Origin: Desulforadius tongensis
GTDB taxonomy: Bacteria > Bacillota > Desulfotomaculia > Desulfotomaculales > Desulfohalotomaculaceae
Direction of reading: 5' to 3'
Length of the DNA stretch: 47,206 nt
Assembly: GCF_016907915.1 (NCBI RefSeq)
Contig: NZ_JAFBCW010000019.1
Location: 1-47,206, forward strand
Shown: positions 1 through 47,206 of the stretch, piece by piece
How the letters are laid out: each line of letters starts with the position of its first letter
Numbering within the stretch: the first letter of the stretch is position 1
Made by a program: the position numbers and the translations under genes
The notes under the pieces: model-generated
Database searches by the model: none
Seen by the model: only the letters and a program-made list of their open reading frames with translations
Told to the model about the DNA's origin: nothing

Positions 1-94
1 AGCAGAGCCCTATCCTCCCAGAGGGTAAGAGCCATTATAAGGTTAACCATTATTCAACGGAATTACCCATTTACACAAAATAATTTACACTCCC
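1..94. mobile_element. probable terminal end of a mutator/IS256-type insertion sequence (partial)
   Basis: The bases just left of position 94, read on the minus strand, begin GGGAGTGTAAATTATTTTGT, which resembles the termini of mutator-family (IS256-like) elements as I remember them. The istB-like reading frame to the right stops matching exactly here, so a foreign end at about 94 is the simplest reading. The body of the element would lie beyond the left edge. No transposase is visible and no target duplication can be checked. Confidence 0.4.
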
Positions 95-176
95 TGGCAG
101 TATGGGTTTTGCCAACGCCTGGTGGGCCCAACAGTATTAAATTATAGGCCTGTTCCACCCATTGTATATTGTTGAA
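95..176 (-). pseudogene. istB: istB fragment (IS21-type transposition ATPase), interrupted
   Basis: Minus-strand translation from about 176 gives a segment containing VEQAYNLILLGPPGVGKTHT, the Walker A region (GPPGVGKT) with the upstream strand typical of IstB, the ATPase helper of IS21-family transposons. The frame has a stop just upstream (TGA near 180) and the protein match ends at about 95, where the probable IS end begins. About 27 codons of a protein of some 250 residues remain, so it is a relic. Walker A with this flank is characteristic of IstB/DnaC-type ATPases; the IS21 assignment is inference. Confidence 0.6.
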
Positions 177-203
177 ATATCAGGAAAGGCTTATTAGTTT
201 TAG

Positions 204-479
204 CTAATAGTTGTCTTTTTCTTGTAATTGAACACTACATTTAGGACAATATATTAACTTTGATAAAAATACTCTTGTATCAAGTCTTGTGTTACATGCT
301 GGACATTTATATTTAAGACTAAAATAAACTCCTGCAAATATAAGTAATAACATCAAGAGGTATCCAATAAATTTAAATTTTGAATTAATAAGGAAAAATG
401 TTGCAGGAATAAGATAAATTGAAATCCAAGACCATGTTCTAAATTTTTTTATTTTTTTAAATTCTTCTATGGTATTCAA
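204..479 (-). CDS. small membrane protein with C-terminal zinc ribbon
   Basis: About 91 residues, function unknown. A short charged N-terminus rich in Lys is followed by two hydrophobic segments (about residues 15-30 and 37-53), then a two-knuckle motif CPAC-x16-CPKC suggesting a zinc ribbon facing the cytoplasm. The longer frame to position 500 starts inside GGAGGTGGG, which is better read as the ribosome binding site of a TTG start at 479. The gene is much more AT-rich than the genes to its right, so it probably came with the mobile DNA at the left edge. No homologue recognised. Confidence 0.55.
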   Translation of the reverse strand: MNTIEEFKKIKKFRTWSWISIYLIPATFFLINSKFKFIGYLLMLLLIFAGVYFSLKYKCPACNTRLDTRVFLSKLIYCPKCSVQLQEKDNY

Positions 480-944
480 AATCTTACCCACCTCCAACAA
501 ATGTATCTTTGGTTATGTGATATTCTAAAACCCTCAATCCTAGTTCTTCCCGCTATTATTAAGTCACCAACATTTATATATCAAATACGCCGGTTAAATA
601 TCTTCCCTTAAAGATATTATATATTTTCATGTTTATTTTCTCTACATGTTTATATATATATCTTCAATATCTATAATATATTCCCTATTAGCTTACATTG
701 TTTTTTGCAGGATAAAAATCCATTTTTGCAAAATAATTCTGTATGTTTTTGCAGCACCCCATTTACACCCCGCTAAGCCTGACCATGGCCAGCACTTCTA
801 AAAAATGATTGGTCACGGTGGTGTAGCTCCTTGTTGTTCTGTTTTTGCTTAATATCCAGCATTTGCTGCCTTGCGTAAAACCTTTGAAACAAAAATAATG
901 CGGTGATTCGGAAGAAACATTTAAAAGATGTGAAGAAAAGTTGA
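480..944. other. AT-rich intergenic stretch without a recognisable gene
   Basis: No frame here has both a ribosome binding site and a protein-like sequence. Three copies of TTTTTGCA occur between about 703 and 754. Minus-strand frames between about 770 and 910 stay open for about 40 codons but resemble nothing I know. It may be decayed mobile-element sequence. Confidence 0.5.
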
Positions 945-978
945 CTTGACAATCAAATGATTGTCAAGTGATTGTCAA
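945..978. promoter_or_regulatory. palindromic operator-like site with a third half-site
   Basis: Perfect 11-bp inverted repeat CTTGACAATCA (945-955) and TGATTGTCAAG (958-968) separated by two A residues, followed immediately by another half-site TGATTGTCAA (969-978). The shape is that of a MarR-type or similar dimeric repressor operator. No regulator or regulated gene is adjacent: the next element is the terminator of the tRNA gene. Confidence 0.5.
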
Positions 979-987
979 AATGAACTT

Positions 988-1017
988 AAAAAAGGGTCCC
1001 GGTTTTCCGGAACCCTT
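988..1017 (-). terminator. intrinsic terminator of the tRNA-Thr gene
   Basis: On the minus strand the stem AAGGGTTCCGG pairs with CCGGGACCCTT across an AAAA loop (one mismatch) and is followed by a T run. It lies 8 bases past the tRNA 3' end. Confidence 0.85.
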
Positions 1018-1025
1018 GATATTCC

Positions 1026-1100
1026 TGGAGCCAGAGATGGGATTTGAACCCACGGCCTACGCATTACGAGTGCGTTGCTCTACCACTGAGCTACTCTGGC
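1026..1100 (-). tRNA. tRNA-Thr (anticodon CGT)
   Basis: A complete cloverleaf: acceptor GCCAGAG pairs with CTCTGGC, the D arm contains AGCTCAGTGGTAGAGC, the anticodon stem ACGCA/TGCGT encloses loop CTCGTAA with anticodon CGT (reads ACG), and the T arm contains GTGGGTTCAAATCCCAT. The discriminator is T and the CCA end is encoded (1028-1026). A promoter and a terminator flank it, so it is probably transcribed alone. Confidence 0.95.
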
Positions 1101-1122
1101 AATTATATTTACAGCATATTAT

Positions 1123-1151
1123 ATGGTACTATCGATATTCTTTATTGTCAA
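1123..1151 (-). promoter_or_regulatory. sigma-A type promoter of tRNA-Thr
   Basis: TTGACA at 1151-1146 and TACCAT at 1128-1123 on the minus strand with exactly 17 bases between them. Transcription would start about 15 bases before the tRNA. Confidence 0.65.
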
Positions 1152-1163
1152 GATTGCAATATT

Positions 1164-1715
1164 TTAAATACCGGCCAGCAATTTGTAAATATCCCTCCAC
1201 CAGACGCAGCGTTCTCCCGGCCACCGCCATTTTTGGTTATGGGGGGCTGCAAACAGTATTACCCTTATTCCTGCCGCGGCCAGCTGTACCGCGTTATTAT
1301 AATTATCTTCCACCATTACATCCACCGCCAGCCGCTGGCATATTTCTACCTTATCATGGCTGTTCAAAAGATGCAGGCCGTGGTAAGGTATTTGGCAGCG
1401 GTTCAGCCAGGCGCTGGTGATTTCTTTTAATACCGGGCTGCGGGCGGTGATAATGTGAATCCGGTGATTTTCCCCGGCCAGTTTCTTTAAATATTTGTCT
1501 GCGCCGGGGATCAACGGTGATTTTTTTATAATCTTCTCTTCTTTTTCCTTCATTAACTGAATAAAATCTTCCCTTGTTATGTTATAAACTTTAGTAACAT
1601 CGTATTCAGAAATATCATCCATGGCTATATTTTCACCGGTAAAACGGTTCAGTTCATCCACCAGCAGCGGCAGGTTGTCACATATTGTTCCATCCAGGTC
1701 ACAGCCAATGATCAT
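1164..1715 (-). CDS. HAD-family 5'(3')-deoxyribonucleotidase-like hydrolase
   Basis: A 183-residue cytoplasmic HAD phosphatase of the NT5C/YqfW-like nucleotidase type. The nucleophile motif DLDGT is at residues 6-10 (MIIGCDLDGTICDN), the second motif is IITARS near residue 91, and the acidic motif VMVEDN lies near 132. The small alpha-helical cap between residues 20 and 75 fits this class. The start ATG at 1715 follows GAGGTATCAAATTA, a good ribosome binding site, and overlaps the end of the methyltransferase gene by 17 bases, so the two are translationally linked. Substrate is not determined from sequence; nucleoside monophosphates are the family norm. Confidence 0.8.
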   Translation of the reverse strand: MIIGCDLDGTICDNLPLLVDELNRFTGENIAMDDISEYDVTKVYNITREDFIQLMKEKEEKIIKKSPLIPGADKYLKKLAGENHRIHIITARSPVLKEITSAWLNRCQIPYHGLHLLNSHDKVEICQRLAVDVMVEDNYNNAVQLAAAGIRVILFAAPHNQKWRWPGERCVWWRDIYKLLAGI

Positions 1716-2244
1716 TAATTTGATACCTCACAGCCATTATTTTTTCCATTTTAAGCAGTTTCTCTTTCCACTGCGGTTGGCCACCGAAACCGCCCGGCGA
1801 ACCGTCACGGCGTATTACTCTATGGCAGGGCAGCACCAGCAGCACCCGGTTGGAGCGCAGCGCACCGCCAACTGCCCTGCTGGCCAGGGGATGCCCGATC
1901 ATTTCGGCAACCTGTTTGTATGTGCGGGTTTCTCCATAGGGTATACTTTTTATACTCTGCAGTACCATGCGCTGAAAAGGGGTACACCAGTCCAGGTCCA
2001 CCAGGTAATCAAAAGAGCATAGCTGCCCTTCAAAATAGTTGTTCAGCTCACGGGCCAGTTCCGCTATCAATTTATTGGCACCGTCGTCCTGTATCAACGC
2101 CTTAGGGTTTCGTTTAAGATACTCTGCCAAAACTGCTGCTGCTTCACCCGGTTCTTTTTGCGGCAGCGTCAAAGCTTTTAATCCCCTATCAGACCAGGAT
2201 ACACCAATCCACCCGGCCTTTACAGGCACTAATTTATATTTCAT
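1699..2244 (-). CDS. ogt: methylated-DNA--[protein]-cysteine S-methyltransferase
   Basis: Suicide repair protein that takes the methyl group from O6-methylguanine. The active-site motif PCHRVI with the acceptor Cys is present, preceded by the helix-turn-helix region (GETRTYKQVAEMIGHPLASRAVGGALRSN in part) and followed by GSPGGFGG, the usual C-terminal signature. I chose the ATG at 2244 (181 residues) because the transporter stop codon TGA ends one base before it, suggesting coupled translation. A longer in-frame start at 2289 would run 44 bases into the transporter gene and adds a non-homologous tail. It is the middle gene of the operon EamA transporter - ogt - HAD nucleotidase. Confidence 0.92.
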   Translation of the reverse strand: MKYKLVPVKAGWIGVSWSDRGLKALTLPQKEPGEAAAVLAEYLKRNPKALIQDDGANKLIAELARELNNYFEGQLCSFDYLVDLDWCTPFQRMVLQSIKSIPYGETRTYKQVAEMIGHPLASRAVGGALRSNRVLLVLPCHRVIRRDGSPGGFGGQPQWKEKLLKMEKIMAVRYQINDHWL

Positions 2245-2245
2245 C

Positions 2246-3187
2246 TCAACACACCGCCGACTGTGCGGTATTATTTTCACTAACGGCATCTTTTTCTTCT
2301 GCCGGCCGGCCCACCACCGAGGTGATGAAGATATATAAACCGGAGATAATAACTATTCCCCCCAGCACCTGCAGTACGGTTGGAACTTCATGAAATATAA
2401 AGTAAGCCAGTACGGTGGCTCCCACCGGTTCGCCCAGTATGCTCACCGACACCACCGCCGCCTTTACGTAGCGCAGCGCCCAGTTGAACACCGTGTGACC
2501 GAATATGGTAGGCACTATGGCCAGCAGTAAAAACCACAGCCAGGTAAGAGGGTGATAGGGATAAAGGGGCAGTCCCATTGCTAAACTGCACAGCAGCAGT
2601 GTAATGGCAGATGCGGTATAAACTAAAATAACATACGAAAATAATGAAAGGTGGGCCCGCAAAGTACGCCCAATTAGTACGTAACCGGCCACAAATATGG
2701 CTCCGGCAAAGGCCAGCAGGTCTCCCCACAGAGCCTGCCCCCCCACTTGAAAGTCATTGATGCCGATAATTATACTGCCCAGCAAGGCCATACCCGCTCC
2801 CACCAGTCCCCGTCTGCTCAGCTTTTCGCGATATAAAAAATATCCCCCGGTAATAACAAAGAGGGGCTGCATGGTTACCAGCACGGTGGAGCTGGCCACC
2901 GAGGTGTAATTTAACGAGTTTATCCAAACGGCAAAGTGCATAGCCAGCAAAACACCGGAAAGGACAGCCAAAAACAGGTCCCTGCTGCCAATACGCCTTA
3001 ACTCATGGCGTCCGGTAACATAGGTGACAGGGGCCAGCAGCAGTACTGTAAAACCCAGCCGGTAAAAAGCAATAATTAACGGTGGTGCCTCGGCCAGTTT
3101 GGTAAAAATAGAAGAAAAAGCCGCCCCTACAACTCCCAGCACCACCGCCAGGTAAGGGTTGATTATTGGTTTATTGCCACTGGTCAT
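2246..3187 (-). CDS. EamA/DMT-family transporter
   Basis: A 313-residue integral membrane protein with ten hydrophobic segments, arranged as two EamA repeats of five (roughly residues 10-145 and 155-292), as in drug/metabolite transporters such as RhaT/YdcZ relatives. The N-repeat motif AFYRLGFTVLLLAP and the C-repeat motif ILGEPVGATVLAYFIFHE are typical. GGAGAAAG lies 5 bases before the ATG. First gene of the operon with ogt and the nucleotidase. Substrate unknown; members export amino acids, nucleosides or drugs. Confidence 0.88.
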   Translation of the reverse strand: MTSGNKPIINPYLAVVLGVVGAAFSSIFTKLAEAPPLIIAFYRLGFTVLLLAPVTYVTGRHELRRIGSRDLFLAVLSGVLLAMHFAVWINSLNYTSVASSTVLVTMQPLFVITGGYFLYREKLSRRGLVGAGMALLGSIIIGINDFQVGGQALWGDLLAFAGAIFVAGYVLIGRTLRAHLSLFSYVILVYTASAITLLLCSLAMGLPLYPYHPLTWLWFLLLAIVPTIFGHTVFNWALRYVKAAVVSVSILGEPVGATVLAYFIFHEVPTVLQVLGGIVIISGLYIFITSVVGRPAEEKDAVSENNTAQSAVC

Positions 3188-3302
3188 CTAACTTTCTCCT
3201 TATTCAATTTAGGTGGTTAGGCTAATAATATTGGCTATCGGGCCGGCAATTCCTTTTAAAAGGTCAAAATATTTATTTCTTTAAACCCGCTGCTTTTAAC
3301 AC

Positions 3303-4259
3303 CTATTGATTGGCTTTAAAGGGCTCTTTGGGGTTAGTTTCTTGAAACAGCCCGGTAGAAAGGTAGCGCTCCCCCGTGTCCGGCAGCAGGGTTACCACCA
3401 GTTTATCCCGGTTTTCAGGCCGCCGGGCCACATTAATGGCAGCATAGGCCGCTGCTCCGGAGGATATTCCCACCAGCATTCCTTCTTCCCGCGCCAGCCT
3501 GCGGGCAGTATCCATGGCCTGCTGGCCGGTAACTTGAAATATTTCATCCACCAGTTCTAAATTTAAAACACCGGGAATGAACCCCGCACCGATACCCTGT
3601 ATTTTATGGGCTGCCGGTTTACCGCCGGACAGCACAGGGGATTCCGCCGGTTCCACCGCTATCACCTGTAAATCCGGCTTTTTTTCTTTCAATGTTTTGG
3701 CCACGCCGGTTATTGTACCGCCGGTACCAACACCGGCCACAAAAATATCTATTTTACCCTCGGTATCACGCCAGATTTCTTCCGCTGTGGTAACCTGGTG
3801 TGCAGCCGGGTTGGCAGGGTTTTCAAACTGCTGGGGAATAAAAGCCTTGGGGTATTGATGGGCCAGTTCTTTTGCCCTTTCTACCGCTCCTGTCATCCCC
3901 TTATCTCCGGGAGTCAGCACAATTTGAGCCCCGTATGCCTTCAGCAGGTTTCGCCGTTCTAAACTCATGGTTTCCGGCATAGTCAGCACCAGGCGGTATC
4001 CTTTGACAGCACATACCATGGCCAGCCCGATACCGGTATTGCCGCTGGTGGGTTCAATAATCACGGTATCATCATCCACCAGCCCCTGCTCCTCCGCCCT
4101 TTGAATCATTGCCGCTGCAATGCGGTCTTTAACACTGCCCCCGGGGTTAAAATACTCCACCTTGGCCACCACTTCAGCTGCAGCACCGGAGGCCATTTTG
4201 TTCAAGCGCACCAGCGGGGTGCCGCCAATTAATTCCAGTAAGTTGTTTTTTATGTTCAT
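3303..4259 (-). CDS. cysK: cysteine synthase (O-acetylserine sulfhydrylase)
   Basis: A PLP enzyme joining O-acetylserine and sulfide to make cysteine; 318 residues, a normal length. Visible family signatures are GGTPLVRL, the PLP lysine in [10 protein letters not shown] (near residue 43), the substrate loop PTSGNTGIG (near residue 70), the phosphate-binding GTGGTITG (near 178) and SSGAAAY near the C-terminus. GTGGTGATTTT before the ATG is an adequate ribosome binding site. Apparently monocistronic; the downstream gap to the transporter (3188-3302) shows no clear terminator. CysM-type substrate use cannot be excluded. Confidence 0.93.
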
Positions 4260-4305
4260 AAAATCACCACTTTCTTATGGATGTATCATGTGATCCCGTC
4301 AAATA

Positions 4306-4342
4306 CGTAAAAACCCTTGCGAAAAACGCAAGGGTTTTTACG
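4306..4342. terminator. bidirectional intrinsic terminator after groEL
   Basis: A perfect 16-bp inverted repeat (4306-4321 and 4327-4342, core AAAACCCTTGCG) around an A5 loop, with an A run on one arm and a T run on the other. It lies 5 bases beyond the groEL stop codon. Confidence 0.9.
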
Positions 4343-4347
4343 TCTAT

Positions 4348-6003
<1,656 letters not shown>

Positions 6004-6019
6004 TTACTGGGATAAATAA

Positions 6020-6307
6020 TTACTCTACTACTGCCAAAATATCCATTTCACGCAAAATTAAGTATTCTTCACCATCAATTTTAAACTCGTTACCAGCAAA
6101 CTTGGAATATAGTACTTTGTCCCCAACTTTTACATCAATGGCTTGACGTTGGCCGTTTTCTAACACCCGTCCCGGTCCAACGGCAATAACTTCTGCCTGC
6201 TGGGGTTTTTCCTTCGCAGTATCCGGCAGAACAATGCCGCTCTTGGTTACCTCTTCGCTGGGCAAAGCTTTAACTACCACTCTGTCTCCTAATGGTTTAA
6301 TAGCCAC
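6020..6307 (-). CDS. groES: co-chaperonin GroES (10 kDa)
   Basis: The lid of the GroEL chamber, 95 residues, standard length. It has the N-terminal [10 protein letters not shown] strand, the mobile loop region around residues 17-32 ([13 protein letters not shown]), and the conserved [12 protein letters not shown] segment. The start is GTG at 6307 behind AAGGAGGGG. First gene of the heat-shock operon, with CIRCE 45 bases upstream. Confidence 0.98.
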
Positions 6308-6351
6308 AAATACCCCTCCTTAATATTGAAAGATATTTTTTTTACTCATTA

Positions 6352-6378
6352 CTAGCACTCGCTTAAGCCGAGTGCTAA
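6352..6378. promoter_or_regulatory. CIRCE operator (HrcA binding site)
   Basis: Inverted repeat CTAGCACTC (6352-6360), nine-base spacer, GAGTGCTAA (6370-6378). The consensus is TTAGCACTC-N9-GAGTGCTAA, so only the first base of the left arm deviates. It overlaps the predicted groES transcription start, where HrcA would block transcription. hrcA itself is not in the window. Confidence 0.95.
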
Positions 6379-6380
6379 CA

Positions 6381-6515
6381 TCCAGGTAATATAATATAGA
6401 ACTAAAAAATCAAAAGCAAATACCCTTGAGGGAAGAAAACTGCATATATTTATCAAAATTGAAAATTAGGGGAATTTAGCTTTTAATTTCTCAGTCTATA
6501 TTATATTTACCTGGA
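6381..6515. repeat. inverted repeat embracing the groES promoter
   Basis: TCCAGGTAATATAATATAGA at 6381-6400 recurs inverted as TCTATATTATATTTACCTGGA at 6495-6515 (20 of 21 positions, one extra base). The 94 bases between are AT-rich and hold the -35 box and no gene. The remainder, 6516-6604, contains nothing I recognise. Confidence 0.6.
6391..6419 (-). promoter_or_regulatory. sigma-A promoter of groESL
   Basis: Minus strand: TTGCTT at 6419-6414 and TATTAT at 6396-6391 with a 17-base spacer. CIRCE begins 12 bases downstream of the -10 box. Confidence 0.7.
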
Positions 6516-6604
6516 TTTCTATTAAATTGTAATTTAACATTTATAATTCTTACCTAATAATTGTCTTATTATACTAATAAAATAAAAAAATTCCATTTAT
6601 ATAA

Positions 6605-7096
6605 CTATTCCTTGCCGCATTCTCCACCCCGGCCGGATAGTATTTCTAACCCGTGCGGCAGTACCGGCAGTACAACTGACAGGCACTCCCTCACTCCCCT
6701 GGGACTGCCCGGCAGGTTGATAATCAGCGTTTTACCGCGAATACCGGCAGCCGCCCTGGATAACATGGCTTTGGGAGTCTTTTTTAATGATTCCATGCGC
6801 ATGGCTTCCGTAATACCGGGTGCTTGTTTTTTTATTACCTCTATGGTGGCTTCCGGCGTATTATCCCGGGGGCCAAATCCCGTCCCTCCAGTGGTAAGCA
6901 CTAAATCCAGTTCCAGCCTGTCACAGCAGTGAAATAATTCTTCTTTGATGACATCAAAATCATCGGGAATGATTTTATAGTATTTTACTTCCCCACCGAT
7001 CTCCTTTACCATTTCCTTAATTACCTCACAGCTTTTATCCTCGCGCTCACCCCGGGCTCCTTTGTCGCTCATGGTTAAAATTCCCACTTTGATCAC
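6605..7096 (-). CDS. moaB: molybdenum cofactor biosynthesis protein MoaB/Mog family
   Basis: Adenylylates molybdopterin ahead of molybdenum insertion. It has the family landmarks KVGILTMSDKGARGERED at the start, the nucleotide-binding TTGGTGFGPRDNTPEAT segment near residue 90 (split motif TGGTG and DNTPEAT), and INLPGSPRGVRE near 130. About 163 residues. I prefer the GTG at 7096: AAGAGGTG is 6 bases upstream of it, while the in-frame ATG at 7102 directly abuts the same sequence. It diverges from fdhD across about 80 bases and belongs with the moeA genes nearby. Mog versus MoaB cannot be separated by eye. Confidence 0.9.
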   Translation of the reverse strand: MIKVGILTMSDKGARGEREDKSCEVIKEMVKEIGGEVKYYKIIPDDFDVIKEELFHCCDRLELDLVLTTGGTGFGPRDNTPEATIEVIKKQAPGITEAMRMESLKKTPKAMLSRAAAGIRGKTLIINLPGSPRGVRECLSVVLPVLPHGLEILSGRGGECGKE

Positions 7097-7176
7097 TTGC
7101 ATCACCTCTTGGTATGTACATTGTAAAGTTTATTGAGTTAAAATGAAAGAAATGAACTTTTGCCGGGAGGTTAAAA

Positions 7177-7965
7177 ATGAGCCAGCTAAAAAACTTTATT
7201 TCCCTTCCCATCACCAAGGTTGTTAAAGATAGGACTTACCCGCAGGATGACCGAGTTGTACAGGAGGTTCCGGTAACCCTTTTTTTAAACGATGAAGAAT
7301 TTGTCACCCTGGTTTGCTCCCCACAACACCTGCGGGAATTGGCAGTGGGATTTCTCTGCTCCGAAGGCATTTTACAGCAGCCCTCTGATTTACATTACCT
7401 TTCTGTAAATGAAAAAGAAGGCATTATTAAAATTAACGCCACCGCCGGGCAGGCCGAAAAGCAGTTTCTGAAACGGTATATTACATCATGCTGCGGCCGG
7501 GGCCGCTCATCCTTTTATTTCATCAACGATGCCCGTTCCATGTCCCGGATCAACTCCCACATTTCCATCACACCTTATCAAGTATGGAATCTCACAACCC
7601 AACTGGAAAGCATGTCAACCCTTTTCCAAAATACCGGCGGGGTACACAATGCCGCACTTTGTACCCCGGAGAATGTGGTTGTCTTTTTTGAAGACATTGG
7701 GCGGCATAACGCGGTGGACAAAATCTTTGGCCACTGCTTTTTAAAAACTATCCAGATGAATGATAAAATACTGGTATTCAGCGGCCGCATATCCTCAGAA
7801 ATATTAATTAAAGTGGCTAAAATGAATATACCCATTTTGGTTTCCCGTTCAGCACCCACAGCACTGGCAGTAAACATGGCCAATGAACTGGGTATGACGG
7901 TGGTGGGGTTTGCCCGGGACAACCGCTTTAATATTTACACCAACCCCCGGCGGATAATCATTTAA
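7177..7965 (+). CDS. fdhD: formate dehydrogenase accessory sulfurtransferase FdhD
   Basis: FdhD passes sulfur from a cysteine desulfurase to the bis-MGD cofactor of formate dehydrogenase, without which the enzyme is inactive. The 262 residues include the N-terminal substrate region, the Cys loop TSCCGRGR (Cys105, Cys106) and the C-terminal GRHNAVDKIFGHCF and SEILIKVAKMNIPILVSRSAPT blocks in part. The usual loop is SCGxCG; here the second Cys of the C-x2-C pair is Gly and an extra Cys precedes the first. Start ATG has GGGAGG 7 bases upstream. It is one of two plus-strand genes and overlaps the ModE-like gene tail-to-tail by 8 bases. Confidence 0.93.
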   Translation: MSQLKNFISLPITKVVKDRTYPQDDRVVQEVPVTLFLNDEEFVTLVCSPQHLRELAVGFLCSEGILQQPSDLHYLSVNEKEGIIKINATAGQAEKQFLKRYITSCCGRGRSSFYFINDARSMSRINSHISITPYQVWNLTTQLESMSTLFQNTGGVHNAALCTPENVVVFFEDIGRHNAVDKIFGHCFLKTIQMNDKILVFSGRISSEILIKVAKMNIPILVSRSAPTALAVNMANELGMTVVGFARDNRFNIYTNPRRIII

Positions 7966-8308
7966 CGATGAAATTATCTTTAAAAATTTCAGTTATGGCA
8001 TCGTCCACCTGCTGTTGGAATTTATAATACCGGTTGATTAATTCCAGGGCAGAAGGTGTTAATGATGCACCCCCGCCCTGGTCCCCCCCTACCTTGGTCT
8101 CTACCAGTTTAACGTTCCATCTCTCCTGGGCCTTTTTTATTTTTCCCCAGGCTGCCCGGTAAGACATACTCATTTCCCGGGCAGCGGCGGATATCGATCC
8201 TGTTTTATGAACCAGCTGCAAAAGTTTAAACAATCCCTCACCAAACACCGTGCCGTCCCATTCCAGCCAAACTTTATACCTTACTTTTAAACGGCTCGGC
8301 TCAATCAT
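7958..8308 (-). CDS. ModE-type winged-helix DNA-binding protein (no molybdate domain)
   Basis: 116 residues matching the N-terminal DNA-binding half of ModE: LLQLVHKTGSISAAAREMSMSYRAAWGKIKKA is the LysR-like helix-turn-helix (roughly residues 28-60), and GGGASLTPSALELINRYYKF is the usual wing/linker. The C-terminal molybdate-binding TOBE repeats of full ModE are absent. The ATG shares its A with the TAA of the upstream moeA-like gene (TAATG), so they are coupled. Probably a regulator of molybdenum or formate dehydrogenase genes; whether it senses molybdate itself is doubtful. Confidence 0.82.
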   Translation of the reverse strand: MIEPSRLKVRYKVWLEWDGTVFGEGLFKLLQLVHKTGSISAAAREMSMSYRAAWGKIKKAQERWNVKLVETKVGGDQGGGASLTPSALELINRYYKFQQQVDDAITEIFKDNFIVK

Positions 8309-10242
8309 TATTCGTCACCCTGGCGCCACATAACTTTACCACAATCCCGCAGGTCGTATCCACCCAGGCCCTGCACATGTTGTTGAAATTCCGGTAAAGC
8401 CATTACTTTCAGCAGCCGCTGGATAACAGGCTGATCCCAATATTCACCCGGTATGCACAGGTCATATCTTTCTTCCACCACCGGAATGAAGTCTAAACCC
8501 AGCGCTTTAGCCGCTGCCTTAATTCCTAAACCGGCATCAGCAGACCCGCTGGCCACCGCAGCGGCCACCGCCATATGGGTATACTCCTCATGCTGGTAGC
8601 CATGTATTTTACCGGGATTGATACCCAATTCTTTTAGTTTATAATCCAGCAGGATGCGGGTGCCGGCACCGCGCTGGCGGTTAACAAAGCGGACACCCGG
8701 TTTAACCAAATCAGCCAGCCCGCCAATATTTTTCGGGTTACCCTTGGCCACCATCAATCCCTGTTCCCGGTAAACCAGGTTAACCAGTACGATATTTCTA
8801 CCGGGCAGCAGCCGCTTGATGTAAGAAACATTGTACTGCCCCGTTTCTTCATCTAAAAGGTGTGAACCGGCACAGTGGGCTTCTTTACGTTTTAGGGCGG
8901 TCAATCCCCCCAGGCTCCCCACGTGGGCAGAAGACAGTGTGGCCTGGGGATAAAGCTTGCGCAGGTAATTGGCCAATATATCCAGCGCTATATCGTGACT
9001 GCCGATAATTACCGTGGTTTCATCTATTTCTTCCATCGAGCGGATTAAGTCTATCTGTACAGTTTCACCGGCTTGATACCCTTCCTTGTTCCGGGGTACT
9101 TTCAGCATCCCGTCTGCCCTTACCACAGACATAATCATCCCCGCTCCACGGGAGATGGGGGTGGCAATGGTTTTGTCTCCCACCCGGCCCAACTTTACCC
9201 TTACAAATTCTTCCACTCCCAGCGGGGTAACCAGTTTACGGGAAATGGTGGCCGTCGTTTTGGACACTGCCGGGGGCACAATGCCCAACTTTTTATACAC
9301 CAGCGGCTTGACAAAAAGTTCGCTGGCAAGAACTGCCGATACCGGGTAACCCGGCACACCAATCACCGGTTTGCCTGCGACTTCCCCCAGTATTACAGGT
9401 TTGCCCGGCTTGGTGGCCACCCCGTGGGTAAGTACCTTACCCAGCTCCCGTACCAAGTCCACCGTATAATCTTCCCTGCCGGCGGAGGAGCCGGCATTAA
9501 TTACCACTATATCCGCTTCCTTAACAGCCTTTATAATTTGACTTTTTAACTGTTCATAATCATCCACCGTTATCTCCCACCGCAGCGGTGTGCCGCCCCA
9601 CTCCCTTATATAAGAGCCCAGCACCCGGCTGTTATATTCTATTATATCCCCCGGCTTCAGCCGTTCACTGCCGGGCTGTACCAGTTCGGTTCCGGTGGGC
9701 AGCACTGCCACTTTAGGCCGGGGATGAACAGCTATTTTTGTAACTCCACCGGCCAGTATACCCCCAATGTCTACCGGGCGGATGAGATGATTGCCCGGCA
9801 GAATCATCTCAGTGGCCACCACATCTTCACCAATTACCCGCACGTGCTGCCATGGTGCCACGGCAGCGGTAATTTCTATTAATTCCGGGGTTATGAAATG
9901 CACATCTTCAATCATTACCACCGCATCGTATCCCTCTGGTATGGGATCACCGGTGTCCACCATCACTGCCTGTTCACCCATTTTTAACTGCTTGGGGGCA
10001 GTTTCGGAAGCGCCAAAGGTATCCAAAGAGCGCACAGCTACCCCATCCATGGCCGAGGCATGGTAGTGGGGGGATGAACAGCGGGCATAAATGGGTTCAG
10101 ATGTAACCCGGCCCAGGGAATCTTCTACATTAATCATTTCAGATTTGCCGGGATTTAATGCCCCAATTTCGCTTAAATAACAAATATATTCTTCCAACGC
10201 CTGTTCCCATGGTTTGTCATCCAGATAAACGTCACGTTTCAT
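8308..10242 (-). CDS. MoeA-like molybdopterin molybdotransferase fused to a PBP-like domain
   Basis: 644 residues in two parts. Residues about 1-390 are a MoeA: EDSLGRVTSEPIYA, the AMDGVAV loop, MVDTGDPIPEGYDAVVMIED in part, PTGTELV and GVPGYPVSAVLASELF. Residues about 400-640 are a periplasmic-binding-protein-like (PF12727-type) domain: IIGSHDIALDILANYL, SAHVGSLGGLTAL, RGAGTRILLDYKL and ASGSADAGLGIKAAAK. The fused domain has no signal peptide, so it would bind an oxyanion in the cytoplasm. I start at the ATG 10242, where AGGTGA is 7 bases upstream; the longer frame to 10278 has no such site. Second moeA lies upstream; ModE-like gene overlaps its stop. Confidence 0.9.
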   Translation of the reverse strand: MKRDVYLDDKPWEQALEEYICYLSEIGALNPGKSEMINVEDSLGRVTSEPIYARCSSPHYHASAMDGVAVRSLDTFGASETAPKQLKMGEQAVMVDTGDPIPEGYDAVVMIEDVHFITPELIEITAAVAPWQHVRVIGEDVVATEMILPGNHLIRPVDIGGILAGGVTKIAVHPRPKVAVLPTGTELVQPGSERLKPGDIIEYNSRVLGSYIREWGGTPLRWEITVDDYEQLKSQIIKAVKEADIVVINAGSSAGREDYTVDLVRELGKVLTHGVATKPGKPVILGEVAGKPVIGVPGYPVSAVLASELFVKPLVYKKLGIVPPAVSKTTATISRKLVTPLGVEEFVRVKLGRVGDKTIATPISRGAGMIMSVVRADGMLKVPRNKEGYQAGETVQIDLIRSMEEIDETTVIIGSHDIALDILANYLRKLYPQATLSSAHVGSLGGLTALKRKEAHCAGSHLLDEETGQYNVSYIKRLLPGRNIVLVNLVYREQGLMVAKGNPKNIGGLADLVKPGVRFVNRQRGAGTRILLDYKLKELGINPGKIHGYQHEEYTHMAVAAAVASGSADAGLGIKAAAKALGLDFIPVVEERYDLCIPGEYWDQPVIQRLLKVMALPEFQQHVQGLGGYDLRDCGKVMWRQGDE

Positions 10243-10338
10243 TTTCCATTCACCTATCCATCCTGAAAAAATGTTCACTCCTGCAAATGGCCGCCGGAGT
10301 TTTCATACTCTGATGGTACTGCATGCGGCATGAGGGTT

Positions 10339-11562
10339 TTAAAATAACTTCACTTCCAAGTATTCCCCTGCTTCCACCCCTTCTTTTCCTTCCGGTATAC
10401 GGGCGATACCGTCTGCCTTAACCATGGTACTGATTAAACCGGATTTACCCAGTACCGGTTCTGCATACAGTTCACCCTGCCGAACATAAAGACGCACCCG
10501 TAAAAAATCTTCCCTTCCGGCAGCGGAGCGCATGTTGCGGGTCACCCTGGCTCTTACAAATACTTCTTTGGACGTATGGCTATAACTGCCCCAACGCACC
10601 AGGGGATCTACCAGCAGGTTGTATACAACTATGGCTGAAACCGGATGCCCGGGCAGGCCGAATACCGGTTTGCCATCCACCACTGCACCAATGGTTGGTT
10701 TGCCCGGTTTGATATTTATACCGTGAAACAGCACACCCGGTCTACCCAGTTCGTTTATTACCTTGGCACTGACATCTCTAACCCCCACCGAGCTGCCTCC
10801 GGATACCAGCACAATATCGTTTTCATTTATAGCAGCAGATATGGTTTCTTTTAATGAATTAAAATTATCCTCCACAACACCGTACAGTTTAGGAATTCCC
10901 CCACCCTGCTGCACCAAGCCGTACAGGGTATATGAATTGATATCCCTTACCTGCCCCGGACCGGGAACAGTTTCGGGATTAACCACTTCATCACCGGTGG
11001 ATATAATACCCACCGCCACTTGGGGCATTACCGGCACTTCGGTAACACCGATGGCCGACAGTATGCCCAGATCCTGGGGCCTAATGCGGTGACCGGCAGT
11101 TAAAACCACACCACCGGCCGGTACATCTTCGCCGCGGCGCACCATGTTTTCTCCCGGTGCCACCGGCCTGGTAACTCCTATGGTCCTTTCATCCAGTTCT
11201 TCAGTGTACTCCACCATCACCACTGCATCAGCACCGGCGGGCAGCATGCCGCCGGTGGGAATGGCCCAAGCCTGTCCCTCTATTAATTCTCCGCCCGGTG
11301 TTTTCCCCATATGTACCTGGCCAACTACATCCAAGTAGGCAGGTAAGCTTTCCGAGGCTCCAAAGGTGTCCCTGGCTTTCACCGCGTAACCATCCATGGT
11401 AGAACGGTGAAACCCCGGCACATCCTCCCGGGCAGTGATATCGACAGCCAGCACTCTTCCCAGGCTGGATAAAAGGGGGACCACTTCAAAAGGTTTTTGT
11501 CTGATATTTTTATTCAGCAGTTCCCTGGATTCAGCTACCGTCAATACATTAAATAGGTCCAT
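10339..11562 (-). CDS. moeA: molybdopterin molybdenumtransferase MoeA
   Basis: Inserts molybdate (or tungstate) into adenylylated molybdopterin. 407 residues, the normal MoeA length, with domains in usual order: SSLGRVLAVDITARED, STMDGYAVKA (near residue 55), PTGGMLPAGADAVVMVE near residue 105, ISTGDEV near 190, SGGSSVG near 255 and GLPGHPVSA near 305. GGAGGCGGGTAA precedes the ATG. Co-directional with the fused paralogue downstream (gap 96 bases) and the 59-residue protein upstream (gap 14). Two MoeA proteins in one genome often divide molybdenum and tungsten, but the sequence does not show which is which. Confidence 0.95.
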   Translation of the reverse strand: MDLFNVLTVAESRELLNKNIRQKPFEVVPLLSSLGRVLAVDITAREDVPGFHRSTMDGYAVKARDTFGASESLPAYLDVVGQVHMGKTPGGELIEGQAWAIPTGGMLPAGADAVVMVEYTEELDERTIGVTRPVAPGENMVRRGEDVPAGGVVLTAGHRIRPQDLGILSAIGVTEVPVMPQVAVGIISTGDEVVNPETVPGPGQVRDINSYTLYGLVQQGGGIPKLYGVVEDNFNSLKETISAAINENDIVLVSGGSSVGVRDVSAKVINELGRPGVLFHGINIKPGKPTIGAVVDGKPVFGLPGHPVSAIVVYNLLVDPLVRWGSYSHTSKEVFVRARVTRNMRSAAGREDFLRVRLYVRQGELYAEPVLGKSGLISTMVKADGIARIPEGKEGVEAGEYLEVKLF

Positions 11563-11576
11563 TTACCCGCCTCCGG

Positions 11577-11756
11577 TTAAAAACAGCCTAGCTCACAGTT
11601 CTTAATCTTTATCTTTAACTGGTCTGCCGCTTCACCTACCACCCGCGGTGCTACTTTTAATTCCTCAGCCAATTTACGGGCCCTGGCACAAGAAAGGCTG
11701 TTATCTTCAGCAGCCCTGCGCACCGCTTCAAGAATATTTTCCGGTATGTTACCCAT
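11577..11756 (-). CDS. small helix-turn-helix-like protein of the moeA operon
   Basis: 59 residues of unknown function. Residues about 20-50 (SCARARKLAEELKVAPRVVG) look like a helix-turn-helix, and the end is Cys-containing (NCELGCF), so metal binding is possible. The ATG at 11756 is placed by a strong GAGGGGG site 8 bases upstream; the longer frame to 11780 begins inside it. It sits 14 bases upstream of moeA and is likely cotranscribed. The name is descriptive only. Confidence 0.65.
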   Translation of the reverse strand: MGNIPENILEAVRRAAEDNSLSCARARKLAEELKVAPRVVGEAADQLKIKIKNCELGCF

Positions 11757-11944
11757 TAGCTTAACCCCCTCAATTTCCAAAATGATGGTATTAAATTTAT
11801 TAAATTTTAATATTTCATACTAAACATAAAATTTCCTGCCAAGTAAACCAAGTTATGCTTTATTAAAAACATAGTGTTGATAAGGTGCTTAAAAGCAGGT
11901 TATTGTTATTTAATCTTAAATTTGTGCTTTAAAACAAAAAAACC

Positions 11945-11973
11945 TTTCACTTTCGGAAACAATGGCGTATACT
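11945..11973 (+). promoter_or_regulatory. possible promoter of the 65-residue protein
   Basis: TTTCAC (11945-11950), 17-base spacer, TATACT (11968-11973), about 49 bases before the start codon. The -35 box is poor. Confidence 0.45.
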
Positions 11974-12021
11974 AAATATAAAAGCTAGTGATAACTTTCT
12001 CAATCCCTGGAGGTGAGTTGC

Positions 12022-12219
12022 ATGAATTTAAGCCGTACCATTGAAATGCTCAAGCTGGCAGGTATTAAAGCCATGCCGGTTCCAGGCACAAGTAAGTATA
12101 ATATAACCCTCCCCAGCGGTAAAGTAGCTACAATCAAAGAAAAACAATTGATCCAACTGGCTAATAAAGCCGACAATAACCCGCAAAATCTGAAAAAAGC
12201 AATTGAAAGTGCTGTTTAA
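12022..12219 (+). CDS. conserved-looking small protein of unknown function
   Basis: 65 residues, basic, no membrane segment or Cys. The ATG at 12022 follows GGAGGTGAGTTGC, an excellent ribosome binding site, and a terminator follows the stop, so the gene is well supported although short. The middle (VPGTSKYNITLPSGKVATIKE) looks like a small beta domain between two helices. It is one of only two plus-strand genes here and lies tail-to-tail with tatC. I do not recognise the family. Confidence 0.7.
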   Translation: MNLSRTIEMLKLAGIKAMPVPGTSKYNITLPSGKVATIKEKQLIQLANKADNNPQNLKKAIESAV

Positions 12220-12243
12220 ACCGGCATTATGTATAAAAAGCAG

Positions 12244-12279
12244 AAAAACCTTGACCCTTTGTTACAGGCCAAGGTTTTT
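12244..12279. terminator. intrinsic terminator shared by the small plus-strand gene and tatC
   Basis: AAAACCTTGACC (12244-12255) pairs with GGCCAAGGTTTT (one mismatch), followed by a T run on the plus strand; the minus strand also reads a hairpin then T residues. It sits between two convergent genes. Confidence 0.8.
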
Positions 12280-12286
12280 TTATAGT

Positions 12287-13054
12287 TTAACCTTCACTTT
12301 CTTCCGGTTCGCTTTCTTCCTGCTGTTTTGCTTTCTTACGCTTGCGCCATTCAATAAACCTCACTATCTGGGCACTGATTTCGTACAGTATTATCATTGG
12401 TGAAGCCATCAATAGGGGTGTAATCATGTCTGGTGTGGGAATAATAGCTGCTGAAATAACCACTGCTATCAAAACAGCATATTTACGTTTTTGGGTCATG
12501 AATTTATAGCTGATTAACCCCAGTTGGGCCAAAAACAATGCCGCCAGCGGCAGTTCAAAAACTAACCCAAAGGGCAGTAAAAATTTAATGGTAAAAGAAA
12601 TATAATTGCCTATGGTAATCATGGGCAGCAGTTCCGGGCCGCCGAATTCCATTAAAAATTTAATCCCCAGGTGATATACTCCAAAGAACCCAAATAATAT
12701 GCCGGCAATAAACAGCAGGTATGATATGGTGATAAATAATGTAAAGTAAACCCTCTCCATTTTACGCAGGGCTGGAATAATAAAGCCCCAAAACTGCCAC
12801 AGTATTATCGGCAGGGCAGCCAAGAAGCCCAGGAAAAAAGAGAGTGATATTTTAGTCATCAATGCTTCGGTCACATTGATGTAAACCATTTGGTTGCCGG
12901 TTTTGGAAACCGGCTCTAAAAGTATTTCCAGAACACGGTCTGCAAATACCATGCAGGCTATTGCCATTACAAAGGTCGAAGCGAGGGAAATAATTAGTAC
13001 CCTTCTTAATTCTGCTAAATGTTCTACCATTGTCATTTCTGTATCCTGTGACAT
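12287..13054 (-). CDS. tatC: Sec-independent protein translocase TatC
   Basis: Receptor subunit of the twin-arginine translocase in the cytoplasmic membrane. 255 residues with six hydrophobic segments and the family motifs MVEHLAELRRVLIISL at the N-terminus and FGLVFELPL (near residue 160). The C-terminus is a charged Lys/Glu tail. AGGAGG 7 bases before the ATG. It ends the formate dehydrogenase cluster whose first gene is tatA, and the FdnG product carries a twin-arginine signal, so it most likely exports that complex. Confidence 0.96.
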   Translation of the reverse strand: MSQDTEMTMVEHLAELRRVLIISLASTFVMAIACMVFADRVLEILLEPVSKTGNQMVYINVTEALMTKISLSFFLGFLAALPIILWQFWGFIIPALRKMERVYFTLFITISYLLFIAGILFGFFGVYHLGIKFLMEFGGPELLPMITIGNYISFTIKFLLPFGLVFELPLAALFLAQLGLISYKFMTQKRKYAVLIAVVISAAIIPTPDMITPLLMASPMIILYEISAQIVRFIEWRKRKKAKQQEESEPEESEG

Positions 13055-13088
13055 CCAGCGACCTCCTTTTGTCTTTCAGCAAAGAGCC

Positions 13089-13907
13089 TTAAGCACGGTA
13101 TCTTTTGTTTCCGCACCGGTAACCTTCACTGTTAGCAAGCCTGTCAAAATCAGCAGTAGCAAGATCTTCACAAAATAAGTCTACTTCACCACATTGGCGC
13201 TCGTCAACTGTTTTTATATAACTTTTGCATTGATCACACAGGTAAAGCCTGTATTGTTTTTTGTCTTCAGGCATGATAAAGGATATTTGGGACGAATCTT
13301 TACTGCCGCAAAAGGGACATCCCAGGCGGTTAAAACGCCATTCCGACTCACAGCGGCCGCAGTACAATTTTCTGATACCGGCATCACCGGTTAACTTGGC
13401 CATTACCGGGCTGTCCCCGCATACCGGGCAGTAACCTTTGTCCCATCTTTCAATATCCAGCTGCGGCATAATGCAGGCAGCAAAACCGCTGAGTAAAATC
13501 CTTGCCGTATTGTCAGCCAAAAAGTCCATCATATCCCGCGATATATTTAATTTTTCAACCCATTTCAGTTTTTCGCCTTCCACATCTTTTATTATAACAC
13601 CAATTAAATTTGACACATCCCCTTTACTCAACCCATTTATTCGGGAAATAACTTCTTCTGACAGGGGTTGTGGCCCGGGCTGCCACTTCAGGCAGGCCCG
13701 GACCACACCCATGAAAACATCGCTAAATAATTTTACATCTATCTCAGGCTGCAGCTGGCTCAGCACAGGTACACCCAACAGCCAGTTTTCTTTAATTTTA
13801 CCCGTCACTATTTCTTTCCACCCTACGGAGCTTACTTTGTCTTCCAGCTCCAGTAATTCCAAATAAAAGTTAGCCAGCCTGTTTTTATTTATTTTTGAAT
13901 TCTCCAC
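13089..13907 (-). CDS. fdhE: formate dehydrogenase accessory protein FdhE
   Basis: Rubredoxin-like maturation factor that handles respiratory formate dehydrogenase before export. About 272 residues. The C-terminal half carries the diagnostic Cys pairs: CPVCGDSPVMAKL, CGRCESEWRFNRLGCPFCGS in part, and CDQCKSYIKTVDER. I chose the GTG at 13907 because GGGAGGGG lies 5 bases upstream; the open frame extends to 13994 but has only a weak site there and the extra residues look unrelated to the family. Located between the membrane subunit gene and tatC. Confidence 0.92.
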   Translation of the reverse strand: MENSKINKNRLANFYLELLELEDKVSSVGWKEIVTGKIKENWLLGVPVLSQLQPEIDVKLFSDVFMGVVRACLKWQPGPQPLSEEVISRINGLSKGDVSNLIGVIIKDVEGEKLKWVEKLNISRDMMDFLADNTARILLSGFAACIMPQLDIERWDKGYCPVCGDSPVMAKLTGDAGIRKLYCGRCESEWRFNRLGCPFCGSKDSSQISFIMPEDKKQYRLYLCDQCKSYIKTVDERQCGEVDLFCEDLATADFDRLANSEGYRCGNKRYRA

Positions 13908-14015
13908 CGGCACCCCTCCCTTAGTTTCACTGCGTCTGATCCATAAATGCTCACTGGTGCCAAAGAGCGCCTGTTTTTTCATCCCTGTCGGCACCAGGGG
14001 CTGCCCTGAAAAATA

Positions 14016-15146
14016 TTACGCCGTCTCCTGTTCTTCATGGCGGCCCAAAATGTTGAAATTTTCTGCAATAAACAGGTATACCAGCACGCCGCCGGAAACT
14101 AAACCTATGGTTACCGCCCACTCCATCCAGGATGGAAAGTAGCCGGGCCCCAGGGCTTGGTACATGCCGGTAATTACCACGTTCATGCGGTTAATTACTA
14201 ATCCGGCAGCAGTTAGCACACCAAAGGTCACCAAACCGGATCTACCGGCACTCCACGGGGTAAAGCAGATGATTATCGGTATAATTACACCAACAATCAT
14301 TTCCAGCAGGAACATGTTGGATTCCAAACCCCCGGCAAATACATAACCAAAGGCATCGCGGTTTACCAGGTCAATGATTTTTAAGGCCAGGTAAATCACC
14401 ATCAACACGCCGGCAATGCGGATCAGGCTGCGCAGTATATTGTCTTCCACACGGTGTCCCAGTGCCCTGCCGGCCAATGTGGTCTCGATGGTTACCATAG
14501 CCGGGCCAACAAAGAACGATGACATCAAGAAAAACAGAGGCAGCAGCGGCGACCACCACAACGGGTGCAGTTTACCCACTTCAATCACATACAGGCCCCC
14601 CAGCGAAGACTGGTGCAATGTGGGCAGCAAAACACCCAGGATCAGCATTACCGGCATAATTTTCTTCAAAGGCTTGTGCCAGGACTTAGCAACCCTTTCG
14701 GTGGCAATTTCTCCAAATTCAATCACCTGCACCAGGGTATACAGCGAAATACACCAGAACACTTCGAACAGCACGCTGTGGTAACCCCATGATACAAAGG
14801 GACGCCAGAAGTTAAACCACCGGCCGATGTCCAGGAACAACCCCACCATCACCAGCAGGTACCCCAGCAGTGATGTCAGCATGGCACTGCGGGCAATAAC
14901 GTTAAACTTGTTATAGTGCAGTATGTGTACCAGCAGCGCGGTGCTGTAACCACCGCCGGCTAGAGCAACACCGGTCAAAACGTCAAATCCAATCCACAGC
15001 CCCCAGGGCCATCTGTCGTTTAAGTTTGTTGTAGTTCCCAACCCGGTGGCTAAACGGTAAACAGCAATGGCTGCCGCCAGAGCCGCCAAGGCTATTAACA
15101 CCTTTCTCACCGCAGTGATTTTAAAACTCCACTTTTGAGCTGCCAT
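14016..15146 (-). CDS. NrfD/HybB-type membrane subunit of formate dehydrogenase
   Basis: 376 residues with nine or ten hydrophobic segments from about residue 16 to 355, typical of the NrfD/PsrC/HybB quinone-interacting family. Blocks such as RWPWGLWIGFDVLTGVALAGGGY and WGYHSVLFEVFWCISLY in part are characteristic. It replaces the cytochrome b subunit (FdnI) of the E. coli enzyme; there are no clear haem-ligand pairs. It would anchor FdnGH and pass electrons to or from menaquinone. Gene order fdnG - fdnH - nrfD-type - fdhE supports this. GGGGGGG stands 8 bases before the ATG. Confidence 0.9.
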   Translation of the reverse strand: MAAQKWSFKITAVRKVLIALAALAAAIAVYRLATGLGTTTNLNDRWPWGLWIGFDVLTGVALAGGGYSTALLVHILHYNKFNVIARSAMLTSLLGYLLVMVGLFLDIGRWFNFWRPFVSWGYHSVLFEVFWCISLYTLVQVIEFGEIATERVAKSWHKPLKKIMPVMLILGVLLPTLHQSSLGGLYVIEVGKLHPLWWSPLLPLFFLMSSFFVGPAMVTIETTLAGRALGHRVEDNILRSLIRIAGVLMVIYLALKIIDLVNRDAFGYVFAGGLESNMFLLEMIVGVIIPIIICFTPWSAGRSGLVTFGVLTAAGLVINRMNVVITGMYQALGPGYFPSWMEWAVTIGLVSGGVLVYLFIAENFNILGRHEEQETA

Positions 15147-15193
15147 TATTCCAACCCCCCCAATAACGGAATGCTCGTATTAATACCCGCCAT

Positions 15194-16009
15194 CTATGCA
15201 CTTATATTCTTATCCTGCCCTTGTTCTTTGCCCACCTCACCACGCCGCTTGGTGTAGAGATACATCAAAGTAAGAAGCCCACCCCACGCAGCAATTACCG
15301 TGGGAGTCCACTTTAAATAGTCATGGGTATACTCCGGCAGCGGTCTCTCGGTTACACCCGTTCGGAAGCCAAAGGTTTCAAAGGGCACATCAGAAATGTA
15401 CAGCCAGTTTGTACCACCTGCTTCTTTTTCTCCATAAACATGTTTCACATATTTGGGGTCACCGTTAATACGGTTCCAGGCTTCTTTCAATATTTCATCA
15501 CGATTACCAAAAATCATGGTGTCGTTCGGGCAGCTGTCCACACAGGCAGGTTTCTGACCGCGGCCAACCCGGTCATATCTGCCATTGGGATCAAAGCAGT
15601 ATTGGCATTTGGAAATCAGCGGGAAAACTTCATCCCACTCGTACTTAGGTACATTAAAGGGACAGGCCAGCATGCAATAACGGCAGCCCACACATAAATG
15701 CGGGTAATATACCACCGGCCCTTCGGCAGTCTTTTGCAGTGCTTTGGCAAAGCAGGCCGAAACACAGGCCGGTTCCAGGCAGTGCAGGCACTGCATTTTA
15801 GCAAACCGCATTACATCTTGACCATCCTTTTTAGTTACCCGGTGCTGTACAACGGTATAGGTATTACCGTCAGTTTTACTTGGAAAAGTGAGGTTGTTAT
15901 CAAATTCAGGTATACCCGCAGGCAGGTCGTTCCACTGCTTGCAGGCAGTTTGACATGCCTTGCAGCCGGTGCATCTGGTTAAATCTACCAAAACGCTTAA
16001 AGTCAACAA
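15194..16009 (-). CDS. fdnH: formate dehydrogenase iron-sulfur subunit (FdnH/HybA type)
   Basis: Electron-transfer subunit with four [4Fe-4S] sites in 271 residues. Cys clusters are visible at CTGCKACQTAC (from residue 13), CLHCLEPACVSAC, CVGCRYCMLAC and a last group CQYC plus CVDSC. A single hydrophobic helix near residues 235-253 (VIAAWGGLLTLMYLY) anchors it to the membrane, as in FdnH. The start is TTG at 16009 or 16006 behind AGGGGGTG; no ATG is available. Lies 10 bases after the fdnG stop. Confidence 0.93.
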   Translation of the reverse strand: MLTLSVLVDLTRCTGCKACQTACKQWNDLPAGIPEFDNNLTFPSKTDGNTYTVVQHRVTKKDGQDVMRFAKMQCLHCLEPACVSACFAKALQKTAEGPVVYYPHLCVGCRYCMLACPFNVPKYEWDEVFPLISKCQYCFDPNGRYDRVGRGQKPACVDSCPNDTMIFGNRDEILKEAWNRINGDPKYVKHVYGEKEAGGTNWLYISDVPFETFGFRTGVTERPLPEYTHDYLKWTPTVIAAWGGLLTLMYLYTKRRGEVGKEQGQDKNISA

Positions 16010-16018
16010 TCACACCCC

Positions 16019-19000
16019 CTAGGCCTTTCTAATATTACACATAAACGCCTTGGACTCTGGAATGCTTGTGTTGCCGTCACCCACTGCCGGAACAAGATCA
16101 TTGGCAACAGGCCCCGTGACTATACCCTGATAACCAAAGCACCAGGGCATACCTACTATTTCCACCTTCCTGCCGTTAACGATTAACGGTTTAACAACCG
16201 GCAGTACCGAAGCCTTACATTTGATTTTCCCCCGGGCGGTTTCTACCCACACATCATCACCGGGCTTAATACCTTTTTCCTTCGCCAGTTCCTCAGAAAC
16301 AGATACATACATGTAAGGCCCGATTTCCGCCAGTGTGGGGCAGCTGCGGGTGACCGCACCGCTTTGATAGTGTTCAATTGTACGGTGAGTGGTGGCCACA
16401 ATGGGATAGTTAGGATCACCTAACTCTGCCAGCTTGGCCCAATCGCCTTTGAACACGTTGGCACAGGGAGCGGCTTGCTGCTTAGATATTATGTTTTCAG
16501 TGGGGCTCTCCATGGGCTCGTAGTGCTCCGGAAAGGGACCATCAACGGGACCGCTGGCAAACAACCGCCCGTGACCTTCCGGCAGCATGATAAAGGGTGC
16601 TGCCCCCGATTCCCGGGGCGGTTTGCCACCCCCAAAGTCAGGAACGTCATGGCATATCCATTTATTCCCGTCCCACTTAAACAGCGCCCGTTCCGGATCC
16701 CAGGGATTACCATCCATATCAGCGGCACAGCGGTTGTAAATAATGCGGCGGTTTAACGGCCAACTGAAGGAATACTTCAGGAAGGACCCGAGGCCGCTGT
16801 CTTCCCTGCTGCGGCGCTTGCAATTGGGAACATTTAAATCCTTATCTACAGCCATATAACCGGTATAAATCCACATACCGCAGGCAGTGGAACCGTCATC
16901 CTTCAGCTTCCCAAAGCTGTCCAGCGGCTCATTTTTGCCAATTTCGTAACCGTTAATCTCCACCGCCACTTTTTCCACATCCGGCTCATCATGGCCAGGT
17001 ATATCATAATCCCAGTTCATTTTTAAAATGGGGTCCGGAAACCTGCCGCCACTTTGATATTCTTTACGAATCGCTTTAAATAATCGGTCAGCTATCCACA
17101 GGTCGCTCTTGGCTTCCCCCGGGGGATTCACTGCCTGGTAACGCCATTGAATCCAGCGCCCGCTGTTGGTAACGGTGCCCTGCTTTTCATAAGAAAACGC
17201 CGCCGGCAGTAAGAAAACTTCAGTATTGATATTTTGGGGATTTACACCGGGGGCATGCCAGAATGCCGCTGTCTCCGTTTCAAACAGGTCAACAACCACC
17301 AGCCAGTCCAGTTTTTCCATGGCTTTACGCTCGTAACTGGCACCGGGCCCACCAACAGCCGGGTTTTGTCCCCAGGCTAAAAATCCCTTTATATTACCGG
17401 CCATCATTTCCTGGAAAATACCCATATGGGTGCGGTTTTTGCCGTCCACCTTGGGCAGCAGGTCAAAACAAAAGTCATTTTCTTTAGCGGCATGCTGACC
17501 ATAAAATGCTTTTAACAGGCTAATTAAGAATTTAGGCTTGTTTTTCCAGTACCCGGAAGCAGGCGTTTCCCTTTCGATATAATCCTGCAGATTCTTGTGT
17601 TTTGTGGCATTGGGTACACCAAGATAGCCGGGCAGCAGGTGACTGAGCATGGCCAGGTCAGTGGAACCCTGCACGTTAGATTCACCACGCTGGGCATTGA
17701 CCCCGCCGCCGGGTCTGCCGATGTTGCCCAACAAAAGCTGCAGCATGGCAATTGCGCGAACATTCTGAGTTCCGGTGGTATGCTGGGTTATACCCATGGC
17801 ATAAATGATGTTTCCGGATTTATTGGGTGCACCGGTAGAAGCAAAGGTTTCACAAACCTTGCGATACACGTCCTCCGGAATACCGGTGATATTGGAAACA
17901 GTTTTGATATCGTAACGGCTGACATGTTTTTTCAGCAGCTGGAATACACAGTTGGGATGTTTTAAGGTGGGATCCTTTTTAATGGTTTCTCCATCTTTCT
18001 GATACTGCCAGGTAGCTTTATCATAGGTTACCCTGCCGTTCTTCTCACCGGCACCGGAAAACAAACCGTCATTAAAGCCAAATTCCGGGTTAACTAAATA
18101 ACTGGCATTTGTATAGTTAACAACATATTCCTTATGATAGAGATTGTTTTGTATGGCATAGTTCATAATACCCAGCAGGAATGGAATGTCAGTACCGGGG
18201 CGATGGCGGGCAAAAATATCTGCATATACAGTGGACTTAGTTAAGCGGGGATCAACCACAATCAGCTTAGCACCCCTGTTCCGCTTCGCTTTACCAATCC
18301 AGCGCATGGATTGCGGGTGGTTCTCAGCAGAGTTGGAGCCAATCATCAAGAACACATCTGTGTGCTGGTAATCCACAAAGTGATTCGTCATAGCGCCACG
18401 TCCAAATGAGTTGGCCAGACCGGCCACCGTGGTGCTGTGTCAGAGACGGGCATGGTGCTCCATGTTAATAATGCCCAAAGCCCTAAACATTTTGTGCAGC
18501 AGGTAGTTTTCCTCATTATCCAGCGATGCACTGCCAAGGGCACCAATGGCCGTGGTACGATTAACGGTAATACCGTTTTTATCCTTTTCTTCAAAGGTTT
18601 CATCCCTGGTTTTTTTAATCCTTTTAGCTATTCGAGCCAGCGCTTCATCCCAGCTTATTTCCTGCCACTGGGCAGCACCGGGTGCACGGTATAACGGCTT
18701 GGTAATACGCCTAGGGTTGATTATTCTCCTTTTGTGTTTTCTGTTTACCACATTATAAACATCGATAATTCCGTTGCCCTTGGGGCAAAGTGTACCTTCA
18801 TTAATGGGATGATCGGGGTCCCCTTCAGCAAAAACAATTCTCTCCCCATCAGAATATAACAGGATTCCACAGCCGCATCCACAGTAGGAACATACAGTGA
18901 AAGTCTCTTTCAATTTTGTCAGTTTTGCAGCCAGGTTACCGTTCGCCGCAGTTTGCACTTCTGAGGCTGCAGCAGGTGCAGCAAACAAAGTTAAACCTGC

Positions 19001-19051
19001 TGAGCCCAAACCAATATTTCTAAGAAATTCGCGCCTGTTTAATTTTCTCAT
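16019..19051 (-). CDS. fdnG: selenocysteine-containing formate dehydrogenase alpha subunit, Tat-exported
   Basis: Oxidises formate to CO2 at a bis-MGD molybdenum or tungsten centre. The in-frame TGA at 18442-18440 is read as selenocysteine (residue 204), so one 1010-residue protein spans two apparent frames. Upstream flank is HHARL and downstream HSTTVAGLANSFGRGAMTNH, the same context as Sec in E. coli FdnG. A twin-arginine signal RREFLR is at residues 7-12; the [4Fe-4S] motif is C54-x2-C57-x3-C61 with C89. Residues 880-1010 are the molydopterin dinucleotide-binding domain (CFGYQGIVTGPVANDLVP). Operon: tatA, fdnG, fdnH, nrfD-type, fdhE, tatC. A plain stop would leave no active site. Confidence 0.96.
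18412..18442 (-). promoter_or_regulatory. bacterial SECIS element with the selenocysteine UGA
   Basis: The UGA (18442-18440) is followed 18 bases later by the loop GGUCU (18421-18417) closed by the 5-bp stem UGGCC/GGCCA (18426-18422 with 18416-18412). E. coli fdhF has the same GGUCU loop at the same 18-base distance, the SelB recognition feature. This supports decoding as Sec. Confidence 0.88.
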
Positions 19052-19090
19052 AATAAACCATCAACCCCCCTTAATCACCATCGTTAAGTG

Positions 19091-19312
19091 CTACTTAGCA
19101 TCATTATTTTTATTTTCCTTGGCAGGCTTTGCTTCAACCACATTCTCTTCTTTCTTATTATCGTCTTTTTCTGCAGCAGCACTCTTAAATTCACGAATGG
19201 ACTTGCCCACAGCTTTTCCTACATCAGGTAGCTTACCGGGGCCAAAAATAATCAGTACCACAATTAAAATCAATAATAAATGCATCGGCTGCAAAAATCC
19301 TGATCCAAACAT
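19091..19312 (-). CDS. tatA: twin-arginine translocase subunit TatA
   Basis: 73 residues: a short N-terminus, one membrane helix (HLLLILIVVLIIF), the hinge FGPGKLPDVGKAVGKSIREFK that defines TatA/TatE, then a charged tail. It supplies the pore component for export and lies 39 bases upstream of fdnG, whose product has a twin-arginine signal; tatC closes the same cluster. GGGAGG is 3 bases before the ATG, a tight spacing. Confidence 0.95.
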   Translation of the reverse strand: MFGSGFLQPMHLLLILIVVLIIFGPGKLPDVGKAVGKSIREFKSAAAEKDDNKKEENVVEAKPAKENKNNDAK

Positions 19313-19368
19313 TTCATTTCCCTCCCTTCCAAGACTTTTTAACCTGGTAACCTCGGTAAACTACTTAG

Positions 19369-19389
19369 AGTTAAATATTCTATTTAACT
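19369..19389. promoter_or_regulatory. 9-bp palindrome upstream of tatA-fdnGH
   Basis: AGTTAAATA, spacer TTC, TATTTAACT: a perfect inverted repeat about 57 bases before the tatA start, in the only regulatory gap of the formate dehydrogenase cluster. Possible operator; the regulator is unknown. Confidence 0.4.
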
Positions 19390-19417
19390 GTAAATTATTA
19401 CTTTCGTACACGGGTTA

Positions 19418-20004
19418 TTAATTCTCTCCGCCGGTGTACAGTACTTCTTTTTCAGTTACCAGATAATGCACCCTTTGATCGTGAACTTCAGCTGTAGCGG
19501 ATAAGTCGTTTACCACTTGAAAATCGTAGCACAGGGCAACAAACAAAGTTTTAGAAGCACACCGTGGTAAAAAGCGATCATAGTACCCGCCACCGTAACC
19601 CAGGCGATTTCCACTGCTGTCAAAAGCAATCCCGGTATTAAAACCATATCTATCTCTTTGGGGTTTACCGGCCTGAGAACCGATGGCTTTGGTTCCATAA
19701 TCCCGTATGAACCAGGTGCCAAATCAGCAGCTGGATCCTTTATTAACGATGGTACAATTTTGTTCTGTTTCTTTACCACATACGGAACAGCCACTCTCTT
19801 GCCCTGGGCCAATGCCTTTTCCACCACCTGCTGCGTTAAGACTTCATTTCTAAAAGCCATATAAGTCATCAGCAGGCGGGCCTGTTCAAAAGCATACATA
19901 TTAAACAGGTTGTCTTGAATTTTTTGACTGCGAAACAGAACTTCATCGGGGGATAGGCTTTCTCTTTTAATTAAAACTTGCTTTCTTATTTCTACTTTGT
20001 TCAT
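19418..20004 (-). pseudogene. 5-formyltetrahydrofolate cyclo-ligase, one-base frameshift
   Basis: The family converts 5-formyl-THF to 5,10-methenyl-THF with ATP. Codons from 20004 encode the family N-terminus (KVEIRKQVLIKRESLS) through IDMVLIPG. After that the open frame gives unrelated residues, while the adjacent frame continues correctly with IAFDSSGNRLGYGGGYYDRF and ends LVTEKEVLYTGGEN at TAA 19420-19418. The whole span is 587 bases, one short of 196 codons, and the missing base lies in the CCCGG run at 19630-19634. Either a recent inactivating deletion or a sequencing error. RBS AAGGA before the ATG is intact. Confidence 0.88.
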
Positions 20005-20078
20005 TATAAATCCTTCTTAACCATTTTTATTTTTTTCTAAATTATCTGTCAATATTTTTAGCCTGCTTTATTGCTGTA

Positions 20079-20103
20079 GAAAAAATATCCCCCTAAAAGG
20101 GGA
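20079..20103 (-). terminator. intrinsic terminator after the ACT-domain gene
   Basis: Minus strand: TCCCC, loop TTTTA, GGGGGA, then TATTTTTTC. It ends the phenylacetate-CoA ligase/ACT operon. Confidence 0.75.
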
Positions 20104-20117
20104 AAAACATTTTGAAA

Positions 20118-20549
20118 TTACAAGCTGTAAACTTGTCTGCTGGACATTAAATTAATTCCTTTATCCTGTAACACTTTAATTGCTTCATCCAGCCGCTCCA
20201 CCCTAAATACCACCAGCGCCTTTTCCGGGTCCTTCTGTACAAAGGCATATAAGTACTCAATGTTGATACCGGTATTGTCCAGGGCCCGCAGGGCTTTACT
20301 CAGCGCGCCGGGCTGGTCATTCACTTCCACAGCCAACACCTCTGTTGAACTAACCACAAAACCGGCATCGCGCAGTACGGGCATAGCTTTTTCCGGCGCG
20401 TCAACAATAAGGCGTAATATGCCGAAGTCAGTGGTGTCGGCAATGGAAAGGGCTCGAATATTAATATTATTTTCTCCCAGCACTTCCGTTACCCTGGCCA
20501 GCCGGCCGGTTTTATTTTCCAGAAAAACTGATATCTGCTGTACTTTCAT
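20118..20549 (-). CDS. tandem ACT-domain amino-acid-binding protein
   Basis: 143 residues made of two ACT domains, roughly residues 3-68 ([20 protein letters not shown]) and 72-140 ([18 protein letters not shown]). The two N-terminal halves carry the beta-strand-turn motif NKTGRL and DQPGAL at which amino acids bind. No catalytic domain. Genes of this type commonly follow phenylacetate-CoA ligase in anaerobes; here the gap is 21 bases. A regulatory role in aromatic amino acid metabolism is inferred. AGGAGGGGCGATAAT precedes the ATG. Confidence 0.88.
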
Positions 20550-20570
20550 ATTATCGCCCCTCCTTTCCTA

Positions 20571-21869
20571 TTACTTTGGACGCTTGTCAATAATACGTTT
20601 GGCTTTACCCTCACTTCTGGGTATTGATTTGGGTTCCACTAATCTAATTTTAGCAGAAATGCCCAAAACACTTAATACCCTGGCCCTAAGTCTTTTTTCT
20701 AAATCCTCCAGGCCGCGCACTTTATCCGAAAACATCCGGTCAGACACTTCCACCCAGATTTCCAGGTCGTCCATGGTACCTTTTTTATCCACCACCAGTA
20801 AATAGTGGGGCTCAGTTTCACCAAACTCCAACAGCACACTTTCCACCTGAGACGGAAACACATTAACTCCCCGGATGATCAGCATATCATCTGTACGACC
20901 GGTTACCCGTTCCATCCTTATCAGGGTACGGCCGCACTCACATTTATCTGCATATAAAACAGAAATATCCCTGGTACGATAACGCAGCACCGGAAAAGCC
21001 TCTTTGGTTAAAGAAGTAAACACCAATTCCCCTCTTTGCCCATAGGGCAGCGGTTCCCCGGTTTCCGGATCGATAACTTCCGCTATAAAATGATCCTCAT
21101 TAATGTGCAGTCCCTTTTTATACCGGCATTCACAGGCCACACCGGGGCCCAGCACCTCCGAAAGCCCGTAAATATCCACGGCAGTTATATTCCAGCTTTC
21201 TTCCAGCTGCCGCCGCATTTCATTGGACCATGGTTCCGCTCCGAATATACCGATCTTTAATTTTATCTTTTCCCAATCCACACCGCCGGCATGGGCCTCT
21301 TCAGCCATGTACAAAGCATAAGTGGGTGTACAGGTTAGAACGGTGGTGCCAAAATCCTGCATCAGCATTAATTGTTTGGCAGTGTTGCCGCCGGACATGG
21401 GTACAACTGCAGCCCCCAGGGTTTCCGCACCATAGTGAATTCCCATACCACCGGTAAACAGCCCGTACCCGTAAGCATTCTGCACCACATCGTTTTTGGT
21501 CACCCCGGCCATTACCATTGAACGGGCTATTAAATTACCCCAGATTCTTAAATCGTTTTTAGTGTAACCCACCACCACAGGTTTACCGGTGGTGCCGCTG
21601 GAACCATGTAATCGTACCACATCTTCCATCGGTACGGCAAACATACCAAAGGGGTAGGTATCCCGGAGATCCTGCTTGGTGGTAAAGGGCAGGTGTTTTA
21701 TATCTTCCAGAGTCTTAATATCTCCCGGCAAAAGCCCCTTTTCTTTAAACCTCTGCTGATAAAAGGGTACTTCATTGTAAAGACGTTTTACCAGCGCCTG
21801 CAGTCGTTCCAACTGCACCTTTCTGATCTGCTCCCGTGACATGGTCTCATATTCCCTTTGCCAGTACAT
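20571..21869 (-). CDS. paaK: phenylacetate--CoA ligase
   Basis: AMP-forming ligase that activates phenylacetate (or related aryl acetates) to the CoA thioester. 432 residues, with the AMP-binding P-loop [17 protein letters not shown] (from about residue 90), the adenylation motif [10 protein letters not shown] near residue 235, and the C-terminal RITGR-equivalent [23 protein letters not shown] segment in part. In amino-acid-fermenting anaerobes it can also run in the direction of energy conservation after 2-oxoacid oxidation. A T-box leader controls it, linking it to an aminoacyl-tRNA signal, and the ACT-domain gene follows. Confidence 0.94.
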
Positions 21870-21954
21870 AAGTTTTCCTCCTTAACTATGGTTTCTTTTT
21901 CATGCTGAAAACAATATTTCTGTGTTCAGCTGCCTGTTTTTAGTACAAAATAAA

Positions 21955-22327
21955 AAGCCCCTTCATCCTCCTGTTAGGGACGAAGAGACTCGCGGTACCA
22001 CCCTAATTGGCATATAAAATGCCCACTCATTGAAGGTACGGGAACAATACCGTTAAAAGCAAAAAACTTTTCGCTGTAGGGACACACCACCCTACCAAGC
22101 AAAAAGCCTACTTTCAACACACGGGTACTTATTCCGATACCCCCTTCCTTTTAACGGTGGAAGAAACCGTCTCAGCCTACTTTCCTAAAATGGTTTCAGC
22201 CGGAAACTCCGGAGAGAACTTCAGCAAGTCATGCCTTAGAAGCGCTTCCAGTCCCTGGCGCTTCCTCCCTGTAAAGCTGGGGCTTACCTACTTTTCTCCT
22301 TCATTGTCTTTTGCCAGCTCAATTTTT
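21955..22327 (-). ncRNA. T-box leader of the paaK operon
   Basis: The T-box sequence AGGGTGGTACCGCGAG is at 22004-21989 with a UGGU bulge, which requires discriminator base A73. A terminator hairpin (CTTCGTCC pairing GGATGAAG, then T residues) follows at 21982-21945. Stem I has GGAG with an AGTA motif (about 22299-22286) opposite CTCC. The specifier strand GAAGTTC lies just before TCTCC: GUU (Val) by helix register or UUC (Phe) by distance to CUCC. Phe fits the gene better. Uncharged tRNA would let transcription proceed into paaK. Confidence 0.9.
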
Positions 22328-22333
22328 TGTTTG

Positions 22334-22362
22334 ATGGTAACACTAATTCATGTAATTGTCAA
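22334..22362 (-). promoter_or_regulatory. sigma-A promoter of the T-box leader
   Basis: Minus strand TTGACA (22362-22357), 17 bases, TACCAT (22339-22334). The -10 box is the same TACCAT used in front of tRNA-Thr. Confidence 0.75.
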
Positions 22363-22383
22363 TAACTAATTTTCAACCTTATA

Positions 22384-23763
22384 TTAAACTAATTCCACCG
22401 CTGTATTCCACCTTTGCTCCAGTTCCAAATATGATTTACCGGTCAAATCTCTGCCGCGGATATCAAAGGCCACCGCCGGCAGCAGCACCACCCGGTAATA
22501 ACTGTTATTAAAATTCATTCTTTTTAATGCTGCATCAAAGTCATCCACCACCAGCAGCCCGGCAGCCATGATGTTTCCGCCAAAATAGCGGTTTTTCACC
22601 GGCTGGATATGAAAGCTGCAGTCACCGTCATATAATTTCTCCACCGCCCTCTTTAACACCGGGTAAGCCAACCGTGAGCACAGCACCAGTACCCGGCGGC
22701 TGCGGTGGCGGCGGGCAGCCATTTCCATATCCAGCACTGTATCCGGGTGCACATCATAGGCCATTACCAGCCCAGAGCTTTCCCGGGCTTGTTTTTTTAA
22801 CTTCATATCCATTACATTTTGATCTCTCTTTATTTTTAACACCGGATTTTCAGCTGCCAGCACCATATGAAAAGCATGAACTCTGCTCAGCACTTCCTCC
22901 CCGTTAACCGCAAGAATTATGTCCCCGGGCTTAATCCCAGCCCGGTAAGAAGGGGTGTTTTTAATCACTCCCGCCACTTTTGCATTTAAATCAATCAACC
23001 GTTCCGGTTCACAGGTAATTGGCACAGATACCCTGGTCCGCAGTTGGTCCACATGCCGGCGCAGCTCATCCCACATTTTAAAATCAAACTGCAGCCGTGC
23101 CGGCGCCAGTCTGGTAAATCCGGGCAAAAACACCCGTACCGATTTGGCATCATGCCGGTCAAGATAAAGTATTGTTTCCGTCAAATCCTGCCACCCAGTG
23201 ATGTGGGGCATGGCTACAACACTGCCGTGGAAAGGAATATTGTATTCTTTCAGCAGTACAGCAGATTTAATGGCCCGTTCCGCAAATTTGTCCTGCATCA
23301 ATTTAGTTCTGCCGGAACAGGACGAACTGTTTGACGAACTGTTTAAAGAAAGATTTATACTAAAGGGAGCCAAGGTGGTAAAAGTTTCCACCACCCGCCG
23401 GTCCAATAAAGTTCCGTTGGTAGTGAGCTGAATGGGCGTTTGAGGCAGGGCCCGTCTTATTTCCTGCAGTATTTCGATGCACCGGGGATGAGTTAATGGT
23501 TCTCCCTCCATTATTTTGGTAACAGATTCACCAATTACCACCGGTTTGCCGCCGTCCATTAGGGCCAGCGCCTGGTGTACCTGATCCATGGTCAGTGGTG
23601 GTATGCGGTAACTTTCTATCCCCGGTGGATTTTGGTGGTGACTGCAAAATACACACCTTACATTGCAGGTAGAGGTTATCGGCAGTATGTTGGACCGCCT
23701 GGCCGAATCAAAAAGCATACTTTCTATGTAAGATTTTTTATCAGCGTTCGCCCGGTATTCCAC
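22384..23763 (-). CDS. radical SAM protein with PDZ and DUF512-like domains
   Basis: 459 residues in three parts. Residues about 25-235 are a radical SAM domain with the cluster motif CNVRCVFC (C-x3-C-x2-C) and a GEP motif (MEGEPLTHP). About 255-325 is a PDZ-like domain (SYRAGIKPGDIILAVNGEEV). About 330-455 resembles DUF512, with NRYFGGNIMAAGLLV and VVLLPAVAFD. Known DUF512 proteins carry PDZ at the N-terminus, so this order is unusual. The start is GTG at 23763 because GAGGGG stands 7 bases upstream; TTG at 23769 is too close to it. It follows tsaD. Substrate unknown. Confidence 0.8.
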   Translation of the reverse strand: MEYRANADKKSYIESMLFDSARRSNILPITSTCNVRCVFCSHHQNPPGIESYRIPPLTMDQVHQALALMDGGKPVVIGESVTKIMEGEPLTHPRCIEILQEIRRALPQTPIQLTTNGTLLDRRVVETFTTLAPFSINLSLNSSSNSSSCSGRTKLMQDKFAERAIKSAVLLKEYNIPFHGSVVAMPHITGWQDLTETILYLDRHDAKSVRVFLPGFTRLAPARLQFDFKMWDELRRHVDQLRTRVSVPITCEPERLIDLNAKVAGVIKNTPSYRAGIKPGDIILAVNGEEVLSRVHAFHMVLAAENPVLKIKRDQNVMDMKLKKQARESSGLVMAYDVHPDTVLDMEMAARRHRSRRVLVLCSRLAYPVLKRAVEKLYDGDCSFHIQPVKNRYFGGNIMAAGLLVVDDFDAALKRMNFNNSYYRVVLLPAVAFDIRGRDLTGKSYLELEQRWNTAVELV

Positions 23764-23786
23764 AAACAAACCCCTCTAATCACAAG

Positions 23787-23843
23787 TTATGCACAAGGTT
23801 ATCCACATTATCCACAACCGAACATCCACAAAAGTTTGGATAA
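23787..23843. promoter_or_regulatory. cluster of DnaA boxes
   Basis: Three perfect matches to TTATNCACA on the plus strand at 23787-23795 (TTATGCACA), 23799-23807 and 23808-23816 (both TTATCCACA), a near match ACATCCACA at 23822-23830, and an inverted near match TTATCCAAA at 23843-23835. Another perfect box lies at 24110-24118 inside tsaD. This may be a DnaA-titrating or regulatory cluster; dnaA and dnaN are not nearby, so it is probably not oriC. Confidence 0.65.
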
Positions 23844-23847
23844 CTTA

Positions 23848-24870
23848 TCAGTATTTGTCTGCCCCCAAGGTCAATGCCGGAATGGCATTCAGCGTCAGCG
23901 GAGCAAAATCTCCCCGCAGGTACTTGTAGTAGCCTGCACAGGCAATCATGGCCGCATTATCCGTACATAATATCACAGGCGGATAAGCAACCTGAATGTC
24001 CTTCTTTCCCGCCTCCTGCTGCAGCTGCCTGCGCAGCAAACCATTAGCCGCCACCCCTCCCGCCAGCATGATGGTCTTAACATTATATTTGGCGGCTGCC
24101 AAAAGGGATTTATCCACAAGAACATCCACAACCGCCTGTTGAAAACTCGCCGCCAGGTCGGCTGTATTTACTTCTTCTCCCTTCTGTTTGGTGCGATTTA
24201 AATAATTTAACACTGCCGTTTTTGTACCACTGAAACTAAAGTCTAAACTGCCTTCTTCCAGGTAAGCCCTGGGTATCTGGACAGCCTGAGCATTTCCTTC
24301 CCGGGCCAGGCGATCAATCAGCGGGCCGCCGGGGTATCCCAACCCCATTGCCCTGGCCACTTTGTCAAAGGCTTCACCGGCAGCATCATCCCGGGTGCGC
24401 CCCAACAACCGGTAGCTGCCGTGATGCTCTATTAATACCAGGTCAGAATGGCCGCCGGAAACTACCAGGCAGAGCACCGGGAACTGCAAATCCGGCCGGT
24501 GCAAAAAGTTGGCATAAATATGCCCTTCAATATGATTAACGCCAATTAAGGGTTTTTCCAGGCCATAGGCCATGGCTTTGGCCGCAGACACGCCAACCAA
24601 AAGCGCCCCCACCAAACCGGGGCCATAGGTTACAGCCACTGCATCCAAGTCTTGATAGGTAATACCGGCCTCTTCGACGGCTTCAATGATCACGTGGTTT
24701 ATAAGCTCCAAGTGCTTGCGCGAGGCAACCTCTGGAACCACACCGCCAAATTTTTGATGCAGCTCCACCTGTGAAGCTATAATATTTGCTTTCACTTCTA
24801 CCCCGTCCACAACCACGGCGGCAGAAGTTTCATCACAGGAAGTCTCAATACCCAATATTGTTACACTCAT
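23848..24870 (-). CDS. tsaD: tRNA N6-adenosine threonylcarbamoyltransferase TsaD
   Basis: Transfers threonylcarbamoyl to A37 of ANN-reading tRNAs, including the Thr tRNA in this window. 340 residues, full length, with [13 protein letters not shown] at the start, the metal-binding pair HIEGHIYAN (about residues 110-118), the nucleotide-binding [10 protein letters not shown], and the C-terminal [10 protein letters not shown] and [14 protein letters not shown] start at the ATG 24870 behind AAAGGTGG; the frame extends upstream to 24969 without a ribosome binding site. TsaE and TsaB are encoded just upstream, TsaC elsewhere. Confidence 0.97.
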
Positions 24871-24950
24871 TTTTACAACCACCTTTAAAGCAACTAAAAG
24901 TTCCCTGAGCATTAAAATTATAACTCTTATATTTTGTATTAAAAATACAT

Positions 24951-24970
24951 TTTGGGCCCTGCGGCCCAAA
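24951..24970 (-). terminator. hairpin between rimI and tsaD
   Basis: TTTGGGCC, loop GCAG, GGCCCAAA on the minus strand, followed by ATGTATTTTT. The U run is imperfect and delayed, so it may only attenuate. It could separate tsaD from the tsaE-tsaB-rimI transcript. Confidence 0.5.
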
Positions 24971-25032
24971 CTACACTAACCTGAAAAAATTCCAGTACAC
25001 TTAATTTTTATACCACCGGCGGTATATTAATC

Positions 25033-25491
25033 TCAGTCTTCATTTTTAAGATCGTTTTTCCACATAATGATGGCATCTTCATTGGTATCACTGTAATAGT
25101 TTTTTCGCAAACCCTGTTCTTTAAAACCCAACCGGGTATACAACCTGCGGGCATATATATTGGACGGGCGTACTTCCAACGTCATTTTGTCGGCACCCAG
25201 TTCCAGCGCCTTGTTCATTAACTGCCGCATCAACCGGCGGCCGATCTTTTGATGGCGATAATCGGGGTGCACAGCAATATTGGTAATATGGGCTTCATCC
25301 AGCACCACCCATATACCGCCATAGCCAACCACCCGGTCACCCTTCAGCGCCACTATATAATGTCCAAAATCATTATGCATAATTTCATATACAAAGGCCT
25401 GGTATGACCAAGGTGTGGGGAAGGATTCTTTTTCTATCTGCAGCACCTCAACCAGGTGCTCCGGCTGCATGTCTTTAAATTTAATTTCCAC
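25033..25491 (-). CDS. rimI: ribosomal protein S18-alanine N-acetyltransferase RimI
   Basis: GNAT-fold acetyltransferase, 152 residues. The acetyl-CoA motif A is ITNIAVHPDYRHQKIGRRLM (about residues 69-88; key R/Q-x-x-G-x-G/A pattern), and LEVRPSNIYARRLYTRLGF is the RimI-typical motif B. The GTG start at 25491 lies inside the end of tsaB (11-base overlap), so they are coupled. In Firmicutes rimI usually sits between tsaB and tsaD, as here. Confidence 0.93.
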   Translation of the reverse strand: MEIKFKDMQPEHLVEVLQIEKESFPTPWSYQAFVYEIMHNDFGHYIVALKGDRVVGYGGIWVVLDEAHITNIAVHPDYRHQKIGRRLMRQLMNKALELGADKMTLEVRPSNIYARRLYTRLGFKEQGLRKNYYSDTNEDAIIMWKNDLKNED

Positions 25492-26209
25492 AGCTGCATT
25501 CCCCGGACAATTTATGCTTCTCGGCCCATTTTATCTCTGCCTCAGATTGACGGATGTACTGCGGCTTTATTTCTAACGGCGATATACCCTTTCCCCTTTT
25601 AAGTTCCAGCATCCCCATTTCCGCCACCACAGCGCCCCGGGGCAGCGCCACGGCCCGGGCAGCAAACTGCGCCCTGTTACCCATGGTTTGGATTATTTCT
25701 TCCCGGTAAACATCTACCCCATCACCTAAAAACAGCACCTTATCCGGCCACTGATTTAAAATTTGCATTAGTTCACCGGGCGGAACAGCCATTAACCCGG
25801 TCAGTCTTTTTAATTCCTTCTCCTTTCCCCGGTATACCGCTGTATATACTTCATTTTTACGGGCATTTAATACCGGGCATATCAGCCCGTGATAGCCAAC
25901 CAGCGGATAAGCCAAGGCATCCAATGTGGAAACCGCCATCACAGGCAGTTTCCAGGTGTGGGCCAAGGTTTTGGCAGTGGTTATTCCAATCCGCAGGCCG
26001 GTAAACGACCCCGGTCCCGATGATACTGCAATGCCGTCCAACTGCTCCGGTTTAATTCCGGCATCGGCAATGACCTTTTTAATCATGGGCAGTAAATTGA
26101 CGGAATGGGTACGCTTATTATTGACAAATCCTTCTGCCAGCAGTTTGTTTTCCTCCAGCACTGCCACTCCGGCCACCGGTGTAGCAGCTTCAATTCCCAG
26201 CACGTACAA
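25481..26209 (-). CDS. tsaB: tRNA threonylcarbamoyladenosine biosynthesis protein TsaB
   Basis: Partner of TsaD and TsaE in t6A synthesis; inactive ASKHA-fold homologue of TsaD. It has VLGIEAATPVAGVAVLEE at the start and the family block AVSSGPGSFTGLRIGITTAK near residue 65. I start at TTG 26209, where AGGAG is 10 bases upstream and the sequence fits the usual N-terminus (242 residues). The open frame extends to 26248 but the extra residues are inside tsaE. It overlaps the tsaE stop by about 20 bases. Confidence 0.94.
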   Translation of the reverse strand: MYVLGIEAATPVAGVAVLEENKLLAEGFVNNKRTHSVNLLPMIKKVIADAGIKPEQLDGIAVSSGPGSFTGLRIGITTAKTLAHTWKLPVMAVSTLDALAYPLVGYHGLICPVLNARKNEVYTAVYRGKEKELKRLTGLMAVPPGELMQILNQWPDKVLFLGDGVDVYREEIIQTMGNRAQFAARAVALPRGAVVAEMGMLELKRGKGISPLEIKPQYIRQSEAEIKWAEKHKLSGECSCGN

Positions 26210-26663
26210 TTTTCCACAACTCCTCAACCACTTTATTATACCTATCACCCCGGGGATAAAACTTTAAAATTCTTTCCCCTTCTCCCCGGTTGATTATTTT
26301 TAAGTCCAGTCTTTCTTCCGGCAGCACTTCACTGACAACATCAGCCCATTCCACTAAAGTTACCCCGTTACCATAAAAATATTCCTCGTAACCCAGGTCG
26401 GCCATGTCGCCGGCCCCGCTCAGGCGATATACATCCATATGGTAAAAAGGGTAATGCCCCTGGTATTCGTTAATCAAAGTAAATGTGGGACTGGTTACAT
26501 ATTCATTTACCCCTAAACCCTCAGCCACTCCCTGGGAAAAACTGGTTTTGCCTGCTCCCAAATCTCCATACAAGCAAAACACATCTCCCGGTTCAGCCAA
26601 CTGTCCCAAGAGCTTTCCCAACCGCCGGGTGTCTTCCGGTGATTTTGATATAATTTCGTACAT
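26190..26663 (-). CDS. tsaE: tRNA threonylcarbamoyladenosine biosynthesis protein TsaE
   Basis: Small ATPase that powers turnover of the TsaBD complex. 157 residues, with Walker A GDLGAGKTS near residue 33, switch-like TSPTFTLINEY near 58, and DVYRL followed by LVEWADV. The first gene of the t6A cluster, with GAGGTGGAAAT before the ATG and TATAAT at about 26685-26680 as a possible -10 box. Conserved order tsaE - tsaB - rimI. Confidence 0.95.
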   Translation of the reverse strand: MYEIISKSPEDTRRLGKLLGQLAEPGDVFCLYGDLGAGKTSFSQGVAEGLGVNEYVTSPTFTLINEYQGHYPFYHMDVYRLSGAGDMADLGYEEYFYGNGVTLVEWADVVSEVLPEERLDLKIINRGEGERILKFYPRGDRYNKVVEELWKIVRAGN

Positions 26664-26715
26664 ATTTCCACCTCAACCATATATTATACCCGAAAGTCCA
26701 TAGTTGCGAAACAAA

Positions 26716-26738
26716 AAACCCGGGAGGCTCCCGGGTTT
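26716..26738 (-). terminator. intrinsic terminator after the receiver-domain gene
   Basis: AAACCCGGGAG pairs with CTCCCGGGTTT (11 bp), and the minus strand continues TTTGTTT. Lies 20 bases beyond the stop of the receiver protein. Confidence 0.85.
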
Positions 26739-26758
26739 CCATGGCTGTATAAAGATAT

Positions 26759-27172
26759 TTACATGGCACATGAATTTTTCATTTCTTCCCTTCTCATTTC
26801 TCTGGACCAAATAAACTCATCAATGGTGTCCCTTATATCTTCAACATCAAAGGGCTTGGCCATACACTTCAAAGCGCCCCCTTCCAGGGACTTATTGATT
26901 ATATCTTCAGTATTGTTAGCCGTCATCATAACCACTTCCACGTTAGAGGCCATCATTTTTATTTTACTCAATGCTTCTAATCCATCCATTACCGGCATGC
27001 GAATATCCATAAAAATCAAATCATAATGACCTTTTCTTACCGCTTCCACTGCCTCTTGACCATTTTTCGCAGTACTGGCATTGTGTCCCGCTTCCTTTAT
27101 CAGTATTTCCAGTAAATATCTTACCCCCGATTGATCGTCAACAATTAATATGTTGAGAGGCTTGCTTGTCAT
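26759..27172 (-). CDS. single-domain response regulator (Spo0F/CheY-like)
   Basis: 137 residues forming one receiver domain. The acidic pocket is VDD near residue 10, the phospho-accepting Asp is in LIFMDIRMPVMDG near residue 53, followed by the switch Thr in MMTAN and Lys in MAKPFD. No output domain, so it should act as a relay or by protein contact, like Spo0F. I start at the second ATG of the pair (27172) because AAGGGG is 7 bases upstream. It is monocistronic with its own terminator. Confidence 0.88.
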   Translation of the reverse strand: MTSKPLNILIVDDQSGVRYLLEILIKEAGHNASTAKNGQEAVEAVRKGHYDLIFMDIRMPVMDGLEALSKIKMMASNVEVVMMTANNTEDIINKSLEGGALKCMAKPFDVEDIRDTIDEFIWSREMRREEMKNSCAM

Positions 27173-27276
27173 ATTCATACCCCTTCCGACAAAATATAAC
27201 ATTAATTAGTAATTAAGTATATTTTTACCATTGTTTTATCTATTCTACATCCCTCTTCCTTTTCCTGCCAGATAAA

Positions 27277-28410
27277 TTAATTTTGGGGTAAAATTTTTCT
27301 CCCATTTACAAAGACCTGTTCCACTCGACAGCGTATATCGTAAAAAGGCCTATCAAGAATAACTATATCTGCATCTTTACCCGGTTCCAAGCTGCCTAAA
27401 CGATGACTTAAGCCCAGTATTGCTGCCGGATTAATGGTTATCGCCCTTAAAGCCTCTTCTTCAGGCAAACCGGCCCGTATGGTCAGAGCAGCCGAAAGTG
27501 ACAGGTACTGTACCGGCACTACCGGGTGGTCGGTCATCACCGCGAACTTTACTCCCGCCTGGTACAGGACGGCAGCATTCTTCAAGCTTACCCCCTGCAG
27601 TTCCACCTTAGCCCGGTTGGTAATAATGGGACCAATAATAACAGGAATCTTTTTTTCCGCCAGCAGGTCTGCTACTTTATATCCCTCGGTACAGTGTTCA
27701 ATAACTATTTTTATATCGAATTCCTCTGCAATGCGCACCGCTGTCATAATATCATCCGCCCTGTGGGCATGAATCCTCAAGGGCAATTCCCTTTTTATAA
27801 CCGGAACCAGCGACTCATATTTTAAATCCCGTTCTTTACTTTCCCTGCGCATATAGTTAATGGTTTCCACCAGCGTCTGACGCAGCAGAGCCGCATTGGC
27901 CATTCTGGTTGCCGGTGTCTTTTTTTCGCCGCCATATACCCTTTTAGGGTTTTCTCCCAATGCCGCCTTTACACCCACAGGGTTTTTAATAACCATGCGA
28001 TCTGCAACGGTACCCTTGGTTTTCAGCGCCACCATTTCCCCACCAAGGACATTGGCACTGCCGGGGGTTACAACCACTGCGGTCACTCCGGCAAAAAGGG
28101 CATCGGTAAAAGCAATGTCAGAGGGATTAATGGCATCAATTGCCCGCAGGTGCGGAGTGACAGGATTGGTGGTTTCGTTGCCGTCGTCACCCTCCAGACT
28201 GTAAATCTCTTCCATGATACCCACGTGACAGTGGGCATCAATAAACCCCGGCAGCACCAATTTACCGCTGGCATCAATCACTTCACACCGGGAAGGTATA
28301 TCGATACCAACGCCCACATCAGTAATTTTATCGTCTTCGATCAACACAGTGCCCTTTTCCAGCACCCTTCCGGTAATGGTATAAACAGTTCCTCCAGTAA
28401 TTGCCAACAT
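27277..28410 (-). CDS. amidohydrolase (imidazolonepropionase/aryldialkylphosphatase-like)
   Basis: 377-residue metal-dependent hydrolase of the amidohydrolase superfamily. The first metal ligands are in PGFIDAHCHVG (about residues 57-67), further His residues in PLRIHAHRADD and IVIEHCTEGY, and the Asp ligand in MTDHPV. The C-terminal strand motif LGLSHRLGSLEPGKDADIVILD is typical. I start at the ATG 28410 (GGAG is 11 bases upstream). Substrate cannot be told; many such genes are dipeptidase- or hydantoinase-like. Confidence 0.88.
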   Translation of the reverse strand: MLAITGGTVYTITGRVLEKGTVLIEDDKITDVGVGIDIPSRCEVIDASGKLVLPGFIDAHCHVGIMEEIYSLEGDDGNETTNPVTPHLRAIDAINPSDIAFTDALFAGVTAVVVTPGSANVLGGEMVALKTKGTVADRMVIKNPVGVKAALGENPKRVYGGEKKTPATRMANAALLRQTLVETINYMRRESKERDLKYESLVPVIKRELPLRIHAHRADDIMTAVRIAEEFDIKIVIEHCTEGYKVADLLAEKKIPVIIGPIITNRAKVELQGVSLKNAAVLYQAGVKFAVMTDHPVVPVQYLSLSAALTIRAGLPEEEALRAITINPAAILGLSHRLGSLEPGKDADIVILDRPFYDIRCRVEQVFVNGRKILPQN

Positions 28411-28530
28411 ATATTTAAACACTCCAGATATTTACAATTATTTAATGCTAATTTTTATTTTATTCGTGAAAATGGCCAAAAACCCTTCTCTGCAGCGAAC
28501 ATTTTTAATTTTGTTTGTTTTTCATGCTTT

Positions 28531-28570
28531 TATCGACATTATTGACATATTTCTTATTAGTATCGACATT
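28531..28570. repeat. direct repeats in the amidohydrolase upstream region
   Basis: TATCGACATT at 28531-28540 and again at 28561-28570, exactly 30 bp apart, with a related ATTGACATAT at 28541-28550. The spacing puts the copies on the same helix face, as expected of a regulator site. Otherwise the 187-base gap is AT-rich without features. Confidence 0.4.
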
Positions 28571-28596
28571 AAATTTCACAATTGCACAATTATAAC

Positions 28597-29316
28597 TTAT
28601 TTACAAAATTCGTTTGCATATTTAATAAGTGCTTTAAATATGGCCATGGCCTGGGAATTGTTCTTCCACATTACTTCCGGGTGATATTGTACCCCCAGCA
28701 CAAATTTATTACTACTTTCATGCTCTATGGCTTCTATTACTCCATCTGGTGCCAATGCCGAAATTTTTATGTTTTGACCCAATTTACCCACCATCTGATG
28801 GTGAAAGCTGTTTACTTTGATTGATTTTTGGCCCAAGATCTTTTCCAGCAGTGAACCAGCAGTAACGGTAACGGTATGGGTTGGATACCACCTGGGAGCC
28901 TGCTGGCTGTGTTTTAAAGGTTTTTTTATTTCGCTGGTTATATCCTGACAAACGGTCCCCCCCGCTGCCACATTTAGCACCTGGGCTCCCCTGCATATTC
29001 CTAAAATGGGCATTCCCTCTTCCAATGCTTTTTGGGCTATCTCCAGTTCAAAGTGATCGCACCGGGGGCATATTTCACCGCTGCCCGGTTGGGGTTCTTC
29101 CCCAAAAAGCAGCGGGTCAATATCGCCCCCACCGGGCAGCAGCAGTCCCTGGCAGAGCGCCAGCATCCGCCGTACATGATAGTTGGGGGCCAGTACCGGC
29201 AGTATCAGCGGCACCCCGCCGGCGGCAGCTACTGCTTCAATGTAGTATTTGCTCAGCCAAACCCGCCCGGTGTCTTCATCAAAACAGCAGGTAATCCCAA
29301 TAACCGGTAATGACAT
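28597..29316 (-). CDS. gamma-glutamyl-gamma-aminobutyrate hydrolase family protein (class I GATase-like)
   Basis: 239 residues of the PuuD-type peptidase C26 family. The nucleophile elbow is PILGICRGAQVLNVAAGG (Cys near residue 102), the catalytic His/Glu pair is in GVQYHPEVMW, and the N-terminus PVIGITCCFDEDTGR is usual. PuuD cleaves the gamma-glutamyl amide of gamma-glutamyl-GABA; other members act on other gamma-glutamyl compounds. It reads in the same direction as, and downstream of, the mazEF genes, after their terminator. No polyamine-degradation genes are near. Confidence 0.86.
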   Translation of the reverse strand: MSLPVIGITCCFDEDTGRVWLSKYYIEAVAAAGGVPLILPVLAPNYHVRRMLALCQGLLLPGGGDIDPLLFGEEPQPGSGEICPRCDHFELEIAQKALEEGMPILGICRGAQVLNVAAGGTVCQDITSEIKKPLKHSQQAPRWYPTHTVTVTAGSLLEKILGQKSIKVNSFHHQMVGKLGQNIKISALAPDGVIEAIEHESSNKFVLGVQYHPEVMWKNNSQAMAIFKALIKYANEFCK

Positions 29317-29385
29317 TTCGGCCTCCTTATGGTTTTCAAGTTAAACTTTTATCTTAAATAAATATAGTTTTGGGCAAATAAAAAA

Positions 29386-29421
29386 AGACTGATAAATAAC
29401 ATTTCGTTATTTACTCAGTCT
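29386..29421 (-). terminator. intrinsic terminator of mazEF
   Basis: On the minus strand AGACTGAGTAAATAAC pairs with GTTATTTATCAGTCT (one bulge) across loop GAAAT, followed by a seven-T run. Confidence 0.88.
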
Positions 29422-29498
29422 GGCGGCAGTTTTACCCTATTCTGAAAAATTTATCCTTCAATACCTAAAAACTAAAAGTGCGTTTAACCGCGCCCCAG

Positions 29499-29849
29499 TT
29501 AAAGTTCAATAAGCCCAAGGCTTACTTCTATTGCTTTTTTTACGTCATTCATCAATCCATCATTTAAGGAACTTACCCTCTGCAGCAGCCTGCTTTTATC
29601 AATGGTTCTTATTTGCTCCAACAATACTACCGAATCCCTGTTTAAACCGCTGATTTCACCACTAATCTCCACGTGAGTTGGCAGCTTTGCCTTGGCAATT
29701 TGGGACGTTATGGCTGCCACAATGGTGGTGGGGCTGTACTGGTTACCGATATCGTTTTGCAGTATCAACACCGGCCTGGTGCCACCTTGCTCCGAGCCAA
29801 CCACCGGGCTAAGGTCAGCATAAAATATATCCCCACGTTTTATTTGCAT
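29499..29849 (-). CDS. mazF: MazF/NdoA-family endoribonuclease toxin
   Basis: 116 residues, the length and sequence of EndoA/NdoA of Firmicutes: starts [21 protein letters not shown] with [10 protein letters not shown], and the conserved [14 protein letters not shown] and [16 protein letters not shown] blocks. The family cleaves single-stranded mRNA at short specific sites. The ATG follows the antitoxin stop directly. In Bacillus this chromosomal pair follows alr; alr is not here. Confidence 0.95.
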
Positions 29850-30116
29850 TTAACTACCCTCCGCAGCGGGCAAGTACTCGTCAGCCTCTGCTTCAAGCTT
29901 GGCCTGCTCCGTTGCCAGTTCTAAATTTATACTGGCCATCTCTAAATACCCTTTTTTCATTTGTTCCCGCATATACCAGCGTTTCTTTTCAGAGATGTAA
30001 GCGTAAACAGCCTGGCGCATCAATTCCCCTCGATCCAGGTCTTCCCGCCGGGCTAAAACATCAATTTCATCCACAAGATTGTCGGGTAGGTTCACTTCTA
30101 CTTTTTTGTAACTCAC
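29850..30116 (-). CDS. mazE: ribbon-helix-helix antitoxin of MazF (EndoAI type)
   Basis: 88 residues: the N-terminal ribbon-helix-helix (KKVEVNLPDNLVDEIDVLARREDLDRGELMRQAVYAY in part) binds DNA as a dimer, and the acidic C-terminal region (about residues 55-88) would wrap the MazF toxin. GTG start at 30116. AGGGAGGGG is about 8-10 bases upstream. The stop and the mazF start are adjacent, so the two are translated together and probably self-regulate. Confidence 0.9.
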   Translation of the reverse strand: MSYKKVEVNLPDNLVDEIDVLARREDLDRGELMRQAVYAYISEKKRWYMREQMKKGYLEMASINLELATEQAKLEAEADEYLPAAEGS

Positions 30117-30219
30117 CTACCGAACCCCTCCCTTGGCCCCCATTTTCGCCTGATGTAATTAATTATATACAGTTACAGTGCAATAAATCTTATGGTCACC
30201 CATCAATGTTCAAGGTATA

Positions 30220-30723
30220 TTAAATCCCCGTGCCATCTTTTGCCGCCACAGACTTTCGGGAAAGGCTGATCTTCCCGGTGCGCACCATCTCTATAATACC
30301 GTGATCCCGCAGCACTTCACACAGGGCATCAATTTTTTGCTCATCCCCGGTTAATTCTATTACCATGGTTTCCCGGCTGACATCCACTATTTTGGCTCTG
30401 AATATCTCTACAATATCCACAATGTCTGAGCGTTTGTCCGGGTTAGCTTTAACTTTTATCAACGCCAGCTCCCGGTTAATGGCATCCATTCCTTCTATGC
30501 GTAGTATTTTAATAACTTCCACCAGTTTGGACAGCTGCTTAATCACTTGATCCAGCACCTGGTCATCGCCCTGTACCACCACAGTAATTCTGGTGATATC
30601 GGGATCTTCAGTCAAGCCGGCAGCAATACTTTCAATGTTGAACATCCGCCTGGACAGTAAACCGGAAATGCGTGCCAGTACGCCGGGTTTATTTACTACT
30701 AAAACAGCAAGACTGTGTTTCAT
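30220..30723 (-). CDS. ilvN: acetolactate synthase small (regulatory) subunit
   Basis: 167 residues: the N-terminal ACT domain (HSLAVLVVNKPGVLARISGLLSRRMFNIESI) senses branched-chain amino acids, and the C-terminal half (about 80-160) is the usual dimerisation and activation domain. It stimulates and feedback-controls the catalytic IlvB. Unusually, no ilvB gene is adjacent, so it must work with a catalytic subunit encoded elsewhere. GAGGGGATATT stands before the ATG. Confidence 0.93.
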   Translation of the reverse strand: MKHSLAVLVVNKPGVLARISGLLSRRMFNIESIAAGLTEDPDITRITVVVQGDDQVLDQVIKQLSKLVEVIKILRIEGMDAINRELALIKVKANPDKRSDIVDIVEIFRAKIVDVSRETMVIELTGDEQKIDALCEVLRDHGIIEMVRTGKISLSRKSVAAKDGTGI

Positions 30724-30821
30724 AATATCCCCTCACCAAAATAAATCCATAGTTTATTGTAACACAGTCCGCCCGGCCTTTCCAAGGGTAACTTGTTTTC
30801 CTTTCTCTGGCAACTAAATAG

Positions 30822-30841
30822 GGGCTCGATAATTCGAGCCC
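30822..30841. terminator. hairpin between lipA and ilvN
   Basis: GGGCTCGA, loop TAAT, TCGAGCCC: a perfect 8-bp stem. The T run lies on the plus side (CTTTTCCTTTT), while both flanking genes are minus, so on the minus strand it has only TATTTAG. Possible weak terminator of lpdA-lipA. Confidence 0.55.
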
Positions 30842-30888
30842 TTTTCCTTTTATTATAGATATAACCATTGATTGCAAATTTTATCCTA

Positions 30889-31746
30889 CTAACGTTTAAA
30901 AACATCTCCCGCCCGGTAGGAACTGCGTACGTAGGGCCCGGCTTCCACAGCATTAAAACCCATGCTGAAACCCTTATCCCGGTAGTACTGATATGTCTGG
31001 GGCGTGATGTATTCACCCACCGGCAGGTGATCGGCCGTTGGCTGCAGGTACTGCCCAATGGTTAGTATACTGCAGCCCACCCGGCGCAAATCGCTCATCA
31101 CCTGCAGCACCTCGGCGGTGGTTTCACCTAAGCCAACCATCAGGCCGGATTTGGTCAGTATACCGCTGTTTAACTTTTTTGACTGTTTCAGCAGTTCTAA
31201 TGAGCGTTTGTAATCCGCCTGGGGGCGGACATCACTGTACAGCCGGGGTACCGTTTCCACGTTATGATTAATTACATCGGGTTTTGCCTGTACCACTTTA
31301 TAAAGAGCCTCCCGGTCACCGCGAAAGTCAGGGATTAATACTTCTATTGTGGAACAGGGCAATCTTTTCCTTATCGCCTCTATGGTATTGGCAAAGTGCT
31401 GTGCTCCCCCGTCGGGCAAGTCATCCCTGGTTACCGATGTAACCACCACATGTTTTAACCCCAATCTCACCGCCGCCTCGGCCACCCGCTCCGGTTCATG
31501 AATATCCGGCGGTTCCGGCAAACCTTTATCCACCGCACAAAAACGACAGCCTCGGGTGCACACCGGACCTAAAATCATAAAGGTGGCAGTGCGCCGGGAG
31601 AAGCATTCCGAGAGATTGGGACAGCGGGCACTCTGGCAAACTGTGTTTAACGACAGGTCTTTCAGCATTTCCCTGGTTCTGGCCAGGTCTTGGGAACAGG
31701 TTACCTTCCGCCGCATCCAGTCCGGAAAACGTCTTTCTTTGCTCAT
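30889..31746 (-). CDS. lipA: lipoyl synthase LipA
   Basis: Radical SAM enzyme that inserts two sulfurs into octanoyl groups on lipoyl domains. 285 residues. The auxiliary cluster motif [12 protein letters not shown] (C-x4-C-x5-C) precedes the radical SAM motif [10 protein letters not shown] (C-x3-C-x2-C), and SSYRAGD near the C-terminus supplies the Ser ligand of the auxiliary cluster. It lies 17 bases downstream of lpdA, suggesting one transcript. No lipB or lplA is nearby. Confidence 0.96.
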
Positions 31747-31763
31747 AATTAATAACCTCTTTT

Positions 31764-33146
31764 TTAAATGTTTATCGCTCTGCCGTGCACCGCTTCTGCC
31801 GCTTCGGCCAGTGCTTCGGCCAGCGTGGGATGGGCATGGATGGTGTTGGCCACCTGTTCCGCAGTGGCTCCCAATTGTATTGCCAGGGCCGCTTCGGCAA
31901 TAAGGTCGCTGGCGTGGGGTCCCACTATGTGCACGCCTAAAATTTTGTCGCTCTCCGGGTCCACCAGCACTTTAACAAAGCCGCTGGTTTCACCCATGGC
32001 CTGGGCTTTACCCGATGCCATGAATGGGAATTTGCCCGTTTTAACTTTAATACCTTCATCACTGGCCTGCTGGGTGGTTAAACCCACCCCGGCCACTTCC
32101 GGTGATGTAAATATACAGCTGGGCACCACCCGGTAATCCATGGCCCTTGATCTGCCCATGATGTTGTCCACCGCCACCAACCCCTGGGCTGAAGCCACAT
32201 GGGCCAATTGAATTTTATCGGTAATGTCACCGATGGCGTAAATGCCGGGCACATTGGTCTGCATAAACCGGTTTACTAACACTTCACCTTTCTGCCCAAG
32301 CTCCACCCCGGCCTCTTTTAAGCCCAGGTTATCGGTATTAAAGGCACGGCCAATGGATATTAATATTTTATCCGCAGAGATGGTTTCTCCACCTTCCAGC
32401 ACTACGGCAACTTTATTCCCTTCTTTTTTCACCTTTTCTACCTTTGTTTTTGTCTTTATGGCTATACCCCGGCGTTTTAACAGGGACTGCAGCTGACGTG
32501 CCGCTTCCCGGTCTGCCGTGGGCAATATGGTGGGCATGGCCTCAATAACGGTTACCTTTACCCCGTATTCAGCAAAGATACCGGCAAACTCACACCCTAT
32601 CACACCGCCGCCGATAATCAGCATTTCACCGGGCAGTTTATTTAACTGCCATACTTCGTCAGAAGTAATAACATTTTCCCCGTCATAACCCAGTGCCGGT
32701 ATTAAGGCCGGCCTGCTGCCGGTGGCCACAATAATGTTTTCCGCTTCCAAATTCACACTTTCACCCCGGCCGGTTTCCACCATTACCCTTCCCGGGGCAA
32801 TTATGCGGCCAACACCGTTTATCACTTCTATTTTATGTTTTTTCTTCAGCAGAAACTGCAGGCCCTTTACCAATTGACCGACAACTTGATTTTTACGGGC
32901 TGCCAACCGGGCGTAATCAAGGGAAATACCCGCTACATCAATGCCGAAATCACCGGCACTGCGCACGGCAGCCAGTGTTTCTGCACCGCTGACCAGCGCC
33001 TTGGTGGGAATACACCCCCGGTTTAAACAGGTCCCCCCCAGCTGGTCTTTTTCTACCAAAGCAACACTGGCACCCAGCTGGGCGGCCCGGATGGCTGCCG
33101 TGTATCCACCGGGACCGCCGCCGATAACAACAACTTTGTAGGCCAT
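31764..33146 (-). CDS. lpdA: dihydrolipoyl dehydrogenase
   Basis: FAD flavoprotein that reoxidises lipoyl groups with NAD. 460 residues, with the FAD-binding [10 protein letters not shown], the redox disulfide [11 protein letters not shown], the NAD-binding [11 protein letters not shown] near residue 177, and the C-terminal catalytic His-Glu pair [14 protein letters not shown] start at the ATG 33146, where GGAGG is 7 bases upstream. It lies between the glutamate synthase domain genes and lipA. The complexes it serves (glycine cleavage or 2-oxoacid dehydrogenase) are not in the window. Confidence 0.95.
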
Positions 33147-33166
33147 GACCACACCTCCGGACTCTT

Positions 33167-33901
33167 TTAGTAGGCGTACAGCCTTCCGTAAGGACGCTTA
33201 GAAACCGGAAGCAGTTTACAGAATGGAACACTTAAAACTTCTTCCAGTTCAAACCCGAAATGGGCACAGTATTCTTCAAGAAACGGCTGCAGTTTTTTTT
33301 CATCTTCCTCGTTTAGTTCAAAGACTTCTACTTCTTTTCCTAGTTTATATCTTTCTACTTCCCCGCGCAAGTAAATTATTCCACCATGCATTCCTGTACC
33401 CAAATAGTCTCCGGTAAGGGGGTCCCCCGGTTTACGGTTTAATCCCAGCACCACTAAAATACCGCCGGCCATATACTCACCAAAGAAATCGCCGGCAGTA
33501 CCGCCGACTACAATGGCGGGAACCCGGTCCTGGTACTCTTTCATATGAATACCCACCCGGTAGCCCACATTACCTTTGATAAAAATTTTGCCACCGCGCA
33601 TGGCATAACCCAGTACATCTCCTGCCCCACCATGTACCACAACAGTGCCGTCATTCATGGTGTTGCCGATACCATCCTGGGCGTTGGCATAAACAGTAAT
33701 TTCCGGACCGTTCATAAAGGCGGCCAGGTCATTCCCCGGTACACCGTTGACAGTTATACGCACTTTTTCGTTAATACCGGTACCGATATAGCGCTGGCCG
33801 TTAACATTATCCAGTACAATCTCTGTTTCGCCGTTCTTCACCGCCTGGTGAATCATTTTATTTAAATCCCGGTAATACATACCCCGGGCATCTATCCGCA
33901 T
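33167..33901 (-). CDS. glutamate synthase alpha subunit C-terminal (GXGXG) domain protein
   Basis: 244 residues of the GXGXG beta-helix that forms domain 3 of glutamate synthase: repeated glycine-rich strands such as NAQDGIGNTMNDGTVVVHGGAGDVLGYAMRGGKIFIKG in part and YMAGGILVVLGLN. It corresponds to the C-terminal part of GltB and structurally closes the FMN/ammonia channel. I start at ATG 33901 (GGAGGGG 6 bases upstream) rather than the GTG 33907. Third gene of the split operon, 15 bases after the FMN-domain gene. Confidence 0.92.
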   Translation of the reverse strand: MRIDARGMYYRDLNKMIHQAVKNGETEIVLDNVNGQRYIGTGINEKVRITVNGVPGNDLAAFMNGPEITVYANAQDGIGNTMNDGTVVVHGGAGDVLGYAMRGGKIFIKGNVGYRVGIHMKEYQDRVPAIVVGGTAGDFFGEYMAGGILVVLGLNRKPGDPLTGDYLGTGMHGGIIYLRGEVERYKLGKEVEVFELNEEDEKKLQPFLEEYCAHFGFELEEVLSVPFCKLLPVSKRPYGRLYAY

Positions 33902-33916
33902 GTACACCCCTCCTCA

Positions 33917-35425
33917 TTACCGGCCTGCCGGTTTAATACCTAAGATGTTCAGTTCCGTTTCGTTTAAACCGATACCCCGCAGGCGCTCTCTACTGCCGCG
34001 CAGGCTCTCCACTGCATTTACACCCAACGCCCCTAATATTTCTTTTAATTCCAGCGACCAGCCGCGGATCATATTAATTAAGCATTGGGCCGCTTTATCC
34101 GGGTTCAGGCGGCGAACCAGTTCCGGGCGCTGGGTGGCAATACCCCAGGAACAGCTGCCGGTGTAACACTTCTGGCAGAGACGACAGCCCATGGCAATAA
34201 GGGCGGCAGTACCTACGGCCACAGCATCAGCCCCCAGTGCAATTGCTTTAGCCATGTCAGCACTGGAACGAATGCCGCCGGAAGCTATAATGGATACCTT
34301 ATTCCTGATGCCTTCTTTACGCAGCCGGTCATCCACTGCAGCCAAGGCTATTTCAATGGGTATACCCACATTATCCCGGATAATGGTCGGTGCCGCCCCG
34401 GTGCCGCCCCGGAAACCATCCAGGTAGATGATATCTGCACCGGCCCGGGCAATACCGCTGGCAATGGCCGCAACGTTGTGCACCGCGGCAATTTTTACAC
34501 TGACAGGCTTTTCATAGCCGGTGGCCTCTTTAATAGCATAAATAAGTTGGGCCAAATCTTCAATGGAATAGATATCGTGATGGGGTGCCGGTGAAATAGC
34601 ATCAGACCCCTCCGGTATCATTCTGGTTTGGGAAACCTCCCGGTTTACTTTTTCGCCGGGAAGGTGTCCCCCAATACCAGGCTTGGCCCCCTGGCCGCAT
34701 TTAATTTCTACCACCGCAGCCCGATTCAGGTACTCTTGATTAACCCCAAAACGACCGGAAGCCACCTGCACAATGGTATTTTCGCCATAGCAATACAACT
34801 CCTTGTGCAAACCACCCTCACCGGTGTTGTACAAAATGCCGCACTCTTTAGCGGCACTGGCCAGCGCCTTGTGGGCATTTAAACTGATGGCCCCATAGGA
34901 CATGGCACTGAATACAATGGGTGTATCCAGTTTAACCTGGGGATTTAGCTTCGTTTTTAACTTGTACTCACCGTTTTCACTGTACCGGAACTCCAAGCTG
35001 TCGGGCTTTGAACCCAGGTAAGTCCTTAACTCCATTGGTTCCCGCAGCGGGTCAATGGAAGGGTTAGTTACCTGGCAGGCATCCAGCACCATATGATCAA
35101 AGTAGCTCTTGTATACTTTGTCGTTGCCGCCGCCGGTAAGCAGCATTCCGCCGGTGGCCGCCTGTTTATGCAGGTTTTTAATGTGCTCCGGCGTCCAGTG
35201 ATGATTTTCTTTATAGGCCAGGGGATTCTTAACAACATTAATAGCCGCTTCCGGGCAGGTACTTACACAGCGCTGGCAGGCCACGCACTTTTTGTGGTCA
35301 GCCACCACTTTATCCCCTTTAAAACTCAGCGTGCCAAAGCCGCACTCCGCCACACAGCGCCTGCAGCGGCGGCAGAGGGTGTGATCGATTTGCACGTTAA
35401 ATTCTGCCGGCAGATAAACACTCAT
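33917..35425 (-). CDS. ferredoxin-fused FMN domain of glutamate synthase (GltB domain 2)
   Basis: 502 residues. Residues about 10-70 are a two-cluster ferredoxin (CRRCRRCVAEC and CVACQRCVSTC). The rest is the glutamate synthase FMN barrel: [59 protein letters not shown], and the Cys group CRLCQKCYTGSCSWGIATQ that binds an iron-sulfur cluster. The overall gene set matches archaeal-type glutamate synthase, in which domains are separate. The fused ferredoxin would pass electrons to the flavin, so it may not need GltD. ATG overlaps the amidotransferase stop by 4 bases. Confidence 0.93.
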   Translation of the reverse strand: MSVYLPAEFNVQIDHTLCRRCRRCVAECGFGTLSFKGDKVVADHKKCVACQRCVSTCPEAAINVVKNPLAYKENHHWTPEHIKNLHKQAATGGMLLTGGGNDKVYKSYFDHMVLDACQVTNPSIDPLREPMELRTYLGSKPDSLEFRYSENGEYKLKTKLNPQVKLDTPIVFSAMSYGAISLNAHKALASAAKECGILYNTGEGGLHKELYCYGENTIVQVASGRFGVNQEYLNRAAVVEIKCGQGAKPGIGGHLPGEKVNREVSQTRMIPEGSDAISPAPHHDIYSIEDLAQLIYAIKEATGYEKPVSVKIAAVHNVAAIASGIARAGADIIYLDGFRGGTGAAPTIIRDNVGIPIEIALAAVDDRLRKEGIRNKVSIIASGGIRSSADMAKAIALGADAVAVGTAALIAMGCRLCQKCYTGSCSWGIATQRPELVRRLNPDKAAQCLINMIRGWSLELKEILGALGVNAVESLRGSRERLRGIGLNETELNILGIKPAGR

Positions 35426-36522
35426 ACTTCTACCCCCTCTTCCAATTCAGCAATAACTGGTTCCCCCGCCTCAGCCGTCCATACTTCGTCCAAATCCGGG
35501 CATATTTCGCGGATGGCACTTTCTTCACTGGCCATATAAACCATGTCATCTTTAATTCCCACAGTCATGGGACGCAGTTTAATCCGGTCATTGAGTCCTA
35601 TCATCGCCCTGCTGTTGGCAATAATAAAGCTGAAGGGACCATTTAACAACGCCGAACCGTACACCTGCCTGATGGCGGTATAAACAGCCCGCTGCTCCGG
35701 TTCCATTCTGTCAATCTCCTGCCAAAAAGGCGCTGCCAATATTTTACAAGTTAATTCCAAGGGAATTCCCTGTTTTCTGTGCAGTAAATCCACAAAATAG
35801 GCCACCACTTCGGTATCTGTTTGTAATTCACAACGGTAGTTGAACATTTCCAGGTATCTCTTGTTGATGCCGTAAGAGGATATTTCCCCGTTGTGCACCA
35901 CCGACCAGTCTAACAAACAAAAGGGATGGGCACCACCCCACCAGCCCGGTGTGTTAGTGGGAAAACGCCCGTGTGAAGTCCAAATATAGGCTTCATAATC
36001 TTCCAGGCAGAAAAAACGACCGATATCTTCCGGGTAGCCAACCCCCTTAAAGGCACCCATATTTTTACCGGAAGATATTACAAAGGCACCATCCAGGCAA
36101 TTATTAATATACATTACAGCTTCTACCACATAATCTCTTTCATCAACCGGTTGACCGGCATTATCATACAAACTTTTACCGTCAACCAAGAGAAAATACC
36201 TCCAGATAATCGGAGGATCGGTAATATTATCCACATTTCTCGTTGGAATCGGTTCGCAGCGATCAACAATAAATTTATCTTTTAAATAGGTTTCAGTATC
36301 AATGCGATTTTGTTTACTGCTGTACAGGATGTGAAACGCGTAGTGATTTTTAAAGTCAGGATATATGCCGTAGGCAGCAAAACCGCCGCCTAAACCGTTG
36401 GATCGGTCATGCATCAGTGCAATGGATTTAATTACCGCTTCCCCGTTCATACGGCGGCCTTTTTTACTCATCATCCCGCTGATGGCGCATCCTGAAGGGA
36501 TTCTGGGGAATGTACCAATCAT
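35422..36522 (-). CDS. class II glutamine amidotransferase domain of glutamate synthase (GltB domain 1)
   Basis: 366 residues homologous to the glutaminase part of glutamate synthase and PurF-type enzymes. The presumed nucleophile is Cys12 in PSGCAISGMM after a short leader that would be removed; N-terminal GGGFAAYGIYP, and the HNGEISSYG ammonia-channel motif (near residue 225) is present. It supplies ammonia to the FMN-domain protein. Start ATG 36522 follows AGGAGGTTATTGCACCA. First gene of the operon amidotransferase - ferredoxin/FMN - GXGXG - lpdA - lipA. GlxB-like or GltB-like use remains to be told apart. Confidence 0.9.
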   Translation of the reverse strand: MIGTFPRIPSGCAISGMMSKKGRRMNGEAVIKSIALMHDRSNGLGGGFAAYGIYPDFKNHYAFHILYSSKQNRIDTETYLKDKFIVDRCEPIPTRNVDNITDPPIIWRYFLLVDGKSLYDNAGQPVDERDYVVEAVMYINNCLDGAFVISSGKNMGAFKGVGYPEDIGRFFCLEDYEAYIWTSHGRFPTNTPGWWGGAHPFCLLDWSVVHNGEISSYGINKRYLEMFNYRCELQTDTEVVAYFVDLLHRKQGIPLELTCKILAAPFWQEIDRMEPEQRAVYTAIRQVYGSALLNGPFSFIIANSRAMIGLNDRIKLRPMTVGIKDDMVYMASEESAIREICPDLDEVWTAEAGEPVIAELEEGVEV

Positions 36523-36626
36523 TGGTGCAATAACCTCCTATTACTAGAATTTTTATCATGCTGATGAGGCCAAAAACCGAGGTTAAAACCGAACTCTAAA
36601 CCGGGCCTTAACTTATAAAGCTGTCG
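36523..36626 (-). other. leader of the split glutamate synthase operon
   Basis: Between the glnA relic and the amidotransferase start. It contains an imperfect hairpin of GGCC...GGCC type (about 36607-36567) with TTTTT inside. No promoter or known riboswitch is recognisable to me. Confidence 0.4.
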
Positions 36627-36725
36627 CTAGCTAGCAAAAGAAGGCTGCAAATTCTCCTCTAACACCCATGAGTGAACTTGCATACTACGGCAGCTGCTTC
36701 ACTTCATTGTTTTTACTTACTTCAG
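36627..36725 (-). pseudogene. relic of the 3' end of a glutamine synthetase gene
   Basis: The short frame 36683-36627 reads MQVHSWVLEENLQPSFAS. The intact glnA gene at 43348-44679 ends [15 protein letters not shown]; 9 of the first 12 positions agree. Bases upstream also match: GCTGCCG before the ATG against GCTACCG in glnA, with weaker similarity back to about 36725. Stops and small indels break it. So a third glutamine synthetase gene, or a copied end of one, once stood here upstream of the split glutamate synthase genes. This explains most of the 294-base gap 36523-36816. Confidence 0.7.
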
Positions 36726-36774
36726 CCGATTAACTTACCCCATACTCCCGTTAACCGGTAATTTTTAAGGATTA

Positions 36775-36798
36775 ACGCTCCCTTTTAAAAGGGAGCGT
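36775..36798. terminator. 12-bp palindrome after gltD
   Basis: ACGCTCCCTTTT followed directly by AAAAGGGAGCGT, 19 bases beyond the gltD stop. It would fold as a strong hairpin with a TTAA loop. No U run follows, so it may be a 3' stabiliser or weak terminator of gltBD. Confidence 0.6.
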
Positions 36799-36816
36799 CA
36801 TCTTACAAATATATTA

Positions 36817-38301
36817 TTATACCAGGTTTGAAAATCCCATCAAGTAGCGGTGGCACTCCCGTGCTGCACCCCGCCCTTCATTGATAGCCCATATCACCAG
36901 GCTCTGCCCCCGGCGCATGTCACCGGCAGCAAATACTCCCTCAACATTGGTCATAAACTTACCATACTCAGCTTTGGCGTTAGAACGCTCATCGCGAGCA
37001 ATACCCAGTTGGTCAAGAAGAGTGTCTTCGGGACCGGTAAAACCCATGGCCAGCAGCACCAGCTGGGCAGGCCAAACCTTCTCCGTGCCGGGTATTTCCC
37101 TCGGCACTAAACGCCCCTGGTCATTCCTCGCCCATTCAACGTTAACGGTATGCACCTCTTTTACATGCCCGCGCTCATCTCCAACAAATTTTTTCGTCAT
37201 GATGCAATATTGGCGCGGATCAGCACCATAAAGAGCTGCTGCTTCTTCCTGGGCGTAATCAACTTTATGCACCCTGGGAAACTGCGGCCAAGGGTTACTT
37301 GAACTGCGCTCGGAGGGGAGTTTAGGCATAATTTCAAGCTGTACAACACTCCTGCACTTATGACGCAGCGAGGTACCAACACAGTCGGTGCCGGTATCTC
37401 CACCGCCAATAACAACAACGTCTTTCCCCGCAGCAGAAATGAAATTTCCATCCGCATAATTGGAATCCAGCAGACTTTTAGTATTGGCATGAAGAAACTC
37501 TACTGCAAAATGAATACCTTTAAGATTTCGCCCTTCAACAGGTAAGTCACGGGCTTTGGTAGCTCCACCGCAAAGAACCACCGCATCAAATTCCCGAAGA
37601 AGTTTTTCTGCCGGATAATCCTTACCAACTTCTGTGTTAGTTACAAACTTAATCCCTTCCGCTGCCATAATATCAACTCGCCTTTGTACATACCGTTTGT
37701 CAAGCTTCATATTGGGAATACCGTACATCAAAAGCCCGCCAATTCTGTCGGCACGCTCAAAAACAGTAACCCAGTGGCCGGCTTTATTAAGCTGGGCCGC
37801 ACAGGCCAGGCCGGAAGGCCCCGAACCAACCACGGCAACCCTTTTGCCGGTGCGTTTAGCAGGCGGCTGTGGCACGATCCACCCCTCTTCATATGCTTTA
37901 TCAATAATGGCACACTCAATGTTTCTTATAGTAACAGGCGAGCCAACAAGCCCGGCAGTGCATGCCCCCTCACAGGGTGCCGGACAAACCCTGCCGGTGA
38001 ACTCCGGAAAGTTATTTGTCTTCAACAGGCGATTAAGGGCCTCTTTCCACAATCCCCGGTAGACTAAATCATTCCATTCCGGCGGCAAATTATGGTTGGG
38101 ACAGCCCGAAACCATCCCGTTAATCATAATTCCGCTGTGACAGAATGGTATGCCGCATTCCATACACCGCGCTGCCTGTGTTTTCAATTTTTCTTCCGGC
38201 AGGCGATGGTGAAACTCCTGCCAATCGTTTACACGCTCTAAAGGTTCCCGATGGGCAGGAAGTTCCCTGTTATATTCCATAAATCCGGTAGGTTTACCCA
38301 T
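36817..38301 (-). CDS. gltD: glutamate synthase small subunit (NADPH)
   Basis: NAD(P)H-oxidising FAD subunit that feeds electrons to GltB. 494 residues. The N-terminal iron-sulfur part has [10 protein letters not shown] and [15 protein letters not shown]-binding [17 protein letters not shown] near residue 145; NADPH-binding [15 protein letters not shown] near 290; and the C-terminal [19 protein letters not shown] motif. I start at the ATG 38301 (GGGAGG 8 bases upstream). It begins 29 bases after the gltB stop and is its normal partner. Confidence 0.96.
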
Positions 38302-38330
38302 AACGTTTCCTCCCAACCAATTTTGCTCAA

Positions 38331-41300
38331 TTAATTACCGCTGACCCGAGATTGGTCGTTTTTGTTCTCCTCAAAAGCAGTCATAATAGCTTCTTCTCCG
38401 CTTAACCCCATCTTATATGCCCGCTCAATGGCTTCCATCATGCGCTTGTAGTCCTTGGGAATAACCCGTACAAACTTTGGCAGCATGTCATCCCAATTAT
38501 CCAGCACCCTTTGAGCAGCTTTACTTCTCGTATATTTTACATGCCGTTTAATCAAATTTTTAACCTCTTCAATTTCACCGGTATCCTCCAGTTTTTCAAG
38601 CAGAACCATTTCCAGGTTGCAGCGATTATGGAAAGTACCGTCTTCATCAAGCACGTAGGCAACACCGCCGGACATGCCCGCTGCGAAGTTTCTGCCGGTG
38701 GAACCAAGCACCACCACCCGGCCGCCAGTCATATATTCACACCCGTGATCACCTACACCTTCCACAACCGCCCGCACACCGCTGTTTCTGACACAGAATC
38801 GCTCACCGGCCACACCGCGGATATACGCTTCTCCCGATGTAGCGCCGTAAAAAGCCACATTGCCGATGATAATATTTTCTTCAGGCACAAAGGTGGACTT
38901 GGTTGGAGGAAATACAATTATTTTGCCACCTGAAAGACCCTTACCGATATAGTCGTTGGCATCCCCTTCCAGGGTAAGTGTAATCCCCTTGGGGACAAAG
39001 GCACCGAAACTCTGCCCGGCCGAACCCTCAAAATACAATCGAATGGTATCCTCGGGCAGTCCTTCCGCACCATAACGCCTTGTAACCTCGCTGCCCAGGA
39101 TGGTTCCCACAACCCGGTTAATGTTGCGAATGGGCAGCTTAGCTTCCACCGGTTCCCCATTTTCCAGGGCAGGCCGGCAGATCCTTAACAGTTCCTGCAT
39201 GTCAAGGGATTTCTCCAGCCTGTGATCCTGGGCAACCCGGCAGTATCTACCCACACTTTCCGGAACATCCGGCCGGTACAGCAGAGCGGAAAGATCCAGT
39301 CCTTTTGTCTTCCAGTGGTCAACAGCCTTACTAACCTCAAGCACGTCAGTTCTACCCACCATCTCATTCACAGAACGGAAGCCCAACTCAGCCATTATCT
39401 CCCGCATTTCTTGGGCAATAAAACGCATCAAATTAACCACATGCTCCGGATCACCCCGGAAATTCTTGCGCAGTTCCGGGTTCTGGGTGGCTATACCCAC
39501 CGGGCAGGTATCCAGGTTGCAGACCCGCATCATAACGCAGCCCATGGCCACAAGGGGAGCGGTGGCAAAACCGTATTCTTCAGCACCTAAAAGTGCTGCT
39601 ATTACTACATCACGCCCGGTCATAAGTTTACCGTCGGTTTCTACAACTATTCGGTCACGAAGCTTGTTTAATACAAGGGTTTGGTGTGTTTCCGCAACAC
39701 CTAATTCCCAGGGCAGCCCGGCATGCCTGATGCTTGTGCGCGGGGATGCACCCGTACCCCCGTCGTAACCGCTGATCAGCACAACATCGGCCCGCCCTTT
39801 GGCTACCCCTGCAGCAATGGTGCCCACACCTACCTCTGAAACCAGCTTGACATTAATTCTGGCCCTGGGATTGGCATTTTTAAGATCGTGAATCAGCTCT
39901 GCAAGGTCTTCAATTGAATAAATATCATGGTGAGGCGGCGGTGAAATAAGCCCCACACCGGCTGTGGTACCCCTTACCTCCGCAATCCAGGGATACACCT
40001 TTTTGCCCGGCAGCTGGCCGCCTTCACCGGGTTTTGCCCCTTGGGCCATTTTAATTTGAATTTCATCTGCATTAACTAAATAATTGCTTGTAACCCCAAA
40101 CCGGCCTGAAGCCACCTGCTTGATGGCACTGCGGCGGGAATCACCATTGGGATCGGGTATAAAACGAGCAGGATCTTCCCCGCCTTCACCGGTGTTGCTC
40201 TTGCCGCCAATTCTATTCATAGCAATGGCCAGGCATTCATGGGCTTCTTTACTTATGGAACCGTACGACATGGCCCCAGTTTTAAAACGCCTGCAGATTT
40301 CTTCCACCGGTTCCACTTCATCTATTGGAATGGGCTTGCGGTTTGATTTAAAGGTAAAAAGCCCGCGTAAAGTACAGCTTTTCTGCGCTTTACTGTTCAG
40401 CAGCGATGAATAGCGCTTAAAAAGATTATAGTCATTGCTGCGGCAGGCCTGCTGCAGGGTATAAATGGTCTCCGGGTTAAACATGTGCTCTTCCCCGTCA
40501 TGACGCCACTGGAAGGCGGAACCGCAGTCCAAAGCAGCGTCCCCCGGCTCGGAAAACGCCCGCCGATGCCTAAGTTCAACTTCCCTGGCAATGGCATCCA
40601 GGTCAATACCGCCCAGGCGTGAAGAAGTCCAGGTAAAATATTTATCTATAACCGACTGGTGAATTCCAATGGCCTCAAATATCTGCGCCCCGCAGTAGCT
40701 TTGAATTGTAGAAATGCCCATTTTGGACATTACCTTGACTACACCTTTGGTTGCTGCCTTAATGTAATTCTTAATTGCCTCCCCGGAACTCAAACCGGTA
40801 AGCAGCCCCTTTTGAACCATATTCTCCAGGGTTTCAAAAGCCAGGTAAGGGTTAATGGCACTGGCACCATAACCCAGCAGCAGTGCAAAATGGTGCACTT
40901 CCCGCGGTTCCCCGGATTCAAGCAGCAGGCTTACTTTGGTACGGCTGCCTTCTCTTATCAAATGATGATGAAGTCCCGACACAGCCAGCAGGGCAGGAAT
41001 AGCAGCTTGCTGGCTATCTATACCCCGGTCGGATAAAATCAGTAAATTAGCACCGTTAGAAATGGCACCATCTGCCGCCCGGAATAGGTTATCCAATGCT
41101 TTTTCCAATCCCCGGCTTCCTTCAGATACTTTGTACAAAATGGACAAAGTTACCGCTTTAAAACCATCACAATCAATGTGCCGCAATTTTGCCAATTCTT
41201 CATTGCTGAGAACGGGTACTTTTAACCTGATTCTCCGGCAGCTGTCGGGCTCCGGCTTAATAAGGTTCTTTTCGGCACCAATGGTTGTTCCGGTGGCAGT

Positions 41301-42923
41301 AATTAATTCTTCTCTAATGGCATCAATTGGCGGGTTGGTTACCTGGGCAAACAGCTGCTTAAAATAGTTGTACAGAAGCTGCGGTTTTTCAGATAACACT
41401 GCCAGCGAGGCATCATTACCCATGGCACCAACCGGGTCAACAGCATTCTTAGCCATTGGTTCCAGTATCTTACCCAGTTCCTCGTGAGTATAACCAAAGG
41501 CCTGCTGCCGCCGGACCATGGTGTCTTTGTTCGGTTCCGGAACCCGGGAAGCCTTGGGCAGGTCTTCAAGGTTAATCATATATTTATCTACCCACCGGCG
41601 GTAAGGATGCTCGGAAACTATACGCTGCTTTAATTCTTCGTCGGTAACAATACGGCCCGCGCCGGTATCCACAAGCAGCATACGTCCCGGGTGAAGCCGT
41701 TCTTTATATGTCACCTTCTCAGGCTCCACATCAAGCACGCCTACTTCCGAAGCCAAAATAATAATGTCATCCTTGGTTACGTAATAACGCGAGGGCCTCA
41801 GGCCGTTTCTGTCAAGCACCGCGCCAATGATTCTACCATCGGTAAAGGCAACGGCAGCCGGTCCGTCCCACGGTTCCATTAAGCAGCTGTGATATTCATA
41901 AAATGCCTTTTTTTCATCGCTCATACTTTCATGATTGGACCACGGTTCTGGAATCATCATCATGGCAGCGTGGGGCAGTGAACGCCCTGAAAGGGTAAGA
42001 AATTCCAGGCAGTTGTCAAACATGGCCGAGTCACTGCCCTCCTGGTCAATTACCGGCAGGATCTTTTTCATATCTTCGCCGAAGAGCTCTGACTGGCACA
42101 TGGCCTGGCGGGCATGCATCCAGTTGACGTTCCCGCGCAGCGTATTGATCTCACCGTTATGGATTATATAGCGATAAGGATGAGCACGTTCCCAACTGGG
42201 GAAGGTATTGGTACTAAACCTGGAATGCACAAGGGCAAGCGCGGTTTCTATGTCCGGATCCTGCAGGTCCAGATAAAATTGATCCAACTGTTCAGGAGTA
42301 AGCATCCCTTTGTAAACAATGGTACGGGAGGACAAACTGGCAAAATAGAAGGGTTCCCCATCCTGCAGGCATGAGCGGCGAACTTCCTTTTTAGCCCGCT
42401 TTCTTATCACATAAAGCTTACGTTCAAAGGCCAGGTTGTCTTTAATTTCCGGGTTCGGGGCAATAAACACCTGGCTTATATATGGTTGGGCCAGTTTCGC
42501 GGTTTCACCCACCATAGAGTCATTTACGGGAACTGTACGCCATCCCAGTAAAACCTGGCCTTCCTCCTGCACAACTTTTTCCACTACTCGCTGGCAGGCT
42601 TCCCGCCGGCCGGCATCGGTGGGCAGGAAAAGCATACCTACACCGTATCTACCGGCAGGAGGCAGGGAAATATTTAATTCTGCACACTCTTTTTCCAAAA
42701 AAGCATGGGGTATCTGCATCAGAATTCCGGCCCCATCCCCTGTATTGGTCTCAGCGCCCTGACCTCCCCGGTGGTCAAGATTAATGAGAATGGTAAGCGC
42801 CTGGTGCAAAATTTGGTTAGATTTCTTTCCTTTGATGTTGGCTACAAATCCAATGCCGCATGCATCATGTTCAAATTTAGGATCATATAGACCCTGTTTC
42901 GGGGGCAATCCATATGTTTTCAT
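38331..42923 (-). CDS. gltB: glutamate synthase large subunit
   Basis: Full-length enzyme, 1530 residues, that hydrolyses glutamine and reductively aminates 2-oxoglutarate to two glutamates. Domains in order: glutaminase with nucleophile Cys22 in HDACGIGF (the leader is cleaved), the central domain, the FMN/synthase domain ([36 protein letters not shown]), the 3Fe-4S Cys group [19 protein letters not shown], and the GXGXG helix ([22 protein letters not shown] in part). I start at ATG 42923, as the longer frame to 42983 enters the leader RNA. gltD follows 29 bases downstream. Confidence 0.97.
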
Positions 42924-42982
42924 GATTTTGCAACCTTTCTCCATAATATTGTTTATATCTTTAAATAACAGCTGAAACCACA

Positions 42983-43062
42983 CTGAAACTGATTAACCGT
43001 TTCGTTCCTCCCCAGCAGTTTCAGAAGCGTATAATCCTCGTAAGCCCACCAGGAAGAAACGG
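42983..43062 (-). promoter_or_regulatory. candidate structured leader RNA of gltB (possible pseudoknot)
   Basis: Stem A: CCGTTTCTTCCT (43062-43051) pairs with AGGAACGAAACGG (43009-42997), 12 bp with one bulged C. Stem B: CTGAAACTG (43024-43016), inside the loop of A, pairs with CAGTTTCAG (42991-42983), 9 bp and perfect, downstream of A. This geometry allows a pseudoknot or two alternative folds. A second GTTTCAG (42977-42971) could compete in stem B. The upstream ORF 43021-43107 runs through stem A and stops on stem B. No published riboswitch class is recognised. Confidence 0.45.
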
Positions 43063-43107
43063 CGGTTTTTCCTGTCCCTCATTTAAGAAAGGCAGTATTA
43101 CCTCCAT
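43021..43107 (-). CDS. 28-residue upstream ORF in the gltB leader
   Basis: ATG at 43107 preceded by GGAGGTGATTAAAA, a textbook ribosome binding site at optimal spacing, better than that of many full genes here. The peptide begins MEVILPFLNEGQEKPPF and ends TGA at 43023-43021. It is not a typical attenuation peptide, as it has no glutamine or glutamate run. A second frame (42993-43082, 29 residues, from RDRKNRRFFLVG to GEERNG) overlaps it without a ribosome site; a +1 shift at the A run 43070-43066 would join them. Leader peptide, small protein, or frameshifted small gene remain possible. Confidence 0.55.
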   Translation of the reverse strand: MEVILPFLNEGQEKPPFLPGGLTRIIRF

Positions 43108-43144
43108 TTTTAATCACCTCCAGTATGGTATTATTGATATATTT

Positions 43145-43211
43145 AAAAAAAGGCTGATAAATCATGCTCATTTCCATCCCGGCGGAACAATACCGGCAGG
43201 CGTATTTATCA
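43145..43211 (-). terminator. attenuator-like terminator upstream of gltB
   Basis: TGATAAAT (43211-43204) pairs with ATTTATCA (43162-43155), enclosing an inner CCGG-based hairpin. The stem is followed by GCC and seven T residues (43151-43145). It lies between glnA and the small ORF and could either end readthrough from glnA or attenuate gltBD transcription. Confidence 0.65.
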
Positions 43212-43263
43212 ACGATACTATAATTCCTTATTGGCAGAATATTCATTCATCTTCCCAGAGCAG

Positions 43264-43301
43264 AAAAATGCCCGGGCTAAGGCCATAACCTTATTCCGGG
43301 C
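43264..43301 (-). terminator. intrinsic terminator of the downstream glnA
   Basis: GCCCGG pairs with CCGGGC, with an inner TAAGG/CCTTA stem, followed by ATTTTT. It starts about 47 bases beyond the glnA stop at 43348. Confidence 0.8.
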
Positions 43302-43347
43302 CTTAACTTTTTATATTTTTCACTACCCCAGCAGTTGAAAAACACAG

Positions 43348-44679
43348 CTAAAACTTGGTTAGGTATTCCTCCAGCTCCCAAGGATGAACCTGCATGCGGT
43401 AGCGATCCCACTCTATTCTTTTGGCTTCCATAAAGCGGTTGTATACATGGGGACCAAGGGCATCTTTAATTACCGGGTCCTTGGCTAATTCTTCCATCGC
43501 TTCCCGTAGGTTTTCGGGTAAACAGGCTATACCCTGCTCCCTGCGTTCTTCCTCTGTCATCTCATATATGTTTTGGTCGCAGGAAGGCGGTGGAGCAATT
43601 TTATTTTTAATACCATCCAGACCGGCACGTAAGCACACTGCCAAAGCCAAGTATGGATTGCAGGATGGATCCGGGCTTCTCAGTTCCACACGGGTGGACA
43701 TACCTCTTTTGGCCGGAATACGAATCAGCGGACTGCGGTTTCGGGCAGACCAGGCAATATACACCGGTGCTTCGTACCCGGCTACCAAGCGCTTATATGA
43801 ATTAACCTGGGGGTTGGTTATTGCTGTAATGGCCCGGGCATGCTTTATCAACCCGCCTATATAGTACATGGCAGTTTCACTCAGCTTGCTGTCGGTGCTG
43901 GGATCGTAAAAAGCATTTTCGCCATTTTTCATCAGCGACATATTCATATGCATGCCCGAACCGTTGATACCAAATACCGGTTTGGGCATAAAGGTTGCGT
44001 GCAGCCCATGCCTTTGGGCAATGGTTCGTACTACAAACTTAAAGGTAACAATTTTATCAGCTACATCCAAAGCATCGGAATATTTAAAATCAATTTCATG
44101 CTGGCCCGGGGCCACTTCGTGGTGAGATGCTTCTACTTCAAAGCCCATATCTTCCAGCATCAGCACCATATCCCGGCGGGCATCTTCACCCAGGTCAACC
44201 GGCGTCATATCAAAGTAACCGGCCCGGTCATGGGTAATGGTGGTTGGTTTACCATCCGAATCCACGTGGAACAGGAAAAATTCTGCCTCGGGACCAACGT
44301 TCATGGTATATCCCATTTCTTCCGCCTCGGCCAGCGCCCGGCGCAAAACATACCGGGGATCACCGATAAAGGGTGTGCCATCACTGTTGTAAATATCGCA
44401 AATCAAGCGGGCGGTAGCCCCTTCCCGCGGCTTCCAGGGAAATATCTGAAAGGTGTTGGGATCAGGGCGCAGGTACATGTCGGATTCTTCAATGCGCACA
44501 AAACCTTCGATGGATGATCCGTCAAACATCAATTCGTTGTTTAACGCTTTATCCAGCTGTTCCACTGTAATGGCTACGTTTTTTAACACGCCGAAAATAT
44601 CGGTAAACTGTAAACGAACAAATTTTACATCCCGCTCTTTACATAAGGCCTTCACATCTGCTGCTGTTAGCTTTGGCAC
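43348..44679 (-). CDS. glnA: glutamine synthetase type I (second copy)
   Basis: Makes glutamine from glutamate, ammonia and ATP. 443 residues, the GSI-alpha length. The N-terminal beta-grasp is followed by [20 protein letters not shown] with the feedback Arg seen in Gram-positive enzymes. Metal and ammonia sites are in [22 protein letters not shown] and [34 protein letters not shown] is the usual C-terminal block (in part). Start GTG 44679 behind GAGAGGTGTGAGCC. Its leader has ANTAR hairpins. A near-copy lies just upstream. Confidence 0.97.
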
Positions 44680-44730
44680 TACGGCTCACACCTCTCGTTA
44701 AATTTTCTTAATATTATAACACAATAACAC

Positions 44731-44814
44731 AAAAGAGGCCTTGCCCGTAATGCACACAGCATTACCGCAGAGGCCCCATTGCCTTTCTTAACACCGCTAC
44801 GCCGTTGTAACGGT
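44731..44814 (-). ncRNA. ANTAR-type antiterminator leader of the second glnA
   Basis: Hairpin 1 (44814-44793): stem ACCGTTAC with GTAGCGGT, hexaloop AACGGC. Linker of 8 bases. Hairpin 2 (44784-44771): stem AGGC with GCCT, hexaloop AATGGG. Both loops have A at position 1 and G at 4, the ANTAR recognition rule. Hairpin 2 overlaps the left arm of a terminator ending GGCCTCTTTT (44775-44731), so the two are mutually exclusive. An ANTAR protein is encoded 1.7 kb upstream at 46465-47052. Confidence 0.85.
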
Positions 44815-44833
44815 ATATTTAGGTTGTGATTCT

Positions 44834-44862
44834 ATTATAGTATAGCACAGTATTTTATGCAA
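44834..44862 (-). promoter_or_regulatory. sigma-A promoter of the second glnA
   Basis: TTGCAT (44862-44857), 17-base spacer, TATAAT (44839-44834): a strong match. It lies 20 bases before the first ANTAR hairpin. Confidence 0.85.
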
Positions 44863-44895
44863 TGTTAGTGTTTTTTGCAAGAATGCTGTATACAT

Positions 44896-44928
44896 AAAAA
44901 ATACCCTTCCCCAAAAAGGAGAAGGGTA
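44896..44928 (-). terminator. intrinsic terminator of the first glnA
   Basis: TACCCTTC (44928-44921) pairs with GAAGGGTA (44909-44902), then six T residues. A further small hairpin AAAGCCCT/AGGGCTTT overlaps the glnA stop at 44951-44971. Confidence 0.85.
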
Positions 44929-44966
44929 ATAGAAAGGATGGTTTACATTAAAGCCCTTAGAGGGCT

Positions 44967-46301
44967 TTAAAACATTGTCAGGTAATTTTCCACTTCCCAC
45001 GGTGTAACCTGTAAGCGGAATTCTTCCCATTCTTTTAATTTTGCTTCCACAAATTTTTTAAATATATGTTCACCAAGGGCACTGCGAATGACCCGGTTTT
45101 TAGCTAATTCTTCCACCGCCTCGGGCAGGCTGGCCGGTAGGTTATCAATACCCTGCTTTTCCCTTTCGGCCGCGGTCATATCGTAAATGTTGGTGCTGCA
45201 GGCAGCAGGCGGCTGCAGGTTGTTTTTTATGCCGTCTAAACCAGCTTTCAGCATTACCGCAATGGCCAGGTAGGGGTTGCAGGATGGGTCCGGGCTGCGC
45301 AGTTCTACCCTGGTGGAAATTCCCCGTTTGGCCGGGATGCGAATTACGGCGCTGCGGTTGCTGCCGGACCAGGCTAAATATACCGGCGCTTCGTAACCGG
45401 GCACCAGCCGCTTGTAGGAGTTTACTGTGGGGTTGGTTACCGCGGTAACGGCCCGGGCATGTTTTAAAAGCCCGGCAATATAATTATAAGCGATTTGGCT
45501 GAGCTGATCCGGTGCCTCTGGATCATAGAAGGCATTTTTACCATCCAGGGTCATCAATGACTGGTTGGAGTGCATACCGGAACCATTGATACCATAAATG
45601 GGTTTGGGCATAAAGGTGGCATGCAGCCCATGGCGCTGGGCAATGGTACGAACCACAAATTTAAAGGTTACAATTTTATCTGCCACGTCCAGGGCATCGG
45701 AATATTTAAAGTCAATTTCGTGCTGGCCCGGGGCTACCTCATGGTGGGAGGCCTCTATTTCATACCCCATTTCTTCCAGCGTCAGCACCATGTGCCGACG
45801 GGCATTTTCACCCAAATCAATGGGGGACATGTCAAAATATCCCGCCCGGTCATGGGTTTCCAGCGTGGGGCGACCTTCATCATCCACCTGGAACAGGAAA
45901 AACTCCAGTTCCGGCCCCACCGCCATGGTGTAGCCCATTTCTCTAGCTTCCTGCAGTACTTTTTTCAGCGCGTTTCTGGGACAACCGCTAAAGGGGGTGC
46001 CGTCAGGTTTATAAATGTCGCAGATTAATCTGGCCACCGCCCCTTCCCTCGGCCGCCAGGGAAAAACTGCAAAGGTACTGGGATCGGGACGCAGGTACAT
46101 ATCGGATTCTTCAATACGCACAAATCCATGAATAGATGAACCGTCAAACATTAACTCCCCATCCAGCGCCTTTTCCAGCTGTTCTACAGTTATGGCCACG
46201 TTTTTTAGTACCCCGGTAATATCGGTAAACTGGAGTCGGATAAATTTCACCCCTGCCTCACGGGCCTTTTCCATTACTTCTTGTTTAAGCTGCTCATTCA
46301 T
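44967..46301 (-). CDS. glnA: glutamine synthetase type I (first copy)
   Basis: 444 residues, GSI-alpha type, closely similar to the copy at 43348 (many blocks identical, e.g. [20 protein letters not shown]). It has the same [29 protein letters not shown] and [20 protein letters not shown] motifs. The ATG 46301 follows AGAAAGGTGGATAACCG. Expression appears to be controlled by the ANTAR leader at 46355-46436, and the ANTAR gene sits directly upstream, so the two may be cotranscribed. Two copies may differ in condition of expression rather than chemistry. Confidence 0.97.
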
Positions 46302-46354
46302 CGGTTATCCACCTTTCTTAAAAAATTTGTCAGTTTAATACCTTCTAATAAATT

Positions 46355-46436
46355 AAAAAAACCTTTGCTAAAAGAGATAAACGTCCCTTTTACGCAAAGG
46401 CATCCTTGCCTGTCATCGGAGCACCCCATTGTACTC
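46355..46436 (-). ncRNA. ANTAR-type antiterminator leader of the first glnA
   Basis: Hairpin 1 (46436-46419): stem GAGTAC with GTGCTC, hexaloop AATGGG. Linker of 7 bases. Hairpin 2 (46411-46398): stem AGGC with GCCT, hexaloop AAGGAT. Both loops fit A1-G4. The terminator arm CCTTTGC (46400-46394) overlaps hairpin 2 and pairs with GCAAAGG (46368-46362), extended by TAAAAG/CTTTTA and followed by seven T residues. Binding of the ANTAR dimer should block termination. It starts 28 bases after the stop of the ANTAR gene. Confidence 0.9.
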
Positions 46437-46464
46437 AACTGCTTATTTACTTCAGCTTTTATTG

Positions 46465-47052
46465 CTACAGCTCATTGCGCAGGTTATGGGCCATAATCAC
46501 CGCCTCGGCCACCGCCCGCATACTGACCCGCTTGTTCATGCTTTGCTTCTGCAATTTTTTAAACGCCTGAGCCTCGGTAAGACCCATTGTTTCCATTAAA
46601 ATACCCTTGGCCCTTTCAATCACCTTGCGGCTTTCCAACTTCTCTTCCAATTGTTTGATTTTTCGCTGCAGTTTAACCATTTCATGGTAATTGGCCAGTG
46701 CCAGCTCCACCGCCGGAACCAAATGGCTTTCGTCTATGGGTTTTATTAAAAAGCTCTGCACACCGGCATTTACAGCTTTATCTATTAACTCCTGTTGGTA
46801 ACTGTTAGCCGTTAAAATTACCGGGGCCAGGTTGTCCTCATTTAGTATTTTAGCCACTTCAACCCCTTCCATGCCGGGTATTGAAGCCTCTATTATCACT
46901 AAATCCGGCTGCCTTGCCCGTACCAATTTGATGGCTGTTACTCCATCAACCGCCTCACCAATAACTAAATAACCCACTTTGCTCAAAATTGACTTTGAAT
47001 TTTTTCTCCAGTTGGCATCATTATCAACCAGGATAATTCGCTGGCCGGACAT
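46465..47052 (-). CDS. ANTAR-domain response regulator (transcription antiterminator)
   Basis: 195 residues. Residues about 1-120 form a receiver domain (ILVDND pocket, switch in ILTANS, KPID). Then a coiled coil about 125-150 (MVKLQRKIKQLEEKLESRK), then the ANTAR RNA-binding domain about 148-190 (RAKGILMETMGLTEAQAFKKLQ). The phospho-acceptor position is Glu55 in LVIIEASIPG instead of Asp, so activation by a kinase is doubtful. I start at the ATG 47052, behind GAGGTGAGCTCC. Both glnA leaders carry its expected RNA target. Confidence 0.93.
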   Translation of the reverse strand: MSGQRIILVDNDANWRKNSKSILSKVGYLVIGEAVDGVTAIKLVRARQPDLVIIEASIPGMEGVEVAKILNEDNLAPVILTANSYQQELIDKAVNAGVQSFLIKPIDESHLVPAVELALANYHEMVKLQRKIKQLEEKLESRKVIERAKGILMETMGLTEAQAFKKLQKQSMNKRVSMRAVAEAVIMAHNLRNEL

Positions 47053-47112
47053 GGAGCTCACCTCACTCCATCGCATCTAATCACAATGGTATTATGTAAA
47101 ATTATAAAGGAA
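47053..47112 (-). promoter_or_regulatory. short upstream region of the ANTAR gene with a -10 box
   Basis: TATAAT occurs at 47106-47101 on the minus strand, but the expected -35 place (about 47124-47129) lies inside the intron end, with no TTGACA-like sequence there. Ribosome site GAGGTGAG is next to the start. Confidence 0.4.
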
Positions 47113-47206
47113 GATCGAGTAGGAGGGAGTGATTAACTCCCGTCCTCTCACACCACCGTACGTACCGTTCGGTATACGGCGGTTCATGTTGTGGAACGAA
47201 GTTCAT
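47113..47206 (-). mobile_element. 3' end of a group IIC-like intron (domains V and VI), partial
   Basis: On the minus strand CCGCCGTA (47182-47175) pairs with TACGGTGG (47160-47153), with an inner TACC/GGTA stem, a GAAC-type cap and a CG bulge: this is group II intron domain V with a CGC-type catalytic triad, as in group IIC introns. Domain VI follows as GGGAGT/ACTCCC with the bulged-A candidate, ending near CCTACTCGATC at 47114. The intron body and any reverse transcriptase lie beyond the right edge. Confidence 0.75.

Follow-up and report, generated by a model that had tools for sequence, protein, structure and literature searches.

We have found that the nitrogen assimilation cluster of Desulforadius tongensis combines ANTAR targets before both of its glutamine synthetase genes, a conserved terminator behind the second of them and, ahead of gltB, a leader whose strand-specific structure is restricted to this one species, all of them identified computationally. 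The reading of the whole that we favor, tentatively and at somewhat less than an even chance, is that of an ANTAR-controlled cluster in which the species-specific leader hides the gltB ribosome site and dampens gltBD. From modelled folds we infer the dampening itself and any role of a short open reading frame (ORF) located within the leader.

The window, i.e., the whole stretch of 47,206 nucleotides that was analyzed, carries the cluster on its minus strand. The gene order is a response regulator with an ANTAR RNA-binding domain (46465..47076; Pfam ANTAR 3e-24, Response_reg 3e-20), the glutamine synthetase genes glnA1 (44967..46301) and glnA2 (43348..44679; Pfam Gln-synt_C and Gln-synt_N), gltB for the large subunit of glutamate synthase (38331..42923; Pfam GATase_2, Glu_synthase, Glu_syn_central and GXGXG), gltD (36817..38316) and a second, split glutamate synthase made of three genes (33167..36522). 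The leader under study lies on the same strand in the glnA2-gltB gap, which measures 427 nt here. As for the beginning of the cluster, the leader of the response regulator seems to be split by a group II intron (47184-47114 on the minus strand of the window; contig C45:1-208, locus L146). The end of contig C45 has an ANTAR target and a terminator followed by GTGTGCCCGGCATGGGCA...GGTGAAAGTCCC, read as the 5' end of the intron, and the contig of the window starts with an intron 3' domain (Rfam match) just ahead of the regulator. Two congeners carry the same gene upstream, followed without a break by the ANTAR target and the regulator, and the join between C45 and the window is putative.

The conserved control of the cluster would be ANTAR antitermination at the glnA1 and glnA2 leaders. 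Both contain two hairpins with A1/G4 hexaloops, AACGGC and AATGGG before glnA2 (44771..44812, minus strand; covariance model R1, 35 bits, E 4e-7; fold z -5.3) and AATGGG and AAGGAT before glnA1 (46398..46436, minus strand; 18.9 bits, E 0.004; fold z -3.3). In both P2 overlaps an intrinsic terminator, with the GCCU of P2 in the 5' arm of the terminator. They are predicted targets of the adjacent ANTAR response regulator. ANTAR control has already been proposed for the glutamate synthase genes of Desulfotomaculum reducens, and at least 13 ANTAR targets forming a nitrogen regulon were described in D. acetoxidans (Ramesh et al., 2012; PMC3369931). Model R1, built on 15 leaders (99.3% of cells paired, four pairs changed on both sides), detected targets in 17 of the 30 gltB leaders of the order with E values of 0.0014 or better. 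In the gltB leader of the window the best score was 1.5 bits (42900-43400, all filters off) and there was no pair of hexaloops with A1 and G4. Concerning the sequences around these targets, GTATACATAATTC is repeated upstream of the gltB ANTAR targets of four loci (L012, L016, L017 and L027) and GTATACAGCATTC is found before the glnA2 target of the window, near 44893 on the minus strand; the two together are a possible shared promoter or operator.

The next cistron, gltB, lies behind a conserved intercistronic terminator (43236..43319, minus strand; covariance model R2, 80.6 bits, E 5e-16) that probably tunes read-through. This element is built of GCCCGG..CCGGGC with an inner AAGG..CCTT, a T-run and then GAATATTCT, and its hairpin has a z of -3.3. 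Nine genomes have one strong copy each, invariably located where glnA is followed by a gene for glutamate synthase: three belong to the genus of the window (the window and two congeners) and six to the genus Desulforamulus. It was found in 8 of the 30 gltB leaders scored, the window included, and our reading of those leaders gave none with both this element and an ANTAR target. All eight of the other genomes with the element have the response regulator, glnA1 and glnA2 upstream with ANTAR targets, and in each of them the target before the second glnA scored 28-38 bits. A weak second copy precedes the second glutamate synthase set of the window (36624-36546, minus strand; 20.4 bits, E 0.21) and opens with the same AGTTAAGGCCCGG; in the congener G001 a glutamate synthase gene of the second set comes immediately after glnA and the element. 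We also weighed GAATATTCTGNNAATA, within the terminator element, as a CodY-like site and dropped the idea, as it has too many mismatches against the consensus.

Between this terminator and gltB a segment of about 250 nt appears to have been gained by a single species. We searched 113 genomes of the order, including that of the window (a search at the class level covered the same 113), 36 of which gave a match to the gltB N-terminus. The segment 43235-42930 did not recur in its own genome or in the 112 others beyond short chance matches, and the two congeners lack it, without even a broken copy. The glnA-gltB gap of the congener G002 is 152 nt, and those of the relatives that share the terminator element range between 152 and 347 nt, against the 427 nt found here. 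Conservation in relatives, which the preliminary description had itself chosen as the yardstick, was thus not found, as neither the segment nor the encoded peptide has homologues in the genome or in the order. We also considered a mobile element or MITE and rejected it: there is a single genomic copy with no match in plasmids, phages or viral contigs, and the DNA-level palindrome score of the segment falls within the range of shuffled sequences. In the same interval of another locus (L015) there is a short ORF (ATGACAGCCACTGGCCCGCC...), preceded by GGAGAAGGCAGG, that looks like a gltB start which was duplicated and has decayed, and upstream ORFs may therefore originate by local duplication at the glnA-gltB junction.

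The individual elements that had been pointed out in the leader are all there: a terminator-like stem (43211-43145), a 28-codon ORF (43107-43021) and two stems, A and B. The first is part of a second terminator-like hairpin (43145..43214, minus strand), with arms GTTGATAAAT/ATTTATCAGC, that closes on TTTTTTT (43151-43145); its MFE is -18.3 kcal/mol, and since its z is just -1.05 it can be considered ordinary. Its 3' arm and T-run can alternatively pair with the gltB ribosome site. The ORF (MEVILPFLNEGQEKPPFLPGGLTRIIRF; ATG at 43107, TGA at 43023-43021) has a near-perfect ribosome site, with the Shine-Dalgarno (SD) sequence GGAGGTGATT (43112..43121) containing GGAGGTGAT, which occurs nowhere else in the 47 kb on either strand. 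None of 27 other gltB leaders showed a comparable ORF behind a strong SD. The peptide has three Glu and one Gln among its 28 residues, and we found no homologues across the genomes of the order; the search returned six genomes including that of the window, the other five through weak and short matches that lie in unrelated frames. There is consequently neither a conserved nor a biased leader peptide of the kind seen in leader-ORF attenuators. A simple promoter scan of 42800-43500 found no promoter.

Read from the transcript strand, the leader has the look of a genuinely structured RNA: its fold exceeds chance in z-score, in strand bias and in comparisons with shuffled sequences and with other windows. 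The region 43170-42921 folds with a z of -7.03 on the transcript strand versus -3.49 on the opposite one. Windows of 200 nt on a fixed grid, chosen regardless of the fold, gave -5.35 (43175-42976) and -6.26 (43150-42951), and the whole leader gave -4.56. Given its GC content, only one of 470 windows of 250 nt was as extreme or more, the region upstream of groES, and the next outliers after the leader were the windows with the glnA2 ANTAR leader and with a T-box. The equivalent regions of seven relatives were not unusual (z between -0.7 and +1.3). That groES region (6515-6352, minus strand), where the most extreme fold of the whole window is found, has a CIRCE element, TTAGCACTC-N9-GAGTGCTAG, and ahead of it a long inverted repeat with imperfect arms (CCAGGTAAATATAATATAGACTGAG...TTCTATATTATATTACCTGG).

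The minimum free energy fold, modelled like the other leader structures from a single sequence, is a nested hairpin of about 245 nt (42921..43166, minus strand; -83.9 kcal/mol) that takes in both the short ORF and the ribosome site of gltB. Its outer helices (43163-43159/42928-42924 and 43156-43144/42943-42931) pair CCUUUUUUU, the T-run of the second hairpin, with the gltB SD GGAGAAAGG (42934..42942). The middle helices (43129-43118/42988-42977 and 43116-43110/42996-42990) cover GGAGGUGAUU of the upstream ORF, the SD of which pairs with 42996-42977 and is 11% unpaired, and the inner ones are 43060-43046/43018-43004 and 43043-43036/43027-43021.

Stem A (42997..43062; CCGUUUC-UUCCU / AGGAA-C-GAAACGG) has 12 bp with one bulged C at 43004, and stem B (42983..43024) has nine perfect pairs, CUGAAACUG/CAGUUUCAG. 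They are interleaved as the two helices of an H-type pseudoknot. In 3000 dinucleotide shuffles of the 134-nt segment a 12-bp stem appeared in 6, a 9-bp stem in 29 and the H-type pair in none, a figure softened by the fact that the spot had been picked out of 47 kb. The proposal of an H-type pseudoknot as the fold of the leader had overlooked three longer helices: a 15-bp register (43060-43046/43018-43004) that competes with stem A, the helix 43129-43110/42996-42977 that competes with stem B, and 43163-43144/42943-42924. When energies were compared, the pseudoknot was not favored over the nested alternatives. With pseudoknot penalties assumed to be 7.0 and 9.6 kcal/mol, its estimated energy was -26 to -29 kcal/mol over 106 nt versus -34.8 for the nested fold (a gap of about 6-9), and -67 to -70 versus -85 over 260 nt (about 15-18).

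The models also suggest what could govern access to gltB. Its SD is 2% unpaired in the full leader. Masking the start or the stop of the ORF with a ribosome leaves it only 1-2% open, so that the ribosome-operated switch described earlier, in which translation of the ORF would rearrange the stems, keeps the gltB site 98-99% paired; in these models, the position of the ribosome did not alter downstream access. With an RNA starting at 43144 the SD becomes 69% unpaired, and 56% when the arms of the terminator hairpin are reserved. In this model it is the T-run, rather than the ORF, that decides access to gltB. The long hairpin, in which the T-run pairs with the gltB ribosome site and the ribosome site of the ORF is paired too, would accordingly dampen gltBD translation on read-through transcripts. 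The gltB site would become accessible if the terminator hairpin (43214-43155) kept its fold, and also if the start or a cut of the RNA fell downstream of the T-run. Ribosomes may translate the short ORF while the RNA is emerging, and the effect of this ORF on gltB is conjecture. There are counterpoints to the dampening: chance alone can make a poly-U run complementary to an SD rich in purines, other folds of an RNA can be long-lived, and ribosomes bound to the ORF would block the nested hairpin during its formation.

The serious rival is a structured but non-functional insertion. The segment would be a species-specific insertion or duplication scar with incidental structure and no regulatory role, and although we consider this unlikely, it comes closest to the preferred reading. 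It agrees with the single copy, with the absence of the segment from both congeners, with a gap longer than in relatives that have the same terminator and with the resemblance of 43245-43223 to a decayed ribosome-site region, e.g., that of locus L008. A scar does not lead one to expect a z of -5 to -7 that is much stronger on the transcript strand, nor does a decaying inverted repeat fit with a DNA palindrome that is not significant. Quite improbable, in our view, is that the element at 43319-43236 is the real regulatory RNA, a terminator/antiterminator attenuator replacing the ANTAR target at glutamate synthase. The nine genomes with one strong copy at the glnA-glutamate synthase junction and the mutual exclusion with ANTAR targets in the 30 scored leaders would fit, as would the 5' TTAAGGCC, for which the window offers GGCCTTAG as a possible pairing partner, the two changing jointly in locus L013 (TTAAGACC/GGTCTTAG). 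However, RNAalifold on a MAFFT alignment found no pair with changes on both sides, and a plain conserved terminator after glnA accounts for most of these facts.

More doubtful still is the reading that the pseudoknot and a translated ORF of 28 codons form a translation-responsive or ligand-sensing gltBD switch. Stems A and B are real, their H-type arrangement is absent from the shuffles, the ORF has a near-perfect SD and the helices are mutually exclusive. Against it stand the better nested fold, the gltB SD that a modelled ORF-bound ribosome fails to expose, the lack of anything conserved in the order and the lack of a U-run after either stem that could make a terminator. Among the folds open to the leader, these energies make the pseudoknot switch the less likely one, and it has no comparative support. 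Ligand sensing found no support, as no Rfam family matches, that of the glutamine riboswitch included. None of the Rfam 15 families matched the leader and permissive thresholds gave chance matches only; the glutamine riboswitch covariance models had no match in the window or in the leader; and the T-box model (RF00230) matched once, at 22313-21973 on the minus strand (112.9 bits), and not in the leader. We regard as similarly doubtful a recently evolved three-way switch on glutamate synthase in one species, made of the ribosome-loaded ORF, a metastable terminator hairpin and the hairpin that hides the gltB site, in a lineage without a gltB ANTAR target. To gltB being under ANTAR antitermination at its own leader we give hardly any credence: most relatives have such a target and the cluster encodes an ANTAR protein, but the score of 1.5 bits and the missing hexaloop pair led us to reject it.

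The reading that we favor, dampening by a species-specific hairpin behind conserved elements, would have a broader meaning. In relatives gltB likewise comes after glnA. The gltB leaders of the order mostly have either an ANTAR target or the plain conserved terminator, and here one species has added a strongly folded leader of 250 nt. If this leader works, it represents a rapid move from a conserved antiterminator controlled by a protein to a private RNA structure.

Several known systems resemble parts of this arrangement. Ribosome-site-occluding hairpins and leader-ORF attenuators likewise have an upstream ORF, mutually exclusive helices and a paired SD, but here there is no conserved peptide or structure and modelled ribosomes do not free the downstream SD. 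The glutamine riboswitch of cyanobacteria (the glnA RNA and the downstream-peptide motif) regulates genes of nitrogen assimilation as well, and has no Rfam match here. The gltD (SRC-18-1) riboswitch candidate, reported only from Selenomonadales and Veillonellales and directly before gltD (PMC8632094), is another glutamate synthase leader RNA with a hairpin that hides a ribosome site; as described, its taxa and position set it apart from our leader, which matches no Rfam family. The closest likeness is to the ANTAR target RNAs (PMC3369931), two A1/G4 hairpins overlapping a terminator. The gltB leader of the window differs from them in having no such target, whereas the glnA1 and glnA2 leaders share the same architecture, as do the majority of gltB leaders in the order. 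The ANTAR nitrogen regulon published for Desulfotomaculum is thereby widened to include the genus of the window.
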